A stretch of DNA of 64,000 nucleotides, taken from the NCBI RefSeq assembly GCF_001514065.1, contig NZ_KQ948426.1, positions 186,001-250,000 on the forward strand, given 5' to 3'. The notes below the pieces were generated by a model. The model was not told where the DNA came from, searched no databases, and was given only the letters and a program-made list of their open reading frames with translations. This DNA is from Streptomyces antibioticus (GTDB lineage: Bacteria > Actinomycetota > Actinomycetes > Streptomycetales > Streptomycetaceae). Each line of letters begins with the position of its first letter. The stretch's first letter is position 1. Shown here piece after piece: positions 1 through 64,000 of the stretch. A program made the position numbers and the translations under genes.

Positions 1-60
1 TCGACCACATCCGCCCGAACCCCCTCCGCCACCGCGCCCACCACCGCGCGAAAACCGGAT

Positions 61-89
61 TTCGTCTCCAGCCACCAGTGGGCTAAAGT
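61..89 (+). promoter_or_regulatory. Candidate promoter of the tRNA-Pro gene
   Basis: TTCGTC at 61-66 and TAAAGT at 84-89 are separated by 17 bases. This fits the spacing and the TAnnnT -10 element of the main Streptomyces sigma factor. The tRNA begins about 40 bases downstream. The -35 match is imperfect, so this is inference. Bases 1-60 show no gene that I can support. Confidence 0.4.
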
Positions 90-128
90 AAACGACGTCG
101 CCGCGACAAGCAGGAACAGCAGCGACAT

Positions 129-202
129 CGGGGTGTAGCGCAGCTTGGCAGCGCGCTTCGTTCGGGACGAAGAGGTCGTGGGTTCAAATCCCGCCACCCC
201 GA
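129..202 (+). tRNA. tRNA-Pro, anticodon CGG
   Basis: The 74-base sequence folds as a tRNA. The acceptor stem pairs 129-135 (CGGGGTG) with 195-201 (CACCCCG), with A202 as discriminator. The anticodon stem is CTTCG/CGAAG around the loop TTCGGGA, giving anticodon CGG, which reads the proline codon CCG. The T arm GTGGG-TTCAAAT-CCCGC is intact. The 3' CCA is not encoded, as is common in Streptomyces. A strong hairpin follows 12 bases downstream. Confidence 0.96.
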
Positions 203-214
203 CAGCCAAAACAG

Positions 215-254
215 CAGGTGAGGCACCTACCGGGTTCGGTGGGTGCCTCACCTG
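215..254 (+). terminator. Rho-independent-type terminator after tRNA-Pro
   Basis: Bases 215-232 and 237-254 form an 18-pair stem, with one G-U pair and a four-base loop, followed by TTTCTG. It directly follows the tRNA and is the obvious end of its transcript. Confidence 0.85.
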
Positions 255-337
255 TTTCTGCGTGTGCGGGGCGGGCTGCTCGAAGTCGGGAGAAACTCCG
301 GCGCGGCCGGCGGGGTCGGATCGTTAGGGTCGGCGGC

Positions 338-799
338 GTGAGCGAAGACGATCTTCTTATGGCGAACCATCGAGTCCACGTCGTACCCGTTGTCCTGGCT
401 CTGGCCAATCCGCCGTGGCAGCGGGACGTATGGCTCGACCCCTCGGTCTTCGAGAACCTCGACCATGTCTTCCACACGCTTTTCGACGACTTCTGCGATG
501 CGGACGAGCCTGAGCGATACCTCGGCATCAGTCTGAGGACGGCGGAGGAGGTTGCTCTCATGCGTAAGTTGGGTGTCGCGCTCAACGCCGCCGGAGAAGA
601 GGCCCCTGGCGGCACGGACGCGGAGTATCTCCGGGCGTCCTCCTGGACGGACGTGGTCGCCGTCGCAGGGCGCGTTGCTCAGGTCATGGTCGCCAACGAT
701 CTCGGGGAACTCGTCGCTCTGCACTACCGCGAGACAGCCACTGGTTCCGAGGACGAATCCGGATCGGGCCGCCGTAGCCTTGGGCCCGCAGGGATCTAA
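338..799 (+). CDS. Conserved hypothetical protein (153 aa)
   Basis: I do not recognise the family. The reading frame is open upstream, but the first sensible start is GTG at 338 (VSEDDLLMANHRVHVV); ATG at 359 is an alternative. The product is acidic, with a soluble alpha/beta-looking profile (VHVVPVVLALANPPW, FENLDHVFHTLFDDFCD) and a serine/glycine-rich tail (SEDESGSGRRS). There is no signal peptide, membrane segment or known catalytic motif. Its frame keeps strong G/C third positions, so it is probably real. It stands alone between the tRNA terminator and a zinc-ribbon gene 29 bases downstream, and the two could share a transcript. Confidence 0.6.
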   Translation: MSEDDLLMANHRVHVVPVVLALANPPWQRDVWLDPSVFENLDHVFHTLFDDFCDADEPERYLGISLRTAEEVALMRKLGVALNAAGEEAPGGTDAEYLRASSWTDVVAVAGRVAQVMVANDLGELVALHYRETATGSEDESGSGRRSLGPAGI

Positions 800-828
800 T
801 TGATGAGCTCGCTAAGGACGTCCATCCA

Positions 829-1137
829 ATGATCATCTTCGGCACCAAGGGATACCTCTACCAGCTCGCGATACTCACGCTGGTCTGCAGCGGCTGTGGC
901 AATCCCGCCGCGCACACCCTTCGGAAGCGCGTCACGAAGTTCACGCTGTTCTTTGTGCCGCTGTTCCCGATCTCGACCAAGTACGCGACGCAGTGCACCT
1001 TCTGCGGCACAGAGGTGAAGATCGGCAAGGAGCAGGCCGAGCAGCTCCAGGCACAGGGGGCCGGCGCTCCCGCCCCGTACGGGCAGGGGCAGGGGCAGGG
1101 GTACGGTCAGCAGCCTCAGCAGCCGTACCAGTCCTGA
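829..1137 (+). CDS. Zinc-ribbon domain protein (102 aa)
   Basis: A small protein starting MIIFGTKGYLYQL, with two CxxC pairs (CSGCG near residue 20 and CTFCG near residue 58) spaced as in a zinc ribbon. A hydrophobic stretch (FTLFFVPLFPIS) lies between them and probably sits on or in the membrane. The C-terminus is low-complexity, rich in Gln, Gly and Pro. Proteins of this form are widespread in actinobacteria and have no established function. The ATG at 829 begins the conserved MIIFG start, so the start is secure. Confidence 0.8.
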   Translation: MIIFGTKGYLYQLAILTLVCSGCGNPAAHTLRKRVTKFTLFFVPLFPISTKYATQCTFCGTEVKIGKEQAEQLQAQGAGAPAPYGQGQGQGYGQQPQQPYQS

Positions 1138-1425
1138 GCCAGTCCTCACGCCGGTCCCCAGCAAATGTCATCCACGCTGTGCAGGACAGTGCGGCGGCCG
1201 GGTATCCCCCCGAGCATCAAGTCGCCGCCAGTCAAGGGACGTTGTTGCACCTGATCGCCACCGTCCGAGGGGCGCGTTCCATTCGACGTGCGAGTCGTCG
1301 CTGTCGGGGGCGGGGTCGGGGGCGGTGATGGCACCGGCCCGGACGTCGTTGTCTCCGACGATGACACCGTCGGGCCAGCGAGGGTGCCGGCCTCCGGGGC
1401 CGCCCTCGTCATCAGTTGAAACCCG
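1138..1425. other. Gap without a recognised gene
   Basis: This 288-base stretch lies between convergent genes. On the minus strand, bases 1168-1425 form an 86-codon open frame with strong G/C third positions, in the same frame as the flavoprotein gene and directly after its stop codon. It has no early ATG or GTG. It could be chance, or a former C-terminal extension (see findings). I see no clear terminator. Confidence 0.4.
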
Positions 1426-2265
1426 TCACCGGCCGGCCCCCGAGTACGGGTCCGGATGCGTGTGCAGGGCCAAGCCCGTTGTGCCCTCCCTCTCCCTCCC
1501 CGGCAGCAGCCGCATGTCGTGGTCGTAGTCGCCGCCCGTGAGGGTGCGGAAGGGGATCGGGGGGTCCGTGAACAGGGTGTTCAGGCGGTGGGCGTATGCC
1601 TCGCGTGCGGGGGCGTAGCGGTCGGGGGGCATGCGGTCCGTGTCGTAGACCGCGAAGGGTTCCAGCGGGGTCATGCCGGTGAACCAGAACAGGCCGTGCT
1701 GGAGAGGGTGGAGGACGTCCGTGAGGCGGCCGTGGATGCCTCGGTCGGAGAAGGCCGTCTCCCTCGCGCCGAGCGTCACCGAGAGCAGGGCCCGGCGGCC
1801 GGCCAGCGCGCCGGCGGTGTCGTCGTACGGCGGCGGGACCTTCGGGCCGTACGCGAAACCGCTCGTGAAGACGCGGTCGATCCAGCCCTTCAGGATCGCC
1901 GGGGGCCCGAACCACCACATCGGGAACTGGAAGAGGATCGCGTCCGACCAGCGGATCTTCTCCTGTTCCGCGGCGATGTCCGGGGCCAGGCGGCCGGCCA
2001 GTGTGGCCTCCTCCGAGTCGCGCATCACGTGGAGGCGGCGCCGCCCCGGGGCGCCGTGGTCCGGGTAGTCGTCGGTGTCGACCGTCGGGTTCCACTTCAT
2101 CGCGTACAGGTCGGAGAGCCGGACGTCGTGGCCCGCCGTGCGCAGATGGTCGACCGCGAACTTGGTCAACGCCGCATTCAGGGAGCGAGGTTCGGGGTGG
2201 GCGCTGACGACCAGGATCTTCTTCTTCATGCCGTTGATGGGATTCATGGGGTTCATGGCGTTCAT
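1426..2265 (-). CDS. NAD(P)H-dependent quinone oxidoreductase, NQO1/flavodoxin-fold family
   Basis: A flavin-dependent NAD(P)H:quinone or NAD(P)H dehydrogenase of the flavodoxin-like fold, cytosolic. The core starts KKKILVVSAHPEPRSLNAAL (first strand and phosphate loop), then DAILFQFPMWWFGPPAILKGWIDRVF, the family signature around the flavin and dimer interface, and ends with the typical PPIPFRTLTGGDYDHDM tail. Length 279 aa. The ATG at 2265 is preceded by GGGAG 11 bases upstream; ATG at 2229 (MKKKILVV) is the start usual for the family. The intervening leader MNAMNPMNPINGM is repetitive. Divergent from an MmyB-type regulator 127 bases away, which probably controls it. The substrate cannot be told from sequence. 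Confidence 0.85.
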   Translation of the reverse strand: MNAMNPMNPINGMKKKILVVSAHPEPRSLNAALTKFAVDHLRTAGHDVRLSDLYAMKWNPTVDTDDYPDHGAPGRRRLHVMRDSEEATLAGRLAPDIAAEQEKIRWSDAILFQFPMWWFGPPAILKGWIDRVFTSGFAYGPKVPPPYDDTAGALAGRRALLSVTLGARETAFSDRGIHGRLTDVLHPLQHGLFWFTGMTPLEPFAVYDTDRMPPDRYAPAREAYAHRLNTLFTDPPIPFRTLTGGDYDHDMRLLPGREREGTTGLALHTHPDPYSGAGR

Positions 2266-2330
2266 GGCGTCACGGTCTCCCGGTGGGCGCGGGCTAGCCA
2301 GAACCCTCCTCGACCGGTGGAACACGAATC

Positions 2331-2349
2331 CTGGTATTGCGAGGACCAG
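2331..2349. promoter_or_regulatory. Candidate operator between the quinone reductase and its regulator
   Basis: CTGGT at 2331-2335 and ACCAG at 2345-2349 form a five-pair inverted repeat with a nine-base spacer, in the 127-base divergent gap. Its position suits a site for the adjacent helix-turn-helix regulator. The repeat is short, so this is only a candidate. Confidence 0.3.
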
Positions 2350-2392
2350 TCATGGGCCGGTCCAGTCCTCGGGCACGCGGATACTGGGACAC

Positions 2393-3223
2393 ATGGACGG
2401 GATCTACGACAGCCGGCGCGCCCTCGGTGGATTCCTGCGGGCCCGGCGCGGGCGGGTCGCCCCGGAGCGGGCCGGTGTGGCCGGGGGCGGTCGGCGGCGG
2501 GTGCGGGGGCTGCGACGGGAGGAGCTGGCCCAGCTCGCCGGGATCAGCGTGGACTACTACGTCCGCCTGGAACAGGGGCGGGCCACCGCGCCGTCCGCCG
2601 AGGTGCTCGACGCCCTGTCCCGTGCGCTCGGTCTCGACGCGGCGGAGCGGCGGCATCTCGACACCCTCGCCGCCGGGCGGCCCGACCCCGTGCCACGGCA
2701 GCGGATCGGGCCGGGGCTGCGGCGGGCGCTGGACGCGATGGACGGGCTGCCCGTCTTCGTCACCAACCACCGGCTCGACGTCGTCGCCTGGAACCGGCTG
2801 GGGGCCGCGCTGATGGGCGGCCTGGACGTGCCCGGGCGGCGCGACCCCAACAACGCCCGGTTCGTGCTTCTGGACCCTGCCGCGCGGGACGTCCATCCCG
2901 ACTGGGAGGACCGGGCCGCGGAGGCGGTCGGGCAGCTGCGGGTCGCTGCCGGGCGCCATCCCGACGACCCCGAACTGACCGGGCTCATTGCCGAACTCGC
3001 CGAGCACAGTGCGGAGTTCCGGCGGATCTGGGACTCCGGTGAGGTCACCATGTGCGCGGCCGGGCGCAAGCGGGTGCGGCATCCTGCCGTCGGGGTGCTG
3101 GAGTTGGACTTCGAGACGCTGCATGTGCCGGCCGGGCCCGGGGAGTCCGGGCTGGTGCTGCATGTGTTCAGTGCGGCTGAGGGTAGTCCTGAGGCCGCCG
3201 CGCTCCGCGAGTTGCTCGCCTAG
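2393..3223 (+). CDS. XRE-family regulator with MmyB-like ligand-binding domain
   Basis: A DNA-binding protein of 276 aa. Residues about 8-75 are an XRE helix-turn-helix (RRVRGLRREELAQLAGISVDYYVRLEQG, with LDALSRALGLDAAERRHL). The rest is the MmyB-like PAS-type domain common in Streptomyces (LDAMDGLPVFVTNHRLDVVAWN ... FETLHVPAGPGESGLVLHVF). This architecture usually controls a neighbouring oxidoreductase gene and binds a small hydrophobic ligand; the ligand here is unknown. The open frame extends far upstream, but ATG 2393 (MDGIYDSRRALGGFLRARR) is the family start and has GGGA just before it. The divergent quinone reductase is the likely target. Confidence 0.9.
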   Translation: MDGIYDSRRALGGFLRARRGRVAPERAGVAGGGRRRVRGLRREELAQLAGISVDYYVRLEQGRATAPSAEVLDALSRALGLDAAERRHLDTLAAGRPDPVPRQRIGPGLRRALDAMDGLPVFVTNHRLDVVAWNRLGAALMGGLDVPGRRDPNNARFVLLDPAARDVHPDWEDRAAEAVGQLRVAAGRHPDDPELTGLIAELAEHSAEFRRIWDSGEVTMCAAGRKRVRHPAVGVLELDFETLHVPAGPGESGLVLHVFSAAEGSPEAAALRELLA

Positions 3224-4003
3224 TCAGTTGTTCCAGGTCTCGTCGTACGGGTCCGCCGGCGTCGCCACCGGGCGGGCCGACGTCACCTTCAGATACGGGA
3301 TCGGGCCGTTGTTGACCGGGTCCTTGGTGCGCTCGGGCGTGTAGGTGCCGGTGGCCTCCAGCCAGGCGTCCGGTCTCAGCACCGGCGGGATCTTGCCGGT
3401 CAGGGCGATCTTCACCGGCTGGGCGTCCGCGGCACAGCAGTTCAGGGCCATACGGACCAGGTAGGGGTGGCCGGCTCCGTCCAGGGCGACGAAACCGGTG
3501 ATCTTGATCTCGCGGCCGCGCAGCTCACGGCCGTGGTCGTAGACCGCGCGGCCCGCGTAGTCCGCCACCCCGAGGCGCAGCGGGCCGGTGGCGGGGAGGT
3601 CGTCGTAGCCGTATGCCTGCTGGAGTGCCGTACCGGAGCGCATCGCGCTGTAGGAGCCGAGGGCGGGCGGGGCGACGAGGACGAGGGCGAGGAGAGGGAG
3701 GACCAGGAGCCAGGAGACGCGGGGTTCGCGGTGGTTGTGGTCCGCGTGGTCGTCTAGGTTCGCGTGGTCGACTTCGTTCGCGTGGTCATCTTGGTTCGCG
3801 TGGTCGTCTTGGTTCGCGTGGCTGGCGCTTCGGCGTTCGTACCACAGGGTCGCCAGCGCCGCCGCGATCAGGACCGCGCCGGACAGCAGGAGCAGGGGGC
3901 GCAGGCCTGCCTTGACGTAGCGCAGGTACAGGTCGGTGGAGCCCGCGTGCAGCAGGGTCGCGCCGAGCAGGAACATGACCGCCGACTGGGCGTGCCGGTT
4001 CAC
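3224..4003 (-). CDS. TIGR03943/YcgQ-like membrane protein with His-rich repeat
   Basis: A 259-aa protein of the TIGR03943 (DUF1980, YcgQ) family. Two N-terminal membrane helices (SAVMFLLGATLLHA, PLLLLSGAVLIAAALATLWY) and a third (WLLVLPLLALVLVAPPALG) precede an extracytoplasmic domain carrying the family's paired cysteines (MALNCCAADAQP) and the IPYLKVTS ending. Residues 61-91 are a hexapeptide repeat of the form D-H-A-N-x-D, rich in His and Asp, as expected of a metal-binding loop. The GTG start overlaps the stop of the upstream permease (GTGA, 4000-4003), so the two are translationally coupled. A role in metal handling is inferred from the family pairing and the repeat. Confidence 0.85.
   Translation of the reverse strand: MNRHAQSAVMFLLGATLLHAGSTDLYLRYVKAGLRPLLLLSGAVLIAAALATLWYERRSASHANQDDHANQDDHANEVDHANLDDHADHNHREPRVSWLLVLPLLALVLVAPPALGSYSAMRSGTALQQAYGYDDLPATGPLRLGVADYAGRAVYDHGRELRGREIKITGFVALDGAGHPYLVRMALNCCAADAQPVKIALTGKIPPVLRPDAWLEATGTYTPERTKDPVNNGPIPYLKVTSARPVATPADPYDETWNN
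3743..3820 (-). repeat. 18-bp tandem repeat encoding His-Asp hexapeptides
   Basis: The word CGCGTGG recurs at 3743, 3761, 3779, 3797 and 3815, an exact 18-base period. On the minus strand this encodes the D-H-A-N-x-D hexapeptides of the YcgQ-like protein. The repeat preserves the reading frame, so copy number could vary without breaking the gene. Confidence 0.9.
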
Positions 4004-5055
4004 AGCAGCACCGCCCCCGTCAGCACCGCCACCAGGACGGCGAGGGCGAAGGTGGCGGGCGCGAAGCGGAGCGCGAAGCCGCGGCCGAAGGTGCCTGCCT
4101 GCATCGCGAAGAGCTTCAGGTCGATCATCGGGCCGACCGTCAGGAACGCCAGCCGGGCCGTGAGGGAGAACTGCGACAGCGACGCCGCCACGAACGCGTC
4201 CGCCTCCGAGCAGATCGACAGCAGTACGGCGAGTACGGCGAGGGCGAGGACGGACACCACCGGGTTGCCGGCCGCCGCCCGCAGCCACTCCTGCGGTACG
4301 ACCGCCTTCAGCGTCGCCGCCGCCATCGCGCCGACGACCAGGAAACCGCCGGCGTACATCACGTCGTGCCGCACCGAACCCCAGAACGCCGCTCCCCTGC
4401 CCCGGCCCTCGTACGAGGCACGGGCCGGGGGCCGCAGCCAGTCCGCGCGGCCGAGGCGCAGCCACAGCCAGCCCATCGCGCACGCCACCAGCAGGCCCGC
4501 GACCAGGCGGCCCAGCACCATCTCCGGGTTGCGCGGGAAGGCGACGGCCGTCGCCGTCAGCACCACCGGGTTGATCGCCGGGGCGGAGAGCAGGAAGGCG
4601 AGGGCCGCGGCCGGGGTGACGCCGCGTCGGACCAGCGCGCCGGCCACCGGCACCGACGCGCACTCGCAGCCCGGCAGCACCGCCCCCGCCACGCCCGCGA
4701 CCGGCACCGCGAGCGCCGGGTTCTTCGGCAGGGCGCGGGCGAAGAAGGACGCCGGCACGAACACCGCGATCGCCGCCGACAGCAGGACGCCGAGCACGAG
4801 GAACGGCAGCGCCTGCACGGTCACCGCCACGAAGACCGTCATCCAGCTCTGCATCACCGGGCTGGCCAGCGCGCCGCGGATGGGGCCCTGGAGGAGGAGG
4901 GTCAGGAGCAGGAGCATCGTGAGCAGGAGTGGGGAGTTCAGGTGGCGGGCCTGCTCGTCGGCGTCCTTGCCCCCGCCTTTGGGCGGCCGCCGGTCGGTCT
5001 TCGGGGGTGGCGTCGGTTCCGCCGCCGCGGGCGGGGCTTCTTCGGTGATCGCCAC
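4000..5055 (-). CDS. YcgR/DUF318-family permease
   Basis: A 351-aa membrane protein of the UPF0718/YcgR (DUF318) permease family, with about eight to ten helices. It shows the family hallmark LPGCECASVPVAGALVRRG and a second conserved block (LLSICSEADAFVAASL, FLTVGPMIDLKL). The first about 40 residues are Pro/Ala-rich and cytoplasmic. The GTG at 5055 (VAITEEAPPA) is chosen because GGAGG lies ten bases before it; the frame stays open to 5202. The downstream gene overlaps it by four bases, forming the usual YcgR-YcgQ pair. The transported substrate is not established; cations or metals are suspected from the partner's His-rich loop. Confidence 0.85.
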   Translation of the reverse strand: MAITEEAPPAAAEPTPPPKTDRRPPKGGGKDADEQARHLNSPLLLTMLLLLTLLLQGPIRGALASPVMQSWMTVFVAVTVQALPFLVLGVLLSAAIAVFVPASFFARALPKNPALAVPVAGVAGAVLPGCECASVPVAGALVRRGVTPAAALAFLLSAPAINPVVLTATAVAFPRNPEMVLGRLVAGLLVACAMGWLWLRLGRADWLRPPARASYEGRGRGAAFWGSVRHDVMYAGGFLVVGAMAAATLKAVVPQEWLRAAAGNPVVSVLALAVLAVLLSICSEADAFVAASLSQFSLTARLAFLTVGPMIDLKLFAMQAGTFGRGFALRFAPATFALAVLVAVLTGAVLL

Positions 5056-5230
5056 GGGTGAGGTACCTCCGGTGGTGCGCGAGGGCGTGGGCGTCGGCGT
5101 GGGTTCCACGTGCTTTCCCTCCCCTTCAGTACGGGGGGCGGGAGGCGGGTGTTCAGCGCGGGCCGGTTCCTTCCGGTCACAACCGGTCACTTCTGGAACC
5201 ACCCGTCTCGTTGAGGCAGTCTTTTCCCTC

Positions 5231-7234
5231 GTGGCGAGCCTTCCGAATCAGAGTCCGCAGGGTCAGCAAGGTCAGCAGAGTCGGCAGGGGGACACGGCCG
5301 CGCACATGGTGGTGTGCGGGGACGACGGGCTCGCCCATCGGCTGGCCGCCGAGTTGCGGGGGGTGTACGGGGAGCAGGTCACCCTTGTCGTACCGGCGTC
5401 CGAACGGACGGTACGGCCGCCCGTGGTCGGGCGGGCCCGGGCCGCGTCGGCGGCGTTGCTCGACCGGGTGGTGAACGTCGCCGCCGGGCGGACCGGTGGA
5501 AGTGAACCCGTCGGCGGGGAACGGCTGGTGGAGGCGGCGGAGGCCACGGAAGCCGTGCTCGCCGACGCGGGTGTGGAGCGGGCCGCGGCGCTGGCGCTCG
5601 TGTATGACGACGACGAGACCAACATCCGTGCGGCGCTGACCGCCCGCCGTCTCAATCCGCGGCTGCGGCTGGTACTGCGGCTCTACAACCGGCGGTTGGG
5701 TCAGCACATCGAGGAACTGCTCGATCAGGCCGCCGCGTTGGCCTCTGGCGATGGCGATGGCGGGGGTGGGGGTGGGGGTGGTGGTGACGGTGGATTCGAT
5801 GCCTCTACGACCGTGCTGTCCGACGCCGATACCGCCGCGCCGGCGCTCGTGGCCTCCGCGGTCGCCGGGACGAGCAAGGTCGTACAGACGGACGGGTTGT
5901 TGCTGCGGGCGGTGGAGCGGCCCCCGGGGGATGTCCGTGGGGCGGGGCTCGCCACGCTGGCCTTGCTGTCCGGGACCGGCAACGGGGCCGGCAATGGGGT
6001 CGCCAATGGGGTCGGCAACGGCGTCGCCGGGGAGCAGGGGCCCGAGTTGCTGCCGGATTCCGAGGCCGTGCGGGCGTCGGGTGGGCGCGGGACCGTCGTA
6101 CTGGAGCAGGTGTCGTACGCGGGACCGCCGCTGCCCGCCGGGCGGGGCGGGGGGATCGTGCCGCCGTTCGCCTCGTTGTTCTCGCGGCGGTTGCGGTGGT
6201 CGTTGGCCGGGCTCGTGGGGTGTGTGGCCGCGCTCGCCATCGCGCTGTCGGTGGTGACCGGTGAACATCCGCTGTTCGCCACGTACGAGACGCTGCTCGA
6301 TCTCTTCGCCATCAACGATCCCGCGCTGGGGGCGCCGATCGGGCGGCAGATCCTGCAACTCCTGGCCGGGCTCGTGGGGTTGTTGCTGCTGCCGGTGCTG
6401 CTGGCCGCGGTGCTGGAGGCGCTGGGGACCTTCCGGTCCGCGTCGGCGCTGCGGAAACCTCCTCGGGGGCTGGGTGGGCATGTCGTGCTCCTCGGGCTCG
6501 GGAAGATCGGTACGCGGGTGCTCACGCGGTTGCGGGAGCTGGACATTCCTGTGGTGTGTGTCGAGGCGGGGGCCGAGGCGCGGGGGCTTGCGACGGCTCG
6601 GCGGTTGCGGGTGCCGGTGGTGCTCGGGGACGTGACGCAGGAAGGGGTGTTGGAGGCGGCGAAGATCCATCGGTCGCATGCGCTGTTGGCTGTGACCAGT
6701 TCGGATACGACGAATCTCGAGGCCGCGTTGTATGCGCGGTCGGTGCGGCCGGATCTGCGGGTGGTGTTGCGGCTGTACGACGACGACTTCGCGACGGCGG
6801 TGTACCGGACGCTGCGGGCTGCGCATCCTCGGGCGTCGACTCGGAGTCGGAGCGTTTCTCATCTGGCCGCGCCTGCGTTCGCCGGGGCGATGATGGGGCG
6901 GCAGATCCTCGGGGCGATTCCTGTGGAGCGGCGGGTGTTGCTGTTCGCGGCTCTGGAGGTGGGTGGGCATCCACAGTTGGAGGGGCGGACTGTGGGGGAG
7001 GCGTTTCGGGCGGGGGCGTGGCGGGTGCTGGCGTTGGACACGGCCGCGGGTGGGGAGGGGGCGGAGCCGGCGGTCGAAGGGGCTTACGAGGAAGGGACCG
7101 TGCCTTCGGGGTTGGTGTGGGATCTGCCGGACAACTATGTGCTGAAGGGGTCGGATCGGGTGGTGTTGGCGGCTACGCGGCGGGGGTTGGCGGAGTTGCT
7201 GGGGCGGCGGGCGCGGGACGGTGCGTTGAGCTGA
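5231..7234 (+). CDS. Two-RCK (TrkA-N) membrane protein, ion-channel-like
   Basis: A 667-aa protein with a TrkA-N/RCK nucleotide-binding domain at each end: HMVVCGDDGLAHRLAAEL near residue 25 and GHVVLLGLGKIGTRVLTRL near 420, the second with DVTQEGVLEAAKIHRSHALLAVT. Between them lie two hydrophobic segments (SLAGLVGCVAALAIALSVV and QILQLLAGLVGLLLLPVLLAAVLEAL), preceded by glycine-rich linkers. No TVGYG-type selectivity filter is present, so this is not a typical potassium channel; CASTOR/POLLUX-like or regulatory NAD-binding proteins are closer in layout. GTG 5231 gives the longest credible product; ATG 5306 (MVVCGDDGL) is an alternative. The stop codon lies in the first unit of a downstream tandem repeat. 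Confidence 0.75.
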   Translation: MASLPNQSPQGQQGQQSRQGDTAAHMVVCGDDGLAHRLAAELRGVYGEQVTLVVPASERTVRPPVVGRARAASAALLDRVVNVAAGRTGGSEPVGGERLVEAAEATEAVLADAGVERAAALALVYDDDETNIRAALTARRLNPRLRLVLRLYNRRLGQHIEELLDQAAALASGDGDGGGGGGGGGDGGFDASTTVLSDADTAAPALVASAVAGTSKVVQTDGLLLRAVERPPGDVRGAGLATLALLSGTGNGAGNGVANGVGNGVAGEQGPELLPDSEAVRASGGRGTVVLEQVSYAGPPLPAGRGGGIVPPFASLFSRRLRWSLAGLVGCVAALAIALSVVTGEHPLFATYETLLDLFAINDPALGAPIGRQILQLLAGLVGLLLLPVLLAAVLEALGTFRSASALRKPPRGLGGHVVLLGLGKIGTRVLTRLRELDIPVVCVEAGAEARGLATARRLRVPVVLGDVTQEGVLEAAKIHRSHALLAVTSSDTTNLEAALYARSVRPDLRVVLRLYDDDFATAVYRTLRAAHPRASTRSRSVSHLAAPAFAGAMMGRQILGAIPVERRVLLFAALEVGGHPQLEGRTVGEAFRAGAWRVLALDTAAGGEGAEPAVEGAYEEGTVPSGLVWDLPDNYVLKGSDRVVLAATRRGLAELLGRRARDGALS

Positions 7235-7325
7235 GGCGGCTGGGCGGGCACCCGGTGTCGGAGCTGGGGCGGCTAGGCGGGCGCCCGGTGTCGAGCTGAG
7301 GCCGCTTGCCGGGCACCCGGCGTGG
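7229..7325 (+). repeat. About 33-bp tandem repeat, three copies
   Basis: Units beginning AGCTG at 7229, 7262 and 7294 share the pattern AGCTGaGGCgGCTgGGCGGG followed by CACCCGGTGTCG. The first copy contains the last codon and stop of the two-RCK gene. Function unknown. Confidence 0.85.
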
Positions 7326-7344
7326 GGGCTGGGCGGGGGTGGGT

Positions 7345-7421
7345 TTCCGCTCGCCCGCGCTGGCGGGGTGCCGCTGCGCCCACCCGTGCCGCCCCAGCGG
7401 CACGACTGCCCGCAGCTACGG
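7345..7421 (+). repeat. Dispersed intergenic repeat, copy A
   Basis: About 77 bases align with 53284-53361 on the same strand, with an identical core TGCGCCCACCCGTGCCGC at 7375-7392 (the other copy's core is at 53315-53332). The arm CCAGCGGCaCGAcTGCCCGC also matches closely. I recall similar sequences between genes of many Streptomyces genomes, but no search was run. Confidence 0.75.
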
Positions 7422-7505
7422 CAGGGATGGGGGTGCACGACTGCGCGCAGCGGCGGCAGGGATGTGGGTGCACGACCGCCCGCAGCTACTGCAGGGATGG
7501 GGCGT
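7401..7505 (+). repeat. 35-bp tandem repeat, three copies
   Basis: CACGACTGCC-type units start at 7401, 7436 and 7471, an exact 35-base period, each with a GCAGGGATG-GGGTG ending. A further partial unit starts at 7536. It directly extends the end of the dispersed repeat. Confidence 0.85.
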
Positions 7506-7623
7506 TGCCGCTTGGGTGGGCGCCGACCCAGGCAGCACGGCTGCCCGCAGCGGCGGGCGCTGCTCGGGTGGGGCGCCGGCCCCACGGCGCGGCCGTTGGG
7601 TGGGGCGGCGCCCCCGTCTGTGG

Positions 7624-9483
7624 CTACGCAGGCGTCGGGGCGGGCCCCAAGTGCCTTTCCGCGAAGTCCAGTTCCAGTCTTACCTGCTTGATCCTCTCGT
7701 CCACGACCAGCGAACCGTGGCCCGCGTCGTAGCGGTAGACCTCGTGGGTCGCTCCCCTTGTCTCCAGGCGCTTCACGTAGTTGTCGATCTGGCGGATCGG
7801 GCAGCGGGGGTCGTTGACGCCGGCCGAGATGTAGACCGGGGCCTTGACCTGGTCGACGTAGGTGAGGGGGGACGAGGCCTCGAAGCGGTCCGGGACTTCC
7901 TCCGGGGTGCCGCCCAGCAGCGTGCGGTCCATGGCCTTCAGGGCTTCCATCTCGTCGTGGTACGCCGTGACGTAGTCGGCGACCGGGACCGCCGCGATGC
8001 CGAGGGTCCACGCGTCGGGCTGGGTGCCGAGGCCGAGGAGGGTGAGGTAGCCGCCCCAGGAGCCGCCGGTGAGGATCAGGCGGGTGGGGTCGGCGAGGCC
8101 GGACGTCACCGCCCATTCCCGGACCGCCGCGATGTCCTCCAGCTCGATCAGGCCGACGCGGTGCTTGAGGGCGTCCGTCCAGGCTCGGCCGTAGCCCGTG
8201 GAGCCGCGGTAGTTGACGCGGACCACGGCGTACCCGTGGTCCACCCAGGCCGCCGGGCCCGCCGCGAACGCGTCGCTGTCGTGCCAGGTCGGGCCGCCGT
8301 GGATGTCGAAGACCGTGGGGAGCGGACCGGTCGCGCCCGCCGGCTTCTGGACCAGGGCGTGGATGCGGCCGCCGGGGCCCTCCACCCACACGTCCTCCAC
8401 CGGGACCGAACCCGGCGACTTCATGCCGGGCGGGTCGAGGACGACCGCGCCGGTCGTGGAGCGGACCGTCGAGGGCTGCGCCGCCGACGACCAGAGGTAC
8501 TCCACGCTGCCGTCGGGGCGGGCCGTCGCCCCGGAGACCGAGCCCGCCGGGGTGGGGATCTTCACCAGGTCGCGGGTCGTCAGGTCGTAGCGGAACAGCT
8601 CGCTGCGGGCCTCGAAGCTGTGGGCGATGAGCAGCCCCGTGCCGTCCGGGTACCACTCCGCGCCGACGTCGCCCGGCAGGTCGAGCGCCAGGTCCGTCTC
8701 CTCCCCCGACGCCACGTCCCACACCAGCGGCTCCCAACGCCCCCGGCGCTGGTGCCCGATGAGCAGGCGGCTGTCCCCGTCGACCGGCGCGAAGCCCAGC
8801 ACCTCCAGGCCCAGCTCCTCGGTGCCGCCCTTGGTGTCGTCCAGCTCGGCGACCGGTGTGCCGTCGAGGCGGACCACGCGCAGCGCCGAGTGCATCGCGT
8901 CGCCGTGCTCGGTGTGCTCCAGGGCGATCAGCGAGCCGTCGTGGGAGAGGTCGCCGACGCCCGCGGACTCGCGGTGGCGGTAGATCTCCACCGGGGTCTC
9001 GCCGGTGCGGGTGACATAGATCGTCGTACCGTCCTCGTCGGTCGAGCGGCCCACCACCGCCGTGCGGCCGTCACGGCCGAGAGCCAGGCCCGCCGGGTAG
9101 GAGGCGTCGAGACCGGGGGCGGCCGGTTCGTCCGGGCCGCCCTCGAAGGGCTGGCGGCGCCAGACGCCGAACTCGTCGCCGTCCTTGTCGTCGAACCACC
9201 AGATCCATGCGCCGTCCGGGGTCAGCACACCGTCCGTCGTGCCGTTCGGCCGGTCGGTGACCTGGCGCTGGGCCCCGGTGGCGCGGTCCCAGGCGTACAG
9301 CTCGTACGTCCCCGTCGCGTTCGACACGAACAGGGAGCGGTCCGGGGCGTCCTCCGCCCAGTCCGGCAGGGAGACCCGGGGCGCCCGGAAGCGCTTCTCC
9401 CACTCCGGCATCGCTTCCTGCCGTGCGCTCGGTGCGCTCTGTTCGGTCTGCTCGGGCGCGGCGGACCCGTTGCTCTCAGTCAT
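7624..9483 (-). CDS. S9 family prolyl oligopeptidase-like serine peptidase
   Basis: A 619-aa peptidase of the S9 (prolyl oligopeptidase / acylaminoacyl peptidase) family. Residues about 45-350 form the beta-propeller with repeated blades (YELYAWDRATGAQRQVT, SELFRYDLTTRDLVKI) that limits access to short peptides. The C-terminal alpha/beta-hydrolase domain carries the triad Ser475 in LTGGSWGGYLT, Asp558 in SAGVNDPRCP and His589 in YDAGHGSLV, with the oxyanion motif FDIHGGPTW near 397. There is no signal peptide, so it is cytosolic. ATG 9483 (MTESNGSAAPE) starts a short disordered leader; ATG at about 9411 (MPEWEKRF) is possible. It is transcribed alone, toward the repeat region. Confidence 0.93.
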   Translation of the reverse strand: MTESNGSAAPEQTEQSAPSARQEAMPEWEKRFRAPRVSLPDWAEDAPDRSLFVSNATGTYELYAWDRATGAQRQVTDRPNGTTDGVLTPDGAWIWWFDDKDGDEFGVWRRQPFEGGPDEPAAPGLDASYPAGLALGRDGRTAVVGRSTDEDGTTIYVTRTGETPVEIYRHRESAGVGDLSHDGSLIALEHTEHGDAMHSALRVVRLDGTPVAELDDTKGGTEELGLEVLGFAPVDGDSRLLIGHQRRGRWEPLVWDVASGEETDLALDLPGDVGAEWYPDGTGLLIAHSFEARSELFRYDLTTRDLVKIPTPAGSVSGATARPDGSVEYLWSSAAQPSTVRSTTGAVVLDPPGMKSPGSVPVEDVWVEGPGGRIHALVQKPAGATGPLPTVFDIHGGPTWHDSDAFAAGPAAWVDHGYAVVRVNYRGSTGYGRAWTDALKHRVGLIELEDIAAVREWAVTSGLADPTRLILTGGSWGGYLTLLGLGTQPDAWTLGIAAVPVADYVTAYHDEMEALKAMDRTLLGGTPEEVPDRFEASSPLTYVDQVKAPVYISAGVNDPRCPIRQIDNYVKRLETRGATHEVYRYDAGHGSLVVDERIKQVRLELDFAERHLGPAPTPA

Positions 9484-9534
9484 GGGCCCATACTGCCCGC
9501 CCGCACAGGCAAATCACGGGCGGGGTGCACAGCC

Positions 9535-9561
9535 TGTGGACAACTCATTGCCTGTGGACAA
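9535..9561 (+). promoter_or_regulatory. Pair of perfect DnaA boxes
   Basis: TGTGGACAA occurs at 9535-9543 and 9553-9561; its complement TTGTCCACA is the preferred Streptomyces DnaA box. Each is embedded in a longer identical word, CCTGTGGACAAC, 18 bases apart. The pair sits in the divergent promoter gap between the S9 peptidase and an NTF2-like gene. It may bind DnaA as a regulatory or titration site. There is no dnaA/dnaN context, so it is not oriC. Confidence 0.7.
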
Positions 9562-9610
9562 CCTGGCCGGCAGGGACCGGTTGTCAGTGGTCGGGTGCAG
9601 ACTCGTCCGC

Positions 9611-9985
9611 ATGACCGATCTGCGCAAGACAGTCGAGACGTTCTGGGCATCCGCGGAGGCCCGGGACTGGGAGACGTTCGCGGGGACGCTCGCCGCGGAC
9701 GTGGTGTACGAGCTGCCGCAGACGCGGGAGCGGATCAGTGGTCGGGAGCGGTACGTGCGGTTCAACCGGGAGTATCCGGCCGACTGGCACGTACGCATCG
9801 AGCGGATCGTCGCCGAGCCCGAGCAGGTGGTGACCTGGGGCCACTTCACGGTGGGGCTGGAGGAGATGTACGCCATCTCGTTCTTCACGGGTGACGGGGA
9901 CGGGCGGATATCCGGGATCACGGACTTCTGGCCGGAGCCGTACGAACCGCCGGCCGGGCGGGACCACCTCACCGAGCGGTACTGA
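9611..9985 (+). CDS. NTF2/SnoaL-like protein (124 aa)
   Basis: A small cone-shaped NTF2-like fold protein (SnoaL-like). It begins with the typical helix MTDLRKTVETFWASAEARDWETFAGTLAADVVYELPQTRERISG and ends with strands carrying EEMYAISFFTGDGDGRISGITDFWPE. The family includes isomerases, dehydratases and pure ligand binders; no catalytic residue set can be assigned here. ATG 9611 lies 50 bases after the second DnaA box. It could be co-transcribed with the SURF1 gene 52 bases downstream, although the functions look unrelated. Confidence 0.85.
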   Translation: MTDLRKTVETFWASAEARDWETFAGTLAADVVYELPQTRERISGRERYVRFNREYPADWHVRIERIVAEPEQVVTWGHFTVGLEEMYAISFFTGDGDGRISGITDFWPEPYEPPAGRDHLTERY

Positions 9986-10037
9986 TGGCGTCGACCCCGC
10001 GGGCCGGAGCTTCCGGGCTGCCCCGTACCGTTGAGGT

Positions 10038-10823
10038 GTGTACCGGTTTCTGCTGACGCCCCGTTGGTGGGGGATCAACGTCTTCGTGCTGATCGCCATC
10101 CCGTTCTGCGTGTTCATGGGGTCCTGGCAGCTGAGCCGCTTCGAGGAGCGGATGCAGGACCACGACCGGGCGACCACGCAGGCCGCGGCCAATGAGCGGG
10201 AGGCCGCCGCGCCGCTGGCCGAGCTGCTGCCGGTGGACCAGGAGACATCCGGGCGGCAGGCCACGGTGAGCGGGCGGTACGGCAAGCAGTTGCTGGTGCC
10301 GGGGCGGGAGCTGGACGGCAGGCGCGGGTTCTACGTGCTGACGCTGCTGCGCACCGACGGGGGCAAGGCGCTGCCGGTGGTGCGGGGCTGGCTGCCGGGC
10401 GAGGCCGACCCGGCGAAGGCGCCGGCCGCGCCGAAGGGCGAGGTCACCGTCACGGGCGCCTTGCAGGCGTCCGAGCAGCCCGGTGAGAACGGGGTCAGTG
10501 CGGGGGGCGGGCTGCCCGCGGGGCAGACCTCGGCGATCAGTGCGGCCTCGCTGGTGAACCTGGTGTCGTACGACGTGTACGACGCCTGGATCACGCTGGA
10601 CAAGGCCGACCCCGGGATGACGACGGTGCCCGCGAGCGCGCCGGCCGACAGCGGGCTGAACCTGCGGGCGTTCCAGAACCTCGGCTACACCGCCGAGTGG
10701 TTCGTGTTCGCCGGGTTCGTGGTCTTCATGTGGTTCCGGTTGGTACGCGGCGAGGTGGAGTTCGCCCGGGACGCGAAGCTGGGGCTGGTGCCCGAGGAGA
10801 GCGGGCAGCGGGCGGCTGTCTGA
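10038..10823 (+). CDS. SURF1 family protein, cytochrome oxidase biogenesis
   Basis: A 261-aa integral membrane protein of the SURF1 family, which helps assemble haem-copper cytochrome c oxidase. It has the family layout: an N-terminal helix (NVFVLIAIPFCVFMGSWQLSRFEE, with the conserved G-x-W-Q-x-x-R signature), a large extracytoplasmic domain (ATVSGRYGKQLLVPGRELDGRRGFYVLT, LPVVRGWLPG) and a C-terminal helix (WFVFAGFVVFMWFRLVRGE). The length is normal. The start is GTG at 10038 (VYRFLLTPRWWGIN), which gives the canonical N-terminus. It ends in front of a small tandem repeat and converges with the sigma-factor operon. Confidence 0.92.
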   Translation: MYRFLLTPRWWGINVFVLIAIPFCVFMGSWQLSRFEERMQDHDRATTQAAANEREAAAPLAELLPVDQETSGRQATVSGRYGKQLLVPGRELDGRRGFYVLTLLRTDGGKALPVVRGWLPGEADPAKAPAAPKGEVTVTGALQASEQPGENGVSAGGGLPAGQTSAISAASLVNLVSYDVYDAWITLDKADPGMTTVPASAPADSGLNLRAFQNLGYTAEWFVFAGFVVFMWFRLVRGEVEFARDAKLGLVPEESGQRAAV

Positions 10824-10833
10824 CACCGGGAGG

Positions 10834-10892
10834 CGACGAACGCCCCCGTCCCGTCGGCGTCCCGACGAACGTCCCCCGTCCCGTCGGCGTCC
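10834..10892 (+). repeat. 29/30-bp tandem duplication
   Basis: The block beginning CGACGAACG at 10834 and ending GGCGTCC is repeated at 10863-10892 with one inserted T. It fills the gap between two convergent genes. I see no hairpin with a T-run, so it is not a clear terminator. Confidence 0.85.
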
Positions 10893-10895
10893 GTC

Positions 10896-12050
10896 CTACG
10901 ACGCCGCCAGCACGCCCGTCCAGTACACCGTCCCCGCGCACGCGTTGTTCACCGTCGTCGTGGCGGCCGCCACTCCGCCCTCGGCGGAGTTGGTGATGGT
11001 GACGCTGCCGTCCGCCGTGCCGCCGTCCTCCCTGACGAGCTGGGTGGTGGTGCCGGTGTCGCCGCCGGTGGAGGTGCCCTCCGTGGTGGTGCCGGGGGTC
11101 TCGCTCGGGGACGGGTCCGGCGTCGGGTCCGGGGTCGGGTCCGGGTCGCCGCCCTGGATGGGGCAGGTCTCCTTGGGGACCCAGGCGAACTTCACGTCGT
11201 AGGAGGCGCCGGGCTGGAGGACCAGGGAGGCGAGCTCCGTGGACGGGTCCGGCAGGGAGGGCGCGGCGTCACCGGCGGTGTGGCGGGCCTGGCCGACCTT
11301 GGAGTAGTCCGCCGCTCCCGCCACCGCGAGGGTGATCGAGCCGGGGCCCGCGATCGTGCAGGCGGCCGTGGCGGTGTTGGTGTAGCGGAAGGTGCCGTAG
11401 ACCACGCCGGAGGCGTCCGGGGCGGCGGAGTTGGCCGTCGCCGAGCCGAGGTCCGTGGCCGTACAGGCGGGGACGCCGACGGTGCTGGCCGCGGACGGGT
11501 CGCCGGCACCGGCACTGCCGCCGCCGGTGGAGGAGCCCTTGCTGTCCTTGTCGCCCTTGTCCTTGCCCTCGACCTTGCCGGAGCTGCCCCCGGAGGTGGA
11601 CTCGCCGCCGTCAGGGTTCTTGCCCTGGGTCGCGCCGCCCTGGGCCTGTGAGGAGAGGCCGGCGTTCTGCGGGTCGGCGTCGGAGCCGGTGGCGCCGGAG
11701 ACGTGCAGCAGGGCCGGGACGGCGGTGCCGATGAAGAGCGCCGCGGCGGCCATGCCCACCAGGGCCTGCCGCTTGCGGGCCCGGCGGGCGGGCACCGCCT
11801 GCCGCAGGTGGTCCAGCGTGCCGTCGCGTGGTTCGATCTCCTGGACCGCCTGGTGGAGCATGCGGCGCAGTGCCAGCTCGTCCGAGTCGAACCCTTCGTG
11901 GGGGCTCTGGTCGTCGAGGCCGTGGTTCACAGTTCCGTTCCCAGCGTGTGATTGCTTCGGGGTGTCCTGCCCGTCCCCGCCCGGCTCGTGCCAGTCGAAG
12001 GGACGGTGCAGGTGGCGCCGCCCGTCCCGGCCTTCGTGGTCCCCGCTCAT
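10896..12050 (-). CDS. Membrane-anchored protein coupled to the ECF sigma factor
   Basis: A 384-aa protein whose start (12050) overlaps the sigma-factor stop in an ATGA, which implies translational coupling. Residues about 50-95 are a charged cytoplasmic segment (DELALRRMLHQAVQEIEPRDGTLDHLRQAVPARRARKR). One membrane helix (ALVGMAAAALFIGTAVPALLHV) follows, then a Ser/Gly/Lys-rich linker and an extracytoplasmic domain with four cysteines (PACTAT, AACTIAG, KETCPIQ, NNACAGT). The position suggests a sigma-control partner, but there is no HxxxCxxC zinc anti-sigma motif. The outer domain looks beta-sandwich-like with Ser/Thr/Asp-Pro repeats (DPTPDPTPDP). The role as sensor or anti-sigma factor is inference only. 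Confidence 0.8.
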   Translation of the reverse strand: MSGDHEGRDGRRHLHRPFDWHEPGGDGQDTPKQSHAGNGTVNHGLDDQSPHEGFDSDELALRRMLHQAVQEIEPRDGTLDHLRQAVPARRARKRQALVGMAAAALFIGTAVPALLHVSGATGSDADPQNAGLSSQAQGGATQGKNPDGGESTSGGSSGKVEGKDKGDKDSKGSSTGGGSAGAGDPSAASTVGVPACTATDLGSATANSAAPDASGVVYGTFRYTNTATAACTIAGPGSITLAVAGAADYSKVGQARHTAGDAAPSLPDPSTELASLVLQPGASYDVKFAWVPKETCPIQGGDPDPTPDPTPDPSPSETPGTTTEGTSTGGDTGTTTQLVREDGGTADGSVTITNSAEGGVAAATTTVNNACAGTVYWTGVLAAS

Positions 12051-12721
12051 GCCGTCGCCTCCATGGCGACGCGCAGCGCGGCGATGCCACGGGAGCCGTA
12101 CGCCTTCACCGAGCCCAGGGATATCCCGAGCGTCTCGGCGACCTGCGCCTCGGTCATGTCCGCGAAGTAGCGCAGGACGAGGACCTCGCGCTGGCGGCGC
12201 TGGAGTCCCTTCATCGCCTTGATGAGGGAGTCGCGCTCCAGCTGGTCGTAGGCCCCCTCCTCGGCGCTCGCCATGTCCGGCATCGGCTTGGACAGCAGCT
12301 TCAGTCCGAGGATGCGGCGGCGCAGGGCCGAGCGGGAGAGGTTGACGACCGTCTGGCGCAGGTACGCGAGCGTCTTGTCGCGGTCACGGACGCGTTTGCG
12401 CGCGGAGTGGACGCGGATGAAGGCCTCCTGGACGACGTCCTCGCAGGAGGCGGTGTCGTCGAGGAGGAGGGCGGCGAGACGCAGCAGGGAGCTGTAGTGC
12501 GCCCGGTACGTCTCGGTGAGGTGGTCGACGGTCGTGCCGGCCGCCGTGGCGTCCTCGGCGCCGTCGCGCTGGTTCGGGATGCGGGCGGGCCGCGCTGCGG
12601 GCATGGGCGCGATCACCGGCATGCCGCCGGGCGCGCCGGGCATGCGGGGTCGTAGGGCTGCGGGGCGGGGCCGAAGGGCCGTACCGCCACGTGCCGCGCT
12701 GAAGTCGAGTACCTCTGCCAC
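12047..12721 (-). CDS. ECF (SigE-like family) RNA polymerase sigma factor
   Basis: A 224-aa extracytoplasmic-function sigma factor. Region 2 is LTETYRAHYSSLLRLAALLLDDTASCEDVVQEAFIRVHS, and region 4 is LQRRQREVLVLRYFADMTEAQVAETLGISLGSVKAYGSRGIAALR, whose helix-turn-helix reads the -35 element. The segment SRSALRRRIL between them is region 2.4/linker. About 65 residues rich in Pro, Ala and Arg precede region 2, longer than usual for this family. The start is ATG 12721 (MAEVLDFSAARGG). The next gene overlaps it by four bases and is probably its regulator or sensor. Confidence 0.92.
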   Translation of the reverse strand: MAEVLDFSAARGGTALRPRPAALRPRMPGAPGGMPVIAPMPAARPARIPNQRDGAEDATAAGTTVDHLTETYRAHYSSLLRLAALLLDDTASCEDVVQEAFIRVHSARKRVRDRDKTLAYLRQTVVNLSRSALRRRILGLKLLSKPMPDMASAEEGAYDQLERDSLIKAMKGLQRRQREVLVLRYFADMTEAQVAETLGISLGSVKAYGSRGIAALRVAMEATA

Positions 12722-12876
12722 GCCAGTTGGACACGCCTACCCCCATGAGGGTTGTACGTGCCGGACGTCACTTTTGCGTCGTCTCTCGCGACCGGCCGTC
12801 TGGTGTCAGGCAGCACAACTGACCGTGCGTCGAACGCCCTCATGCCTACCCGCTCTTCCCCTATGTCCCGAATGAT

Positions 12877-12896
12877 CGAGGTGTCCCCACACCTCG
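12877..12896. repeat. Perfect inverted repeat with CCCC loop
   Basis: CGAGGTGT (12877-12884) and ACACCTCG (12889-12896) pair perfectly around CCCC. It has no adjacent T-run. It could be an operator of the sigma operon or a transcript hairpin. Confidence 0.6.
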
Positions 12897-12937
12897 TACC
12901 GCATCCCCGCAAGCCCTCAAGGGCGTTCGCAAAGACG

Positions 12938-12973
12938 CTCCCCGCCCTTCGCGCGGTTGCGGAGAGCGGGGAG
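12938..12973 (-). terminator. Probable terminator of the lysC-asd operon
   Basis: CTCCCCGC (12938-12945) pairs with GCGGGGAG (12966-12973) around a 20-base loop. Read on the minus strand it lies about 115 bases after the asd stop and is followed by GCGTCTTTGCG. The U-tract is weak, as is usual in high-GC genomes. Confidence 0.45.
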
Positions 12974-13087
12974 GAAAATCTTCGGACGACAACGACGTCC
13001 GCAGCAAGTGGTCCGGACCATCGACCGGCTCACACTTGGTTCACAGATCTTACAAACCGGCCGCGCTCAGCCGCCCTTGAATTCGAG

Positions 13088-14146
13088 TCAGCCGCTCTTG
13101 AGTTCGGCCGCGACCAGCTCGGCGATCTGCGCGGTGTTCAGCGCCGCGCCCTTGCGCAGGTTGTCACCGCACACGAAGAGTTCGAGGGCGGTCGGGTCGT
13201 CGAGCGCCCGGCGCACCCGTCCCACCCAGGTGGGATCGGTGCCGACGACGTCGGCGGGCGTCGGGAACTCCCCGGCCGCCGGGTTGTCGAACAGCACGAC
13301 GCCCGGCGCGGTGGCGATGATCTCCCGCGCCTTGGCGACGGTGACCTCGCCCTCGAAGCGGGCGTGGACGGTCAGCGAGTGCGTGGTGACCACCGGGACC
13401 CGCACACAGGTGACGGCGACGGGCAGTTCGGGCAGGCCGAGGATCTTGCGGGACTCGTCCCGCACCTTCATCTCCTCCGACGACCAGCCGTCCTCGCGCA
13501 GCGATCCGGCCCACGGCACGACGTTCAGCGCGACGGGCTCCGGGAACGGCCCGGTGTTGTCGCCCACGGCCCGGCGTACGTCCCCGGGGTGCGTCCCCAG
13601 TTCCGTACCGGCGACCAGGGCGAGCTGCTGCCGCAGCGTCTCCACGCCGGCGCGACCCGCCCCGCTCACCGCCTGGTACGACGACACCACCAGCTCGCGC
13701 AGCCCGAACTCGGCGTGCAGCGCGCCCAGGGCGACGATCATCGACAGGGTCGTGCAGTTCGGGTTGGCGATGATGCCGCGCGGCCGCACCCGGGCGGCGT
13801 GCGGATTGACCTCGGGGACCACGAGGGGCACTTCCGGGTCCATCCGGAAGGCGCCCGAGTTGTCCACGACGATCGCCCCGCGCGCCGCGGCGATCGGCGC
13901 CCACTGCGCGGAGACCTCGTCGGGTACGTCGAACATGGCGACGTCGACCCCGTCGAAGGCCTCCTCGGTGAGGGCCACGACCTCGACCTCCGTGCCGCGC
14001 ACGGCCAGCTTGCGGCCGGCCGAGCGCGGCGAGGCGATCAGACGGATCTCGCCCCAGATGTCCGCGTGCTGGGACAGGATCTGGAGCATGACCGTGCCGA
14101 CGGCCCCGGTCGCTCCCACGACCGCGAGCGTCGGTGGGCTGGTCAT
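13088..14146 (-). CDS. asd: Aspartate-semialdehyde dehydrogenase
   Basis: The second step of the aspartate family pathway: NADPH-dependent reduction of aspartyl phosphate to aspartate semialdehyde, on the way to lysine, diaminopimelate, threonine and methionine. The 352-aa protein has the Rossmann start [19 protein letters not shown] and catalytic Cys131 in [12 protein letters not shown]. The later block [16 protein letters not shown] and His256-region [15 protein letters not shown] are also present. Length matches the bacterial family. The ATG start overlaps the lysC stop (ATGA at 14143-14146), so the two are coupled in one operon. Confidence 0.97.
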
Positions 14147-15420
14147 CGCCCGGTGCCTCCGTAGACGACGGCCTCGTCGCTGTCGGAGTCGAGCCCGAAG
14201 GCGGTGTGGACGGCGCGGACGGCCTCGTTGACGTCGTCGGCGCGGGTGACGACCGAGATGCGGATCTCGGAGGTCGAGATCAGCTCGATGTTCACGCCCG
14301 CCTCGGACAGCGCCTCGAAGAAGGTCGCGGTCACGCCCGGGTTGGTCTTCATGCCGGCGCCGACGAGGGAGATCTTGCCGATCTGGTCGTCGTAGCGCAG
14401 CGACTCGAAGCCGATGCCCTCCTTGTGCTTCTCCAGGGCGTCGATGGCCTTGCGGCCCTCGGCCTTGGGGAGGGTGAAGGAGATGTCCGTCAGACCGGTG
14501 GAGGCGGCGGACACGTTCTGCACGATCATGTCGATGTTGATCTCGGCGTCGGAGATCGCCCGGAAGATCGTGGCGGCCTCGCCCGGCTTGTCCGGCACGC
14601 CGACGACCGTCACCTTGGCCTCGGAGGTGTCGTGCGCGACACCGGAGATGATGGCCTGCTCCACCGGCTTGTCTCCCTGCTTGATGGGCTCACTGCTGAC
14701 CCACGTGCCCTGCAGCCCGCTGAAGCTGGACCGGACGTGGATCGGGATGTTGTAGCGGCGGGCGTACTCCACACAGCGGTGGAGCAGCACCTTGGAACCG
14801 GAGGCCGCGAGCTCCAGCATGTCCTCGAAGGAGATCCAGTCGATCTTCTTCGCCTTCTTCACCACGCGCGGGTCGGCGGTGAACACGCCGTCCACGTCGG
14901 TGTAGATCTCGCACACCTCGGCGTCGAGGGCGGCGGCCAGCGCCACGGCCGTGGTGTCGGAACCACCGCGGCCGAGCGTGGTGATGTCCTTCTTGTCCTG
15001 GCTGACGCCCTGGAAGCCCGCGACGATGGCGATGTTGCCCTTGTCGAGGGACTCCCGGATGCGGCCCGGCGTGACGTCGATGATCCGCGCTTTGTTGTGG
15101 ACCGAGTCGGTGATGACACCCGCCTGGCTGCCGGTGAACGACTGGGCCTCGTGGCCCAGGTTTTTGATCGCCATGGCCAGCAGGGCCATGGAGATACGCT
15201 CTCCGGCGGTCAGCAGCATGTCGAACTCACGCCCGGCAGGCATCGGGGATACCTGCTCGGCGAGATCGATCAGCTCGTCCGTCGTGTCGCCCATCGCGGA
15301 AACGACGACGACCACCTGGTGGCCGTTCTTCTTCGCTTCCACGATCCGCTTGGCGACGCGCTTGATGCCCTCGGCATCGGCTACGGAGGAGCCTCCGTAC
15401 TTCTGCACGACAAGGCCCAC
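14143..15420 (-). CDS. lysC: Aspartokinase
   Basis: Phosphorylates L-aspartate as the committed step of the aspartate pathway. The 425-aa protein begins [26 protein letters not shown], with the kinase signature KYGGSS. It contains [16 protein letters not shown] and [18 protein letters not shown] in the catalytic domain, and ends with two ACT domains ([21 protein letters not shown] and [24 protein letters not shown]) for lysine/threonine feedback. GTG 15420 has AGGAG five bases upstream. In related actinobacteria an internal start gives a beta subunit equal to the ACT part; that cannot be shown here. It leads the lysC-asd operon. Confidence 0.97.
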
Positions 15421-15452
15421 GTGCGCTCCTCGCTCAGTCAGTCACTATCCGC

Positions 15453-15466
15453 ACATACGCATATGT
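15453..15466. promoter_or_regulatory. Inverted repeat upstream of lysC
   Basis: ACATA (15453-15457) and TATGT (15462-15466) flank CGCA, with further flanking CGCA/TGCG complementarity. It lies 33-46 bases before the lysC start on the minus strand. It could be an operator, or part of the lysC leader. The evidence is only symmetry and position. Confidence 0.3.
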
Positions 15467-15636
15467 ACTGCGGTCGGCTCAGTCTAACGAGCGTCCGAAA
15501 TCGACCTTCGTGAAACCACATGGTGAGACCTGGACGCCCAGCACGACCCTGCCCACCCGGACGATGAACACTCGGCAAAGTGGGCCAGGTCACCCGCCAC
15601 CGGCCGTCTTTAAACTTCAAGCACTAGGGTTCGCCT

Positions 15637-16320
15637 GTGCGCGTACTGCTGGTGGAAGACGATGAGCCGGTCGCCGAGTCGCTCCGGCGCGGACTGCTGC
15701 GCTACGGCTTCGAGGTGGCCTGGGTCACCACGGGCGAGGCGGCCCTCGGTCACGAGGAGCCCTACGACGTCGTACTCCTCGATCTCGGTCTGCCCGACAC
15801 CGACGGTCTCGACGTGTGCAAGGCGCTGCGCGAGCGCGGGAACGTGCCGATCATCGTGATCAGCGCGCGCAGCGACGAGACGGACCGGGTGGTCGGCCTG
15901 GAGCTCGGCGCGGACGACTACGTCTCCAAGCCGTTCGGGGTGCGGGAGGTCATCGCGCGGATAAGGGCGGTGATGCGCCGCGCCCAGCCGCGCACCGAGG
16001 CGGCGGCCGGTCCCGACCGCTACGGCAGCCGCCTCACCATCGACCGCAAGGCGGCCCGGGTCCGGCTGGACGGCGCGGAGGTGGCCCTCGCCCCGAAGGA
16101 GTACGACCTCCTGTCCTTCCTCACCGAGGAGCCGGGCGCGCTGATGTCGCGCGAGCAGATCATGGAAGCGGTCTGGGACGCGAACTGGTTCGGCCCGACG
16201 AAGACCCTCGACGTCCATGTGGCGGCGCTGCGGCGGAAGCTGGCGGGCGCGATCACCATCGAAGCCGTCCGGGGCGTGGGCTTCCGGCTGGAGATCGCTC
16301 GGGACTCCTCGGCCTCATGA
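15637..16320 (+). CDS. OmpR/PhoB-family response regulator
   Basis: A 227-aa two-component regulator. The receiver domain (1-115) has the acidic pocket VEDDEP, the phospho-acceptor Asp in VLLDLGLPDTDG and the conserved Lys in ADDYVSKPFG. The C-terminal winged helix (about 130-222) shows VALAPKEYDLLSFL and the wing KTLDVHVAALRRKL ... EAVRGVGFRLE, typical of OmpR proteins. The start is GTG 15637. TAGGGT, a good -10 match, ends seven bases before it, so the mRNA may be leaderless. Its stop overlaps the kinase start in an ATGA, which makes the pair an operon. Confidence 0.95.
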   Translation: MRVLLVEDDEPVAESLRRGLLRYGFEVAWVTTGEAALGHEEPYDVVLLDLGLPDTDGLDVCKALRERGNVPIIVISARSDETDRVVGLELGADDYVSKPFGVREVIARIRAVMRRAQPRTEAAAGPDRYGSRLTIDRKAARVRLDGAEVALAPKEYDLLSFLTEEPGALMSREQIMEAVWDANWFGPTKTLDVHVAALRRKLAGAITIEAVRGVGFRLEIARDSSAS

Positions 16321-17660
16321 ACCGGCAACTGATCCGCAGTTACATCCTGCTCGTCGCGGTGGCGATCCTGCTGTTCACGGTGCCGGTGGCGTTCACGCTG
16401 ACCGACCAGTTGCGGGACGACACAGAGCAGTCCGTCCTGCGCGAGGCGCACACCATGGCGGTGCTGCTGGGCAACGGCACCAGCTCGTCGTGCCAGGCCC
16501 TGCACGAGGTGGCCCGGGCATACGGCGACGTCCAGGCGACCCCGACGGCCGCCTGCGACCCGAAGCTGCGGGCACCGGTCGCGGACGCGGCCCTGACCCG
16601 GGCCGTGCGGGACGGTGAGCCGACCACCGACTGGGGTTCCGACTTCGTCTGGGGCAGTCATCTGACGGTCACCGTCCCCGTCGAGGGCGAGGACGCCGCC
16701 GTACGGATCGTGTTCTCGACCTCGGACATGACCAGGCGGCTCTGGAGCATCTGGGGCTTCCGGGCCGGCCTGGCCGTGTTGGTCATCGCGGCCGCCGCCG
16801 CGATCGGCGCGTACGCCGCCCGCCGTATCACCGCCCCCCTGCGTGAACTCAACGCCATGGCCAGCAAGTTCAGCGACGGCGACCTGACCGCGCGCTCGCC
16901 GGTGACGGGCCCGCCGGAGACCCAGACGCTGGCCCGCACCCTCAACCAGGGCGCGGAACGCCTGGACACCCTGGTGGCCTCGCAGCGCATCTTCGTGGCC
17001 GACGCCTCCCATCAACTCCGCACGCCCCTCACGGCGTTGCGGCTCTCGCTGGACAACATCGCGGACGGCGTGGACGACGAGTTCGTACGGGAGGACGTGG
17101 AGCAGGCGACGGCGGAGGTGGTCCGGATGAGCCGCCTGGTGACCGGACTGCTGGTGCTGGCGCGGGCGGAGGCGAAGGTGTCGGCCGCGGAGCCGTTGCC
17201 GCTGCGGGACATCGTGGCCGAACGCCTGGATGTGTGGAGGCCGGCCGCCGACGAGCGCGGAGTCACCATCGCGCTGGAGGGGAGTACCGCCGACGGCCGG
17301 CTGCTTGTGCTGGCCGGCCCCGGTCATCTGGACCAGGTGCTGGACAACGTGCTCTCCAACGCGCTGGAGGTGTCGCCGGACGGGGCCGCGATCACGGTCT
17401 CTTACGAGGCACGGGGAGACGAGATCCTGCTGTCCGTGCGGGACCAGGGGCCGGGCATGTCCGACGCGGACAAGTCCCGCGCCTTCGACCGCTTCTGGCG
17501 CGGCCAGGGTCTGACCGGGCGCTCCGGGTCGGGGCTCGGCCTCGCCGTCGTCAAACAGCTGGTGACGGACGACGGCGGGACGGTGACCCTGGCGGATGCG
17601 CCCGGGGGCGGGCTGGCGGTCCGGATCAGCCTTCGGGCGGCCCCGAAGAGCGGTGGCTAG
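16317..17660 (+). CDS. Sensor histidine kinase paired with the OmpR regulator
   Basis: A 447-aa membrane kinase. Helix 1 (SYILLVAVAILLFTVPVAFTL) and helix 2 (RAGLAVLVIAAAAAIGAYAA) enclose an extracytoplasmic sensor of about 125 residues, with two cysteines (SSCQAL, AACDPK). HAMP follows (RRITAPLRELNAMASKFSDGDLTAR), then the dimerisation domain with the phospho-acceptor His in FVADASHQLRTPLTALR. The ATPase has boxes N (DNVLSNALEVS), G1 (VRDQGPGMS) and G2 (GSGLGLAVVKQL). The signal is unknown. The ATG at 16317 overlaps the regulator's stop, so the pair is translationally coupled. Its last codons lie in one copy of a 32-bp direct repeat. Confidence 0.95.
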   Translation: MNRQLIRSYILLVAVAILLFTVPVAFTLTDQLRDDTEQSVLREAHTMAVLLGNGTSSSCQALHEVARAYGDVQATPTAACDPKLRAPVADAALTRAVRDGEPTTDWGSDFVWGSHLTVTVPVEGEDAAVRIVFSTSDMTRRLWSIWGFRAGLAVLVIAAAAAIGAYAARRITAPLRELNAMASKFSDGDLTARSPVTGPPETQTLARTLNQGAERLDTLVASQRIFVADASHQLRTPLTALRLSLDNIADGVDDEFVREDVEQATAEVVRMSRLVTGLLVLARAEAKVSAAEPLPLRDIVAERLDVWRPAADERGVTIALEGSTADGRLLVLAGPGHLDQVLDNVLSNALEVSPDGAAITVSYEARGDEILLSVRDQGPGMSDADKSRAFDRFWRGQGLTGRSGSGLGLAVVKQLVTDDGGTVTLADAPGGGLAVRISLRAAPKSGG

Positions 17661-17718
17661 CCTTTCGGGCGATCACCCTTCGGGCCATCAGCCTTCGGGC
17701 ATCGCCGAAGAGTGGTGG
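17625..17718 (+). repeat. 32-bp direct repeat spanning two convergent gene ends
   Basis: ATCAGCCTTCGGGC followed by GAAGAGcGGTGG occurs at 17625-17656 and again at 17687-17718 (28 of 32 bases match). The first copy encodes the end of the histidine kinase. The second, read on the other strand, encodes the end of the SgcJ-like protein. CCTTCGGGC also recurs between them. Confidence 0.8.
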
Positions 17719-18197
17719 TTGACGATCTTCCACTTGCCGCCGCGCTTCTCGTACTCGTACGTGTAGCGGGCCTCGACGACGCGCTTGGCGCCGGTGCCGG
17801 GGTCGGTGAGCGTGAACTCGTACACGCCGGCGTCGAGGGCGGAGTTGGAGTCGAGGACGTTGATGTGCGTCTCGATCTTCTTGCCGACCGGCTTGTTCTT
17901 GAGGAAGTGCTCGAAGTAGTCGACGATCCCGGCGTGGTCGGTGCGGACCTTGTTGGAGACGGTCGGCAGCAGCACCGCGTCCTTGGCGTACCGGTCGGCG
18001 ACGGTCTCGGCGTCGCCGGTGCGCAGCGCGGCGTTCCAGCCGTCGAAGAGGGCGGCGATCTCGGCCTTGGCGGGCTTCTTGCCGTGCTTCTGCTTCTCCG
18101 GCCCGGCGACACCGACCCCGGCGGCGAAGGTGCCGACGACGACGAGAGCACCGGCGGTGACGATGGCGACACGCTTGGTTATCGGGCGGGGGGTCAT
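17688..18197 (-). CDS. SgcJ/EcaC-like NTF2-fold protein, probably exported
   Basis: A 169-aa protein. The N-terminus MTPRPITKRVAIVTAGALVVVGTFAAGVGVAG looks like a signal peptide or anchor. A Lys-rich linker follows, then an NTF2-like domain of the SgcJ/EcaC (DUF4440) type: EIAALFDGWNAALRTGDAETVADRYAKDAVLLPTVSNKVRTD and KWKIVNHHSSAMPEG at the end. The ATG at 18197 has GGAG six bases upstream. The family was first noted in enediyne clusters but is now known widely; the catalytic role is unclear, and it may only bind ligand. It converges with the histidine kinase and has no obvious partner. Confidence 0.85.
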   Translation of the reverse strand: MTPRPITKRVAIVTAGALVVVGTFAAGVGVAGPEKQKHGKKPAKAEIAALFDGWNAALRTGDAETVADRYAKDAVLLPTVSNKVRTDHAGIVDYFEHFLKNKPVGKKIETHINVLDSNSALDAGVYEFTLTDPGTGAKRVVEARYTYEYEKRGGKWKIVNHHSSAMPEG

Positions 18198-18333
18198 CTC
18201 ATCTCCAGTGCGGGCGAGGGGGGTTGGCTTCCGTTCTGGAAGTGCCTCCAGGTTCGCCCAGCACCGGTTAGGGTCCGTGCAGCCGTCGTACAGGGGAGGT
18301 CCAGGGATGGCCCAACTCACGCAGGATGACTGA

Positions 18334-19053
18334 TTGATTACCTGCGCCATGCTGGCCGGGATCGTCTTGCTCGGCTCCTCCGTCCAGTGGCTCACCGGCA
18401 TGGGCTTCGCCCTGGTCGCCGTGCCCGCCCTGATCCTGCTGCTCGGCCCGGCGCAGGGGGTGGTGCTCGCCAACTGCGCCTCGGGGGTCATCTGTGTCGT
18501 GGGGCTGGTGGGCGGGTGGCAGCGCGTGCGCCTGGCCGCGATGGTGCCGTTGTGCGTGGCGGCGGCCTGCACGGTGCCCGCGGGCGCCTGGGTGACCCGC
18601 CAACTCCCGGAACCCGTGCTGCTGTTGGTCATGGGCGGGCTGGTGACCGTGGCCGTCCTGCTGGTCATGCGGGGCGCCCGCCTCCCGGCCCTGCGCGGCA
18701 CGAAGGGGGCCGTGGTCGCCGGGGCGGCGGGCGGGTTCATGAACTCCGCGGCGGGCGTCGGCGGACCGCCGATATCCCTGTACGCCCTCAACGCGGGTTG
18801 GACGGTACGGGAGTTCGTGCCGAACGCGATGTTCTACGGCGTGGTCGTCAACGCCTTCTCGGTGGCGGCGAACGGGGTGCCGGAACTGAGCGCGCCGAGG
18901 TGGGTCGCGGTGGTCGCGGCCATGGGGGCGGGCGGCGCCGTCGGTAGGACGCTCGCCTCCCGCATCCCCGAGCGGCGGGCCCGGCTGCTGGTGCTGATGC
19001 TGGCGCTGACTGGTGGGGTCACGGCGCTGGCGAAGGGCCTGTGGGGGCTGTGA
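18334..19053 (+). CDS. TSUP (TauE/SafE) family permease
   Basis: A 239-aa integral membrane protein of the TSUP family (sulfite/organosulfonate-type exporters). It has about seven to eight helices and two homologous halves, seen in QWLTGMGFALVAVPALILLLGP near the start and GGFMNSAAGVGGPPISLYALN in the middle. TTG 18334 is chosen because AGGA lies seven bases before it; ATG at 18349 would shorten the protein by five residues. The substrate is unknown. It is divergent from the SgcJ-like gene, and its end converges with the DUF5063 gene across a small repeat. Confidence 0.85.
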   Translation: MITCAMLAGIVLLGSSVQWLTGMGFALVAVPALILLLGPAQGVVLANCASGVICVVGLVGGWQRVRLAAMVPLCVAAACTVPAGAWVTRQLPEPVLLLVMGGLVTVAVLLVMRGARLPALRGTKGAVVAGAAGGFMNSAAGVGGPPISLYALNAGWTVREFVPNAMFYGVVVNAFSVAANGVPELSAPRWVAVVAAMGAGGAVGRTLASRIPERRARLLVLMLALTGGVTALAKGLWGL

Positions 19054-19067
19054 TCAGTCCGCAGACC

Positions 19068-19116
19068 CCCTTGAGCCGTTGAGCCCTTGAGCCGTTTAGC
19101 CGTTGAGCCCTTGAGG
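19068..19116. repeat. Degenerate CCTTGAGCCGTTGAG tandem repeat
   Basis: Words GAGCCGTTGAGCCCTTGAGC and variants recur about three times in 49 bases between the convergent TSUP and DUF5063 genes. There is no clear stem-loop beyond CCCTTGAGGG at the right edge. Confidence 0.7.
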
Positions 19117-19132
19117 GCCCGGGGCCACCAGG

Positions 19133-19792
19133 TCACTGCCCCTGGCGCATCCCCAGCGGCTCGCCGATCTCCTCCGCCATGACCTGCCCCGCCTCGAACT
19201 CCAGAGTCTCGTCGCCCATGCTCTGGTCCGTGTCCAGGCCGTCCAGTTCCTCCAGGGGCTGGTTCAGGCGGACGTGGGCCAGGACCGAGTGGAGGGCGCG
19301 GAGGGTCGCGGATGCCGTCGTGCCCCAGTTGGAGAAGTAGGAGAACTGCCACCACCACAGGGCCTCCGTGGTACGGCCCGCGCGGTAGTGGGCCATGCCG
19401 TGGCGGAGGTCGGTGATGACGTCCGTGAGGTCGTCGGAAATGCGGGCCGGGACCGGGGACTTGCGCGGCTCGTAGGGGTCGAAGACCTCCGAGTAGACGT
19501 CGATCGGCTCCAGGAGACGGGCGAGGTTCTCGCGGAGTTCGTCCACGTCCGGCTCCGGGCCCAGGTCGGGCTCGTAGCGCTCGTCCGGCACGATGTCCTC
19601 GTGCGCGCCCAGGCGGCCGCCGGCCAGCAGCAGCTGGGAGACCTCCAGGAGGAGGAAGGGGACGGCCGAGTCGGGCTCGTCGCCCTTCGCCACCTCGGTC
19701 ACGGCCACCAGGAAACTCTCCACCTGGTCGGCGATCTGGACCGCGAAGTCGTCGGGTTCGGGCGCAGTGGCGTGCAGTGTGGCGTCAGACAT
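19133..19792 (-). CDS. DUF5063 domain protein
   Basis: A 219-aa soluble acidic protein of the DUF5063 family, no known function. It begins [38 protein letters not shown]. It contains the conserved centre [64 protein letters not shown]. The mostly helical prediction and conserved tryptophans suggest a scaffold or binding role. Its ATG (19792) overlaps the last eight bases of recR, so it is co-translated with recR. That link is common in Streptomyces, but its meaning is unknown. Confidence 0.88.
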
Positions 19793-20384
19793 CTAGGAGT
19801 CGTCTCCCCTCGAAGGCGCGGCCGAGAGTCACCTCGTCCGCGTATTCCAGGTCGCCACCCACCGGGAGGCCGCTGGCCAGGCGGGTGACCTTGAGGCCCA
19901 TGGGCTTGATCATGCGGGCGAGGTAGGTGGCGGTCGCCTCGCCCTCCAGGTTGGGGTCCGTGGCCAGGATCAGTTCCGTGACCGTCCCGTCGGCCAACCG
20001 CGCGAGAAGTTCTCGTATACGCAGGTCGTCGGGCCCCACGCCTTCGATGGGGCTGATCGCGCCGCCCAGGACGTGGTACTTGCCCCGGAACTCCCGGGTG
20101 CGCTCGATCGCCACCACGTCCTTCGGCTCCTCCACCACGCAGATGACGGAGGGGTCGCGGCGGGGGTCACGGCAGATGTTGCACAGCTCCTCCTGCGCCA
20201 CGTTGCCGCAGGTCGCGCAGAAGCGGACCTTCGCCTTGACCTCCATCAACGCCTGCGCGAGACGCCGTACGTCCGTCGGTTCCGCCTGCAGGATGTGGAA
20301 GGCGATCCGCTGGGCGCTCTTGGGACCGACGCCGGGCAGCCGCCCCAGTTCGTCGATGAGGTCCTGCACCACGCCTTCGTACAA
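19785..20384 (-). CDS. recR: Recombination mediator protein RecR
   Basis: A 199-aa DNA-binding protein that acts with RecF and RecO to load RecA at gaps. It begins [32 protein letters not shown], with the helix-hairpin-helix [10 protein letters not shown]. Residues 57-72 hold the C4 zinc finger [19 protein letters not shown] Toprim domain follows ([39 protein letters not shown]). Length is exactly that of the family. It sits downstream of ybaB, as in most bacteria, with 92 bases between. Confidence 0.98.
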
Positions 20385-20476
20385 CGGACTGCCGTCCTTC
20401 CTGGGGTTCCTTACACGTACGTACGGTAGTTGGCGGACCGCCCTCTGAGGAAGGCGGGCTCGGTCCTAGCCCTGTC

Positions 20477-20815
20477 CTAGAACGGCAGACCCGGGATGCC
20501 GCCGCCCAGGCCCTGGGCCAGCGGGCCGAGCTTCTGCTGCTGGAGCGTCTGCGCGTTCTCGTTGGCCGCCTGTACGGCCGCCACGATCAGGTCGGCGAGG
20601 GTCTCGGTGTCCTCCGGGTCCACCGCCTTCGGGTCGATCTTCAGCGCGCGCAGCTCACCGGAGCCGGTGACCGTCGCCTTGACCAGGCCGCCGCCGGCCT
20701 GGCCGTCGACCTCGGTCCTCGACAGTTCCTCCTGCGCGTTCGCCAGGTCCTGCTGCATCTTCTGGGCCTGCTGGAGCAGCTGCTGCATGTTGGGCTGGCC
20801 ACCACCGGGGATCAC
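20477..20815 (-). CDS. YbaB/EbfC family nucleoid-associated protein
   Basis: A 112-aa homodimeric DNA-binding protein of the YbaB/EbfC family. It has the N-terminal coiled helix [54 protein letters not shown] and a C-terminal helix with [35 protein letters not shown] 20815 ([12 protein letters not shown]) is chosen because GGGAG lies six bases before it and it matches the usual Streptomyces N-terminus; the frame continues upstream through a repeat that is unlikely to be coding. It precedes recR in the same direction. Confidence 0.93.
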
Positions 20816-20840
20816 GATCAGCTCCCGCTCTCTGGTCTGT

Positions 20841-20873
20841 GTCTTGGCGTCGTCTTGGCGTCGTCTTGCCGTC
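20841..20873. repeat. 11-bp tandem repeat, three copies
   Basis: GTCTTGGCGTC at 20841-20851 and 20852-20862 are identical; 20863-20873 differs by one base. It lies just upstream of the ybaB ribosome-binding site. Confidence 0.9.
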
Positions 20874-21060
20874 TGTCTTGAGCCTACGTGCTCCACGCAG
20901 GCATCGCCCCAGCACTCTTTCGAGTGAGATGACGCCGTGTCCTATACCTGATCAAGGCCCACTTCCGGGCGGAAAAGGAGTGAAAGCCGTCCCTTCGCCA
21001 CCCATTGGGAGGTAGGAAAGGTCCGGCACGTCGGCATCATGCGTCACACGTGCATTACGC

Positions 21061-21110
21061 AGCGTGATCAGTCGTGATCGGTCGTGGTCGGTCGTGGTCG
21101 GTCGTGGAGG
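21061..21110. repeat. 10-bp tandem repeat upstream of the SLATT gene
   Basis: Five units of ten bases: two perfect GTCGTGGTCG copies at 21081-21100, flanked by GTCGTGATCG (21071) and degenerate end units. The array ends at the ribosome-binding site. A ten-base period places units on one face of the helix. Confidence 0.9.
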
Positions 21111-21119
21111 GAGTGCCGG

Positions 21120-21872
21120 GTGGGTCAGCCGGAGATGCAGCCCGAGGGTCCGCCTCAGGACGAGCGGGGCGGGGAGGCGGCCGGGCCGCGGCCGGGCGAC
21201 CTGACGGGGCGGACGTTCCCCCTCGGGGACTGGGGCGAGCCCGCGCCCCGGCTCGACGAGCTGTACCGGTGGGTGGAGCGCGGGGCGCTCGACACCGCAG
21301 CCTGGTATCTCGCGGACCGGGTGTGGAAGCGGCGGGGCGCGCGGGCCCTGCGGGGCGGGGCGGCGGCCGGTGCGCTCGTCGGGGCCTCGCTGCCGCTGCT
21401 CGACCTCACCGGGGTGGTCGGCGGCGTCGCCGCCTGGGGGTATCTCGCGCTGCTGCTCGCCGTCGCGTGCGTCGCGGTCGATCGGTTCTTCGGGGTCACG
21501 TCCGGGTGGATAAGGGACGTGGCCACCGCGCAGGCCGTGCAGCGCCGGCTCCAGGTGCTCCAGTTCGACTGGGCCTCGGAGAGTGTGCGGGAGGTGCTGG
21601 GACCGGCCGAGGGAACCGCCGGGGAGGCCGCCGAGCGGTGCCTCGGGGTGCTGCGCCGGTTCTCCGAGGACATCACCGAGCTGGTGCGGGTGGAGACGAC
21701 GGACTGGATGGTGGAGTTCCGGACCGGGTCCGCGCCGCTCGGGATCCAGACGGCGGTGGCGGGAGCGCCGCGGGCCGACGCGAACGTGGTGCAGGGGAGG
21801 TTTCCGTTGCCTCCGGGGGCGGGGGGTACGCGGCCGAACATGCCTCGGCAGCGGCCACCGGAGCCGAGGTGA
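21120..21872 (+). CDS. SLATT domain membrane protein
   Basis: A 250-aa protein of the SLATT family (two-helix effector domain first described beside SMODS/SLOG nucleotide-signalling systems), here in a housekeeping context. An N-terminal disordered part precedes DLTGRTFPLGDWGEPAPRLDELYRWVERGALDTAAWYLADRVWKRRGAR. A hydrophobic pair follows (AAAGALVGASLPLLDLTG and AAWGYLALLLAVACVAVDRFFG), then a long amphipathic helix (WIRDVATAQAVQRRLQVLQFDWAS). The GTG at 21120 has GGAGGGA eight bases before it. No nucleotide-sensing partner gene is adjacent. Pore formation is known for some relatives but cannot be inferred here. Confidence 0.8.
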   Translation: MGQPEMQPEGPPQDERGGEAAGPRPGDLTGRTFPLGDWGEPAPRLDELYRWVERGALDTAAWYLADRVWKRRGARALRGGAAAGALVGASLPLLDLTGVVGGVAAWGYLALLLAVACVAVDRFFGVTSGWIRDVATAQAVQRRLQVLQFDWASESVREVLGPAEGTAGEAAERCLGVLRRFSEDITELVRVETTDWMVEFRTGSAPLGIQTAVAGAPRADANVVQGRFPLPPGAGGTRPNMPRQRPPEPR

Positions 21873-21937
21873 GGTGAGGCGCCGGGGGCGCCCCAGGGGT
21901 GCCCCCAGGGCGTCGCACGGTAACAACAGCGCGGGAT

Positions 21938-23326
21938 CTAGCTCTGCGGTTCAGGGAAGGCAACCGGGCTTCTGAGCCCCTTCGTGTTCACGGCCCGTAC
22001 CCCGAAGAAGACGTTGTCCTTCGACAGGTCGATCTCGTACGACGTCACGTCACCGGCCGGGATGACATGCGTCCACTCGGCAGCCGTCGTCTCCCGCCAC
22101 ACGATCTCGTAGCCGGCGAGGTCCGGTTCCGTGCCCCGCGTCCACACGAGCCGGGTGGAGTTGGTGAGCAGGGTCGTGACGATCTTCGCGCCCCTGGGGG
22201 TGCCCGGGGCCTGCGCCAGCGTCCACAGGGCGGCGCCGTTGACCTTGGCGACACGGGCGGTGAAGTCGAAGTCGCAGAACTCGGGAAGGTCGCCGTACTG
22301 CTTGCCGTCCTCGACGCGGACGTCCTGGTGCTGGTGGGCGAAGTCCTCGGCGGGCTCGGTGAAGCGGGCGGCGGGGTAGGCGCGTTCGAGGAACGGGATG
22401 TGGTCGCCGCCGCGGCGGTAGCGGTCCCGGCGGTGGACGACGCGGATGTGCATGCCGGTGGCGTCGTTGTCGGCCACGTCCCGTACGAAGCGGGCGAGTT
22501 GTCGGGTGGCCGAGTCGTTCTCGCCGCCCACCGAGCGGCGGATCGCGGCCTGTTCGGCGGTCTCGGAGGACGGCACGCCTTCCGCAAAGAGCCGGATGGT
22601 GTACGGGTCGCGCGTGCCGTCGTCCGCGGTCGCGCTGCCGACGATGTCGTTGGTGAACATGCCCTGGACGTCCGCCCCGGCGGCCTTGAACTGCTGGGCC
22701 ATGTACGCCGATCCGAACAGGCCCTGCTCCTCCCCCGCCACCGCCGCGAACACGATCGTCGCGGCGGGACGCCTTTTCGCCATCACCCGCGCCAGCTCCA
22801 GGACGACCGCCACCCCGGACGCGTCGTCGTCCGCGCCCGGCGCGTCGGAGGTGGCGTCCATGACGTCGGTGACCCGGGAGTCGTAGTGCCCGGAGACGAC
22901 ATAGATCCGGTCCGGGGTGGCCGAACCGCGCAGGGTGGCGATGACGTTGGTGATCCGGGTCGGCGTCGGGATGCGCGGGCCCGGTTCCTGGACGTACGAC
23001 TGGAGTTCCGCCGTCATCCGGCCGCCGGAGCCGGCGGCGTACGAACTCAGCTCCGCCAGCAGCCAGTCGCGGGCGGCGCCGATGCCGCGGGCCGGGTCGT
23101 CCTGGGCGGAGAGGGTGTGGCGGGTGCCGAAGGAGACGAGCTTGCGGACCGTGGCCTCGATGCGGGCCGGGTCCATCTCCCGTAAGAGCGCCCGGAGTTC
23201 ACGGCTCGGGGGCTGGGCGGTGGCCGGTGGCCGGGCGCCGGACGGCGCCGCCTCGGCCACTCCGGTCCCCGCGGCCAGCGCGGCCCCTCCCGTCGCGGTC
23301 AGGACCGTTCTTCTGCTGGGGCGCAT
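21938..23326 (-). CDS. Tat-exported M28 family zinc aminopeptidase with FnIII-like tail
   Basis: A 462-aa secreted metallopeptidase. The N-terminus MRPSRRTVLTATGGAALAAGTGVAEA carries a twin-arginine motif (SRRTVL). The M28 zinc site is visible as SGHYDSR, DAPGADDDASG, AGEEQGLFGS and GGDHIPFLER, which supply His, Asp, Glu and His ligands for two zinc ions. The last about 90 residues (ALWTLAQAPGTPRGAKIV ... TRGTEPDLAGYEIVWRETTAAEWTHV) look like a fibronectin type III domain. ATG 23326 has GGGAG five bases upstream. It probably trims peptides outside the cell. The PstS-like gene ends 41 bases upstream of its start. Confidence 0.92.
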   Translation of the reverse strand: MRPSRRTVLTATGGAALAAGTGVAEAAPSGARPPATAQPPSRELRALLREMDPARIEATVRKLVSFGTRHTLSAQDDPARGIGAARDWLLAELSSYAAGSGGRMTAELQSYVQEPGPRIPTPTRITNVIATLRGSATPDRIYVVSGHYDSRVTDVMDATSDAPGADDDASGVAVVLELARVMAKRRPAATIVFAAVAGEEQGLFGSAYMAQQFKAAGADVQGMFTNDIVGSATADDGTRDPYTIRLFAEGVPSSETAEQAAIRRSVGGENDSATRQLARFVRDVADNDATGMHIRVVHRRDRYRRGGDHIPFLERAYPAARFTEPAEDFAHQHQDVRVEDGKQYGDLPEFCDFDFTARVAKVNGAALWTLAQAPGTPRGAKIVTTLLTNSTRLVWTRGTEPDLAGYEIVWRETTAAEWTHVIPAGDVTSYEIDLSKDNVFFGVRAVNTKGLRSPVAFPEPQS

Positions 23327-23367
23327 GCGCTCTCCCGAGGGCAGTGGGTTCAGTGGGTCAGGTGCCG

Positions 23368-24867
23368 TCACCCACACAACTCCTCTTGGCGCTCGCACGG
23401 TAGATGGCCGTACTCGCGGATCACGTCCTGGCTCGTGGCCTCGTCGAGGTAGGCGAGGAAGGCGGCGGCGAGCGAACCGGGCCGCGTGGCGCGGTGGGTG
23501 TAGGCGTACTCGACGCCCCGGTAGGGATAGCGGTCGGTCTTCACGGACGGGGCGATGCCGTCGAGCGGTACGGTCCGCACCCCCTCATGACCTGCCGCGA
23601 CGGTGAGTTCGCTGTAGCCGATCGCCCCCGGCACCTTGCTCACTGCCTCCAACACGTCCTGCGTGGAGTCGAGTTCGCAGCGCACGACGGACGCCGAGCG
23701 GTCGTCCTGGTGGACGCAGTCCAGTGACGTGCTCGGCACCCGCTCCCAGGTGCCGAGGACGCGCTGCTGGAAGGTCTGCCGGGTGCCGGAGTCGGCGTTG
23801 CGGCTGACGAGGGTGACCGGGAGGTCGGGGAGAGCCGGGTCGAGCTGGCGCCAGCGGGCGATCTCGCCGCCGTAGAGCCGTCGTACGTCCCGTTTCGACA
23901 GGCCCTTCGCGCCGAGGGCGATCCGGTCGTTCACGACGAGGGCGAAGGCCGACAGGGCGATCTTCTCGCCGTGCAGGCCCAGGCGGTCGCCCATGGGGCC
24001 GTCCGAGAAGGCGATGACGTTCTTCGTGCCCTCGGCGGCGAGTTCGGCGACCCCGGCCTCGCTGCCGCGTGCCTCGACGGTGATGTCCGCGCCCTCGCAG
24101 TCCTTCTCGTACTCCTTCGCGAGCGTCCTGACCACGGGCGCGAAGGCGGTCGAGCCGGTCACCGTGAGGCTGCCCTGTTCGCAGCCGAGCGGGGGTCTGG
24201 TGTCGTCGCGGGCGACGATGATGCCGGCGAGGGCGACGACGGAGAGCGTGAGCAGGGCGGTGAAGAGCCGGGCCGGGCCGCTGAGCAGGGGCGGGGTCTC
24301 GTCCGGGGTCGCGCTGCGGTTGGGGTGCACCTCGCCCTCGCGCAGACCGCCGGTGAGCCGTATCTCGCGGCCCACGTCGCCGCCGGACAGCAGGACGAGC
24401 AGCTTGAAGTGGTCGCCGCGGTTGAGCGGGACGCGGGGGATGCGGAGACGGTTGCCCTCGTAGCCGAAGCCGCGTTCCGGGGTGAAGTGGTCCATGAGGT
24501 GGTCGCGGTCGGTGGGCTGGGTGACCGAGACGCCGCGGATGGTGCGGTCGGTGAAGACCGCGGTCAGGCCGTGCGGGGCGGGGCCCGTGTAGTCGTCGCG
24601 GTCGATGCCCTGCGAGCCGTCGTTCTCGACGCGGAGGAGGACGAGGGTGGCGTCGGCCATGTCCGGGGCCTCGTCGAAGAGGCCCAGGCGGACGTTGGCC
24701 CGGCCCGAACGGACGTCGTCGCCGATGGGGTTGTCCATCTGGACGCGGTAGCCGATGCGCTTCCTGCGCGGCACCCTGCGCTCGTACCAGACCATGACCC
24801 CGGACGCGGCGATGCCGAGGACGGCGGTCCCGACGGCGACCAGGTTCTCTGCGCTCAGCCATTCCAC
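23368..24867 (-). CDS. Membrane-anchored PstS-like substrate-binding protein
   Basis: A protein of about 499 aa in three parts. A first helix (LVAVGTAVLGIAASGVMVWYERR) leads to a beta-rich cytoplasmic or membrane-side domain of about 170 residues (GYRVQMDNPIGDDVR ... FKLLVLLSGGDVGREIRL). A second helix (LFTALLTLSVVALAGIIVARD) then exposes a PstS-type phosphate-binding fold outside (LTVTGSTAFAPVVRTLAKEYEKDC, ITVEARGSEAGVAELA, VSRNADSGTRQTFQQRVLG). The SGTRQTF block is typical of phosphate binding. No pstC/A/B genes are nearby, so it may sense rather than import. GTG 24867 is chosen; TTG 24897 is possible. It follows a Ser/Thr kinase gene on the same strand. Confidence 0.75.
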   Translation of the reverse strand: MEWLSAENLVAVGTAVLGIAASGVMVWYERRVPRRKRIGYRVQMDNPIGDDVRSGRANVRLGLFDEAPDMADATLVLLRVENDGSQGIDRDDYTGPAPHGLTAVFTDRTIRGVSVTQPTDRDHLMDHFTPERGFGYEGNRLRIPRVPLNRGDHFKLLVLLSGGDVGREIRLTGGLREGEVHPNRSATPDETPPLLSGPARLFTALLTLSVVALAGIIVARDDTRPPLGCEQGSLTVTGSTAFAPVVRTLAKEYEKDCEGADITVEARGSEAGVAELAAEGTKNVIAFSDGPMGDRLGLHGEKIALSAFALVVNDRIALGAKGLSKRDVRRLYGGEIARWRQLDPALPDLPVTLVSRNADSGTRQTFQQRVLGTWERVPSTSLDCVHQDDRSASVVRCELDSTQDVLEAVSKVPGAIGYSELTVAAGHEGVRTVPLDGIAPSVKTDRYPYRGVEYAYTHRATRPGSLAAAFLAYLDEATSQDVIREYGHLPCERQEELCG

Positions 24868-24924
24868 CGACGGGACCGTACGAGCGTTCGGCCTCAACTT
24901 CCTTGCCGTGGCGCGTACTTCGCG

Positions 24925-27054
24925 TTACTGCTTGGTGTACGTCAGCTTCTCGCCGTTGCCGGTGTTGACGCGCTCCAAGGTGCCGTCCGACTTGAGAGTG
25001 ATCTCGGTGGCCGCGCCCGGGGAGCAGGAGGTGGCGGGCTCGCCGACCGTCACCGTGGAAGGGCCGATCTCCAACGGGCCGTCGCTGCCCGGTGATTCCG
25101 TGAGCGCGGCCTGGAACACGCAGTGGTAGTCGGGGCCGTCGGCGACGAGGGAGAGCACCGTGTCGCCCACCTCGCCCTGCTGGATCGTGAGTTGGCGGGT
25201 GTGGTGGCCGTCCGCGTTGTCGATGCCCGCGGTCCAGGTGCCGAGGTAGCCGGCGGGGACGGTGCCGTCCGCCGGGGCCGAGGTGGTGGGCGTCGGCGAG
25301 GGCTCCGTGGGGGTGGGCGAGGGGCCGGGTGTCGTGGGCGCGCTGGTGGTGGGCGTGGGCTTGGGGTCGGCCTTGTCGTCCCCGCCACTGCTCATCAGCG
25401 CGTAGACCGAGCCACCGGCGCCGAGCGCGACGACCAGGGCGACGGTGACGAGGGCAGCCGTGGACCGGCCGCTGCGGCGCGGGGGGTCGGGCTGGGGGTG
25501 CGGTTGGTTCGGGTAGGGGGCGCCGGGGCCGTAGGGCGGGGTGGCCCCAGGGCCGTACGGCGGGGTGGCGCCCGGCCCGTAGGGCGGAGTGGCTCCTGGA
25601 CCGCCGCTGTACGGGTTGTACTGCGCCGGGACGCCGGGGGTCCAGGGCTGCTGGGGGTGGCCGTAGGCGGGGGTGGACGGGGGTGGCGGCGCGTACTGCT
25701 GGGGCGGCTGCGGCTGCTGCGGGTAGCCGTACGCGGGATGGGCGGGCGGGGCCGGCGGAGGGGTCGCTCCGCCGTACGGCCCGACGGCCGTGGGCAGGTG
25801 ATTCAACGGCGCCCCGCCCCCGGGCCGCCCGGGCCCGGGCGGCGCGTCCTCGGCAGCGGCGGAGGCATGCTCGGGCGCCACCTCGGCGCCCACGCCCTGG
25901 GCGCCTCCAGCTCCCTGGACGCCTCCTGCATGCGCAGCGCCCTGAGCGGCGCCGGCGGCTCCGCCGGGCCCGACGGCTCCGGCACGACCGGCGCCCCCAG
26001 CACCCCCGGCGCTTCCCGCACCCCCAGCAGGTCCCGCAGCTCCACCAGCCCCGACACCCGCAGCACCCCCGGCGCCTCCCGCACCTCCAGCAGCCCCGGC
26101 ACCCGCAGCGCCCCCGCCGCCACCCCCATCCCCCTCCGGATCCTCCGTCTCCAGCAACTGCACCGCATGCCGCCCGAGTTGCGCCACCAGGGCGCTCGGC
26201 AGCCACGGGTCGCGGGAGCGGCCGCCGGAGACCGTGTCCTCGGCGCCGGTGCGGTCCAGGACCTCGTCCAGGGTCGGGCGGGCGGCCGGGTCCTTCTTCA
26301 GGCAGGCCAGGACGAGATCGGCGAGGCCCTCCGGGACCCCCTCCAGGTCGGGTTCCTCCTGGGCGATCCGGAACATGAGCGCGTGCACGCCACTGCCCCC
26401 GGCGCCGAAGGGAAGCTTGCCGGTCGCGGCGTACGCGAGCACGGAGCCCAGGCAGAAGACGTCGCACGCGGGCGTGATCCGGTCGCCCCGCACCTGCTCG
26501 GGCGCCATGAACCCGGGCGAGCCGACCAGCGCGCCGGTCCGCGTCAGGCCCCCGTCGGTCACCGTCTCCAGGGCCCGCGCGATGCCGAAGTCGATGACCC
26601 GCGGCCCGTCGATCGTCACCAGTACGTTGGAGGGCTTCAGGTCGCGGTGGATGATCCCGGCGGCGTGGATGTCCTTCAGGGCGTGCGCCAGTCCGGCGGC
26701 GAGGATCTTCACCGACCGCTCGGGCAGCGCCCCGTGATCATGGCCGACGACCTGCTGGAGGCTCGGCCCGGCGACGTACCCGGTGGCGACCCAGGGCACC
26801 GCGGCCTCGGTGTCGGCGTCGAGGACGGGCGCCGTCCAGTACCCGCCGACCTGCCGGGCGGCCTGCACCTCCTGCCGGAACCGTGCCCGGAACTCCTCCT
26901 GCGCGGCGAGCTCCTCCCGCACCAGCTTCACGGCGACGGTCCGCCCCCGCTCCGACCGCGCGAGATACACCTGCCCCATCCCGCCGGCCCCGAGCCGCGC
27001 CAGCAGCCGATACGCCCCGATCCTCTGCGGATCCCCGGCCCCCAGCTTCTCCAT
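24925..27054 (-). CDS. Transmembrane Ser/Thr protein kinase (PknB-like)
   Basis: A 709-aa kinase. The catalytic domain (about 13-275) has the glycine loop LGAGGMGQVY, Lys43 in AVKLV, catalytic Asp138 in HRDLKPSN, DFG at 155-157 and APE in GSPGFMAPEQV, so it should be active. A Gly/Ala-rich stretch, then Pro/Gln/Tyr-rich sequence with three GATPPYGP octapeptides, leads to one membrane helix (TAALVTVALVVALGAGGSVYALM). A Thr/Pro-rich stalk and an outer domain of about 120 residues with two cysteines (DYHCVFQ, ATSCSPG) follow and may sense a ligand. The start is ATG 27054 (MEKLGAGDPQRIG). It is divergent from the aminotransferase gene and may be transcribed with the PstS-like gene. Confidence 0.93.
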   Translation of the reverse strand: MEKLGAGDPQRIGAYRLLARLGAGGMGQVYLARSERGRTVAVKLVREELAAQEEFRARFRQEVQAARQVGGYWTAPVLDADTEAAVPWVATGYVAGPSLQQVVGHDHGALPERSVKILAAGLAHALKDIHAAGIIHRDLKPSNVLVTIDGPRVIDFGIARALETVTDGGLTRTGALVGSPGFMAPEQVRGDRITPACDVFCLGSVLAYAATGKLPFGAGGSGVHALMFRIAQEEPDLEGVPEGLADLVLACLKKDPAARPTLDEVLDRTGAEDTVSGGRSRDPWLPSALVAQLGRHAVQLLETEDPEGDGGGGGGAAGAGAAGGAGGAGGAAGVGAGGAAGPAGGAGSAGGAGGAGRAGAVGPGGAAGAAQGAAHAGGVQGAGGAQGVGAEVAPEHASAAAEDAPPGPGRPGGGAPLNHLPTAVGPYGGATPPPAPPAHPAYGYPQQPQPPQQYAPPPPSTPAYGHPQQPWTPGVPAQYNPYSGGPGATPPYGPGATPPYGPGATPPYGPGAPYPNQPHPQPDPPRRSGRSTAALVTVALVVALGAGGSVYALMSSGGDDKADPKPTPTTSAPTTPGPSPTPTEPSPTPTTSAPADGTVPAGYLGTWTAGIDNADGHHTRQLTIQQGEVGDTVLSLVADGPDYHCVFQAALTESPGSDGPLEIGPSTVTVGEPATSCSPGAATEITLKSDGTLERVNTGNGEKLTYTKQ
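25930..26130 (-). repeat. Low-complexity Gly/Ala and Pro-rich coding repeats in the kinase
   Basis: Imperfect CCCCCGGCGCCTCCCGCA-type units encode an almost pure Gly/Ala linker of about 60 residues. A second set near 25530-25600 encodes three GATPPYGP octapeptides. Both lie between the catalytic domain and the membrane helix. Confidence 0.8.
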
Positions 27055-27150
27055 CGCAGGCCCTCCCCGTACTCCCCCGACACGTGCCTGTGCGTGGGCT
27101 CACGATAGTGCGGTCGTACGAGGTGACGGACGCCCCGGGTCCGACGGTTC

Positions 27151-27218
27151 CGTAACGTCAAGCCCGGCAACCGGTCGTTCCGACCAGGTCCCGTACCGCC
27201 AAGCCCGACAACCTGTCG
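27151..27218. repeat. 27-bp direct repeat in a divergent promoter gap
   Basis: The words CGTAACGTCAAGCCCGGCAA (27151 onward, through GGTCG at 27177) and CGTACCGCCAAGCCCGACAA (27192-27218) match at 23 of 27 bases with a 41-base period. The 233-base gap divides the kinase and aminotransferase genes. They may be paired operator sites. Confidence 0.7.
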
Positions 27219-27287
27219 CGGAAACCCCCCGTCCACAGACAGGACGCCGATACCGCTTCCGCATCGCGGACATTTACGCTCACCCGC

Positions 27288-28643
27288 ATGACCCCTCAGC
27301 CAAACCCCGAGGCCGGCGCCGCCGTGAAGGCCGCGGACCGTGCTCATGTGTTCCACTCCTGGTCCGCGCAGGAGCTCATCGACCCGCTCGCCGTTGCCGG
27401 CGCCGAGGGGTCGTACTTCTGGGACTACGACGGCAAGCGGTACCTCGACTTCACGAGTGGCCTCGTCTACACGAACATCGGCTACCAGCACCCGAAGGTC
27501 GTCGCCGCGATCCAGGAACAGGCCGCAACCCTGTCCACGTTCGCGCCCGCCTTCGCGATCGAGGCGCGGTCGGAGGCGGCGCGGCTGATCGCCGAGCGGA
27601 CGCCCGGTGACCTGGACAAGATCTTCTTCACCAATGGTGGGGCCGATGCCGTGGAGCACGCCGTGCGCATGGCGCGGCTGCACACCGGGCGGGCCAAGGT
27701 GCTCTCCGCGTACCGCTCGTACCACGGCGGTACGCAGCAGGCGATCAACATCACCGGTGACCCCCGCCGTTGGGCCTCCGACAGCGCCTCCGCCGGTGTC
27801 GTGCACTTCTGGGCGCCGTACCTGTACCGCTCCCGGTTCTACGCGGAGACCGAGGAGCAGGAGTGCGCGCGGGCGCTGGAGCACCTGGAGACGACGATCG
27901 CCTTCGAGGGGCCGGGCACGGTCGCCGCGATCATCCTGGAGACCATCCCCGGCACCGCCGGGATCATGGTCCCGCCGCCCGGCTATCTCGCGGGCGTCCG
28001 CGAGATCTGCGACAAGTACGGGATCGTCTTCGTCCTCGACGAGGTCATGGCCGGTTTCGGGCGTACCGGTGAGTGGTTCGCGGCCGATCTGTTCGGGGTC
28101 GTGCCCGACCTGATGACCTTCGCCAAGGGCGTCAACAGCGGCTACGTCCCGCTCGGCGGGGTCGCCATCTCCGGCGCGATCGCGGAGACCTTCGGCAAGC
28201 GCACCTACCCGGGCGGTCTGACGTACTCCGGGCATCCGCTCGCCTGTGCCGCCGCCGTGGCGACGATCAATGTCATGGCGGAGGAGGGCGTGGTCGAGAA
28301 CGCCAAGAACCTCGGTGCGGCCGTGGTCGAGCCCGCCCTGCGCGAGCTCGCCGAGCGTCACCCTTCCGTGGGCGAGGTCCGCGGCGTCGGCATGTTCTGG
28401 GCGCTGGACCTGGTCAAGAACAAGGAGACCCGCGAGCCGCTGGTGCCGTACAACGCGGCCGGCGAGGCGAACGCCCCGATGGCCGCGTTCGGCGCCGCCG
28501 CCAAGAAGCACGGCATCTGGCCCTTCATCAACATGAACCGCACGCATGTGGTGCCGCCGTGCAACGTCTCCGAGGCCGAGCTGAAGGAGGGCCTGTCGGC
28601 ACTGGACGCGGCGCTCTCCGTGGCGGACGAGCACACGGAGTAG
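27288..28643 (+). CDS. Class III PLP-dependent aminotransferase
   Basis: A 451-aa fold-type I transaminase of the omega-amino acid group, likely using beta-alanine, GABA or a similar amine with pyruvate or 2-oxoglutarate. It shows GSYFWDYDGKRYLDFTSGLVYTNIGYQHPKVVAAI at the N-terminus and FFTNGGADAVEHAVRMAR for PLP phosphate binding. The PLP Asp is in VFVLDEVMAGFGRTGEWFA, and the Schiff-base Lys is in MTFAKGVNSGYVPLGGV. ATG 27288 fits the family. The GntR gene follows in the same direction 117 bases later and may regulate amine catabolism. The exact substrate cannot be read from sequence. Confidence 0.92.
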   Translation: MTPQPNPEAGAAVKAADRAHVFHSWSAQELIDPLAVAGAEGSYFWDYDGKRYLDFTSGLVYTNIGYQHPKVVAAIQEQAATLSTFAPAFAIEARSEAARLIAERTPGDLDKIFFTNGGADAVEHAVRMARLHTGRAKVLSAYRSYHGGTQQAINITGDPRRWASDSASAGVVHFWAPYLYRSRFYAETEEQECARALEHLETTIAFEGPGTVAAIILETIPGTAGIMVPPPGYLAGVREICDKYGIVFVLDEVMAGFGRTGEWFAADLFGVVPDLMTFAKGVNSGYVPLGGVAISGAIAETFGKRTYPGGLTYSGHPLACAAAVATINVMAEEGVVENAKNLGAAVVEPALRELAERHPSVGEVRGVGMFWALDLVKNKETREPLVPYNAAGEANAPMAAFGAAAKKHGIWPFINMNRTHVVPPCNVSEAELKEGLSALDAALSVADEHTE

Positions 28644-28698
28644 CCACCGGGGCTTTCCCAGCGCTACGCGGGTAAACAGCGGGAACCCGAACGCGTAA

Positions 28699-28734
28699 GG
28701 TGGCGTGCTCGTAGACATATACGTGCACGCCACC
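28699..28734. promoter_or_regulatory. Nested inverted repeats before the GntR gene
   Basis: GGTGGCGTGC (28699-28708) pairs perfectly with GCACGCCACC (28725-28734). Inside the loop, CGTA and TACG form a second small palindrome (CGTAGACATATACG, 28711-28724) that resembles the G-T-N6-A-C operators of FCD-type GntR regulators. It ends 26 bases before the GntR start. Confidence 0.55.
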
Positions 28735-28760
28735 CGACCGCCACAGGGAGAGGCCCGATC

Positions 28761-29456
28761 ATGCCCGGCAACGGCGCCGTGACCCGCAACACCCTGCGGC
28801 AGCAGATCGCCGACGCGCTGCGCGACGAGGTGCTGGGCGGACGGCTCCAGCCGGGGCAGGAGTTCACGGTCAAGGAGATCGCCGAGCAGTACGGGGTGTC
28901 GGCGACGCCGGTCCGCGAGGCGCTGGTCGACCTCGCCGCGCAGGGCCTGCTCGAAGCCGACCAGCATCGCGGCTTCCGGGTCCACGAGTACTCCGTCGCG
29001 GACTACCGCGGCATCATCGAGGCCCGCGCCCTCGTGATCGACGGCATGTTCAAGGCGCTCGACGACGGCCATCTGGGCCTGGTCGACGAGCCGGACACCA
29101 CCCGTATCCCGGCCCTGCTCGCGGGTGTGCGGCGCCGCGGCGAGGAGGCCCAGCGGGCCGCCGGGGCCGGTGACCTGACCGTCCTGATCGGCTATGACCT
29201 GCGGTTCTGGCGCGAGTTGAGCGCCCTGTTCGGCAACCCCTACCTGTCGGACTTCCTGCACCGGCTGCGGGTGCAGTCCTGGGTGTGCGCGGTGCAGCAT
29301 CTGCGCCGGGTCGACGATCTGCGCGGGGAGCTGTGGGCCGACCACACCGGGCTGGTCGACGCGCTGGTCCGCCAGGACACCAAGGCCGCGCGGGAGATCG
29401 TCGCCGCCTACAACGCGCAGTCGCTGGCGGTCATCGAGCGCATGGCCGGGGAATGA
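28761..29456 (+). CDS. GntR family regulator, FCD subfamily
   Basis: A 231-aa repressor or activator. The winged helix at residues 8-75 (NTLRQQIADALRDEVLGGRLQPGQEFTVKEIAEQYGVSATPVREALVDLAAQGLLE) is the classic GntR signature. The C-terminal helical FCD domain has acidic and histidine residues that usually bind a metal and carboxylate ligand (DLTVLIGYDLRFWRELSALFGN, LWADHTGLVDALVRQD). ATG 28761 is preceded by CAGGGAGAGG. A nested palindrome sits just upstream, which suggests autoregulation. The upstream aminotransferase is the best candidate target besides itself. Confidence 0.93.
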   Translation: MPGNGAVTRNTLRQQIADALRDEVLGGRLQPGQEFTVKEIAEQYGVSATPVREALVDLAAQGLLEADQHRGFRVHEYSVADYRGIIEARALVIDGMFKALDDGHLGLVDEPDTTRIPALLAGVRRRGEEAQRAAGAGDLTVLIGYDLRFWRELSALFGNPYLSDFLHRLRVQSWVCAVQHLRRVDDLRGELWADHTGLVDALVRQDTKAAREIVAAYNAQSLAVIERMAGE

Positions 29457-29581
29457 GCCTCGTGCAATGAGCTGGGTACCCGGGGTGTGGGTATGGGGAC
29501 TTCACGACTACTCTTCCCTGACCACTCCGCTACACGGAGCTATGTCCGTCGTGCCGCACCGAGCTATCCGAGGAGCCCTCT

Positions 29582-30232
29582 TTGGCCTGTGACCTGTGGC
29601 TGGTACCGCTCGTCGACGTGTTGTGCCACACGCCCGACAACCCGTTCGCCGAGGAACTCGCGCAATACAACAAGGTGCTCGCCGAGGCCGGGCTGCCGCC
29701 GGTGCCGGTGTACCAGTACATGCCGGGCCTGTCCGGCGAGGTCGCCCCGGTGGCCGGCTTCGACTACGACGCCCTGCACTTCCTGCGCCGCGCGTATCTG
29801 CTCCAGGTCTGCGGGCTGCCGGTCACGCCGGTCGACGAACTCGGCGGGGACTACGAGCAGTTGCTGGAGATGTTCGAGGCGACGGCCCAGCAGTCGCACC
29901 TGGTCTGGCACTACGACCACGCGGGCGCCTACGTCCCCGTCGACTTCCCGCACCCGCTGGCCAACGACGAACTCCTCGCGGGCGGCGGCCCCTTGGGCTC
30001 CTCGCAGACCCTGCTGCGGGAGCTGGCGCTGGTCGGCCCGTCGATCGGCATAGACCCCGCCAACCCCCCGGCGGCCCCGCAGCCGCCGCTCGGCCCGACC
30101 GAGCTGGAGGAACCGGCCGTCCCCGCCCCGTACGATCCCAGTCCCTTCGCCCGGGAACGGCACGTCTGGCTGGGCCTGCACGCGGCGGCGACCCGCAGCC
30201 TCGCCCAGGGCTCGATGATCATCTTCAGCTGA
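29582..30232 (+). CDS. Conserved Streptomyces hypothetical protein (216 aa)
   Basis: Function unknown. The start is TTG 29582 (LACDLWLVPLVDVLCHTPDN), supported by AGGAG six bases upstream; the N-terminus then matches the conserved form I remember from Streptomyces. It is soluble and acidic, with many aromatic residues (QQSHLVWHYDHAGAYVPVDF) and a Pro-rich segment near 165-190 before the last helix (VWLGLHAAATRSLAQGSMIIFS). No signal peptide or known motif is present. It is followed by a convergent small gene after 15 bases. Confidence 0.75.
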   Translation: MACDLWLVPLVDVLCHTPDNPFAEELAQYNKVLAEAGLPPVPVYQYMPGLSGEVAPVAGFDYDALHFLRRAYLLQVCGLPVTPVDELGGDYEQLLEMFEATAQQSHLVWHYDHAGAYVPVDFPHPLANDELLAGGGPLGSSQTLLRELALVGPSIGIDPANPPAAPQPPLGPTELEEPAVPAPYDPSPFARERHVWLGLHAAATRSLAQGSMIIFS

Positions 30233-30247
30233 CAGCCGGCAGCGGTT

Positions 30248-30538
30248 TCAGCGCAGCTGGGACAGGCCCTTCTGCAAGTCCTCGGCGTTCATGACCGGCG
30301 TCATGTCCAGCTCGGCGTCGAGGTCCATGAAGAAGGGCTCGGCGGTCGGCGGCATCTGGGAGCTGTCCTGCATGTCGAAGACCAGGTAACAGGTGCGGAC
30401 CCCGTGGTCGAGCGTGAAGTAGGCGGCCTCGGGCTTGAGGTTCTCCATGGCCTCCTGCATCAGCTGGGGCAGCTTGCCGGTGCGGATGAGGTCGTTCGCC
30501 TTCTCGGTGTTCATGGACGCCTTGAGCAGAACGCGCAT
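30248..30538 (-). CDS. Small conserved hypothetical protein (96 aa)
   Basis: A ferredoxin-like alpha/beta dimeric fold is likely: MRVLLKASMNTEKANDLIRTGKLPQLMQEAMENLKPEAAYFTLDHGVRTCYLVFDMQD is a strand-helix-strand-strand pattern typical of small stress or dimeric barrel proteins (DUF3303-like). The ATG at 30538 has AAGGTGAG four bases before it; the frame is open upstream but overlaps the divergent NmrA-like gene. No function is known. Confidence 0.8.
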   Translation of the reverse strand: MRVLLKASMNTEKANDLIRTGKLPQLMQEAMENLKPEAAYFTLDHGVRTCYLVFDMQDSSQMPPTAEPFFMDLDAELDMTPVMNAEDLQKGLSQLR

Positions 30539-30699
30539 CGCACTCACCTTCTTCTGTCGGCAGATACGCGCAGGCCTCCATCGTATGCCCGATATGTCCG
30601 TTCCCGTACTCCATGGGAAGGACACCGGACGCCTCCCCCGGTGCGACGCGCCCCGCGGCCGCCCGGAGCACGCTGGAACCCACCCGAAGGGAGACGGCG

Positions 30700-31548
30700 A
30701 TGATCCTGGTGACCGGTGCGACAGGGCACGTGGGCAGTGAGCTCGTACGACGACTGGTGGCGTCCGGCGCGCCGGTACGGGCCATGACGCGGCGCCCCGA
30801 CGAGGCCCGTCTGCCCTCCGGCGCACGGCCGGTGTACGGCGACGCGGGCGACCCGGCGAGCCTGCGGGCGGCGTTCGCGGGCGTCTCCGCGGCCTTCCTG
30901 ATGTCGGCCCAGCCGGTCGGCACGGCCCCGCTCCCGACCCACGACCTGGCACTGGCGGAGGCGGCCCGGCAGGCAGGAGTACGACGGCTGGTGAAGCTCT
31001 CCGTCCTGGACGGCGGCGCGGGGAGCGACCCGATCGCCCGCTGGCACGCGGCGGCGGAGGCCGCGGTCCTCGACGCGGCCCCCGTCCGGACCCTGCTGCG
31101 CCCCGGCCGCTTCATGTCCAACGCCCTCCAGTGGGCGGGCCGGTTGAGGGCCGGTGACGAGGTGGCGATCCCGTTCGCGGACCGCCCGGCGGCGAGCATC
31201 GACCCGGCGGACCTGGCGGAGATCGCGGAGCAAGCCCTGACGACCGACGAACACGCGGGCATGACCTACGAGTTGAGCGGCCCCGAGTCCCTGACCCCGA
31301 CGCAGGAACTGCACCTCCTCGGCGAGGTCCTGGACCGCGACCTGCGGGTACGCCCCGTACCCGCCGAGGCGGCCCGCACGGGCATGCAGCGGTACGGCTT
31401 CCCGCCCGAGGTCATCGACGCGATCATGCACCGCACGCTGGAGGACGACCGGGGCGCGGACGTCCTCCCGACGGCGGCGAAGGTGCTGGGCCGCCCGCCG
31501 CGCACGTTCGCGCAGTGGGCGGCGGCACACGCGGAGGCGTTCCGCTGA
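30700..31548 (+). CDS. NAD(P)-binding NmrA/atypical SDR family protein
   Basis: A 282-aa Rossmann protein of the atypical short-chain dehydrogenase (NmrA/TMR-like) group. It starts MILVTGATGHVGSELVRRLVASGAPVRAMTRRPDEA with the GATGHVG dinucleotide loop. It has VRRLVKLSVLDGG and a C-terminal helical region (PRTFAQWAAAHAEAF) shared by NAD(P)H-binding reductases of this type. No Tyr-x-x-x-Lys is visible, as expected. It may act as a quinone or redox-linked reductase, or as a sensor; the substrate is unknown. ATG 30700 follows GAAGGGAGA. Confidence 0.88.
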   Translation: MILVTGATGHVGSELVRRLVASGAPVRAMTRRPDEARLPSGARPVYGDAGDPASLRAAFAGVSAAFLMSAQPVGTAPLPTHDLALAEAARQAGVRRLVKLSVLDGGAGSDPIARWHAAAEAAVLDAAPVRTLLRPGRFMSNALQWAGRLRAGDEVAIPFADRPAASIDPADLAEIAEQALTTDEHAGMTYELSGPESLTPTQELHLLGEVLDRDLRVRPVPAEAARTGMQRYGFPPEVIDAIMHRTLEDDRGADVLPTAAKVLGRPPRTFAQWAAAHAEAFR

Positions 31549-31551
31549 GGC

Positions 31552-33348
31552 TCAGAACACCGGCGTCCCGGCCTGGGTCAGCTTCCAGTTGGTGACCGCG
31601 AAGTCGGCCGGGTCCAGCGCCCCCTTGGCCGTCACGTAGTCGATCATCAGCTGGCGGATCTCGTTGGTGGAGCTGTAGGCGATGTCGGCGGTGGCGATGT
31701 GCGGATACCCCGAACCGCCGTTCGCCCGGTAGTTGTTGACGGCGACGACGAAGACCTGGTCGTCGGCGACCGGGGCGCCGTTGTACGTCAGGTTCTTGAT
31801 CCGGGAGCCCTCGGCCTGCGCGATGTCGATCTCGTAGTCGACGCCCGCCGCCGTGTCGTACATGTAGTCCCAGAACTTGTTGGCGTTGGTGAGGGTCGCG
31901 GTGTCGACCTTGGTGCCGGCCGGGACCTGGTAGTAGTACTTCGCCGCGAACTCCAGGTAGTCCTTGAGCTGGGCGCCTGTCAGCTTCTTGCCGTACAGGG
32001 TGTTGTCGTAGATGTAGAGCCCGGCGATGTCCTTGATGGTGACGCTGCCCTGGGGGATGTCGGCCGTGCGGCTGAAGGGCGCGGCGACCGAGATCAGCGG
32101 GAGCGCCGCGTCCGACGCCGAGAGCCCGGCCTTCACCGTCTCCATCTGGACCTTGTGGATGAAGTCCATGATCGGCACGTCCTTCCAGCAGGACTCCGCC
32201 GCCGAGAGGTCCTGCGTGCAGGTGCCGACCGCCGTGTTCACGTACTTCACGACCAGCTCGTGGTCGGCCTCCAGGAGCTTCTTGATCTCCGGGTCCTCGT
32301 CCACGTCCTTGGGGTTGAGGGTCTGCGCGGTCTTGCTCGTCACCTTCCACTGGCCGTGGTGGAGTTCGAGCTCGAAGTCGAAGACGCTCAGCCGGTAGCC
32401 CCAGCAGTACGGCTCGGACAGCAGCACCTCCTCGCCGGTCTCCGCGTTCTTCACCGTGTACGAGGGCACCTCGACGTGCGTGTGGCCCACCAGGATCGCG
32501 TCGATGCCGGGCACCTGCTCGGCGACCAGGTTCGAGGCGTTCTCGACGTACGGGAGCGAGTCGCCCCAGGACGTGGATCCGTCGAGCCCGGAGTGATCGG
32601 TCAGGAACACCACGTCGCACCCCAGGGCACGCAGCCGCGGCACGTACTTCTTCGCCTGCTCGACCAGCCCGGGGAAGACCATCTTCCCGCTCACGTTGTC
32701 CTTGTCCCACAGGGCGATGCCGGGGTTGGTGAGCCCGAGGATGCCCACCTTGATGTCCGGGGCGCCCGGCACACAGATCCGCTTCACGGTGTAGGGCGGA
32801 AAAGCGGGCTTGAGGGTCTTCGCGTCCAGCGCATTCGCGCCGAGCAGCGGGAAGTGACACTCCTGCTCGAACTTCCGGAGCACCTCGATGCCGTAGTTGA
32901 ACTCGTGGTTGCCGAGCGCGGCGGCGTCGTAACGCATGTGGTTCATGGCGACGGCCATCGGGTGCTTCGGCGCGCCCTTGTCGGTGATGGGCTGCACGCG
33001 CGCGAAGTAGTAGGCCAGCGAGGTGCCCTGGATGATGTCACCGGCGTCGACGAGCAGCACCCGGTGCTCGCCCTTGGCCGCGCGCTGCTGCTTGATGAGC
33101 GTGGCGACCCGGGCGACCCCGACGGAGTTGCCGGCCTTGTCGCTGTAGGCGGCGTCCTTGTAGTAGTCCCAGTCGAAGACGTGGCTGTGCAGGTCGGTGG
33201 TGCCGAGGATCGAGAACGACCAGGTGCGCGGGTTCCGCTCGGCGGCTTGCGCCTCGCCGGTACCGACCGCTCCGGCCACGGCGACGGCCGCACCGGTGAC
33301 GGCCGATTTCTGCACGAACTCACGGCGGTTCATGGGGCTGACGGGCAT
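31552..33348 (-). CDS. Tat-exported bifunctional metallophosphatase/5'-nucleotidase
   Basis: A 598-aa secreted phosphatase of the UshA type. The leader MPVSPMNRREFVQKSAVTGAAVAVAGAVGTGEAQA holds a twin-arginine motif (NRREFVQK). The metallophosphoesterase domain shows TTDLHSHVFDWDYY, LLVDAGDIIQGT, ALGNHEFNYGIE and LVGHTHVEVPSY, the metal ligands. The C-terminal nucleotidase domain starts near IKKLLEADHELV and has LISVAAPFSRT, LKDYLEFAAKYY and VVAVNNYRANGGSGY, the substrate-binding part. ATG 33348 has AGGAG six bases upstream. It should release phosphate and nucleoside from extracellular nucleotides, which could interest the PstS-like and kinase genes nearby. Confidence 0.95.
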   Translation of the reverse strand: MPVSPMNRREFVQKSAVTGAAVAVAGAVGTGEAQAAERNPRTWSFSILGTTDLHSHVFDWDYYKDAAYSDKAGNSVGVARVATLIKQQRAAKGEHRVLLVDAGDIIQGTSLAYYFARVQPITDKGAPKHPMAVAMNHMRYDAAALGNHEFNYGIEVLRKFEQECHFPLLGANALDAKTLKPAFPPYTVKRICVPGAPDIKVGILGLTNPGIALWDKDNVSGKMVFPGLVEQAKKYVPRLRALGCDVVFLTDHSGLDGSTSWGDSLPYVENASNLVAEQVPGIDAILVGHTHVEVPSYTVKNAETGEEVLLSEPYCWGYRLSVFDFELELHHGQWKVTSKTAQTLNPKDVDEDPEIKKLLEADHELVVKYVNTAVGTCTQDLSAAESCWKDVPIMDFIHKVQMETVKAGLSASDAALPLISVAAPFSRTADIPQGSVTIKDIAGLYIYDNTLYGKKLTGAQLKDYLEFAAKYYYQVPAGTKVDTATLTNANKFWDYMYDTAAGVDYEIDIAQAEGSRIKNLTYNGAPVADDQVFVVAVNNYRANGGSGYPHIATADIAYSSTNEIRQLMIDYVTAKGALDPADFAVTNWKLTQAGTPVF

Positions 33349-33441
33349 CGAGGACTCCTGGGACGGGAGAGGGGAGGAGGGGCACAACTACCCGCGTAGA
33401 TAGTTGCCTTCCGCCACTTCCCGACGGAACCAGGAAAAGGC

Positions 33442-33477
33442 CATGGGCCGGTCAAGGAAATCCTTGACCGGCCCATG
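33442..33477 (-). terminator. Terminator of purA
   Basis: CATGGGCCGGTCAAGGA (33442-33458) is perfectly complementary to 33461-33477, a 17-pair stem. On the minus strand it begins 21 bases after the purA stop and is followed by GCCTTTTCC, a clear T-run for this genome. Confidence 0.9.
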
Positions 33478-33497
33478 CTCCGGAGAACCCGGAAGAC

Positions 33498-34817
<1,320 letters not shown>

Positions 34818-34825
34818 TCAGGGGC

Positions 34826-34853
34826 GTACACCGCACAACTCTGTGCTGTGTAC
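34826..34853. promoter_or_regulatory. Imperfect palindrome upstream of purA
   Basis: GTACACcGCACA (34826-34837) and TGTGCtGTGTAC (34842-34853) are complementary at 11 of 12 positions around the loop ACTC. It is centred about 58 bases before the purA start, a likely operator position. The regulator is unknown. Confidence 0.5.
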
Positions 34854-34930
34854 ACCGGCGACCTTCTTCGGCCACCGTCGGCCGTGGTCGGCCGCGAACC
34901 CGTCGGACCCGGATGCCCCGGAATAGACGA

Positions 34931-34958
34931 AGCCCCTGGCGCAATAGCGCAAGGGGCT
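34931..34958 (+). terminator. Terminator-like hairpin in a divergent gap
   Basis: AGCCCCTGGCGC (34931-34942) pairs with GCGCAAGGGGCT (34947-34958), 11 of 12 pairs, with loop AATA, followed by CTTGC. It lies between divergent genes, so it is not a simple end-of-gene terminator. It could attenuate the downstream gene or mark a short leader RNA. Confidence 0.45.
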
Positions 34959-35000
34959 CTTGCACAAAGATGCTACCCGAGGAAGCGAGGCAGGACCGAG

Positions 35001-35855
35001 GTGGCGACTTCAGCGACTTCCGATCAGCTGCTGGTGGTCATCGATCCGGTCGCCCGGAGGACCGACGGCGAGTCGGTCCGGATCGCGAAAGACGTGCTCA
35101 GCGCGGGTGCGACCACGAAGGTCTGCATGCCGGAGGGGCCCGAGGAGTTCGCTCGGGTGCTGGCTCGCCGGGGTTCGCGGCGGCCGGTGGTGGTCGGCGA
35201 CGACCGGGCGCTGCTGCGCGCGGTGTCCCTGCTGCACCGGCAGCGGGCGCTGGCCGGATGTGCGCTGTCCTTCGTGCCGGTGGGCGGTGCGCTGTCGGTG
35301 GCCCGTTCCCTGGGGGTGCCGACGGGCGCGGTGGCCGCCGCGCGGACGGTCCTGGACGGCGTGGAGCGCCGCCTCGACCTGCTCGTCGACGACAGCGACG
35401 GGGTGGTGCTGGGCGCGCTGCGCATCCCCGCGCCGGCTCCGCAGCCGCCGGAGCTGGAGGTGGCGGCGGTCGCGGGGGCCGGGCACCCCTGGCTGCGGAC
35501 CTGCCAGACGCTCGTACGGACCCTCGTCCCGGCCCGCCCCGTCCGGGAACCCGCGCCGCCCGCGCCGGGGCCCTCCCGGCTCCGGGTGGAGGTGGACGGG
35601 GTGACGCTGGTCGACCTGGGCCAGCCGGTGGAGGCGGTCTCGGTGACACCGGGCGCGGCGGGGCTGGCCGAGGTGGAGGTGCGGCCGGTGTCGGTGGGCG
35701 CGGAGGCCCTCCCGCTGCGCGCCTCCGGCAGAACGGTGACGGTCACGGGCGCGGACTTCCGCTACGGCGCGGACGCGGGCGTGGCAGGCCCGGTACGACG
35801 CCGGACGTGGACGGTGTGGGAGGGGGCGCTGGTGCTGACGCTGCCGGGGCGGTGA
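35001..35855 (+). CDS. Degenerate diacylglycerol/lipid-kinase-fold protein
   Basis: A 284-aa protein with the two-domain shape of the DAGK/NAD-kinase-like superfamily: SDQLLVVIDPVARRTDGESVRIAKDVLSAGATTKVCMPEGPEEF, then a strand loop and a beta-rich C-terminal half. The ATP-binding GGDGT is replaced by GDDRA (VVVGDDRALLRAV), and GTGNDFAR by GGALSVAR (FVPVGGALSVARSLGVPTG). Catalysis by the known mechanism is therefore unlikely, though ligand binding is possible. The family name rests on fold and motif position. GTG 35001 is the start. A DUF6086-like gene follows in the same direction. Confidence 0.7.
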   Translation: MATSATSDQLLVVIDPVARRTDGESVRIAKDVLSAGATTKVCMPEGPEEFARVLARRGSRRPVVVGDDRALLRAVSLLHRQRALAGCALSFVPVGGALSVARSLGVPTGAVAAARTVLDGVERRLDLLVDDSDGVVLGALRIPAPAPQPPELEVAAVAGAGHPWLRTCQTLVRTLVPARPVREPAPPAPGPSRLRVEVDGVTLVDLGQPVEAVSVTPGAAGLAEVEVRPVSVGAEALPLRASGRTVTVTGADFRYGADAGVAGPVRRRTWTVWEGALVLTLPGR

Positions 35856-35903
35856 TCAGGCAGTTGTTACCGTGCGGGTCCGCCGATCGCACCGGGAGGG
35901 CGC

Positions 35904-36320
35904 ATGAGCCAGTACTTCGACGTGGGCGACGAGACCCTCTGGAACCCCTCCAACGGAGCCGCCCGCCTCTTCCTGCGCCATGTGCGGCTGTACGAGGAGG
36001 AGCTGGGCGTTCCCTCGGGGTTCGGGCCCATGGAGAACGACGAGTGCAAGATCGACCCGGCTGTCTTCGCGGCGTACGTCGACGCCCTCCTCGACCTGCA
36101 CGACCGCACCCGGCACTCGGTCAGCGACGCGCTCTCCGAGGGCTTCGTCGCCACCGTGCTGGTGCTCGCCGAGCGCGCCGGCATAGACGTCCGGCCCCCC
36201 GCGGTCACCGACCGGCTCACCGGACTCACCGACGTCCAGGTGCCGCTGTCCGACGCCCAGGACAGGGCCGTACGGCTGCGCGAGCGGGCGGATCTTCTGC
36301 GGCGCGGGATGCCGGTCTAG
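35904..36320 (+). CDS. DUF6086-like small protein (138 aa)
   Basis: A small acidic protein starting MSQYFDVGDETLWNPSNGAARLFLRHVRLYEEELGVPSGFGPMENDECKIDP, the N-terminal pattern I associate with DUF6086, a Streptomyces family of unknown role. The rest is helical (FAAYVDALLDLHDRTRHSVSDALSEGFVATVLVLAERAG). GGGAGGG lies four bases before ATG 35904. The conserved Y-F-D-x-G-x-x-x-L-W-N-P-S-N start suggests an interaction surface. No enzyme motif is visible. Confidence 0.75.
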   Translation: MSQYFDVGDETLWNPSNGAARLFLRHVRLYEEELGVPSGFGPMENDECKIDPAVFAAYVDALLDLHDRTRHSVSDALSEGFVATVLVLAERAGIDVRPPAVTDRLTGLTDVQVPLSDAQDRAVRLRERADLLRRGMPV

Positions 36321-36420
36321 AGCCCGCTGCACCGGCAGCGCGTCTCCAGCTCGTCTTCAGAGCCCGGCAGCGCGTCTCCGGAGCCCGCTAGACCGGCAGC
36401 GCGTCCGACTCGTCCTTCAG
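36321..36420. repeat. Repeated copies of the eutC 3' end
   Basis: AGCCCGCTGCACCGGCAGCG and the following bases to 36360 are a near copy of 36382-36420, which encodes the last codons and stop of eutC. A shorter copy (AGCCCGGCAGCGCGTCTCCG) lies between them at 36361-36380. It looks like local duplication of the gene end. Confidence 0.8.
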
Positions 36421-37131
36421 GCCCACCCCGGTCGCCCCCAGCTCCCGCGCGCGCCCCATCAGCGCCGCCAGCTTGCCCGCCGCGCCCTCGTACGACAGGC
36501 CCAGGGGCGGTCGGATGTTGGACAGGCAGTTGCGGTCGGCGTCGGTCGTGGCACCCGGCTCCGGCCGGTACGTCAGATACGCGCCCAGCGAGTCCGCCGC
36601 CGACATGCCCGGCCGTTCGCCGATCAGGACGACCACCATCGCCGCCCCCATGGCCGCCGCCACCGCGTCCCCCAGCGCCACCCGCGCCTGCTCGGCCAGC
36701 ACGACCGGTGCGATCCGCCAGCCGGGCAGCCGGGTCACCGTCTGCGTCACCACCGTCGCCGCGTGCTCGTGCACCGCCCGGCTGGACAGCCCGTCCGCGA
36801 CGACGAACACCACGTCCCACTCCCCCGCCGGCAGATGAGCCTCATCGGTCGCGTCCAACCGGCGTCCCAGGTCCGGGCGTTGGAGATACGTCAGCCGGTC
36901 ACCGGCCGCGCTGCGCACCCGTACCGTCGGCATCCCCGGCAGCCCCGCCGCGACCCGGTCGGGCTCGAACGGCGAGTGCACCGCGTCCCGGGCGGCGGCG
37001 TGCGCGGCCTGGAGTTCCAGCCGGTGCCGGGTGGGGAGTGCGGAACCCGCCCGGCCCAGGCCGATCCGGGCCTGCGTACGGCCGCGCAGCGACTGCCACA
37101 ACTCGCCTTGCCCCAGGGCCAGTTCACTCAT
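36388..37131 (-). CDS. eutC: Ethanolamine ammonia-lyase small (light) subunit
   Basis: The beta subunit of the adenosylcobalamin-dependent lyase that splits ethanolamine to acetaldehyde and ammonia. The 247-aa protein contains LGRAGSALPTRHRLELQAAHAAARDAVHSPFEP at the N-terminus, DVVFVVADGLSSRAVHEHA, LLIGERPG-like VVLIGERPGMSAADSLGAYLTYRPEPG and the conserved DADRNCLSNIRPPLGLSYEGAA, the B12-contact region. ATG 37131 overlaps the eutB stop (ATGA), so the two subunits are made together. Near copies of its 3' end occur in the adjacent spacer. Confidence 0.96.
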   Translation of the reverse strand: MSELALGQGELWQSLRGRTQARIGLGRAGSALPTRHRLELQAAHAAARDAVHSPFEPDRVAAGLPGMPTVRVRSAAGDRLTYLQRPDLGRRLDATDEAHLPAGEWDVVFVVADGLSSRAVHEHAATVVTQTVTRLPGWRIAPVVLAEQARVALGDAVAAAMGAAMVVVLIGERPGMSAADSLGAYLTYRPEPGATTDADRNCLSNIRPPLGLSYEGAAGKLAALMGRARELGATGVGLKDESDALPV

Positions 37132-38513
37132 GCCGCGAGCTCCCTTCCGGCGATCTCCGTCAGTGCGTGCGCATCGACCTCGCGGATGCCGCCGCCTTCG
37201 TCGAGCAGCCCCATCGTCGCCAGCCACGCCTCGAACTCCGGTGCCGGGCGCAGCCCGAGGACCTCGCGGAGGTACAACGCGTCGTGGTACGAGGCGGATT
37301 GGTAGTTGAGCATGATGTCGTCGCCGCCCGGCGTGCAGATCACGAAGGACGCGCCCGCGACGCCGAGCATGGTGAGCATGGTGGCCACGTCGTCGTCATC
37401 GGCGTCCGCGTGGTTCGTGTAGCAGATGTCCAGGCCCATGGGCAGGCCGAGCAGCTTGCCGCAGAAGTGGTCCTCCAGGGCGGCCCGCAGGATCTGGCGG
37501 CCGTCGTAGAGGTACTCCGGGCCGATGAAGCCGACGACCGTGTTCACGAGCAGGGGGTTGTAGCGGCGCGCCACCGCGTACGCCCGTGCCTCCACCGTCT
37601 GCTGGTCCACCCCGTGGTGCGCGTCGGCGGAGAGGGCGCTGCCCTGCCCGGTCTCGAAGTACATGACGTTCCGCCCGACCGTGCCGCGCTCCAGCGCGAG
37701 GGCCGCCTCGTACGCCTCGTCGAGCAGCCCGAGCGTGACGCCGAAGGAGGCGTTGGCGGCCTGAGTGCCGGCGATCGACTGGAAGACCAGGTCGACGGGG
37801 GCGCCGCGTTCCATCAGGTCCACGCTGGTCGTGACGTGGCAGAGGACGCAGGACTGGGTGGGGATGCCGTAGCGCTGGATGACTCCGTCGAGGAGGTCCA
37901 GCAGGTCCCGTACCGCCTTCGGGCTGTCCGTGGCCGGGTTGATGCCGATGACCGCGTCGCCTGAGCCGAGCAGCAGGCCGTCGAGCAGGGCGGCCGCGAC
38001 GCCCGCCGGGTCGTCGGTGGGGTGGTTGGGCTGGAGGCGGGTGGCCAGGCGTCCGGGCAGGCCGATCGTCGAGCGGAAGGCGGTGACGACCCGGACCTTG
38101 CGCGCGACGGCCACCAGGTCGGCGTTCCCCATGAGTTTGGAGACGGCCGCGACCATCTCGGGCGTGAGCCCGGCGGCCACGGCGGTCAGTGCCTCGCCGT
38201 CCGCCGCCAGCAGCCACTCCCTCAGCTCCCCCACCGTCATCCCCGCCACCGGCGCGAACGCCGCCGCGTCATGCGTGTCCAGGATCAGCCGGGTGACGTC
38301 GTCGCTCTCGTACGGGATCAGCGGCTCGGTCAGGAACGTCGTGAGCGGCACCTCCGCCAACGCCCAGCGCGCCGCGACCCGTTGCCGGGCCGACTCGGCC
38401 GCGAGCCCGGCGAGGCGGTCGCCGGACCGTTCCGGGCTCGCGGCGGCCAGCAGCTGGGCGAGGGACGTGAAGCGGTGGCGCTCGCCGCCGAGGGTGGAGG
38501 TGTGGACGCTCAT
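37128..38513 (-). CDS. eutB: Ethanolamine ammonia-lyase large (heavy) subunit
   Basis: The alpha subunit carrying the TIM-barrel active site. The 461-aa protein contains LQPNHPTDDPAGVAAALLDGLLLGSGDAVIGINPATDS, PTQSCVLCHVTTSVDLMERGAPVDLVFQSIAGTQAANASFGV, NVMYFETGQGSALSADAHHGVDQQT and GLPMGLDICYTNHADADDDDVATML, all typical of EutB. Length is normal. ATG 38513 (MSVHTSTLGGERHR) is used; the frame runs upstream without support. There are no microcompartment shell genes here, so acetaldehyde would be released into the cytosol. An APC permease is divergent across a 170-base gap. Confidence 0.96.
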   Translation of the reverse strand: MSVHTSTLGGERHRFTSLAQLLAAASPERSGDRLAGLAAESARQRVAARWALAEVPLTTFLTEPLIPYESDDVTRLILDTHDAAAFAPVAGMTVGELREWLLAADGEALTAVAAGLTPEMVAAVSKLMGNADLVAVARKVRVVTAFRSTIGLPGRLATRLQPNHPTDDPAGVAAALLDGLLLGSGDAVIGINPATDSPKAVRDLLDLLDGVIQRYGIPTQSCVLCHVTTSVDLMERGAPVDLVFQSIAGTQAANASFGVTLGLLDEAYEAALALERGTVGRNVMYFETGQGSALSADAHHGVDQQTVEARAYAVARRYNPLLVNTVVGFIGPEYLYDGRQILRAALEDHFCGKLLGLPMGLDICYTNHADADDDDVATMLTMLGVAGASFVICTPGGDDIMLNYQSASYHDALYLREVLGLRPAPEFEAWLATMGLLDEGGGIREVDAHALTEIAGRELAA

Positions 38514-38543
38514 GGCGGCGACCGTACGAGCCGCGTGTTGCGA

Positions 38544-38563
38544 GCAGATTTCCGCAGATTTCC
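38544..38563. repeat. Tandem 10-bp repeat between eutB and the permease
   Basis: GCAGATTTCC occurs twice head to tail at 38544-38553 and 38554-38563, in an unusually AT-rich divergent promoter region. TTGACA, a perfect -35 hexamer for the permease direction, follows at 38584. It is a likely activator or repressor site. Confidence 0.6.
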
Positions 38564-38683
38564 TCGGACTTCTAAAGGTCTGGTTGACAAACATTTAACG
38601 CCCCGAGACCCTTGGCCGACTCATTCGGCCGACAGAGTCCAGCCCGGTACACCAGCGCGTCAGCAGGGGAGGGGCCTAGCCCG

Positions 38684-40192
38684 ATGGCAGTGGACGAGGG
38701 AGTCGCCCCAGCGGCGAAGACAGACGAGACAGGCACGGTTCACCGGCTCAAGCCCAACGCCGTGGGCCTGCTGGGCGTGGTCTTCATGGCCGTCGCGACG
38801 GCCGCGCCGATCACCGCGATGACGGGCAACGTGCCCTTCATGGTGTCGGCGGGCAACGGCATCGGCGCCCCGGCGAGCTATCTCGTCGCAATGGTCGTCC
38901 TGGCAATCTTTTCCGTCGGCTTCACGTCGATGGCGAAGCACATCACGTCCACCGGCGCGTTCTACGGCTTCATCTCCTACGGCCTCGGACGCACCGTCGG
39001 ACTCGCCTCCGGGCTGCTCGCCACCTTCGCGTACGTCGTCTTCGAGCCGGCCCTGATCGGCATCTTCTCGACCTTCGCGACGGAGACGCTGAAGGACCAG
39101 ACGGGTGCGGACATCCCCTGGTGGGCGTTCGCGATCCTGATGCTGGCGATCAACGCCATGGGCACCTGGTTCGGCATCTCGGTCGCCGAGAAGCTGCTCG
39201 TCGTGCTGCTCGCCACCGAGGTCACGATCCTCGCCGCGATGGCGATCTCGGTCGCCTTCCACGGTGGCGGCCCGGACGGCTTCAGCATCGACCCGGTCAA
39301 CCCGGTCAACGCCTTCAAGGGGACGTCCGCCGGCCTCGGTCTGTTCTTCGCCTTCTGGTCGTGGGTCGGCTTCGAGTCGACGGCGATGTACGGCGAGGAG
39401 TCCCGCAACCCGAAGAAGATCATCCCCAAGGCGACGATGATCTCGGTGCTCGGCGTCGGCGTCTTCTACGTCTTCGTCTCCTGGATGGCGATCACCGGCA
39501 CCGGCCAGTCGAAGGCCGTCGAGGTCTCCACCGCCAATCCCCTCCAGCTGTTCTTCGGCCCCACCGAGCAGTACGTGGGCCACTGGGCGGTCGACGTCAT
39601 GCAGTGGCTGATGATCACCGGCTCGCTGGCCTGCGGCATGGCCTTCCACAACTGCGCCGCCCGCTACATGTACGCGCTGGGCCGCGAGGGCGTCCTGCCC
39701 TCCCTGAAGAACACCGTCGGCCGCACCCACGCCCGGCACGGCTCCCCGCACATCGCGGGCCTGGTCCAGACGATCGTGACCGGCCTGCTCCTGCTGGCCT
39801 TCGCGGCCGCCGGCAAGGACCCGTACACCGGCACCTACGTCCTGCTCGCGATCCTCGGCACCATGGCGATCCTCGTCGTGCAGGCGGTCTGCTCCTTCGC
39901 GGTGCTGGTCTACTTCCGCCGCAACCACCCCGAGAGCCGGCACTGGTTCAAGACCCTCACCGCCCCGCTGGTCGGCGGCGTCGCGATGCTCGCGGTGGTG
40001 GCGCTGCTGGTGTCCAACATGGGCGCGGCGGCCGGTACGGAGTCCGGTTCGCTGGTGCTGAAGGCGACGCCTTGGCTGGTGGCGCTGGTCGCGGGAACGG
40101 GCATCGGGTACGCGCAGTACCTCAAGCGCCGGGACCCGGCCCGCTATCAGCTCCTGGGCCGGACGGTCCTGGAGGAGACCAAGGAGCGCTAG
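38684..40192 (+). CDS. APC family amino acid/amine permease, probable ethanolamine importer
   Basis: A 502-aa transporter with about twelve helices and the APC signature near the start (HRLKPNAVGLLGVVFMAVATAAPITAMTGNVPFMVSAGNG). It also has the helix 6-8 blocks FFAFWSWVGFESTAMYGEESRNPKKIIPKATM and FHNCAARYMYALGREGVLP, which fit the amino acid or amine transporters. GGGGAGGGG lies about nine bases before ATG 38684. Divergence from eutB-eutC across one control region points to ethanolamine as substrate, by context. Its stop codon overlaps the end of the convergent GbsR-like gene by four bases. Confidence 0.88.
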   Translation: MAVDEGVAPAAKTDETGTVHRLKPNAVGLLGVVFMAVATAAPITAMTGNVPFMVSAGNGIGAPASYLVAMVVLAIFSVGFTSMAKHITSTGAFYGFISYGLGRTVGLASGLLATFAYVVFEPALIGIFSTFATETLKDQTGADIPWWAFAILMLAINAMGTWFGISVAEKLLVVLLATEVTILAAMAISVAFHGGGPDGFSIDPVNPVNAFKGTSAGLGLFFAFWSWVGFESTAMYGEESRNPKKIIPKATMISVLGVGVFYVFVSWMAITGTGQSKAVEVSTANPLQLFFGPTEQYVGHWAVDVMQWLMITGSLACGMAFHNCAARYMYALGREGVLPSLKNTVGRTHARHGSPHIAGLVQTIVTGLLLLAFAAAGKDPYTGTYVLLAILGTMAILVVQAVCSFAVLVYFRRNHPESRHWFKTLTAPLVGGVAMLAVVALLVSNMGAAAGTESGSLVLKATPWLVALVAGTGIGYAQYLKRRDPARYQLLGRTVLEETKER

Positions 40193-40680
40193 CCGTCCGG
40201 GAACAGCTCCGCGCGGCGGACCTGCCAGCGTTCCATCATCTCGACGAGGTCCTTCTCGATGAACTCGAAGAAGGCGAGCGTCTCGGCCAGCCTGTGGCCG
40301 GCCGGAGTCCCGGCCCCCAGGCTGGCCACACCTTCGCGCAGGGCGTCCTCCCACCGCTTGATGATCGCCTCGCGGTTGGTGATGGCCTGGTACCACTGGT
40401 CGCTGTGCACCCGGTACCGCTCGCGGCGCGATCCGGGCTCGCGCTCCCGCGACAGCATGTGCACCTGGGACAGATAGCGCACGGCGCCCGAGACCCCGGC
40501 CGGGCTGATCTGGAGCTGTTCGCCCAGCTCGGCGGAGGTGAGGGCGCCACTGTCGGAGGCCAGCAGCGCGGCGAAGACCCGGGCCGGCATGCGCGCCAGC
40601 CCCGCCTCGACGAGCTGCGCCGCGAACCGCTCCACGAACCTGGACACCGCTTCAGGGTCCCGACCTGCCACGTCACTCAT
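40189..40680 (-). CDS. GbsR/MarR family regulator
   Basis: A 163-aa winged-helix regulator. The DNA-binding part ARMPARVFAALLASDSGALTSAELGEQLQISPAGVSGAVRYLSQVHMLSREREPGSRRERYRVH is of GbsR/MarR type; helical arms at both ends (VERFAAQLVEAGL, LAFFEFIEKDLVEMMERW) form the dimer. ATG 40680 follows AGGGTGAGGGG. It is divergent from an ABC exporter with only 73 AT-rich bases between, holding two TTCTGAAA words. It probably represses the exporter and itself, like many drug-responsive regulators. It overlaps the permease gene end by four bases. Confidence 0.9.
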   Translation of the reverse strand: MSDVAGRDPEAVSRFVERFAAQLVEAGLARMPARVFAALLASDSGALTSAELGEQLQISPAGVSGAVRYLSQVHMLSREREPGSRRERYRVHSDQWYQAITNREAIIKRWEDALREGVASLGAGTPAGHRLAETLAFFEFIEKDLVEMMERWQVRRAELFPDG

Positions 40681-40725
40681 CCCCTCACCCTAACCGGCGT
40701 TCACACACTTCCTTAACTTCACAAA

Positions 40726-40752
40726 TTTCTGAAAGAAGCGTACGTTCTGAAA
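40726..40752. promoter_or_regulatory. Repeated TTCTGAAA words in the exporter/regulator promoter
   Basis: TTTCTGAAA (a palindrome, 40726-40734) and a second TTCTGAAA (40745-40752) lie 18 bases apart in a short AT-rich gap. The second ends next to the exporter's ATG. They are good candidates for the GbsR-like regulator's sites. Confidence 0.55.
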
Positions 40753-40753
40753 C

Positions 40754-41644
40754 ATGACGAAGGCAATCAGCGTCTCCGGCCTCCACAAGGCCTTCGGCAA
40801 GACGCAAGCGCTCGACGGGCTTGACCTCACTGTCGAGGCCGGCGAGGTGCACGGCTTCCTGGGCCCCAACGGCGCCGGCAAGTCCACCACCATCCGCGTC
40901 CTGCTGGGCCTGCTGCGCGCCGACGCGGGCGCCGCGCAGGTGCTCGGCCGCGATCCGTGGGCGGACGCGGTCGAGGTGCACCGCAGGATCGCCTACGTCC
41001 CCGGCGACGTGACGCTGTGGCGCAACCTGTCGGGCGGTGAGGTCATCGACCTGATGGGCCGCCTGCGCGGCGGCCTCGACGCCAAGCGGCGCGCCGACCT
41101 GATCGACCGCTTCGAACTCGACCCCACCAAGAAGGGCCGCACGTACTCCAAGGGCAACCGCCAGAAGGTCGCCCTGGTCGCCGCGTTCGCCTCGGACGTC
41201 GACCTGCTCATCCTCGACGAGCCGACCTCGGGCCTGGACCCCTTGATGGAGGAGGTCTTCCAGCGCTGCGTGGAGGAGGAGCGGGACCGTGGCCGCACGG
41301 TCCTCCTCTCCTCCCACATCCTCAGCGAGGTCGAGGAGTTGTGCGACCGCGTGAGCATCATCCGCAACGGCCGTACGGTCGAGACGGGTTCGCTCGCCGA
41401 CCTGCGCCATCTGACCCGCACCAGCGTGTCGGCCGAACTCGCGGGCGCCCCCGACGGGTTGGCCGACCTCCCCGGCGTCCATGACCTCGACCTCCAGGGC
41501 CACCGGGTCCGCCTCCAGGTCGACACGGACAAACTCGACGCCGTACTGCGCCAGTTGAGCGAGTCGGGCGTGCGCTCGCTGACGTCGACGCCGCCCACCC
41601 TGGAGGAGCTGTTCCTGCGCCACTACCAGGAGGCCGCGTCGTGA
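40754..41644 (+). CDS. ABC exporter ATP-binding subunit
   Basis: A 296-aa ATPase of the DrrA/ABC-2 type. It has Walker [11 protein letters not shown], the family signature [13 protein letters not shown] (in place of a plain LSGGQ), Walker [15 protein letters not shown] and the switch His in [17 protein letters not shown]-terminal segment of about 90 residues ([34 protein letters not shown]) follows, as in antibiotic exporters. ATG 40754 lies right after the operator-like repeats. The permease gene starts in a GTGA overlap with its stop, so the two form one transporter. The cargo is probably a drug or antibiotic, by family. Confidence 0.95.
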
Positions 41645-43212
41645 CGGCCTCCCTCGCGGGCACCGGCGTACTGCTCCGCTTCTCGCTGCGCCGCGACCGG
41701 CTGACGATCCCGGTCTGGGTCGCGGTGAACGCGCTGATGGTCCTCTCCATGCCCGCCTCCCTGAAGGGCCTGTACGGCACGGACGCCGAACGGGCCGACC
41801 TGATCCACCAGGTGGAGACCAACGCGTCCTTCCGCGCCCTGATCGGCCCGGTCTTCGACACCGACCTGGGCGCGCTCACCGCCTGGCGGATCGGCGTCTA
41901 CGCCGGTCTGGTCGCGGCGGCGATGAGCCTGCTGATCGTCGTACGGCACACCCGCGACGAGGAGGAGAGCGGCCGCCAGGAGCTGGTGGCGTCCGGGATG
42001 GTGGGCCGCAGGGCGTCCCTGACGGCGGCGCTGCTGGCGGCCGGGGTCGCGAACGCGGTGCTCGCGCTGCTGGTGACGGCGGGCCTGGCGGGCCAGGGCG
42101 TCGTGGGCGCGCTCGCCCTCGGCCTGGGCCTCGCGGCGGTCGGCATGGTCTTCGCCACGATGGCCGCGATCGTCGCCCAGCTGACGGAGAGCGCGCGGCT
42201 GGCCCGCGGTCTGACCTCCGGCATCCTCGGTGCGGCGTTCGTGCTGCGCGCCGCGGGCGACTCGGCTTCGGACGACGGCAGTTCGGTCCTGACCTGGCTC
42301 TCCCCACTGGGCTGGCTGGAGAACCTGCGTCCGTACGCGGGCGAACGCTGGTGGGTACTGTTGCTGTTCGCCGCCGCGGTGGCCGGACAGGCCTGGCTGG
42401 CCTACGAGTTGGCGGGCCGCAGGGACGTCGGCATGAGCTTCTTCCCGACCCGCCCGGGCCCGGCCACGGGCCGCCTGTCCACCGCGGGCGCACTGGCCTG
42501 GAGACTGCAACGGGGCAGTGTGTACGGCTGGAGCCTCGCCTTCTTCGTCGTGGGCGTGGTCTACGGCGGCCTCACCGACGGCGTGGCGGACCTGGTCGGG
42601 GACAACGAGAACGCGCGCGAGATCTTCGAGCGGATGGGCGGCCAGAGCGGCCTGGAGGACGCGTTCCTGGCCTCCATGGTCGGGATGATGGGCCTGATCG
42701 CGTCGCTGTACGTCGTCCAGAGCGTGCTGCGCCTGCACGGCGAGGAGACGTCGGGCCGCGCGGAGCCGGTGCTGGCGAACGCGGTGAGCCGCCTGGGCTG
42801 GGCCACCGGTCACCTGGCCGTCGCCTTCGGCGGGGCGGTGCTGCTCATGCTGCTCACCGGTCTGGGCTTCGTGGCGGGCTACGGCAAGGAAGCCCGCCCC
42901 ATCCTCGGGGCGTGCCTGGTGCAGCTGCCCGCGGTGTGGGTGGTCGGCGGCCTGGCGGTCGCGCTGTACGGGCTGCTGCCGCGGGCGGCCATGGCGGCGT
43001 GGGGTGCCGCCGGGGCCGTCCTGCTCATCGGCTGGGTGGGCCCGGCGCTGGATGCTCCGCAGGCGGTACTGGATGTGTCCCCGTTCGGTCACCTGCCCAA
43101 GTTGCCGGGTGGGGAGATGAGTTGGGGGCCGGTACTGGTCCTGCTGATGCTTGCCGTGGTGCTGGTGGGCGGGGGGCTGGCCGGGTTGCGGCGGCGGGAC
43201 ATGACCACCTGA
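41641..43212 (+). CDS. ABC exporter permease, tetronasin/polyketide-type
   Basis: A 523-aa membrane protein with about twelve helices in two similar halves ([31 protein letters not shown] and [30 protein letters not shown] carry the repeated R-x-x-E-E-x-S-G-R motif). This doubled form is typical of TnrB3-like permeases that export polyketide or ionophore antibiotics with one ATPase. The GTG at 41641 overlaps the ATPase stop, so the two are co-translated. The last residues GLRRRDMTT are the usual cytoplasmic tail. Confidence 0.92.
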
Positions 43213-43251
43213 CGGGAACCTCTGAACGGCCTGCGCGCGTCCGTCCCGGGC

Positions 43252-43488
43252 ATGGGACAACGTGCGCAGGCCGCGGCAGGGTGCCTGACCGCGACCGCCG
43301 GGGCCGGGGTGGGGCTGGCGGTGTGGGCCGTCGACGTACGGTCCCGGTTCGTGCGGTTCGAGCAGGGCCCGGACTGGAGCGTGCTCTACGCCGAGCTGCC
43401 GCTCATGGTCCTGGGCGGTGTGGCCGCCTCCCTGGCGGTGTGGGCCGTACTGCGCTCCCTCAGACGCTCCCTCAGACCGCGACGGTGA
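43252..43488 (+). CDS. Small membrane protein (78 aa)
   Basis: A short hypothetical protein with two hydrophobic helices (AAAGCLTATAGAGVGLAVWAV and LPLMVLGGVAASLAVWAVL) and an Arg-rich tail (RSLRRSLRPRR). The loop between has RSRFVRFEQGPDWSVLYAE. Similar two-helix proteins are common in Streptomyces, and no role is known. The start ATG 43252 has no good ribosome-binding site. It overlaps the end of the P450 gene by 17 bases on the other strand. It could be translated after the exporter, 39 bases upstream. Confidence 0.5.
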   Translation: MGQRAQAAAGCLTATAGAGVGLAVWAVDVRSRFVRFEQGPDWSVLYAELPLMVLGGVAASLAVWAVLRSLRRSLRPRR

Positions 43489-44674
43489 GCCCCTCCAGCC
43501 CTCTGATCACGAAGTTCGGCTTCCGTACCGGCTCCGCCGCCAGACTCAGGCCCGGGGCGCGGTCGAGCAGCGCCGTCATCGAGGCGGCCAGTTCGATACG
43601 GGCCAGGGGCGCGCCGATGCAGTAGTGGATGCCGGCGCTGAAGGAGATGTGCGGGTTGTCCGCGCGGGTGAGATCGAGGCGCTCGGGGTTCTGGAACACC
43701 GCCGGGTCGTGGTTGGCGGAGCCGAAGAGCATGGCGATCTCCGCGCCCCTCGGGATCGTGGTGCCGTCGATCTCGATGTCGTCCAGCACCCAGCGCTCGA
43801 AGAGCTGGAGCGGGGTGTCGTAGCGCATCAGCTCTTCGACGGCGGTGGGGACGAGGGAGTGGTCGGCGCGGAGTGCCGCGAGCTGGCCGGGGTTGCGGAA
43901 CAGCGCGTACCAGCCGTTGACGGTGGCGTTGACCGTCGCCTCGTGCCCGGCGTTCAGCAGCAGCACGCAGGTCGAGATCATCTCCTGCTCGGTGAGCCGG
44001 TCGCCCTCGTCGTGGGCGGCGATGAGACCGGAGACGAGGTCGTCGCCGGGTGCCCCGCGCCGCTCGGCGATGAGATCCCGCAGATAGTCGGAGAACTCCA
44101 CGGAGGCGCGTACGGCCTTTGCCGCCACGTCCTCGGACGGATTCAGCTCGTACATCCCGCAGATGTCCGCCGACCAGGGCCGCAGCGGGCCACGGTCGGC
44201 CTCCGGGATGCCCAGCATCTCGGCGATGACCGCGACGGGCAGCGGCTCGGCGACGTCGGCGAGGAGATCACCGCCGCCCTTCTCGACGAGTCCGTCCACC
44301 AGCTCCCCGGCGAGCCGGGCCACGTACGGCTTGAGCCGCTCGACCGTCCGCGGTGTGAACGCCTTCGACACCAGGCGGCGGATGCGGGTGTGGTCCGGCG
44401 GCTCCAGGTCGAGCATGCCGTGGTCGTTGAGCGTGTGGAACGGCTCGTGCTCGGCGGGCGGCGGGGTGCGGTTGAAGTCCTCGTGGGTGAAGCGGAGCTG
44501 ATAGGTGCGGCCGAGGCGGCGGTCCCTGAGCAGCGCCGAGACATCCGCGTGCTGCGGGACCAGCCACTGGTTCGTGGGCTCGTAGTACTGGACACGGCCC
44601 CTGGCACGCAGGTCGGCGTAGGCGGGGTAGGGGTCGGCGAGGAAGTCCGGGTCCCACGGGTCGAAGGCTGCCAT
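43472..44674 (-). CDS. Cytochrome P450
   Basis: A 400-aa soluble bacterial P450. The haem Cys352 is in FSAGIHYCIGAPLARIE, the I-helix oxygen-activation motif is NAGHEATVN near 241-249 (His instead of the usual Glu-x-Thr neighbour, but Glu-Ala-Thr is kept), and the K-helix E-x-x-R is in VEELMRYDTP. MLDLEPPDHTRIRRLVSKAF is the C-helix part. The start is ATG 44674 (MAAFDPWDPDFLADPYPAYADLRARG). A ferredoxin gene is not adjacent, so redox partners come from elsewhere. The substrate is unknown. Confidence 0.95.
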   Translation of the reverse strand: MAAFDPWDPDFLADPYPAYADLRARGRVQYYEPTNQWLVPQHADVSALLRDRRLGRTYQLRFTHEDFNRTPPPAEHEPFHTLNDHGMLDLEPPDHTRIRRLVSKAFTPRTVERLKPYVARLAGELVDGLVEKGGGDLLADVAEPLPVAVIAEMLGIPEADRGPLRPWSADICGMYELNPSEDVAAKAVRASVEFSDYLRDLIAERRGAPGDDLVSGLIAAHDEGDRLTEQEMISTCVLLLNAGHEATVNATVNGWYALFRNPGQLAALRADHSLVPTAVEELMRYDTPLQLFERWVLDDIEIDGTTIPRGAEIAMLFGSANHDPAVFQNPERLDLTRADNPHISFSAGIHYCIGAPLARIELAASMTALLDRAPGLSLAAEPVRKPNFVIRGLEGLTVAV

Positions 44675-44793
44675 GACCGGACGCTAGCCCGACCTTCCCT
44701 TTCCTGACCAGGGGTGTCTCACCGGCCTCCGTCCGGCTGACGGGTGCACCGCGGAAACGATCAGCTCTCGGCGCCGGAGCGGCGACCGTCTCG

Positions 44794-44855
44794 CGCAACC
44801 GATGGTTGCGTGTGGCGTCTGCCGGGCTTACAGTGATACGCAACCAAAGGTTGCG
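44794..44855 (+). promoter_or_regulatory. Promoter flanked by two identical palindromic operators
   Basis: CGCAACC-GAT-GGTTGCG at 44794-44810 and CGCAACC-AAA-GGTTGCG at 44839-44855 have identical seven-base arms, 45 bases centre to centre. TTGCGT (44806-44811) and TACAGT (44829-44834), 17 bases apart, form a good -35/-10 pair between them. A repressor bound to both would cover the -35 and the start of transcription. The ArsR-family gene of this operon is the obvious candidate. Confidence 0.85.
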
Positions 44856-44865
44856 AAAGGGCCGG

Positions 44866-45339
44866 GTGGCAGACATGGAGTACGGCAGCATCGAGCGGGA
44901 GATCCACATCGACGCCACACCCGAGGTGGTCTACGAGGTCGTCAGCAGACCCGAGCACCTGAGGGAGTGGTGGCCGGACGAGATCGAGCTCAAGCCGGTG
45001 CCCGGCGCCACCGGCGTCATCTCGTTCGGGGACCGGAACTCGCCGGACGCGAAGGTCGAATCGCTGACCGTCGTGGACGCCGATCCGCCCCGGCGGTTCT
45101 CCTTCCGGTGGGTGTACGACCAGGGCGAGACCCCGACACCGACCAACTCCCTCCTCGTGACCTTCGAACTGACCCCGTCCGGCTCGGGCACGTTGCTGCG
45201 CTTCAGCGAAGCGGGGTTCCGCGAACGCGGCTGGGAGGCGGCCGTACTGGAGAGCGCCTACCGCGAGCACTCCGCCGGCTGGGACCACTTCCTGCCGCGC
45301 CTCGTCGCCTATGTGAACCGGCTGGTGTCCACGCCGTGA
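44866..45339 (+). CDS. SRPBCC/AHSA1 domain protein
   Basis: A 157-aa helix-grip protein of the AHSA1 type (lipid or hydrophobic-ligand cavity). It has DMEYGSIEREIHIDATPEVVYEVVSRPEHLREWWPDEIEL at the N-terminus and a C-terminal helix (HSAGWDHFLPRLVAYVNRLV). GTG 44866 has AAAGGG four bases upstream; ATG 44875 is an alternative start. The ArsR gene begins in a GTGA overlap with its stop, so they are coupled. The common pairing of ArsR and AHSA1 genes suggests a stress- or ligand-induced operon. Confidence 0.88.
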   Translation: MADMEYGSIEREIHIDATPEVVYEVVSRPEHLREWWPDEIELKPVPGATGVISFGDRNSPDAKVESLTVVDADPPRRFSFRWVYDQGETPTPTNSLLVTFELTPSGSGTLLRFSEAGFRERGWEAAVLESAYREHSAGWDHFLPRLVAYVNRLVSTP

Positions 45340-45674
45340 GCGTCACCGTCGACGACGAGCTCTGGTCCGCCGTCGGGGACCCGACCCGGCGCCGGATGCT
45401 CGACCTCATGCTGGCCGACGGCTTCGGCACGGCGACCTCGCTGAGCGACCGACTGCCGGTCACACGCCAGGCCGTCGCCAAACACCTCGGCGTGCTCCAC
45501 CGGGTCGGGCTGGTCCACGCCACCCCGTCCGGACGCGAGCGCCGCTACGAGGTGGACGAGGAACAACTCGCCCGCGCCACAGCGCAGCTGGCCTCGGTCG
45601 GGGCGAGCTGGGACGCCCGGCTGCACCGCATCAAGCGCATCGCCGAGGCGATCCAGCGCGATCGGGAGAACTGA
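45336..45674 (+). CDS. ArsR-family winged-helix regulator
   Basis: A 112-aa repressor: ELWSAVGDPTRRRMLDLMLADGFGTATSLSDRLPVTRQAVAKHLGVLHRVGLVHATPSGRERRYEVDEEQL is the whole ArsR/SmtB winged helix. No metal-binding CxC or His cluster is visible, so it is of the non-metal type often linked to SRPBCC genes. GTG 45336 overlaps the SRPBCC stop. The two identical palindromes before the operon are its likely sites. The last helix (WDARLHRIKRIAEAIQRD) is probably a dimer arm. Confidence 0.92.
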   Translation: MSVTVDDELWSAVGDPTRRRMLDLMLADGFGTATSLSDRLPVTRQAVAKHLGVLHRVGLVHATPSGRERRYEVDEEQLARATAQLASVGASWDARLHRIKRIAEAIQRDREN

Positions 45675-45715
45675 CCCCGGCCATCAGACACACGACATCA
45701 GAGAGAGGTATCGAG

Positions 45716-46156
45716 ATGCCCGACATCCTGCACAGGATCGGAATCACCTCATCCCCCGACGCCGTCTACGCGGCCCTGACCACCATCGACGGGCTCGCGA
45801 ACTGGTGGACGCGGGACACGGACGGCGACCCCCAGGCCGGCGGAGTCATCCGCTTCCGTTTCGTCCCCGGCGGGTTCGACATGAAGGTCCAGGAGGCCCA
45901 GCCCGCCGAGCGCCTCGTCTGGGAGGTCGTCGACGGGCCCGAGGAATGGATCGGCACCCACGTCCGCTTCGAGCTGAAGCAGGAGGACGACTTCACGATC
46001 GTGCTGTTCCGGCACGAAGGCTGGAAGGAGCCGGTGGAGTTCATGTACCACTGCAGCACCAAGTGGGCGACCTACCTGATGAGCCTCAAGAAGTTGGTCG
46101 AGACCGGCAAGGGCGAGCCCGCGCCGGATGACGTCCAGATCAGCAACTGGCACTGA
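45716..46156 (+). CDS. Second SRPBCC/AHSA1 domain protein
   Basis: A 146-aa paralogue-type AHSA1 protein: PDILHRIGITSSPDAVYAALTTIDGLANWWTRDTDGDPQAGGVIRFRF, with the ending HCSTKWATYLMSLKKLVETGKGEPAPDDVQISNW. It has AGAGAGG before ATG 45716 and follows the ArsR gene by 41 bases, so it is probably the third gene of the operon. The role may be ligand binding or chaperone-like; no catalysis is known for this group. Confidence 0.9.
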   Translation: MPDILHRIGITSSPDAVYAALTTIDGLANWWTRDTDGDPQAGGVIRFRFVPGGFDMKVQEAQPAERLVWEVVDGPEEWIGTHVRFELKQEDDFTIVLFRHEGWKEPVEFMYHCSTKWATYLMSLKKLVETGKGEPAPDDVQISNWH

Positions 46157-46184
46157 GCGCCCCGCAGAGAGCACCCCGGTGACG

Positions 46185-46757
46185 TCAGCGGATCACGTCG
46201 AAGACGTTCTTCTGCAGGCCGTTCGCGTACGCCTCGTGCTCGACCAGCTTCAGGCGCTGCTTGTCCTTGTCCGTCGTCGAGAAGAGGCGCTTGCCGGCGC
46301 CGAGGAGGACCGGGAAGACCAGCAGGTGGTAGCGGTCGATCAGGTCGGCGTCGGCGAGGGAACGGGTCAGGGAAGCGCTGCCGTGGATGATGATCGGCCC
46401 GCCCTCGGTCTTCTTCAGCTCGGCGACCTCGTCGAGGGAGCGCAGGATCGTCGTGTCGCCCCAGTTCGAGACGAGGTCGTCGTCCTTGAGGGTCGTCGAC
46501 ACCACGTACTTCGGCATCACCTTGTACTCGGCGAACTCCTCCATGTCCGGCCACACCGGGCTGAACGCCTCGTAGCTGGTCCGGCCCAGCAGCATGGCGC
46601 CTGCTTCCTGCTGCTCGCGGCCCTTGATCTCGAACGACTCGGGGAGGAACTCGATGTCCTTGAAGGTCCAGCCGGAGTTCCGGTAACCGGGCTCGCCGCC
46701 CGGGGCCTCCACTACGCCGTCGAGGGAGACGAAAGCGGTGCTGATGAGGGTGCGCAT
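46185..46757 (-). CDS. Dihydrofolate reductase-like (RibD C-terminal) protein
   Basis: A 190-aa NADPH-binding protein of the DHFR/RibD C-terminal fold: RTLISTAFVSLDGVVEAPGGEPGYRNSGWTFKDI at the N-terminus, MLLGRTSYEAFSPVWP for the cofactor, and PIIIHGSASLTRSLADADLIDRYHLLVFPVLLGAGKRLF at the core. ATG 46757 has GGAGG seven bases upstream. These are usually general reductases of unknown substrate, common in Streptomyces. It converges with the second SRPBCC gene. Confidence 0.92.
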   Translation of the reverse strand: MRTLISTAFVSLDGVVEAPGGEPGYRNSGWTFKDIEFLPESFEIKGREQQEAGAMLLGRTSYEAFSPVWPDMEEFAEYKVMPKYVVSTTLKDDDLVSNWGDTTILRSLDEVAELKKTEGGPIIIHGSASLTRSLADADLIDRYHLLVFPVLLGAGKRLFSTTDKDKQRLKLVEHEAYANGLQKNVFDVIR

Positions 46758-46884
46758 GTCGGTTCCTCCGTTGTTTCTCTGTCTGCCCGGTGCTGTCTCG
46801 TGTCCAGCTGTGATCTACGACCGCTGATCATGGAGAAACTCATCGGCTGATGCCCACCCTATTTTTCAAACCCTCCTACGGCCC

Positions 46885-47550
46885 CTATCCCGGCGTCACG
46901 AGCCGCGCCTCGTACGCGAACACCGCCGCCTGTGTCCGGTCCCTGAGCCCCAGCTTCACCAGCACGCGGCTGACGTGGGTCTTGATGGTCGACTCCGCCA
47001 CCACCAGCCGCCCCGCGATCTCCGCGTTCGACAGACCCTGCGCGATCAGGACCAGCACCTCCGTCTCGCGTTCGGTGAGATCGCCGTAGGCCGCGTGGGC
47101 GGAGGACATCAGGCGAGGGGCGTCGGAGAGCCGCGAGAACTCCGTAATCAGACGTCTGGTCACGGAGGGCGCCAACAGGGCCTCCCCGGACGCCACCACC
47201 CGTACGCCGTCCGCGAGCTGGCGGGCCGAGGCGTCCTTCAGGAGGAAGCCCGAGGCTCCTGCCTTCAGTGCCTGGTAGACGTACTCGTCGAGGTCGAACG
47301 TCGTCAGCACCAGCACCTTCGCCGCGTCGTCCGCCGCCACGATCTCGCGCGTCGCCTCGATGCCGTTCAGCTCCGGCATCCGGATGTCCATCAGGACCAC
47401 GTCCGGGCCCAGCTCGCGGACCTTCGCCACCGCCTCACGGCCGTTGACCGCCTCGCCGACGACCTCGATGTCCGGCATCGCGTTGAGGAGCACCGAGAAG
47501 CCCTCGCGCACCATCATCTGGTCGTCCGCGATCAGCACGCGGATCGTCAT
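46885..47550 (-). CDS. NarL/LuxR response regulator (system 1)
   Basis: A 221-aa response regulator. The receiver has IRVLIADDQMMVREGF, the acceptor Asp in DVVLMDIRMPELNG and Lys in GASGFLLKDASARQL. The LuxR-type helix-turn-helix is LTERETEVLVLIAQGLSNAEIAGRLVVAESTIKTHVSRVLVKLGLRDRTQAAVFAYEA. The ATG overlaps the kinase stop (ATGA, 47547-47550). It is strongly similar to the regulator at 49015-49692, so the two systems arose by duplication. Confidence 0.95.
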   Translation of the reverse strand: MTIRVLIADDQMMVREGFSVLLNAMPDIEVVGEAVNGREAVAKVRELGPDVVLMDIRMPELNGIEATREIVAADDAAKVLVLTTFDLDEYVYQALKAGASGFLLKDASARQLADGVRVVASGEALLAPSVTRRLITEFSRLSDAPRLMSSAHAAYGDLTERETEVLVLIAQGLSNAEIAGRLVVAESTIKTHVSRVLVKLGLRDRTQAAVFAYEARLVTPG

Positions 47551-48902
47551 GCGTCGCCCCCGCTCACACTCGGCACCGGCAGGTACACCGCCACCTCGTA
47601 ACCCCCCTCGTCCGTCCCGCCCGCCGTCATCTCGCCGTTCAGCATCGAGACCCGCTCGCGCATCCCCGTGATGCCGTGACCGGCGCCGGGGGACGGCTTC
47701 AGCAGCGCCCCCGCCGGCGGCGGGCCGTTGACTATGCGCAGACCCAGGCCGCCCAGGACGTAACCGATCTCCACCTGCGCACTCGCGCCCGGCGCGTGCC
47801 GCAGGGTGTTGCTCAGCGCCTCCTGGACTATGCGGTACGCCGACAGCTCCACCCCCTGCGGCAACTCACGTACCGCGCCCGTCACCGTCTTCTGCACGCT
47901 CAGCCCCGTGTCCCGCACGTTGGCCAGCAGCCCGTCGAGGTCGGCGAGTGTGGGCTGCGGGGCGTCCGGGGCCTCGTAGTCCTCGGCGCGCACCACGCCC
48001 AGCACCCGGCGGAGTTCCGTGAGCGCCGCCACCGCGTTCTCGCGGATCGTCGCGAACGCCCGCTCCAGCTCCGGCGGCGGGTTCTCCACCCGGTAGGGCG
48101 CCGCCTCGGCCTGGATGGCGACCACCGACATGTGGTGGGCGACCACGTCGTGCAGCTCGCGGGCGATCGTGGAACGCTCCTCCAGCAGGGTGCGCTTGGA
48201 CCGCTCGTGCGCCGTCACCGTCTGCTGGGCGGTCACCTCCTGCTCGGCGGTCCGGCGTATCTGCCAGACCGTGACGACGAGAAGGGCCATCGCGGAGACG
48301 ACCAGCATGGGGCCGGTGTTCGTGGAGTAGTGGCCCGAGCCGAAGGCGGTGTCGGAGACGAAGCCGTACACCGCGGTCAGCACCCACATCCATGCCGCCG
48401 TGCGCGGCCGGGTGCGTATCGCCACGACCGTCAGCACCGTCAGATGGGAGATGAAACTGCCCGGCAGCCAAGGCCAGTCGGACCAGGACGTGCCCAGCAC
48501 GGCGACCGCGGTCGTCGAGGCCAGCGAGAGCCAGAAGGCGCCGACCGGCCTGATCAGCGTGACCAGCACCGGCACCAGCGCGAACAGGCCGCACAGCATC
48601 GCCGACACGGTGCCCTGGCCGCTCGCCCAGGCACTGAACATGGCCATCACGCCCGCTGCCGCCACCACCGCGTGCGGGCTCCAGGCCGCGTACTCGCGCA
48701 CCCTGCCGGACAGCCGGCGGGTGAGCGGGCCGTCCACCGCCATGCGGGGCAGCGGGCGGTAGGCGAAGGCGTCGTGGAAAAGGTCCTGGCGCAGGCCCCG
48801 CAGGGCGTCCAGGGCGGCCCGCACCTCCGGGCTGCGCGGCTTGTACGCGTCGTGTCCGCCCCCGTGCGGAGGCGTCGTGTGCGTCTCGGTCGTCTCGGTC
48901 AC
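47547..48902 (-). CDS. DesK-type sensor histidine kinase (system 1)
   Basis: A 451-aa kinase of the HisKA_3 type. Residues 55-210 hold about five hydrophobic segments (AVVAAAGVMAMFSAWASG, LCGLFALVPVLVTLIRP, FISHLTVLTVVAIRT). The phospho-acceptor His is in STIARELHDVVAHHMSVVAIQAE, then the ATPase with SAYRIVQEALSNTLRHAPGA and GAGHGITGMRERV. The start is GTG 48902 (VTETTETHTTPP). The sensing part is all membrane, as in DesK-like lipid or envelope sensors. Paired with the regulator downstream by an ATGA overlap. Confidence 0.94.
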   Translation of the reverse strand: MTETTETHTTPPHGGGHDAYKPRSPEVRAALDALRGLRQDLFHDAFAYRPLPRMAVDGPLTRRLSGRVREYAAWSPHAVVAAAGVMAMFSAWASGQGTVSAMLCGLFALVPVLVTLIRPVGAFWLSLASTTAVAVLGTSWSDWPWLPGSFISHLTVLTVVAIRTRPRTAAWMWVLTAVYGFVSDTAFGSGHYSTNTGPMLVVSAMALLVVTVWQIRRTAEQEVTAQQTVTAHERSKRTLLEERSTIARELHDVVAHHMSVVAIQAEAAPYRVENPPPELERAFATIRENAVAALTELRRVLGVVRAEDYEAPDAPQPTLADLDGLLANVRDTGLSVQKTVTGAVRELPQGVELSAYRIVQEALSNTLRHAPGASAQVEIGYVLGGLGLRIVNGPPPAGALLKPSPGAGHGITGMRERVSMLNGEMTAGGTDEGGYEVAVYLPVPSVSGGDA

Positions 48903-49014
48903 GATGAAAACGGTAGGCGTGGGCGGGGGTCCGCGTCGTCACCAGTGAGAGGGGTCCCTGCGCCTCCCCCTCAAGTACTACGGGTGGCGAAGAGCCACCA
49001 TCCGCCGGTGCCGG

Positions 49015-49692
49015 TCAGTACCCCGACGGCCGCACCAGCCCCGACTCGTACGCGAACACCGCCGCCTGCGTCCGGTCCCTGAGCCCCAGCTTCACCAGAA
49101 TCCGGCCCACGTGCGTCTTCACCGTCTGCTCGGCCACCACCAGCCGCCCCGCGATCTCCGCGTTCGACAAACCCTGCGCGATCAGCGCCAGCACCTCCGT
49201 CTCCCGCTCGGTCAGATCGCCCACGCGTTCCTTCAGCGGGGGCTTCGGGCGGTTGTCGAGGCGGGAGAACTCGGTGATCAGCCGCCGGGTGATGCCGGGC
49301 GCCAGCAGCGCGTCACCGGCCGCCACCACCCGCACCGCCTCCGCGAGCTGGTCGGCGGAGGCGTCCTTCAGCAGGAAGCCCGAGGCGCCCGCGCGCAGCG
49401 CCTCGTACACGTACTCGTCGAGGTCGAAGGTCGTCAGCACCAGCACTCTGATCTGCGGGGTCGCCTCGGTGATACGGCGGGTGGCCTCGATCCCGCCGAG
49501 CTCCGGCATACGGATGTCCATCAGCACGACGTCCGGGGCCAGCTCCGCGACCTGCTTCACCGCGTCCAGACCGTCGACCGCCTGTCCGACCACCTCGATG
49601 TCGGGCTGGGTGTTGAGCAGCACGGTGAAGCCCTGCCGGACCATCTGCTGGTCGTCGGCGATGAGGACGCGGATGGGGCTGCTGCTCGTCAT
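49015..49692 (-). CDS. NarL/LuxR response regulator (system 2)
   Basis: A 225-aa response regulator: IRVLIADDQQMVRQGFTVLLNTQPDIEVVGQAVDG, acceptor Asp in PDVVLMDIRMPELGG, and helix-turn-helix LTERETEVLALIAQGLSNAEIAGRLVVAEQTVKTHVGRILVKLGLRDRTQAAVFAYESG. The recognition helix differs from system 1 only slightly (AEQTVKTHVGRI against AESTIKTHVSRV), so the two may bind related sites. The ATG overlaps the kinase stop by four bases. Confidence 0.95.
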   Translation of the reverse strand: MTSSSPIRVLIADDQQMVRQGFTVLLNTQPDIEVVGQAVDGLDAVKQVAELAPDVVLMDIRMPELGGIEATRRITEATPQIRVLVLTTFDLDEYVYEALRAGASGFLLKDASADQLAEAVRVVAAGDALLAPGITRRLITEFSRLDNRPKPPLKERVGDLTERETEVLALIAQGLSNAEIAGRLVVAEQTVKTHVGRILVKLGLRDRTQAAVFAYESGLVRPSGY

Positions 49693-51086
49693 ACGGTGCC
49701 GTCCTTGGGGTCAGGGGAGGGGGCGGAGGCGGAGCCGACGGTGGGGGCCTCGGCCCACGGGGGTGACGTCGGCAGGTACGCGGCGACCTCGAAGCCGCCG
49801 TCCGGCGCCGCCCCCGCGCGCAGCGTGCCGCCGAGCATCGCGGCCCGCTCCCGCATGCCGAGCAGGCCGTGGCCGGCGCCGCGGGAGAGCGGGACCCGGC
49901 CGGTGGGCGGCGAGTTGGTGACCCGCACGTCCACGCCGTGCTTGTGGTGGACGAGGCGCACCGCGGCCGTCGCGCCGGGGGCGTGGCGCAGGACGTTGCT
50001 CAGCGCCTCCTGCACGATCCGGTACGCCGACAGCTCCACGCCCTGCGGCAGTTGCCCGCGGGTGCCCTGGACCTCGACCCGGACGGTCAGTCCGGCCGCC
50101 CGGGTGTTCTCCACCAGGGCGTCGAGCCGGTCGAGGGTGGGCTGCGGGGTGTGCGGGGCGGTGCCGGTGTCGGTGCCGGGCGGGCCGACCGGGTCCGGGG
50201 TGTCGGGGTGCTCGGAGCGCAGCACGCCCAGCACCCGGCGGAGTTCGGTCAGCGCCTCCAGGGCGTTCTCCCGGATGCCCTCCAGGTTCTCCTTGAGCTC
50301 GTCGGAGGGGTTCTCCACCAGGTGCGGGGCGACCTGGGCCTGGATGGAGATCACCGACATGTGGTGGGCCACCACGTCGTGCAGCTCGCGGGCGATCCGG
50401 CTGCGCTCCTCCAGCAGCGTGCGCCGGGCGCGCTCCTCGGCGGTGAGCGAGGTCTGCTCGACGAGTTGTGCGCGGGCCTCGCGGCGACCGCGCAGGGCGG
50501 CGCCGAGAAGCACGACGATCCCGGAGAGGATGACCGCGATCACACCGGTGGGCGTGTAGTCCGGCCCACCCCACAGGCCTTGCAGGACATAGGTGGCGAG
50601 CACGGTCAGCGCCAGCGCCTCCATGGCGACCCGGGTGCGGACGCGCAGGGTCAGCAGCAGGAGCACCAGCAGATGGGCGATGATCCCGGCCGGCGTCCAA
50701 GGCCAGGTGAAGCCCCCCGCCGGGCCGCCGAGCTTGCCGTGCACGGCCACGGCACCCACCACGGTGGCCGCCAGGGACAACCACCACGCCGGTATCGGAC
50801 GCCACATCGCGAGGACGACCGCGCCGCCCTGGGCGAGCCCGATCACGAACGCCGAGGTGGACTGCAAGGACCCCTGGTCCCCGAGCTGGGCGACGGCGCC
50901 GAGCGTGACGCCGAACGCGGCCAGCCACAGCAGCCCGTGCGGCAGCCAGCGCACCCAGACCGACGGGGGCAGCGGATCCGCGCGGGTGGTCCGCAGGTCG
51001 TCGCGCAGTGTGCGCAGCCAGCGCAGCGCCCAACCCCTGACCACGTGCTGGATCCCCGTTTCCGTCACGCGGCTCAGCCTAGACAT
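49689..51086 (-). CDS. DesK-type sensor histidine kinase (system 2)
   Basis: A 465-aa HisKA_3 kinase. Membrane segments include LLWLAAFGVTLGAVAQLG and GIIAHLLVLLLLTLRVRTR. The acceptor His is in SRIARELHDVVAHHMSVISIQAQ, and the ATPase has SAYRIVQEALSNVLRHAPGATAAV and GAGHGLLGMRERAAMLGG. ATG 51086 (MSRLSRVTETGIQHV) is chosen: GAGGGAGAA lies just upstream, and it overlaps the acyltransferase stop by eight bases. It is therefore translated after the acyltransferase. Confidence 0.93.
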   Translation of the reverse strand: MSRLSRVTETGIQHVVRGWALRWLRTLRDDLRTTRADPLPPSVWVRWLPHGLLWLAAFGVTLGAVAQLGDQGSLQSTSAFVIGLAQGGAVVLAMWRPIPAWWLSLAATVVGAVAVHGKLGGPAGGFTWPWTPAGIIAHLLVLLLLTLRVRTRVAMEALALTVLATYVLQGLWGGPDYTPTGVIAVILSGIVVLLGAALRGRREARAQLVEQTSLTAEERARRTLLEERSRIARELHDVVAHHMSVISIQAQVAPHLVENPSDELKENLEGIRENALEALTELRRVLGVLRSEHPDTPDPVGPPGTDTGTAPHTPQPTLDRLDALVENTRAAGLTVRVEVQGTRGQLPQGVELSAYRIVQEALSNVLRHAPGATAAVRLVHHKHGVDVRVTNSPPTGRVPLSRGAGHGLLGMRERAAMLGGTLRAGAAPDGGFEVAAYLPTSPPWAEAPTVGSASAPSPDPKDGTV

Positions 51087-52311
51087 GCCGCTTCTCCCTC
51101 GTCGTACCCCGATCGGACGAGCGGCCGGTCCGCACCACCCGTGTTCCCCCACCCCGCCGACGGCCCTGCTCGTAGCCGCGGAACGCCGCCCAGCAGACGG
51201 CGAGGACGGCGGCGAACACCGGCAGCCAGGCCACCCGCGCCGCGACCCAGCCGAGGCCGTCCGGGACGGTGTGCAGTCCCGGGAGGCGCCCGGCGAGGCG
51301 TCCGGTGGCCGTGGTCGCCATCAGCGCCGTCTGGTGCCACAGGAAGATCGTCATCGCGGAGAGGTTCACGAAGGCGATCGCCGCCCAGGCGAGCGGCCGG
51401 CGCATCGCCTCGCGCAGCCGGTCGCGCAGCAGCAGCGCCAGCCCGCACTGAGCCAGGCCGAAGGTGACAGCGGCCAGCGTCGGCGGGTTCAGGTTGGACA
51501 CCGCGGCGCCGGGGACGCCGACCATCGACGCCGGATAACCGGCCCACGCCACGAGTCCCGCCGTCGCCGCCGCGCCGCCCGTCAGCAGGATCCAGCCCGC
51601 CCGGCGCCGCTCCAGCTCACCGCGCGTCCAGGCCGCTCCCAGCGTGAACGGCACCAGCCAGCCCGCGGCCGCGTTGACCCAGCCGAGCCAGGACGGGCCG
51701 CCGAGGCCGAAGCGGATCAGGTCGACATGGAGGACGACGGCGAGCGGCCACAGCGGGCTCAGCCGGGTCAGCAACGGGGTCGCCGCCGTCAGCGCGGCGA
51801 AGACCACGAGGAACCACAGGGGGGACAGCGCCAGTTTGACGAGGGCGTGGACCGTGCCGAACTCCGCGCCGGTCAGGAGCAGTCCGGCCGCCGCCACCGT
51901 CCACAGGGTGAGGACGGCCGCGACCGGCTTGAACAGCCGGGACAGCCGGACGGTCAGCCAAGCGCCGTACGTCGTCCCGCGCGCTCTGGCGGTGGCGTAA
52001 CTCCCGGTCGCCACATGCCCGCCGACCAGGAAGAACACCGCCAGCGTCTGGAACGCCCAGGAGATCGGGGCCAGCCATGGCATGTGCTGCAACGGGCTCG
52101 CCGTGTGCAGGCTCCCGCCGTCCGCCACCAGGGCGGTCACCAGCCAGTGGCCGAGGACCACACCGAGGATCGCGAAGGCCCGAAGGGCGTCCACGGCTCT
52201 GTCCCGGGTGGTGGGGGTCGCTGCGTCGACGCGGGCGGCACCCTCCTGTACGGCCTCGCGTATGCCTGTCCGTATGCCCTCGCGGGCCGGCCCCTGGAGC
52301 AGGTCACGCAC
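51079..52311 (-). CDS. Acyltransferase family 3 (OafA-like) membrane protein
   Basis: A 410-aa integral membrane acyltransferase with about ten helices. It has the conserved start DRAVDALRAFAILGVVLGHWLV (R-x-x-x-H-type active site) and TLAVFFLVGGHVATGSYATAR. Such enzymes put acyl groups on cell-wall glycans, lipids or secondary metabolites. GTG 52311 overlaps the hydrolase stop by eight bases, and its own stop overlaps the kinase start by eight, so hydrolase, acyltransferase and system 2 form one operon. The cytoplasmic tail is Arg-rich. Confidence 0.9.
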   Translation of the reverse strand: MRDLLQGPAREGIRTGIREAVQEGAARVDAATPTTRDRAVDALRAFAILGVVLGHWLVTALVADGGSLHTASPLQHMPWLAPISWAFQTLAVFFLVGGHVATGSYATARARGTTYGAWLTVRLSRLFKPVAAVLTLWTVAAAGLLLTGAEFGTVHALVKLALSPLWFLVVFAALTAATPLLTRLSPLWPLAVVLHVDLIRFGLGGPSWLGWVNAAAGWLVPFTLGAAWTRGELERRRAGWILLTGGAAATAGLVAWAGYPASMVGVPGAAVSNLNPPTLAAVTFGLAQCGLALLLRDRLREAMRRPLAWAAIAFVNLSAMTIFLWHQTALMATTATGRLAGRLPGLHTVPDGLGWVAARVAWLPVFAAVLAVCWAAFRGYEQGRRRGGGTRVVRTGRSSDRGTTREKRHV

Positions 52312-53386
52312 GGGTCACCTCCGAAATCTCGCCCAGGACGATCCGGGTCAGGTTGGCCAAGGAGACCGAGCCGGGCGCGAAGTAGTCGCTGTGGCCGCCG
52401 TCGCCCGCCGCGAAGCGGTTCGCGCCGAAGGACGGGGACATGGGGTCGGTGCCGAAGCCGACGGTCGTGCCGAAGAGGTCCGTCTTGATGTGCGGTACCT
52501 CCGCCACCCAGTCGTCGGTGCCGCGGGCCGCCCAGACGCGGGCGCGGGTGTGCAGGGCGGCGGCGGTGTCGGCGCCGGTGCCGGGGCTGCCGAGGAGGAC
52601 GAGGTCGGTCGCGTCCAGATCGGTGGCGGCGCGGGCGCAGACGACCGAGCCGTAGGAGTGGCAGAGGAGGGAGACGGTGGTGTCGTCCTGGTCGGCGATG
52701 CCTCTGAGCTGGCGTATGAACTGCCTTAGCTGCGGGGCGGCTTGGTCTGCTCTGCCGGTGGTCGTGACCGTCGTGCTGATGGTGTCCGGGGTCTGGTAGC
52801 CGAGCCAGGCGATGACGGCTGTGCGGGAGTGGTTGGTGCGGTTGAGCTCGTGTTGGAGGGCGGTCGCTTCGGCGCGGAAGCGGGCGTAGGTGTCGAGGGA
52901 GGTGTCGGAGCCCGGGACGAGGACGGCGATGTGGTCGGCGTGGGCCAGGTCGCCGAAGACCTCGGTGACCTGGCCTTCGCCTCGGCCGTCGAAGCGGAGG
53001 AGGTGGCGGGTGGGGGTGGCCAGGGAACGGTCGGCTGCGGCGCGGTGGGTGTCGCCGTGGGCGGCGGCCATGCGGGAGGCTTCGGCGGCGTTGGCTCTGT
53101 TGGCTGCGTAGGCGTTGTTCAACGTCGACGCCGTCAGCGGGGGGAGCGTTGCAGGAGCTGGCGCCGGGATTTCCGGGCGGGCCGCGGCGGAGAGGGGCAG
53201 TACTACGGCGGCGGTGATGAGGGTCGCGAGGGTGGCTCGGCGCCATGTGCGGGTGCGGCGGGGTGGGGGTGCGGATGGGGGCGTTGCGCTTGCCCGCGCC
53301 GGCGTTGCGCCGACTGCGCCCACCCGTGCCGCTCCAGCGGCGCGACCGCCCGCAAGCTGCGCAACGATACGAGCAATGAACCCCAC
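52304..53386 (-). CDS. Exported alpha/beta hydrolase (DUF1023-type)
   Basis: A protein of about 360 aa with a signal-like helix (RRATLATLITAAVVLPLSAAA) and a catalytic domain of the DUF1023 group. The nucleophile Ser is in LLCHSYGSVVCARAA, with LVPGSDTSLDTYARF as the oxyanion region and GDGGHSDYF as a likely His. The first about 40 residues (MGFIARIVAQLAGGRAAGAARVGAVGATPARAS) are encoded by a dispersed repeat, so the true start may be lower, for example GTG near residue 22. It heads the operon with the acyltransferase and system 2. Confidence 0.82.
   Translation of the reverse strand: MGFIARIVAQLAGGRAAGAARVGAVGATPARASATPPSAPPPRRTRTWRRATLATLITAAVVLPLSAAARPEIPAPAPATLPPLTASTLNNAYAANRANAAEASRMAAAHGDTHRAAADRSLATPTRHLLRFDGRGEGQVTEVFGDLAHADHIAVLVPGSDTSLDTYARFRAEATALQHELNRTNHSRTAVIAWLGYQTPDTISTTVTTTGRADQAAPQLRQFIRQLRGIADQDDTTVSLLCHSYGSVVCARAATDLDATDLVLLGSPGTGADTAAALHTRARVWAARGTDDWVAEVPHIKTDLFGTTVGFGTDPMSPSFGANRFAAGDGGHSDYFAPGSVSLANLTRIVLGEISEVTRA
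53284..53361 (+). repeat. Dispersed intergenic repeat, copy B
   Basis: Aligns over about 77 bases with 7345-7421, with the identical core TGCGCCCACCCGTGCCGC at 53315-53332. On the minus strand it encodes the N-terminus of the hydrolase at 52304-53386, or lies across its true start. Confidence 0.75.
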
Positions 53387-53578
53387 GTCCGTCTCCCCCT
53401 CCCAGTCCGCCCGTCCACCGGGCCTCTCTGACTGGGAAATTACGGATCCGGACGCCTCGTCCGCGTCCCGCCGGGGAGCTCACCTCCGGCGTAGCTCTCA
53501 GGTACTACGGGTATGAAGGGGCCCTCTCCCAAAGGATCCCCCTCCAAAAGGCACCCTCACCGCCCCCTCATCGCCCCG

Positions 53579-54466
53579 TCACCACGCCAACTGCGCGATC
53601 TCCTCCGCCACCACCGCACACGCATCCGCCGCCGGATCGATCAGCGGGAAGTGACCCACGTCCTCCAGCAACGTCACCCCCACCACCTCCCCCGCCTTCG
53701 CCGCCGCGTCCGCGTACGCATCGGCCACCGCCTGCGGCACCACGTCGTCCGTGCGGCCCTGCACCAGCGTCGTCGCGATGCCCGTCGGCAGCAGCAGCGC
53801 CGGGTCGGCGTACGGGCGGCGGGGCGCGAAGTGGTCGTCGCCGCCCAGGAGTTGCAGCGAGGCACCACCGCACACGCCCAGCTTCTCCGCCACCGTGAAG
53901 TCCGCGATCGGGGCCAGCGCCACCACCCCGCGCAGCGGCGGGGGCCGGTCCACGCGCCACCCGGAGTCGGGCGGCAGGACGTGCCGGGCCGCGGCCCACA
54001 GCGCCAGGTGGCCGCCCGCCGAGTGCCCGGTGATCACCGTGCGGCGCGGGTCGGCCTGCGGGAGAGCCTCGCGTACGAGCGCGGGAAGCGCGTCCATCGC
54101 CGCGGCCACGTCGTCGAACGTGTCCGGCCAGCGCCCCGCCACATGACCACCGGAAGCGTTCTGCCCCGGCAGCAACGCCCCCCGCCGGTACTCGACGTTC
54201 GCCACGGCGAACCCGCGCCGCGCCAGAAAGTCCGCGAACGGGGTGACGTGCCGCCGGTCGTACGGCGCCCGCCACGCGCCCCCGTGCAGGACGACGACCA
54301 GGGGGGCCAGGGTCCCGGCCGGGAGCTCACTCCTCGGGGCGTAGAAGTCGATCACCTGGTCGGGGTGGTCGCCGTACGCGGAGCTGACGTCGGGGTCGAC
54401 GGGCGGGTGGGAGAACGCCGACTCCTCCTCGGCGGCGGCACGGGCTGCTGCGGAGTCGTCGGGCAT
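53579..54466 (-). CDS. Alpha/beta hydrolase, probable kynurenine formamidase
   Basis: A 295-aa hydrolase with the oxyanion motif HGGAW (VVVLHGGAWRAPYDRR) that marks kynurenine formamidases of the HGGXW type. The nucleophile Ser is in VITGHSAGGHLALWAA, Asp in VQGRTDDVVPQ and His in EDVGHFPLID. The expected reaction is N-formylkynurenine to kynurenine and formate. It lies in the same strand direction as kynureninase and tryptophan dioxygenase, but is separated from them by three plus-strand genes. The assignment rests on motif and neighbourhood; another esterase role is possible. ATG 54466 (MPDDSAAARAAAEEE) is used. Confidence 0.75.
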   Translation of the reverse strand: MPDDSAAARAAAEEESAFSHPPVDPDVSSAYGDHPDQVIDFYAPRSELPAGTLAPLVVVLHGGAWRAPYDRRHVTPFADFLARRGFAVANVEYRRGALLPGQNASGGHVAGRWPDTFDDVAAAMDALPALVREALPQADPRRTVITGHSAGGHLALWAAARHVLPPDSGWRVDRPPPLRGVVALAPIADFTVAEKLGVCGGASLQLLGGDDHFAPRRPYADPALLLPTGIATTLVQGRTDDVVPQAVADAYADAAAKAGEVVGVTLLEDVGHFPLIDPAADACAVVAEEIAQLAW

Positions 54467-54686
54467 GCTCCAACCTCTCAGCGATGAAACGCAATTGGAT
54501 GAGAATTCGCGAGAATTCGACTGTTGGCGGGGACGGTATCAGGCCCGTGACGTGCGCGGACACAGGGATGTCACGCTCGGTGAGGGTTAAACGGTTCTGC
54601 TGTTTCGTTACGCTGACCCCCTGTCGCAGGACAGCCCCCACGCCGGAGCCCACCCCAGTCCCCACGACCGCCCCATGGAGGCCGAT

Positions 54687-55292
54687 ATGTCCGCCGAACC
54701 CGGCACCGTACGTCCCGGAGGGCGTACCGCCCGTGTCCGCGCGGCCGTGCTGCGGGCGGCCGGTGACGTCCTCGCCGAGCACGGGTTCGCGCATCTCGAC
54801 CTCGCCGACGTGGCCCGCCGCGCCGAGGTCGGCAAGACGACCGTGTACCGGCGCTGGGGCTCGGTGACCGGCCTGGTCGCCGACCTGCTCGCCGACATGG
54901 CCGAGCAGTCGCTGCCCCGCGAGGAGACCGGCACGGTGCTGGGCGACCTCCGCGCCAACGCCCGCCTCGTGCAGCGCACCCTCGCCGACCCCCGCCAGGG
55001 CGCCCTGTTCCGCGCCGTGATCGCCGCCGCCACCTGCGACGAACGGACCGCCCACGCCCTGCGGCGGTTCTACGACATCCGGGTCGCCGAGTGGGCCCCC
55101 TGCGTCCACCAGGGCGTCGAACGCGGCGAGTTGCCCGCGGGGACGGACGCCGAGGAGGTCGTACGAGCCGTGTCCGCACCGCTCTACTACGCGCTGCTGA
55201 CCACCGGAACGGCCCCGACCCCCGCCGCCGCCGACCGCGCGGCACGCGCCGCGTTCGCAGCCGCCGCGGCCGGCGTCCACGCCACCACCTAG
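54687..55292 (+). CDS. TetR family regulator
   Basis: A 201-aa repressor. The N-terminal helix-turn-helix is TARVRAAVLRAAGDVLAEHGFAHLDLADVARRAEVGKTTVYRRWGSVTGLVADLLADM. The C-terminal helical ligand domain (ARLVQRTLADPRQGALFRAVIAAATCDERTAHALRRFYDIRVAEW) is of the TetR_C type seen with YyxA-like repressors. ATG 54687 has GGAGG five bases upstream; ATG 54675 is also in frame. It is divergent from the formamidase-like hydrolase, which it may control. Confidence 0.92.
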   Translation: MSAEPGTVRPGGRTARVRAAVLRAAGDVLAEHGFAHLDLADVARRAEVGKTTVYRRWGSVTGLVADLLADMAEQSLPREETGTVLGDLRANARLVQRTLADPRQGALFRAVIAAATCDERTAHALRRFYDIRVAEWAPCVHQGVERGELPAGTDAEEVVRAVSAPLYYALLTTGTAPTPAAADRAARAAFAAAAAGVHATT

Positions 55293-55306
55293 GACCCCTC
55301 TCCACC

Positions 55307-55342
55307 GCCCCGCGCAACCCCCAATTCTGCGGATTGCGGGGC
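55307..55342 (+). terminator. Candidate terminator after the TetR gene
   Basis: GCCCCGC (55307-55313) and GCGGGGC (55336-55342) pair perfectly around a 22-base loop, 15 bases after the TetR stop. No T-run follows, so confidence is low. Confidence 0.35.
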
Positions 55343-55449
55343 ACATCGGCGCACGAGGAATATGGCACGCATCGCAGATGCATCCGGGCGTACGTGGCGC
55401 ATGCGCACGTCGTGCCGGAGCGGGGGCTGCGGGACGGGGGATGTGCAGC

Positions 55450-57342
55450 ATGGCCGGGAACGGGGGACGGAAGCCCTATCTCGTCGTCAAGGCACCGGGT
55501 CACCTCGCGGGAACCCGCTGGGAGTTGATCCGGGATGCCCATGTCCTGGGGCGGTACGGCGACATCCGCCTCGCCTCCCCCGACGTCAGCAAACGCCACG
55601 CCGAACTACGCCTCGGCAGCGACGGGGTCTGGCTGAACGACCTGCACTCCAGCAACGGCGTCCTGCACAACGGGGTGCGGCTCGCGCCGGACCGGCCGGT
55701 GCGGCTGGCCGAGGGGGACCTCCTCCAATTCGGGTCCGTGCAGCTCGTGTTCCACCGCAACGGCTACGGCGTCACCGACCTGCGCGCCCACCAGCGCCGC
55801 CGCGCCACCGACCCGGATCTGCCGACCGGCCCGCTGCATCACGCGGATCCTCCGCCGGTCGACGACGACGCCCGCTCGTCGTCCACCCGCTGGCTGGCCG
55901 CCGCCACCCAACTCGACCCGTGGTTCGCCGACGTGGTCGTGCAGCAGGTCGTGAACGAGCCCTACCGCGCGCTCGCGCCCGTGTTCGGCGCGGACCTCGG
56001 GGTCGTCACACGGTGGGCGCTGGCGGCACGCAGGCGCCGGCTCGCCCGGGACCTCGTCCTCCTCGCCCTGCTGCTCTGCGTGATCGCGCTCATCGGGATC
56101 GGCGTCCGCGCCCACGCGGGGGAGTTCGGATCCGACCAGCCGCGGATCGACTGGCAGCGGTACGCCCTCGGCGCCCTGCCCGCCCTGCTCCTCGGCTGGC
56201 TGGCCGTGGCCGTCGACATCTGGGTGACCGAACATCTGGTGCTGCGCCGAAGACTGACCGCGCACCGCTACCAACCCGCCCAGGCCCCCGACCCGTTGAG
56301 CTCCCGCGCCCGCGCACGCCTCACCGCCGTGGCCGAGCGGCCCGCCGGCAATCTGATCGTCTGCTCCCACTACTCCCCCTTCGCGGGCAGCGGTTTCCAG
56401 GTCGACGAGTGGGACATGCCGATCGACATCCGCAAGGGCACCGCCCGCCCGGAAGGCGGCCGCCGCGCGCCCCAGCCGTTCGCCACCGGCGAGTTGTACG
56501 ACGTTCTTGTCGCCGCGGCCCGTGGCATCGGCCTGAACAACCTGCGCGTGGAGGAGCGCCTCTTCGTCGACGGACTGAACGTCGCCCTGGACCGCAGGCT
56601 GCTGCCGGTCCGCGACCAGCCGCCGCTCACCCGGGTCGACTCGCACGTCATGCGCGCCATGCCGGACGGCCTCGGCGCGACCCGGCGCTCCTATGTGAGC
56701 ATCGAGATCCCCGCCTGGAGCGGGCAGTTGGTGGTCACGATGTACCTGCGGGCGGTGCAGGTGCACGGCACGCTGTACCTGGAGTGGTCGGCGTACGCCC
56801 TGCTGCCGATGCTCCCGGAGTACTACGCGGTCGACCGCCTCCCCCACCGCACGGCCGCGGGATCCGCCGTACGCGCCGGGGCGCGGGCGCTGGCACGGCT
56901 GCTGCCCGCGCTGCTGGGCGCACCGAGGGCGCTGGCACGGCGCGCCTCCTCCGCCCGCGCGGCGGTCGCCCACCGGCGCCGGCAGCGGCGGCTCATCCGG
57001 GGCGGCTACCAGTTCGACTACGGCGCCCAGTACAGCATCCGGGAGTTCGCGTGCGGTGGGGACGAGGGCACGTACTTCCTCGGCAGGGACCTCAGCCGCG
57101 CCCTTGCCACGACACAGCAGCACCTGCTGAACACGGTCGGCGACTTCCTGGAGTCCCGCGGCATCGACTCGGAGAGCTTCCAGCGGCTCCAGCAGAACGT
57201 CATCCAGAACTTCACCACGAACAACGACTACAGCGTCAAGGCCAAGCACATCAGCGGCGGCGCGATCGCCCCCGGTGGCAGGGCGAACGCCAGTGGCGGA
57301 GGGGGCGGGCAGCGTGCCGCCTCAAGTGCCCCGCGGGGCTGA
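55450..57342 (+). CDS. FHA-domain two-helix membrane protein
   Basis: A 630-aa protein. Residues about 25-100 are an FHA phosphothreonine-binding domain (HVLGRYGDIRLASPDVSKRHAEL, SSNGVLHNGVRL: conserved Gly-Arg, Ser-x-x-His and Asn-Gly). Two membrane helices follow near 199-220 and 236-262. A large cytoplasmic domain has the block HYSPFAGSGFQVDEWDMPID (306-325), which I recall in other actinobacterial membrane proteins of unknown role. The C-terminus carries NDYSVKAKHISGGAIAPGGR (from 593), matched in the next gene. ATG 55450 has GGGGG nine bases upstream; ATG 55441 is also in frame. The small partner gene follows after 34 bases. Function unknown. Confidence 0.82.
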   Translation: MAGNGGRKPYLVVKAPGHLAGTRWELIRDAHVLGRYGDIRLASPDVSKRHAELRLGSDGVWLNDLHSSNGVLHNGVRLAPDRPVRLAEGDLLQFGSVQLVFHRNGYGVTDLRAHQRRRATDPDLPTGPLHHADPPPVDDDARSSSTRWLAAATQLDPWFADVVVQQVVNEPYRALAPVFGADLGVVTRWALAARRRRLARDLVLLALLLCVIALIGIGVRAHAGEFGSDQPRIDWQRYALGALPALLLGWLAVAVDIWVTEHLVLRRRLTAHRYQPAQAPDPLSSRARARLTAVAERPAGNLIVCSHYSPFAGSGFQVDEWDMPIDIRKGTARPEGGRRAPQPFATGELYDVLVAAARGIGLNNLRVEERLFVDGLNVALDRRLLPVRDQPPLTRVDSHVMRAMPDGLGATRRSYVSIEIPAWSGQLVVTMYLRAVQVHGTLYLEWSAYALLPMLPEYYAVDRLPHRTAAGSAVRAGARALARLLPALLGAPRALARRASSARAAVAHRRRQRRLIRGGYQFDYGAQYSIREFACGGDEGTYFLGRDLSRALATTQQHLLNTVGDFLESRGIDSESFQRLQQNVIQNFTTNNDYSVKAKHISGGAIAPGGRANASGGGGGQRAASSAPRG

Positions 57343-57376
57343 CCACCAACAGTGACTCGCTGCGAGGAGAAGGCAC

Positions 57377-57763
57377 ATGAGGCACCGTGACGACTACACC
57401 CACAACCCCGGCTTCAACGACTACAGCGTCAGTACCGGCGGCGGCGACATCACCGGCGGCGCCATCGCTCCCGGCGGCACGGCGAACTACAACGCGGCCC
57501 CCGTCTCGCCCGACACCCTCGAACTCCAGCAGCGTCTCGACGAGCTGCGGCGGCTGCTCGCGCGGTACTCCGCAGCCCTCCCCAACTCCGGCCAACTGCT
57601 GGACGACACCGAGCAGTTGGATGCCCAGCTGCAACGGGAACGGCCCAATCGGACCGTTGTGCAGGGACTGCTCGACTCGCTGACGGCGGGAGCGGGCGGC
57701 GTCGGCGCCCTCTCCTCCGCCGTCAGCGCGGTCGTCCAGCTCGTCAGCCGTTTCCTGCCCTGA
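57377..57763 (+). CDS. Small partner protein with NDYSV/GGAIAPGG motif (128 aa)
   Basis: It begins MRHRDDYTHNPGFNDYSVST and continues GGGDITGGAIAPGGTANYN, matching the C-terminal motif of the upstream FHA protein. The rest is helical: TLELQQRLDELRRLLARYSAAL, LDDTEQLDAQLQRERPNRTVVQGLLDSL, then a hydrophobic end (GGVGALSSAVSAVVQLVSRFL). This layout recalls DUF5955-type and effector-associated helical domains of bacterial conflict systems, but the link is unproven. GGAG lies eight bases before ATG 57377. Its end overlaps the convergent kynureninase gene by 20 bases. It is probably co-transcribed with the FHA gene. Confidence 0.8.
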   Translation: MRHRDDYTHNPGFNDYSVSTGGGDITGGAIAPGGTANYNAAPVSPDTLELQQRLDELRRLLARYSAALPNSGQLLDDTEQLDAQLQRERPNRTVVQGLLDSLTAGAGGVGALSSAVSAVVQLVSRFLP

Positions 57764-58946
57764 CCCGCAGCGTCTCCCCGAGCACCCGGGCCGCCCGCTC
57801 CACGTCACCGAAGCCGACGTACAGCGGCGTGAACCCGAACCGGAGTACATCCGGATGCCGGAAGTCCCCGACCACGCCCCGCGCGATCAGCTCCTTCATG
57901 ACCTCCCCGGCGTCGTCGCACCGCAGCGCCACCTGGCTGCCGCGCTCCGCGTGCGCCTCCGGCGTCAGCGACTCCACCCGGCCCGCGGGCACGTAAGCGG
58001 CCACGCATTCCAGGAAGAAGTCCGTCAGGGCAAGGGACTTGGCCCGTACCGCCTCGATCGGCACCCCGTCCCAGACGTCAAGTGCCGCCTCCAGGGCCAG
58101 CATCGAGAGGATGTCCGGCGTACCGACCCGGCCGCGCAGCGCACCCGCCGCCGGTTCGTACGAGGCCCGCATGCCGAAGGGCTCCGCGTGCGAGTTCCAG
58201 CCGGGCAGCGGGGAGTCGAAGCGGTCCTGCACCTCCCGGCGCACATACAGGTACGCCGGTGAACCCGGGCCGCCGTTCAGGTACTTGTACGTGCAGCCCA
58301 CCGCCAGGTCGACCCCGTGCTCGTCGAGCCCGACCGGCAGCGCGCCCGCGCTGTGGCACAGGTCCCAGACCGCCACGGCGCCCGCCGCGTGGACGGCGGC
58401 GGTGAGGGAGGGCAGGTCGTGCAGGCGGCCGGTGCGGTAGTCGACGTGGTTCAGCAGCACGGCCGCCGTACGCTCGCTCAGCACGCCCGGCACCTCGGCC
58501 GGCGTCACCGGACGCAGCGTGCACCCGGTCAGCCGCGCCGCCGACTCGGCGATGTACCCGTCGGTCGGGAAGGTCGTCGCGTCGACGACGATCTCATCGC
58601 GACCAGCTCCAGCCAGCCGTACCGCCCCCACAAGTGCCTTGAAGACATTGACACTTGTCGAGTCGCCGACCACGATCTGCCCGGCCGCGGCACCCACCAG
58701 CGGAGCGATCCGGTCGCCGATCCGCTCGGGCGCCGTCCACCAGCCGCTCTCGTCCCAGGACCGGATGCGCAGCTCGCCCCACTGCCGCCGGACCACGTCC
58801 TCGACGCGCCCCGGGACGGCGGCGGGCAGCGCGCCCAGCGAGTTGCCGTCGAGATAGACCACCTCGTCGAGCACGAACTTCCCGCGCACGCCCGCCAGTT
58901 CGTCGGCGGCGTCCAGCTTCTCCGCCCTCGCCGCGAACTCAGACAT
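57744..58946 (-). CDS. kynU: Kynureninase
   Basis: A 400-aa PLP enzyme that cleaves kynurenine to anthranilate and alanine. It has LDGNSLGALPAAVPGRVEDVVRRQWGELRIRSWDESGWW at the N-terminus, VVGDSTSVNVFKAL for substrate and PLP phosphate, AVWDLCHSAGALPVGLDEHGVDLAVG with the PLP Asp, and the Schiff-base Lys221 in GCTYKYLNGGPGSPAYLYV. ATG 58946 overlaps the last eight bases of the dioxygenase gene, so the two are coupled. The anthranilate can feed secondary metabolism or be degraded. Confidence 0.97.
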   Translation of the reverse strand: MSEFAARAEKLDAADELAGVRGKFVLDEVVYLDGNSLGALPAAVPGRVEDVVRRQWGELRIRSWDESGWWTAPERIGDRIAPLVGAAAGQIVVGDSTSVNVFKALVGAVRLAGAGRDEIVVDATTFPTDGYIAESAARLTGCTLRPVTPAEVPGVLSERTAAVLLNHVDYRTGRLHDLPSLTAAVHAAGAVAVWDLCHSAGALPVGLDEHGVDLAVGCTYKYLNGGPGSPAYLYVRREVQDRFDSPLPGWNSHAEPFGMRASYEPAAGALRGRVGTPDILSMLALEAALDVWDGVPIEAVRAKSLALTDFFLECVAAYVPAGRVESLTPEAHAERGSQVALRCDDAGEVMKELIARGVVGDFRHPDVLRFGFTPLYVGFGDVERAARVLGETLRVRAGNG

Positions 58947-59778
58947 GCGACCGCGCCGTCCACAGCTCGGGGAACACGTTCTTCTGCGCCCGCTTCTCCA
59001 GCCAGGCCACCCCGGCGGACCCGCCCGTGCCCGCCTTGGCGCCCATCGCGCGCCGCGTGGCCACCAGATGGTCGTTGCGCCAGCGCCACACCAGCTCGGC
59101 GACATCGGTCAACGCCTCGCCGAGGCGGGCGAGTTCGTCGTTCGGGTCACCGGAGTAGAGGGCGGTCCAGGCGGCCTCGACCTCGGGCGACGGCTCGTAC
59201 CGCCGCGACACGTCGCGCGTCAGCACGGCGTCCGGGATCGTGTGCCCGCGCCGGGCCAGCAGCCGCAGCACCTCGTCGTACAGGCTCGGCTCGTGCAGCG
59301 CCTTCCCCAGCTCGGCGTGCACCCGCGGGGCGCCCCGGTGCGGGACGAGCATGGACGCCGACTTCTCGCCGAGCAGGAACTCCATCCGCCGGTACATCGC
59401 CGACTGGAAGCCGGAGCCCTCGCCCAGGGCGGCCCGGTAGGAGTTGAACTGCGCCGGGGTCAGCTGGCCGAGCGGCCGCCAGGAGGCGTTCAGCGCCTCC
59501 AGCTCCCGTACGGAACGCTTCAGCGCGTCGACCGCGACCGGCACGTCGTCGGAGCGCAGCGCGCGGGCCGCGGTCTCCCACTCATGGACGATGACCGTGA
59601 ACCACAGCTCCATCACCTGGGTCGTGACCAGGAAGACCATCTCACCGGGATCGTCGGAGAGGGTGTGCTGGAGGTGGGTGAGCACGTCCGCCTTGACGTA
59701 GTCCTCGTACGGCGTCGTGCCTTCGAAGTCGAGATGCGGGGTCTCGGGCTCCGGGATCTCGTGAGCCTCGTGGGACAT
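58939..59778 (-). CDS. kynA: Tryptophan 2,3-dioxygenase
   Basis: A 279-aa haem enzyme, first step of tryptophan catabolism to N-formylkynurenine. It shows TPYEDYVKADVLTHLQH, EMVFLVTTQVMELWFTVIVHEWETA, the substrate/haem block FNSYRAALGEGSGFQSAMYRRMEFLLG and the proximal haem ligand His237 in WRWRNDHLVATRRAMG. The length is that of the bacterial family. It starts at ATG 59778 and overlaps kynU by eight bases. Promoter elements should lie in the 152-base gap upstream, where I saw no strong palindrome. Confidence 0.97.
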   Translation of the reverse strand: MSHEAHEIPEPETPHLDFEGTTPYEDYVKADVLTHLQHTLSDDPGEMVFLVTTQVMELWFTVIVHEWETAARALRSDDVPVAVDALKRSVRELEALNASWRPLGQLTPAQFNSYRAALGEGSGFQSAMYRRMEFLLGEKSASMLVPHRGAPRVHAELGKALHEPSLYDEVLRLLARRGHTIPDAVLTRDVSRRYEPSPEVEAAWTALYSGDPNDELARLGEALTDVAELVWRWRNDHLVATRRAMGAKAGTGGSAGVAWLEKRAQKNVFPELWTARSHV

Positions 59779-59930
59779 CGCTGTCTCCTGTTGTGTACTC
59801 CGGGTAGCGGTCCGCCCCTGCCGTTACCGACACGGGGGCCCCGGTCCCCACCCGAATCCTCAGCCGTCACCCCGGGAACGCGCAAGGCCCGACTGCGTCA
59901 CAGCCGGGCCCGCACACGTCTCACCAGGAA

Positions 59931-60344
59931 CTATCCCAGGGTCTGGGCCGCCGTCGGCGAGGAGTCCTTCAGGAACTGGCTGCACCGCTCGTACTCCTCC
60001 TGCTCGCCGATCGACCCGGCGGCGCGGGCGAGGGCGTGCAGGGCGCGCAGGAAGCCGCGGTTCGGCTCGTGCTCCCAGGGGACCGGGCCGTGGCCCTTCC
60101 AGCCGTTGCGGCGCAGCGCGTCCAGGCCGCGGTGGTAGCCCGTACGGGCATAGGCGTACGACTCCACGACGCTGCCCCGCTCGAACGCCTCGTCGGCCAG
60201 CTGGGCCCAGGCCAGGGAGGAGGTGGGGTACTTGGCGGCGACGTCGGCGGGGGCCGTGCCGTTCGCCAGGAGCTCACGGGGCTCCGGGTCGTCGGGGAGG
60301 TGGGTCGGGGGCGGGCCCCCGAGGAGGTTCTCGTGAATCGACAT
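59931..60344 (-). CDS. DUF3151 protein
   Basis: A 137-aa protein of the actinobacterial DUF3151 family, function unknown. It starts MSIHENLLGGPPPTHLPDDPEPRELLANGTAPADVAAKYPTSSLAWAQLADEAF. It is built of TPR-like helices (GSVVESYAYARTGYHRGLDALRRNGWKGHGPVPWEHEPNRGFLRALHALARAAGSIGEQEEYERCSQFLKD). ATG 60344 (MSIHENL) is preferred to the in-frame ATG at 60362, because it fits the family N-terminus. Confidence 0.9.
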   Translation of the reverse strand: MSIHENLLGGPPPTHLPDDPEPRELLANGTAPADVAAKYPTSSLAWAQLADEAFERGSVVESYAYARTGYHRGLDALRRNGWKGHGPVPWEHEPNRGFLRALHALARAAGSIGEQEEYERCSQFLKDSSPTAAQTLG

Positions 60345-60395
60345 GGCTCCAGTCTCCTCCATGGCCCGCGCCCAGTGCCCCCTCGGCCAGACCCC

Positions 60396-61844
60396 CTACG
60401 CCAGCTTCCCCCGCGTCCGCTGCCCCTCCAGCGGCGGAGCCGTGACCGAGCCGTGGTGCAGGCATTCGGGCCGGGTGCAGTCCGGCGGCAGCGCCCGTAC
60501 GGTCGTGAAGGCCACCGCCGCCCCCACGACCAACGCCCCCGCACACACCACCATCGCCCGCCCGAACGCGTCGTCGAAGGCGCCCGGCGTGCGGTACGCC
60601 TCCTCGCCCATCCCGGCGATCATCGGGAGCGCGGCGACCGCGATGAGGCCGGCCGCGCGGGCCGCCGCGTTGTTGATGCCGCTGGCCAGGCCCGCCCGGG
60701 CCACGTCCACCGAGGCCAGCACGGTCGCGGTGAGCGGGGCGACCAGGGTGACCAGGCCCAGGCCGAGGACGAGGAGCGCGGGGAGCACGTCGGCGAAGTA
60801 GTTCGCGTCCGGGCCCACCCGCAGCATCAGCAGCATCCCGACCGCGCAGAACAGCGGCCCGACCGTGAGCGGGATGCGGGGGCCGATGCGGTCCGCCAGC
60901 TCACCGGAGCGGGCGGAGAACAGCAGCATCATGACGGTGGTCGGCAGCATGGCCGTACCGGCGCCGAGGGCCGAGTAACCGGCGACGACCTGGAGCTCCA
61001 GGGCGGCCAGGAAGAAGAAGCCGCTGATGGCCGCGTAGACGCACAGGGTGACCAAGTTGACGGCCGTGAACTGCCGGGACGCGAAGATGTCGAGCGGCAT
61101 CATCGGGTCGGGGCGCCGCTTCTCGACGTACACGAAGGCGACGCCGGCGCCCACGCCGAGCACCGCCGAGATCCAGTCCGCCTCGATCAGCGCGTAGGTC
61201 ACCAGCGCCAGCGCGAGCGCCCCCAGCAGCGCGCCCAGGACGTCGAAGCTCGTGTGCTTGCGGCCGTCACCGGACTCGGGGACATGCCGTACGGCGATGG
61301 GGGCGCACAGCAGCGCCACCGGGACGTTCAGCAGGAACACCCAGCGCCAGCCGGGCCCGTCCACCAGCCAGCCGCCCAGGAACGGCCCGACGGCCGCGCC
61401 GATGCCCCCGAAGCCGGACCACAGCCCGACCGCCCGCCCCCGGTCGTCGGGATGGAAGGAGGCCTGGATCAGCGCCAGCGAGCCGGGCGTGAGGAGCGCG
61501 CCGCCCACGCCCTGCAACGCCCGCGCCCCGATGAGCACCCCGGCGTTGGGCGCGAGCCCGCACAGCAGGGAGGCGGCGGCGAACCACACCACACCGATGA
61601 CGAAGACCTTGCGCCGCCCGTACCGGTCCCCGAGCGAGCCGCCGAGCAGGATCAGCCCGGCCAGCGTCAGCATGTACGCGTTGACGGTCCACTGGAGCGC
61701 GCCGAGATCGGCGTCGAGGTCCCGCCCGATACGCGGGAGCGCCACGTTGACGACGGTCGAGTCCAGCATCGCCATGCTGGAGCCGAGCACTGTGGTGAGC
61801 AGGATCCATTTGCCCTGCGGTGAGGCCAGCCGGACATCAGCCAT
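60396..61844 (-). CDS. MFS transporter, DHA2 (EmrB/QacA-type) drug exporter
   Basis: A 482-aa transporter of the 14-helix DHA2 group. It has QGKWILLTTVLGSSMAMLDSTVVNVALPRIGRDLDADLGALQWTVNAYML (motif D1), LGGSLGDRYGRRKVFVIG (motif A) and GARALQGVGGALLTPGSLALI (motif C-like region). The last residues (DCTRPECLHHGSVTAPPLEGQRTRGKLA) are a short Cys/His-bearing cytoplasmic tail. ATG 61844 (MADVRLASPQGKW) is chosen. It exports drugs or metabolites by proton antiport, by family. It is downstream of fba but separated from it by a terminator. Confidence 0.93.
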   Translation of the reverse strand: MADVRLASPQGKWILLTTVLGSSMAMLDSTVVNVALPRIGRDLDADLGALQWTVNAYMLTLAGLILLGGSLGDRYGRRKVFVIGVVWFAAASLLCGLAPNAGVLIGARALQGVGGALLTPGSLALIQASFHPDDRGRAVGLWSGFGGIGAAVGPFLGGWLVDGPGWRWVFLLNVPVALLCAPIAVRHVPESGDGRKHTSFDVLGALLGALALALVTYALIEADWISAVLGVGAGVAFVYVEKRRPDPMMPLDIFASRQFTAVNLVTLCVYAAISGFFFLAALELQVVAGYSALGAGTAMLPTTVMMLLFSARSGELADRIGPRIPLTVGPLFCAVGMLLMLRVGPDANYFADVLPALLVLGLGLVTLVAPLTATVLASVDVARAGLASGINNAAARAAGLIAVAALPMIAGMGEEAYRTPGAFDDAFGRAMVVCAGALVVGAAVAFTTVRALPPDCTRPECLHHGSVTAPPLEGQRTRGKLA

Positions 61845-61857
61845 GCCCCTCAGTAAA

Positions 61858-61891
61858 CAGTGAGCCCGGCGCCGAAGCACCGGGCTCACTG
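61858..61891 (-). terminator. Terminator of fba
   Basis: CAGTGAGCCCGG (61858-61869) pairs perfectly with CCGGGCTCACTG (61880-61891) around a ten-base loop. On the minus strand it starts 22 bases after the fba stop and is followed by TTTACTGAGG. Confidence 0.85.
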
Positions 61892-61913
61892 AATCACGAT
61901 GTGGAACTACGGG

Positions 61914-62936
<1,023 letters not shown>

Positions 62937-63103
62937 CTGTCCGCTCCTTGGAGTGTGCGGGTTGGCGTACTACGTGCTGACGGCCCTGACCTAGACCTTG
63001 ATGTGGGGGTTGCGACGTCGTCGTCGGGCCCCATCTTTCCAGACGTACCGGGATGCTCCGAGCGGTCATAAGTCCCGGTTGTCGGAGCTTTCCGGCGTCC
63101 TGG

Positions 63104-63652
63104 TCAGTCCAGGCCCAACTCGTCCTTGGAGAAGGCGAAGCGGTACGGCACACCGGCGCCCTCTTCGATCTTCTCGGCGGCGCCGGTGGCCCGGTCCACG
63201 ATGGTGGCGACGGCGACGACCTCGGCCCCCGCCTCCCGCACGGCCTCCACCGCGGTCAGCGGAGAACCGCCGGTGGTGGAGGTGTCCTCGACGACGAGGA
63301 CGCGCCGGCCCGCGATGTCCGGACCCTCGACGCGGCGCTGGAGCCCGTGCGCCTTGGCGGCCTTGCGCACGACGAAGGCGTCGAGCTTCCGCCCCCGCGC
63401 GGCGGCCGCGTGCAGCAGGGCGGCGGCGACCGGGTCGGCCCCCATGGTCAGCCCGCCGACCGCGTCGAACTCCAGGTCGGCGGTGAGGTCGAGCAGCACC
63501 TGGCCGACCAGCGGGGCGGCCTCCCCGTCGAGGGTGATGCGCCGCAGGTCGACGTAGTAGTCCGCCTCCAGACCCGACGACAGGGTCACCTTGCCGTGCA
63601 CCACGGCCTTGTCCTTGATCTGCTGCAGCAGCGCGCCGCGTACGTCCGTCAT
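63104..63652 (-). CDS. pyrE: Orotate phosphoribosyltransferase
   Basis: A 182-aa pyrimidine enzyme converting orotate and PRPP to OMP. The PRPP-binding motif is VLVVEDTSTTGGSPLTAVEAV. Also seen are VTLSSGLEADYYVDLRRITLDGEAAPLVGQVLLDL and DAVGGLTMGADPVAAALLHAAAARGRKLDAFVVRKAAKAHG, where Lys residues contact PRPP. ATG 63652 is the start. It lies next to fba, an order common in Streptomyces. The aldose-epimerase gene ends ten bases upstream. Confidence 0.97.
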   Translation of the reverse strand: MTDVRGALLQQIKDKAVVHGKVTLSSGLEADYYVDLRRITLDGEAAPLVGQVLLDLTADLEFDAVGGLTMGADPVAAALLHAAAARGRKLDAFVVRKAAKAHGLQRRVEGPDIAGRRVLVVEDTSTTGGSPLTAVEAVREAGAEVVAVATIVDRATGAAEKIEEGAGVPYRFAFSKDELGLD

Positions 63653-63662
63653 GCGAGTCAGC

Positions 63663-64000
63663 TTAAAGCCGACGCCAGGACCAGGTCGTCGAGGCCTCCA
63701 GCGGCTCCAGCAGCGTGACCAGGCGCGGCAGCGTGTTGAGCCCGTCGGGCGGCCCGGTCTGCGGCTCCACGCAGACGGCCTCGGCCTGCTCGTCGTAGAC
63801 CACGACCCACTCCTCGCGGGAGCCGACCTTCAGCTCCAGCTGCCCCGGCCAGGTCAGCGTCACGTCGACGCCGCCGGGCATCCCGAAGCAGTCGTCCCAG
63901 GGTCCGGGCTTGGGGTCGATCCGCCGCCCGGTGGGCAGATGATCGTCCCCGCGCTCCTCCTGCCAGGCCGCCTCGAAGGCGACCTGTACGTCCTGCCCGC
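63663..64000 (-). CDS. Aldose 1-epimerase family protein, 5' part beyond the window
   Basis: Only the C-terminal about 112 residues lie in the window; the gene continues past 64000. The visible part includes RIDPKPGPWDDCFGMPGGVD, then LTWPGQLELKVGSREEWVVVYDEQAEAVCVEPQTGPPDGLNTLPRLV, the typical end of galactose-mutarotase-like proteins with the catalytic-region Glu in CVEPQTGPPD. The stop is TAA. It may be co-transcribed with pyrE downstream, ten bases away. The substrate sugar is unknown. Confidence 0.85.
   Translation of the reverse strand, partial: GQDVQVAFEAAWQEERGDDHLPTGRRIDPKPGPWDDCFGMPGGVDVTLTWPGQLELKVGSREEWVVVYDEQAEAVCVEPQTGPPDGLNTLPRLVTLLEPLEASTTWSWRRL

Follow-up and report, generated by a model that had tools for sequence, protein, structure and literature searches.

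Why should two adjacent and otherwise unrelated genes of Streptomyces antibioticus carry the same short sequence, at the C-terminus of one product and at the N-terminus of the other? The question is raised by an operon in a stretch of 64,000 nucleotides (RefSeq assembly GCF_001514065.1, contig NZ_KQ948426.1, positions 186,001 to 250,000), the whole of which is called the window in the following. The upstream gene is referred to as A and the downstream gene as B (Table 1). An element of the form NDYSV…I(S/T)GGAIAPGG(R/T)AN makes up the C-terminal end of A and the N-terminal opening of B: the tail of A holds NDYSVKAKHISGGAIAPGGRAN, and B holds NDYSVSTGGGDITGGAIAPGGTAN near its start. The reading that we favour, with a probability of roughly 0.6, is that A and B form a receptor/effector pair that would be coupled by a homotypic, self-templating motif of the amyloid type.

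Table 1. Features of the A-B gene pair (positions within the window)
Feature	Position	Strand	Basis
A, putative receptor, FHA / two-TM membrane protein, 630 aa	55450..57342	+	ORF, Pfam
FHA domain of A, residues 33-95, expected phosphothreonine reader	55546..55734	+	PF00498, E 1.8e-14
Hydrophobic segments of A, residues ~199-219 and ~239-259, likely TM hairpin	56044..56226	+	Kyte-Doolittle windows; predicted topology
Core of A, ~residues 271-588, conserved, without Pfam family	56260..57213	+	alignment; 51-member scan
Pairing motif of A, C-terminal: NDYSV-KAKH-ISGGAIAPGGRAN	57223..57288	+	sequence
AGGAG, likely ribosome-binding site of B	57365..57369	+	sequence
B, putative effector, 128 aa	57377..57763	+	ORF, Pfam
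Pairing motif of B, N-terminal: NDYSV-STGGGD-ITGGAIAPGGTAN	57416..57487	+	sequence
B residues 45-128, DUF5955-like, probably helical, hydrophobic C-terminus	57509..57760	+	PF19380; sequence

The likeness between the two ends, which an earlier note on this DNA had pointed out, was confirmed: 16 of the 18 aligned residues are identical (3 of these 16 use a different codon) and the tail of A aligns to the start of B with a Smith-Waterman score of 69. The codon pattern for GG-x-IA-x-GG matches 9 times in the 10.1 Mb of the genome (reversed control pattern: 3) and only 2 of these 9 matches translate to GGAIAPGG, both of them in the operon of the window. The FHA domain and the two hydrophobic segments that had been described for A were recovered as well. 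The FHA domain scores 54.3 bits with respect to a curated cut-off of 20.7 and its best solved relatives are FHA proteins, e.g. TB39.8 and GarA. The same note had described the module as one not named in known families, which needs correcting for B, of which residues 45-126 exceed the curated cut-off of PF19380 (DUF5955, a family of unknown function; 31.0 vs 27.1 bits). A comparison with solved structures yielded no credible match for the core of A (best E 0.37) and, at the top of the list for B, only helical and largely designed proteins (best E 0.0017). The Pfam scan of window B recovered neither the CAP12-PCTIR TIR domain (PF10137) nor another recognised enzyme domain, PADLOC gave no match for A and only weak ones for B (best E 0.015), and a search for phage relatives of B gave no match. 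Plasmid relatives of window A amounted to five records, two of them actinobacterial and partial (60% and 53% covered) and the remaining three from Acinetobacter and matching in the FHA domain only; those of one A protein with a TIR-type partner were two Streptomyces records that were covered for 10-11%. The two reading frames are separated by 34 bp, and the pair is flanked by a TetR-type gene on the 5' side and by a convergent kynureninase-type gene on the 3' side (names assigned by eye).

The nearest named relatives of window A are found within Streptomyces. Close relatives occur in 32 of 246 genomes of the genus, the source genome counted (protein search, E ≤ 1e-30), and profile matches (E ≤ 1e-15) in 61 of 101 genomes of the family, some with a motif-less type only, and in 14 of 396 genomes of the phylum, three of which lie outside the family. 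Together with two named contigs, the genus, family and phylum searches provided 117 distinct A-type loci. The downstream gene was picked by codon usage alone, blind to the motif, and 107 loci yielded one. After removal of ten loci of the motif-less type and of five without an accepted downstream ORF (L058, L060, L064, L089 and L115, of which L089 and L115 match by eye), 102 pairs remained. The motif-less group (L004, L068, L072-L076, L138, L139, L141) was set apart by reading the C-termini, which are fixed and typically end in KADVYDA; a plausible B was found at none of its ten loci, five of which had a spurious downstream ORF call. It is perhaps the ancestral or housekeeping form. The A-B pair is a two-gene operon common in the Streptomycetaceae, and the co-occurrence of the two genes that had been supposed was borne out by the recurrence of the 102 pairs throughout the family. 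The source genome itself has a second A-B pair, L002, whose motif differs from that of the window pair.

To quantify the likeness, the tail of A (70 aa) was compared with the start of B (75 aa). The median score was 69.5 for the true pairs and 29 for all others, and 96 of the 102 true pairs, close relatives included, reached p ≤ 0.01 with respect to 300 shuffles of B. The six failures comprise four cases where B is mis-called or missing (L062, L071, L137, L140) and two weak ones (L082, L097). The four were dropped and the other 98 pairs were thinned to less than 60% core identity, which resulted in 50 non-redundant pairs. Their score sum of 3728 compares to a permutation mean of 1696 (sd 83; z 24.4), the highest permuted sum among 20,000 permutations being 2133; the cognate B ranked first in 30 of the 50 and within the best five in 45 (AUC 0.97). 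With the four dropped pairs restored, z was 24.7 and the AUC 0.91. As controls, the tail of A versus the last 70 aa of B was slightly positive (z 2.3) and an internal stretch of A versus the start of B gave z -1.0. The motif thus varies widely between pairs and matches within pairs, and we hold the pairing specificity of the A and B motifs to be very probable.

The literal NDYSV…GGAIAPGG sequence, which the earlier note had expected to see in homologues of both proteins, was found among the first 45 loci in the window copies (L001, L040) and in S. justiciae (L008) only; elsewhere its place is taken by a replacement motif that is again matched. Literal conservation was rejected as a yardstick in favour of pair-wise matching, and since the replacement matches in both genes the pair-specific motifs constitute the stronger evidence. 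The co-occurrence of the genes and the matching within pairs lend strong support to the claim that the motif serves both proteins in interaction or assembly and unites them in one module for membrane signalling. In composition the motifs are enriched in G and N and contain little leucine and charge, with the motif of genome G244, rich in charge and histidine, as an exception. The tetrad pattern of RHIM, PP and BASS3 motifs is I/V-Q-I/V-G-like; a RHIM-like tetrad was present in both partners in none of the 50 pairs and in either partner in one. A joint clustering of the tails was uninformative, as the compared segments took in constant parts.

The domains around the motif turned out to be exchangeable. 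Within the 51 scanned A proteins (the window protein and 50 non-redundant ones; E ≤ 0.001) an FHA domain is found in three, and none of the five Pfam families matched is an NTPase family. In a tree of 77 A cores (< 80% identity) the four rows with FHA constitute one clade and the four TIR-linked rows a separate clade, both with support of 100/100. The FHA domain, confined to one clade, was accordingly rejected as a defining part of the system. At 6 of the 102 loci it is a CAP12-PCTIR TIR domain that follows the motif in B: PF10137 was matched by all four such B proteins that were scanned (L101, L128, L131, L132; E 5.3e-26 to 6.2e-29), and L130 and L133 were added by sequence likeness. DUF5955 was matched by 25 of 61 scanned B proteins (a set selected by us, TIR types excluded). 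Strong matches to this family number about 50, or roughly one in each genome, and none of them coincides with an A match; each of the 14 weak matches (E 6.5e-12 to 5.7e-5) has an A match next to it (both by eye). DUF5955 was rejected as the mark of the system because its strong matches never occur at A loci. The one strong match that was read, L039:1483-1773, is a DUF5955 gene away from A and is motif-less. Near one TIR-type pair lies a gene for a 950-aa protein (L153:10541-13393) with weak nSTAND and TPR matches and GGHNIQIGDVTGD near its start, which we take to resemble a RHIM/BASS3-like motif.

Identical terminal ends that are G/N-rich and private to each pair, and a death-type effector that can be exchanged, together make up the anatomy of an amyloid signalosome. 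In the favoured receptor-effector reading, A would form a membrane hairpin with the FHA domain and the motif in the cytoplasm, and a phosphothreonine protein bound by the FHA domain would cause the motif to be clustered or freed; in other clades a kinase or a bitopic membrane protein encoded nearby may provide the input. The motif of A would then template the matching motif of B, and the C-terminal domains of B would be gathered, the helical domain acting on the membrane and the TIR domain, where present, on NAD+. As an end result the hyphal compartment would become dormant or die. The diversity of the motifs would keep parallel channels separate, as for the two pairs of the source genome. Of the separate parts, the direction from receptor A to effector B is likely, and the amyloid nature of the motif is somewhat less certain though still probable, as is cell death or dormancy as the outcome. 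The absence of a partner gene in the motif-less A clade is in line with a coupling of A and B. Against the amyloid reading it counts that the range of motifs, as far as can be read from the sequences, exceeds any one amyloid signature, and the receptor-effector model leaves the FHA domain and its ligand unexplained.

The most serious alternative is that the motifs build a static heterodimer, or a small beta-sheet dock, that tethers B to the membrane without any polymer. The data reveal pairing specificity and not polymerisation, and certain motifs are charged or aromatic, which would suit a dock; the partners, however, carry the same and not a complementary sequence, as in-register self-stacking predicts, the motifs resemble signalling amyloids in composition, and one clade employs TIR effectors, a class that is generally activated by oligomerisation. 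We therefore consider a static dock unlikely. Less likely still is that A acts as an inhibitor that retains a toxic B at the membrane until a signal sets it free, in the manner of a toxin-antitoxin or guard pair. The tight organisation of the operon, with A before B and a gap of -11 to 87 bp in the 50 pairs, would fit such a role, as would the lack of a recognised enzyme domain in window B and the TIR domain that takes its place in one clade. Identical matched motifs are nevertheless typical of activating signalosomes, and the persistence of motif-less A at ten loci where a plausible B is lacking argues for a role of A of its own.

The genomic neighbourhood was inspected for further components. 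Within the clade adjoining the FHA clade (support 92/88), 13 A loci have a Ser/Thr kinase gene in the stretch that was fetched (our own count, after removal of refetched stretches and one unrelated match), and at L149:9855-14594, the only locus of this kind that was scanned, genes for a kinase, a PP2C, a vWA and a DO-GTPase2 protein are convergent with the A-B pair. In other clades the gene of an NTF2-like (by eye) bitopic membrane protein lies nearby at 19 distinct A loci and that of a second bitopic type, PsbP-like where Pfam matched (L155), at about 17; both numbers are our own tally of tblastn matches, with positions checked in 20 neighbourhoods. In the gene calls between 40 and 64 kb of the window, read by eye, we noticed no Ser/Thr kinase gene, and no PP2C, vWA or DO-GTPase2 gene beside the pair. 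Co-occurrence with FHA, kinase and TIR genes, which the note had proposed to check, was seen in parts of the collection: FHA in one clade, kinases at the 13 loci and TIR at the six. Of the proposed role in signalling or defence the former is supported, and defence is suggested indirectly, by the TIR swap and by the kinase/PP2C/vWA/DO-GTPase neighbourhood in the clade next to that of the window.

The specificity can be seen to change at one chromosomal place, which is occupied by the pair in the window, S. justiciae, Streptomyces sp. S.PB5 (L009) and G244 (L010, L143). Hydrolase-, lipase- and acyltransferase-type genes on the side of A are common to all four and the kynureninase-type gene on the side of B to three, S.PB5 being without it (names by eye); a TetR-type gene was not called in G244. 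With respect to the window, the core of A is 70% identical in S.PB5 and 73% in G244, and the C-terminal part of B 61% and 54%, compared to 34% and 25% for the tail of A and 28% and 34% for the start of B. Motif scores within the genomes are 69 (window), 69 (S.PB5) and 108 (G244), and between the three they range from 17 to 34. By these alignments both motif-bearing ends, that of A and that of B, have been replaced together at a shared place, and one short exchange could swap both motifs, as the two copies lie on either side of the gene junction. That both motifs are docking sites of a common third partner is highly improbable: a recurrent third gene does exist in several clades, yet none common to all loci was found and none is part of the window operon, and such a partner would have to switch specificity together with both motifs every time, as at this shared place.

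The likeness of the motifs could finally be a neutral remnant of a local duplication or gene conversion, the copies in the window being just 127 bp apart over the gene junction, an explanation we consider negligible because the matching holds over 50 diverged pairs and the residues match with a codon identity near expectation (492 of 779 shared motif residues, or 63%, have the same codon vs 58% expected from codon usage). The same codon figures indicate that the likeness is old and has been kept at the protein level. The motifs do track phylogeny, with Mantel correlations of 0.76 (tail of A vs core) and 0.72 (start vs end of B); the motif distances of A and B correlate with 0.70 and those of core and B domain with 0.67 (50 pairs), and after removal of core and B-domain distances a modest partial Mantel r of 0.25 (p 5e-4) is left.

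Similar pairs were recovered with other receptors. Among 14 places, chosen from a longer list of B-like genes away from A matches, the tails of three beta-helix and three DUF6232 proteins matched the start of the adjacent B-like protein, each with p 0.001, the floor of 1000 shuffles. The right-handed beta-helix proteins (L225:4352-6522, L226:2479-4601, L227:4353-6687) have a C-terminal motif that includes PVF and QLAW; the DUF6232 proteins (L230:4289-5109, L234:4039-4860, L235:3743-4551) are small, with a motif such as GDRINQYGDHNIG. L222, L223 and L228 turned out to be further A-type pairs, absent from the list of the profile search and in the case of L222 recognised from the tail alone, and at L224 two adjacent genes are alike start-to-start (p 0.002). 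No clear receptor match was obtained at L229 and L231-L233. Directly 5' of the B-like gene at L229 lies a gene for a second, unrelated FHA/two-TM protein (L229:3650-4961), not convincing as a matched pair (p 0.04), and at L231:4020-4938 and L232:261-1401 the B-like domain ends longer proteins whose front looks like a winged-helix DNA-binding domain (by eye). We tentatively propose, at slightly less than even odds, that Streptomyces and its kin possess an NLR-independent, prion-like network in which unrelated receptors (FHA/two-TM core proteins, beta-helix and DUF6232 proteins) would be connected to interchangeable death effectors (DUF5955-like helical and TIR) by private, co-diversifying amyloid motifs.

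The closest known systems are the BASS pairs (Dyrka et al. 2020), for which passages of PMC7889193, PMC9815663, PMC12261475 and PMC8086366 describe NLR-Bell, NLR-TIR and NLR-CHAT combinations. According to the same passages, published amyloid signalosomes have facing terminal motifs in neighbouring genes (PMC7889193, PMC9815663), and in the bacterial cases the motif opens the NLR and closes the Bell effector (PMC7889193). The A-B pairs share with BASS, so described, a terminal motif of ~20-40 aa common to the products of two adjacent genes, the many sequence families, the occurrence in filamentous actinobacteria and TIR as an alternative effector. They differ in three respects: i) the pair lacks an NLR, no NTPase family having been found in A; ii) the polarity is mirrored, the first gene encoding a membrane protein with a C-terminal motif and the second an effector with an N-terminal one; and iii) the B domain is DUF5955-like, and the TIR-type B also carries its motif in front. 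Of the features that define BASS, the same short motif in two adjacent genes was found, and an NLR partner (NACHT/NB-ARC/STAND) with an N-terminal motif and a Bell, TIR or CHAT effector with a C-terminal motif were not. As two defining features are lacking, we regard the A-B pair as a paired-motif (amyloid-type) variant and not as a member of BASS.

In the fungal HET-S/NWD2 and HELLP/PNT1 systems and in the mammalian RHIM system (RIPK1/RIPK3) a matched motif likewise joins a receptor to a death effector, and the fungal partners are encoded by adjacent genes (passages of PMC7889193); unlike in these systems, the Pfam scan places A neither with the NLRs nor with the kinases, and in none of the 50 pairs do both partners have the RHIM-like tetrad. 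The CAP12/Pycsar PCTIR effectors share the TIR domain with B at six loci (four scanned), whereas here this domain is situated behind a matching motif and paired with a membrane receptor. The GTPase-centric/vWA conflict systems (Kaur et al. 2020, PMC7159879, in passages) resemble the kinase, PP2C, vWA and DO-GTPase2 genes of L149; the A-B pair is absent from those passages, and no such genes were noticed among the neighbours of the window pair. FhaB/FipA, OdhI, GarA and TB39.8 are alike in the FHA sequence, far under the whole-protein cut-offs, and unrelated to the rest of A. Our literature search found no paper on DUF5955 or DUF6232 and none that combines an FHA domain, an amyloid motif and Streptomyces; the titles and abstract openings searched contained no NLR-free bacterial motif pair, bioRxiv being outside this scope, so that an earlier mention is possible.

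Passages of PMC7889193 put NLR-independent bacterial signalling amyloids forward as an open question, and it is on this printed question that the A-B pairs bear. They provide a large test set of receptor-effector pairs in which no NTPase was detected and among which the specificity has switched naturally at a shared place. If true, the favoured reading would give a first role to the DUF5955-like proteins and to an unnamed family of membrane proteins that is present in 61 of the 101 genomes of the family.
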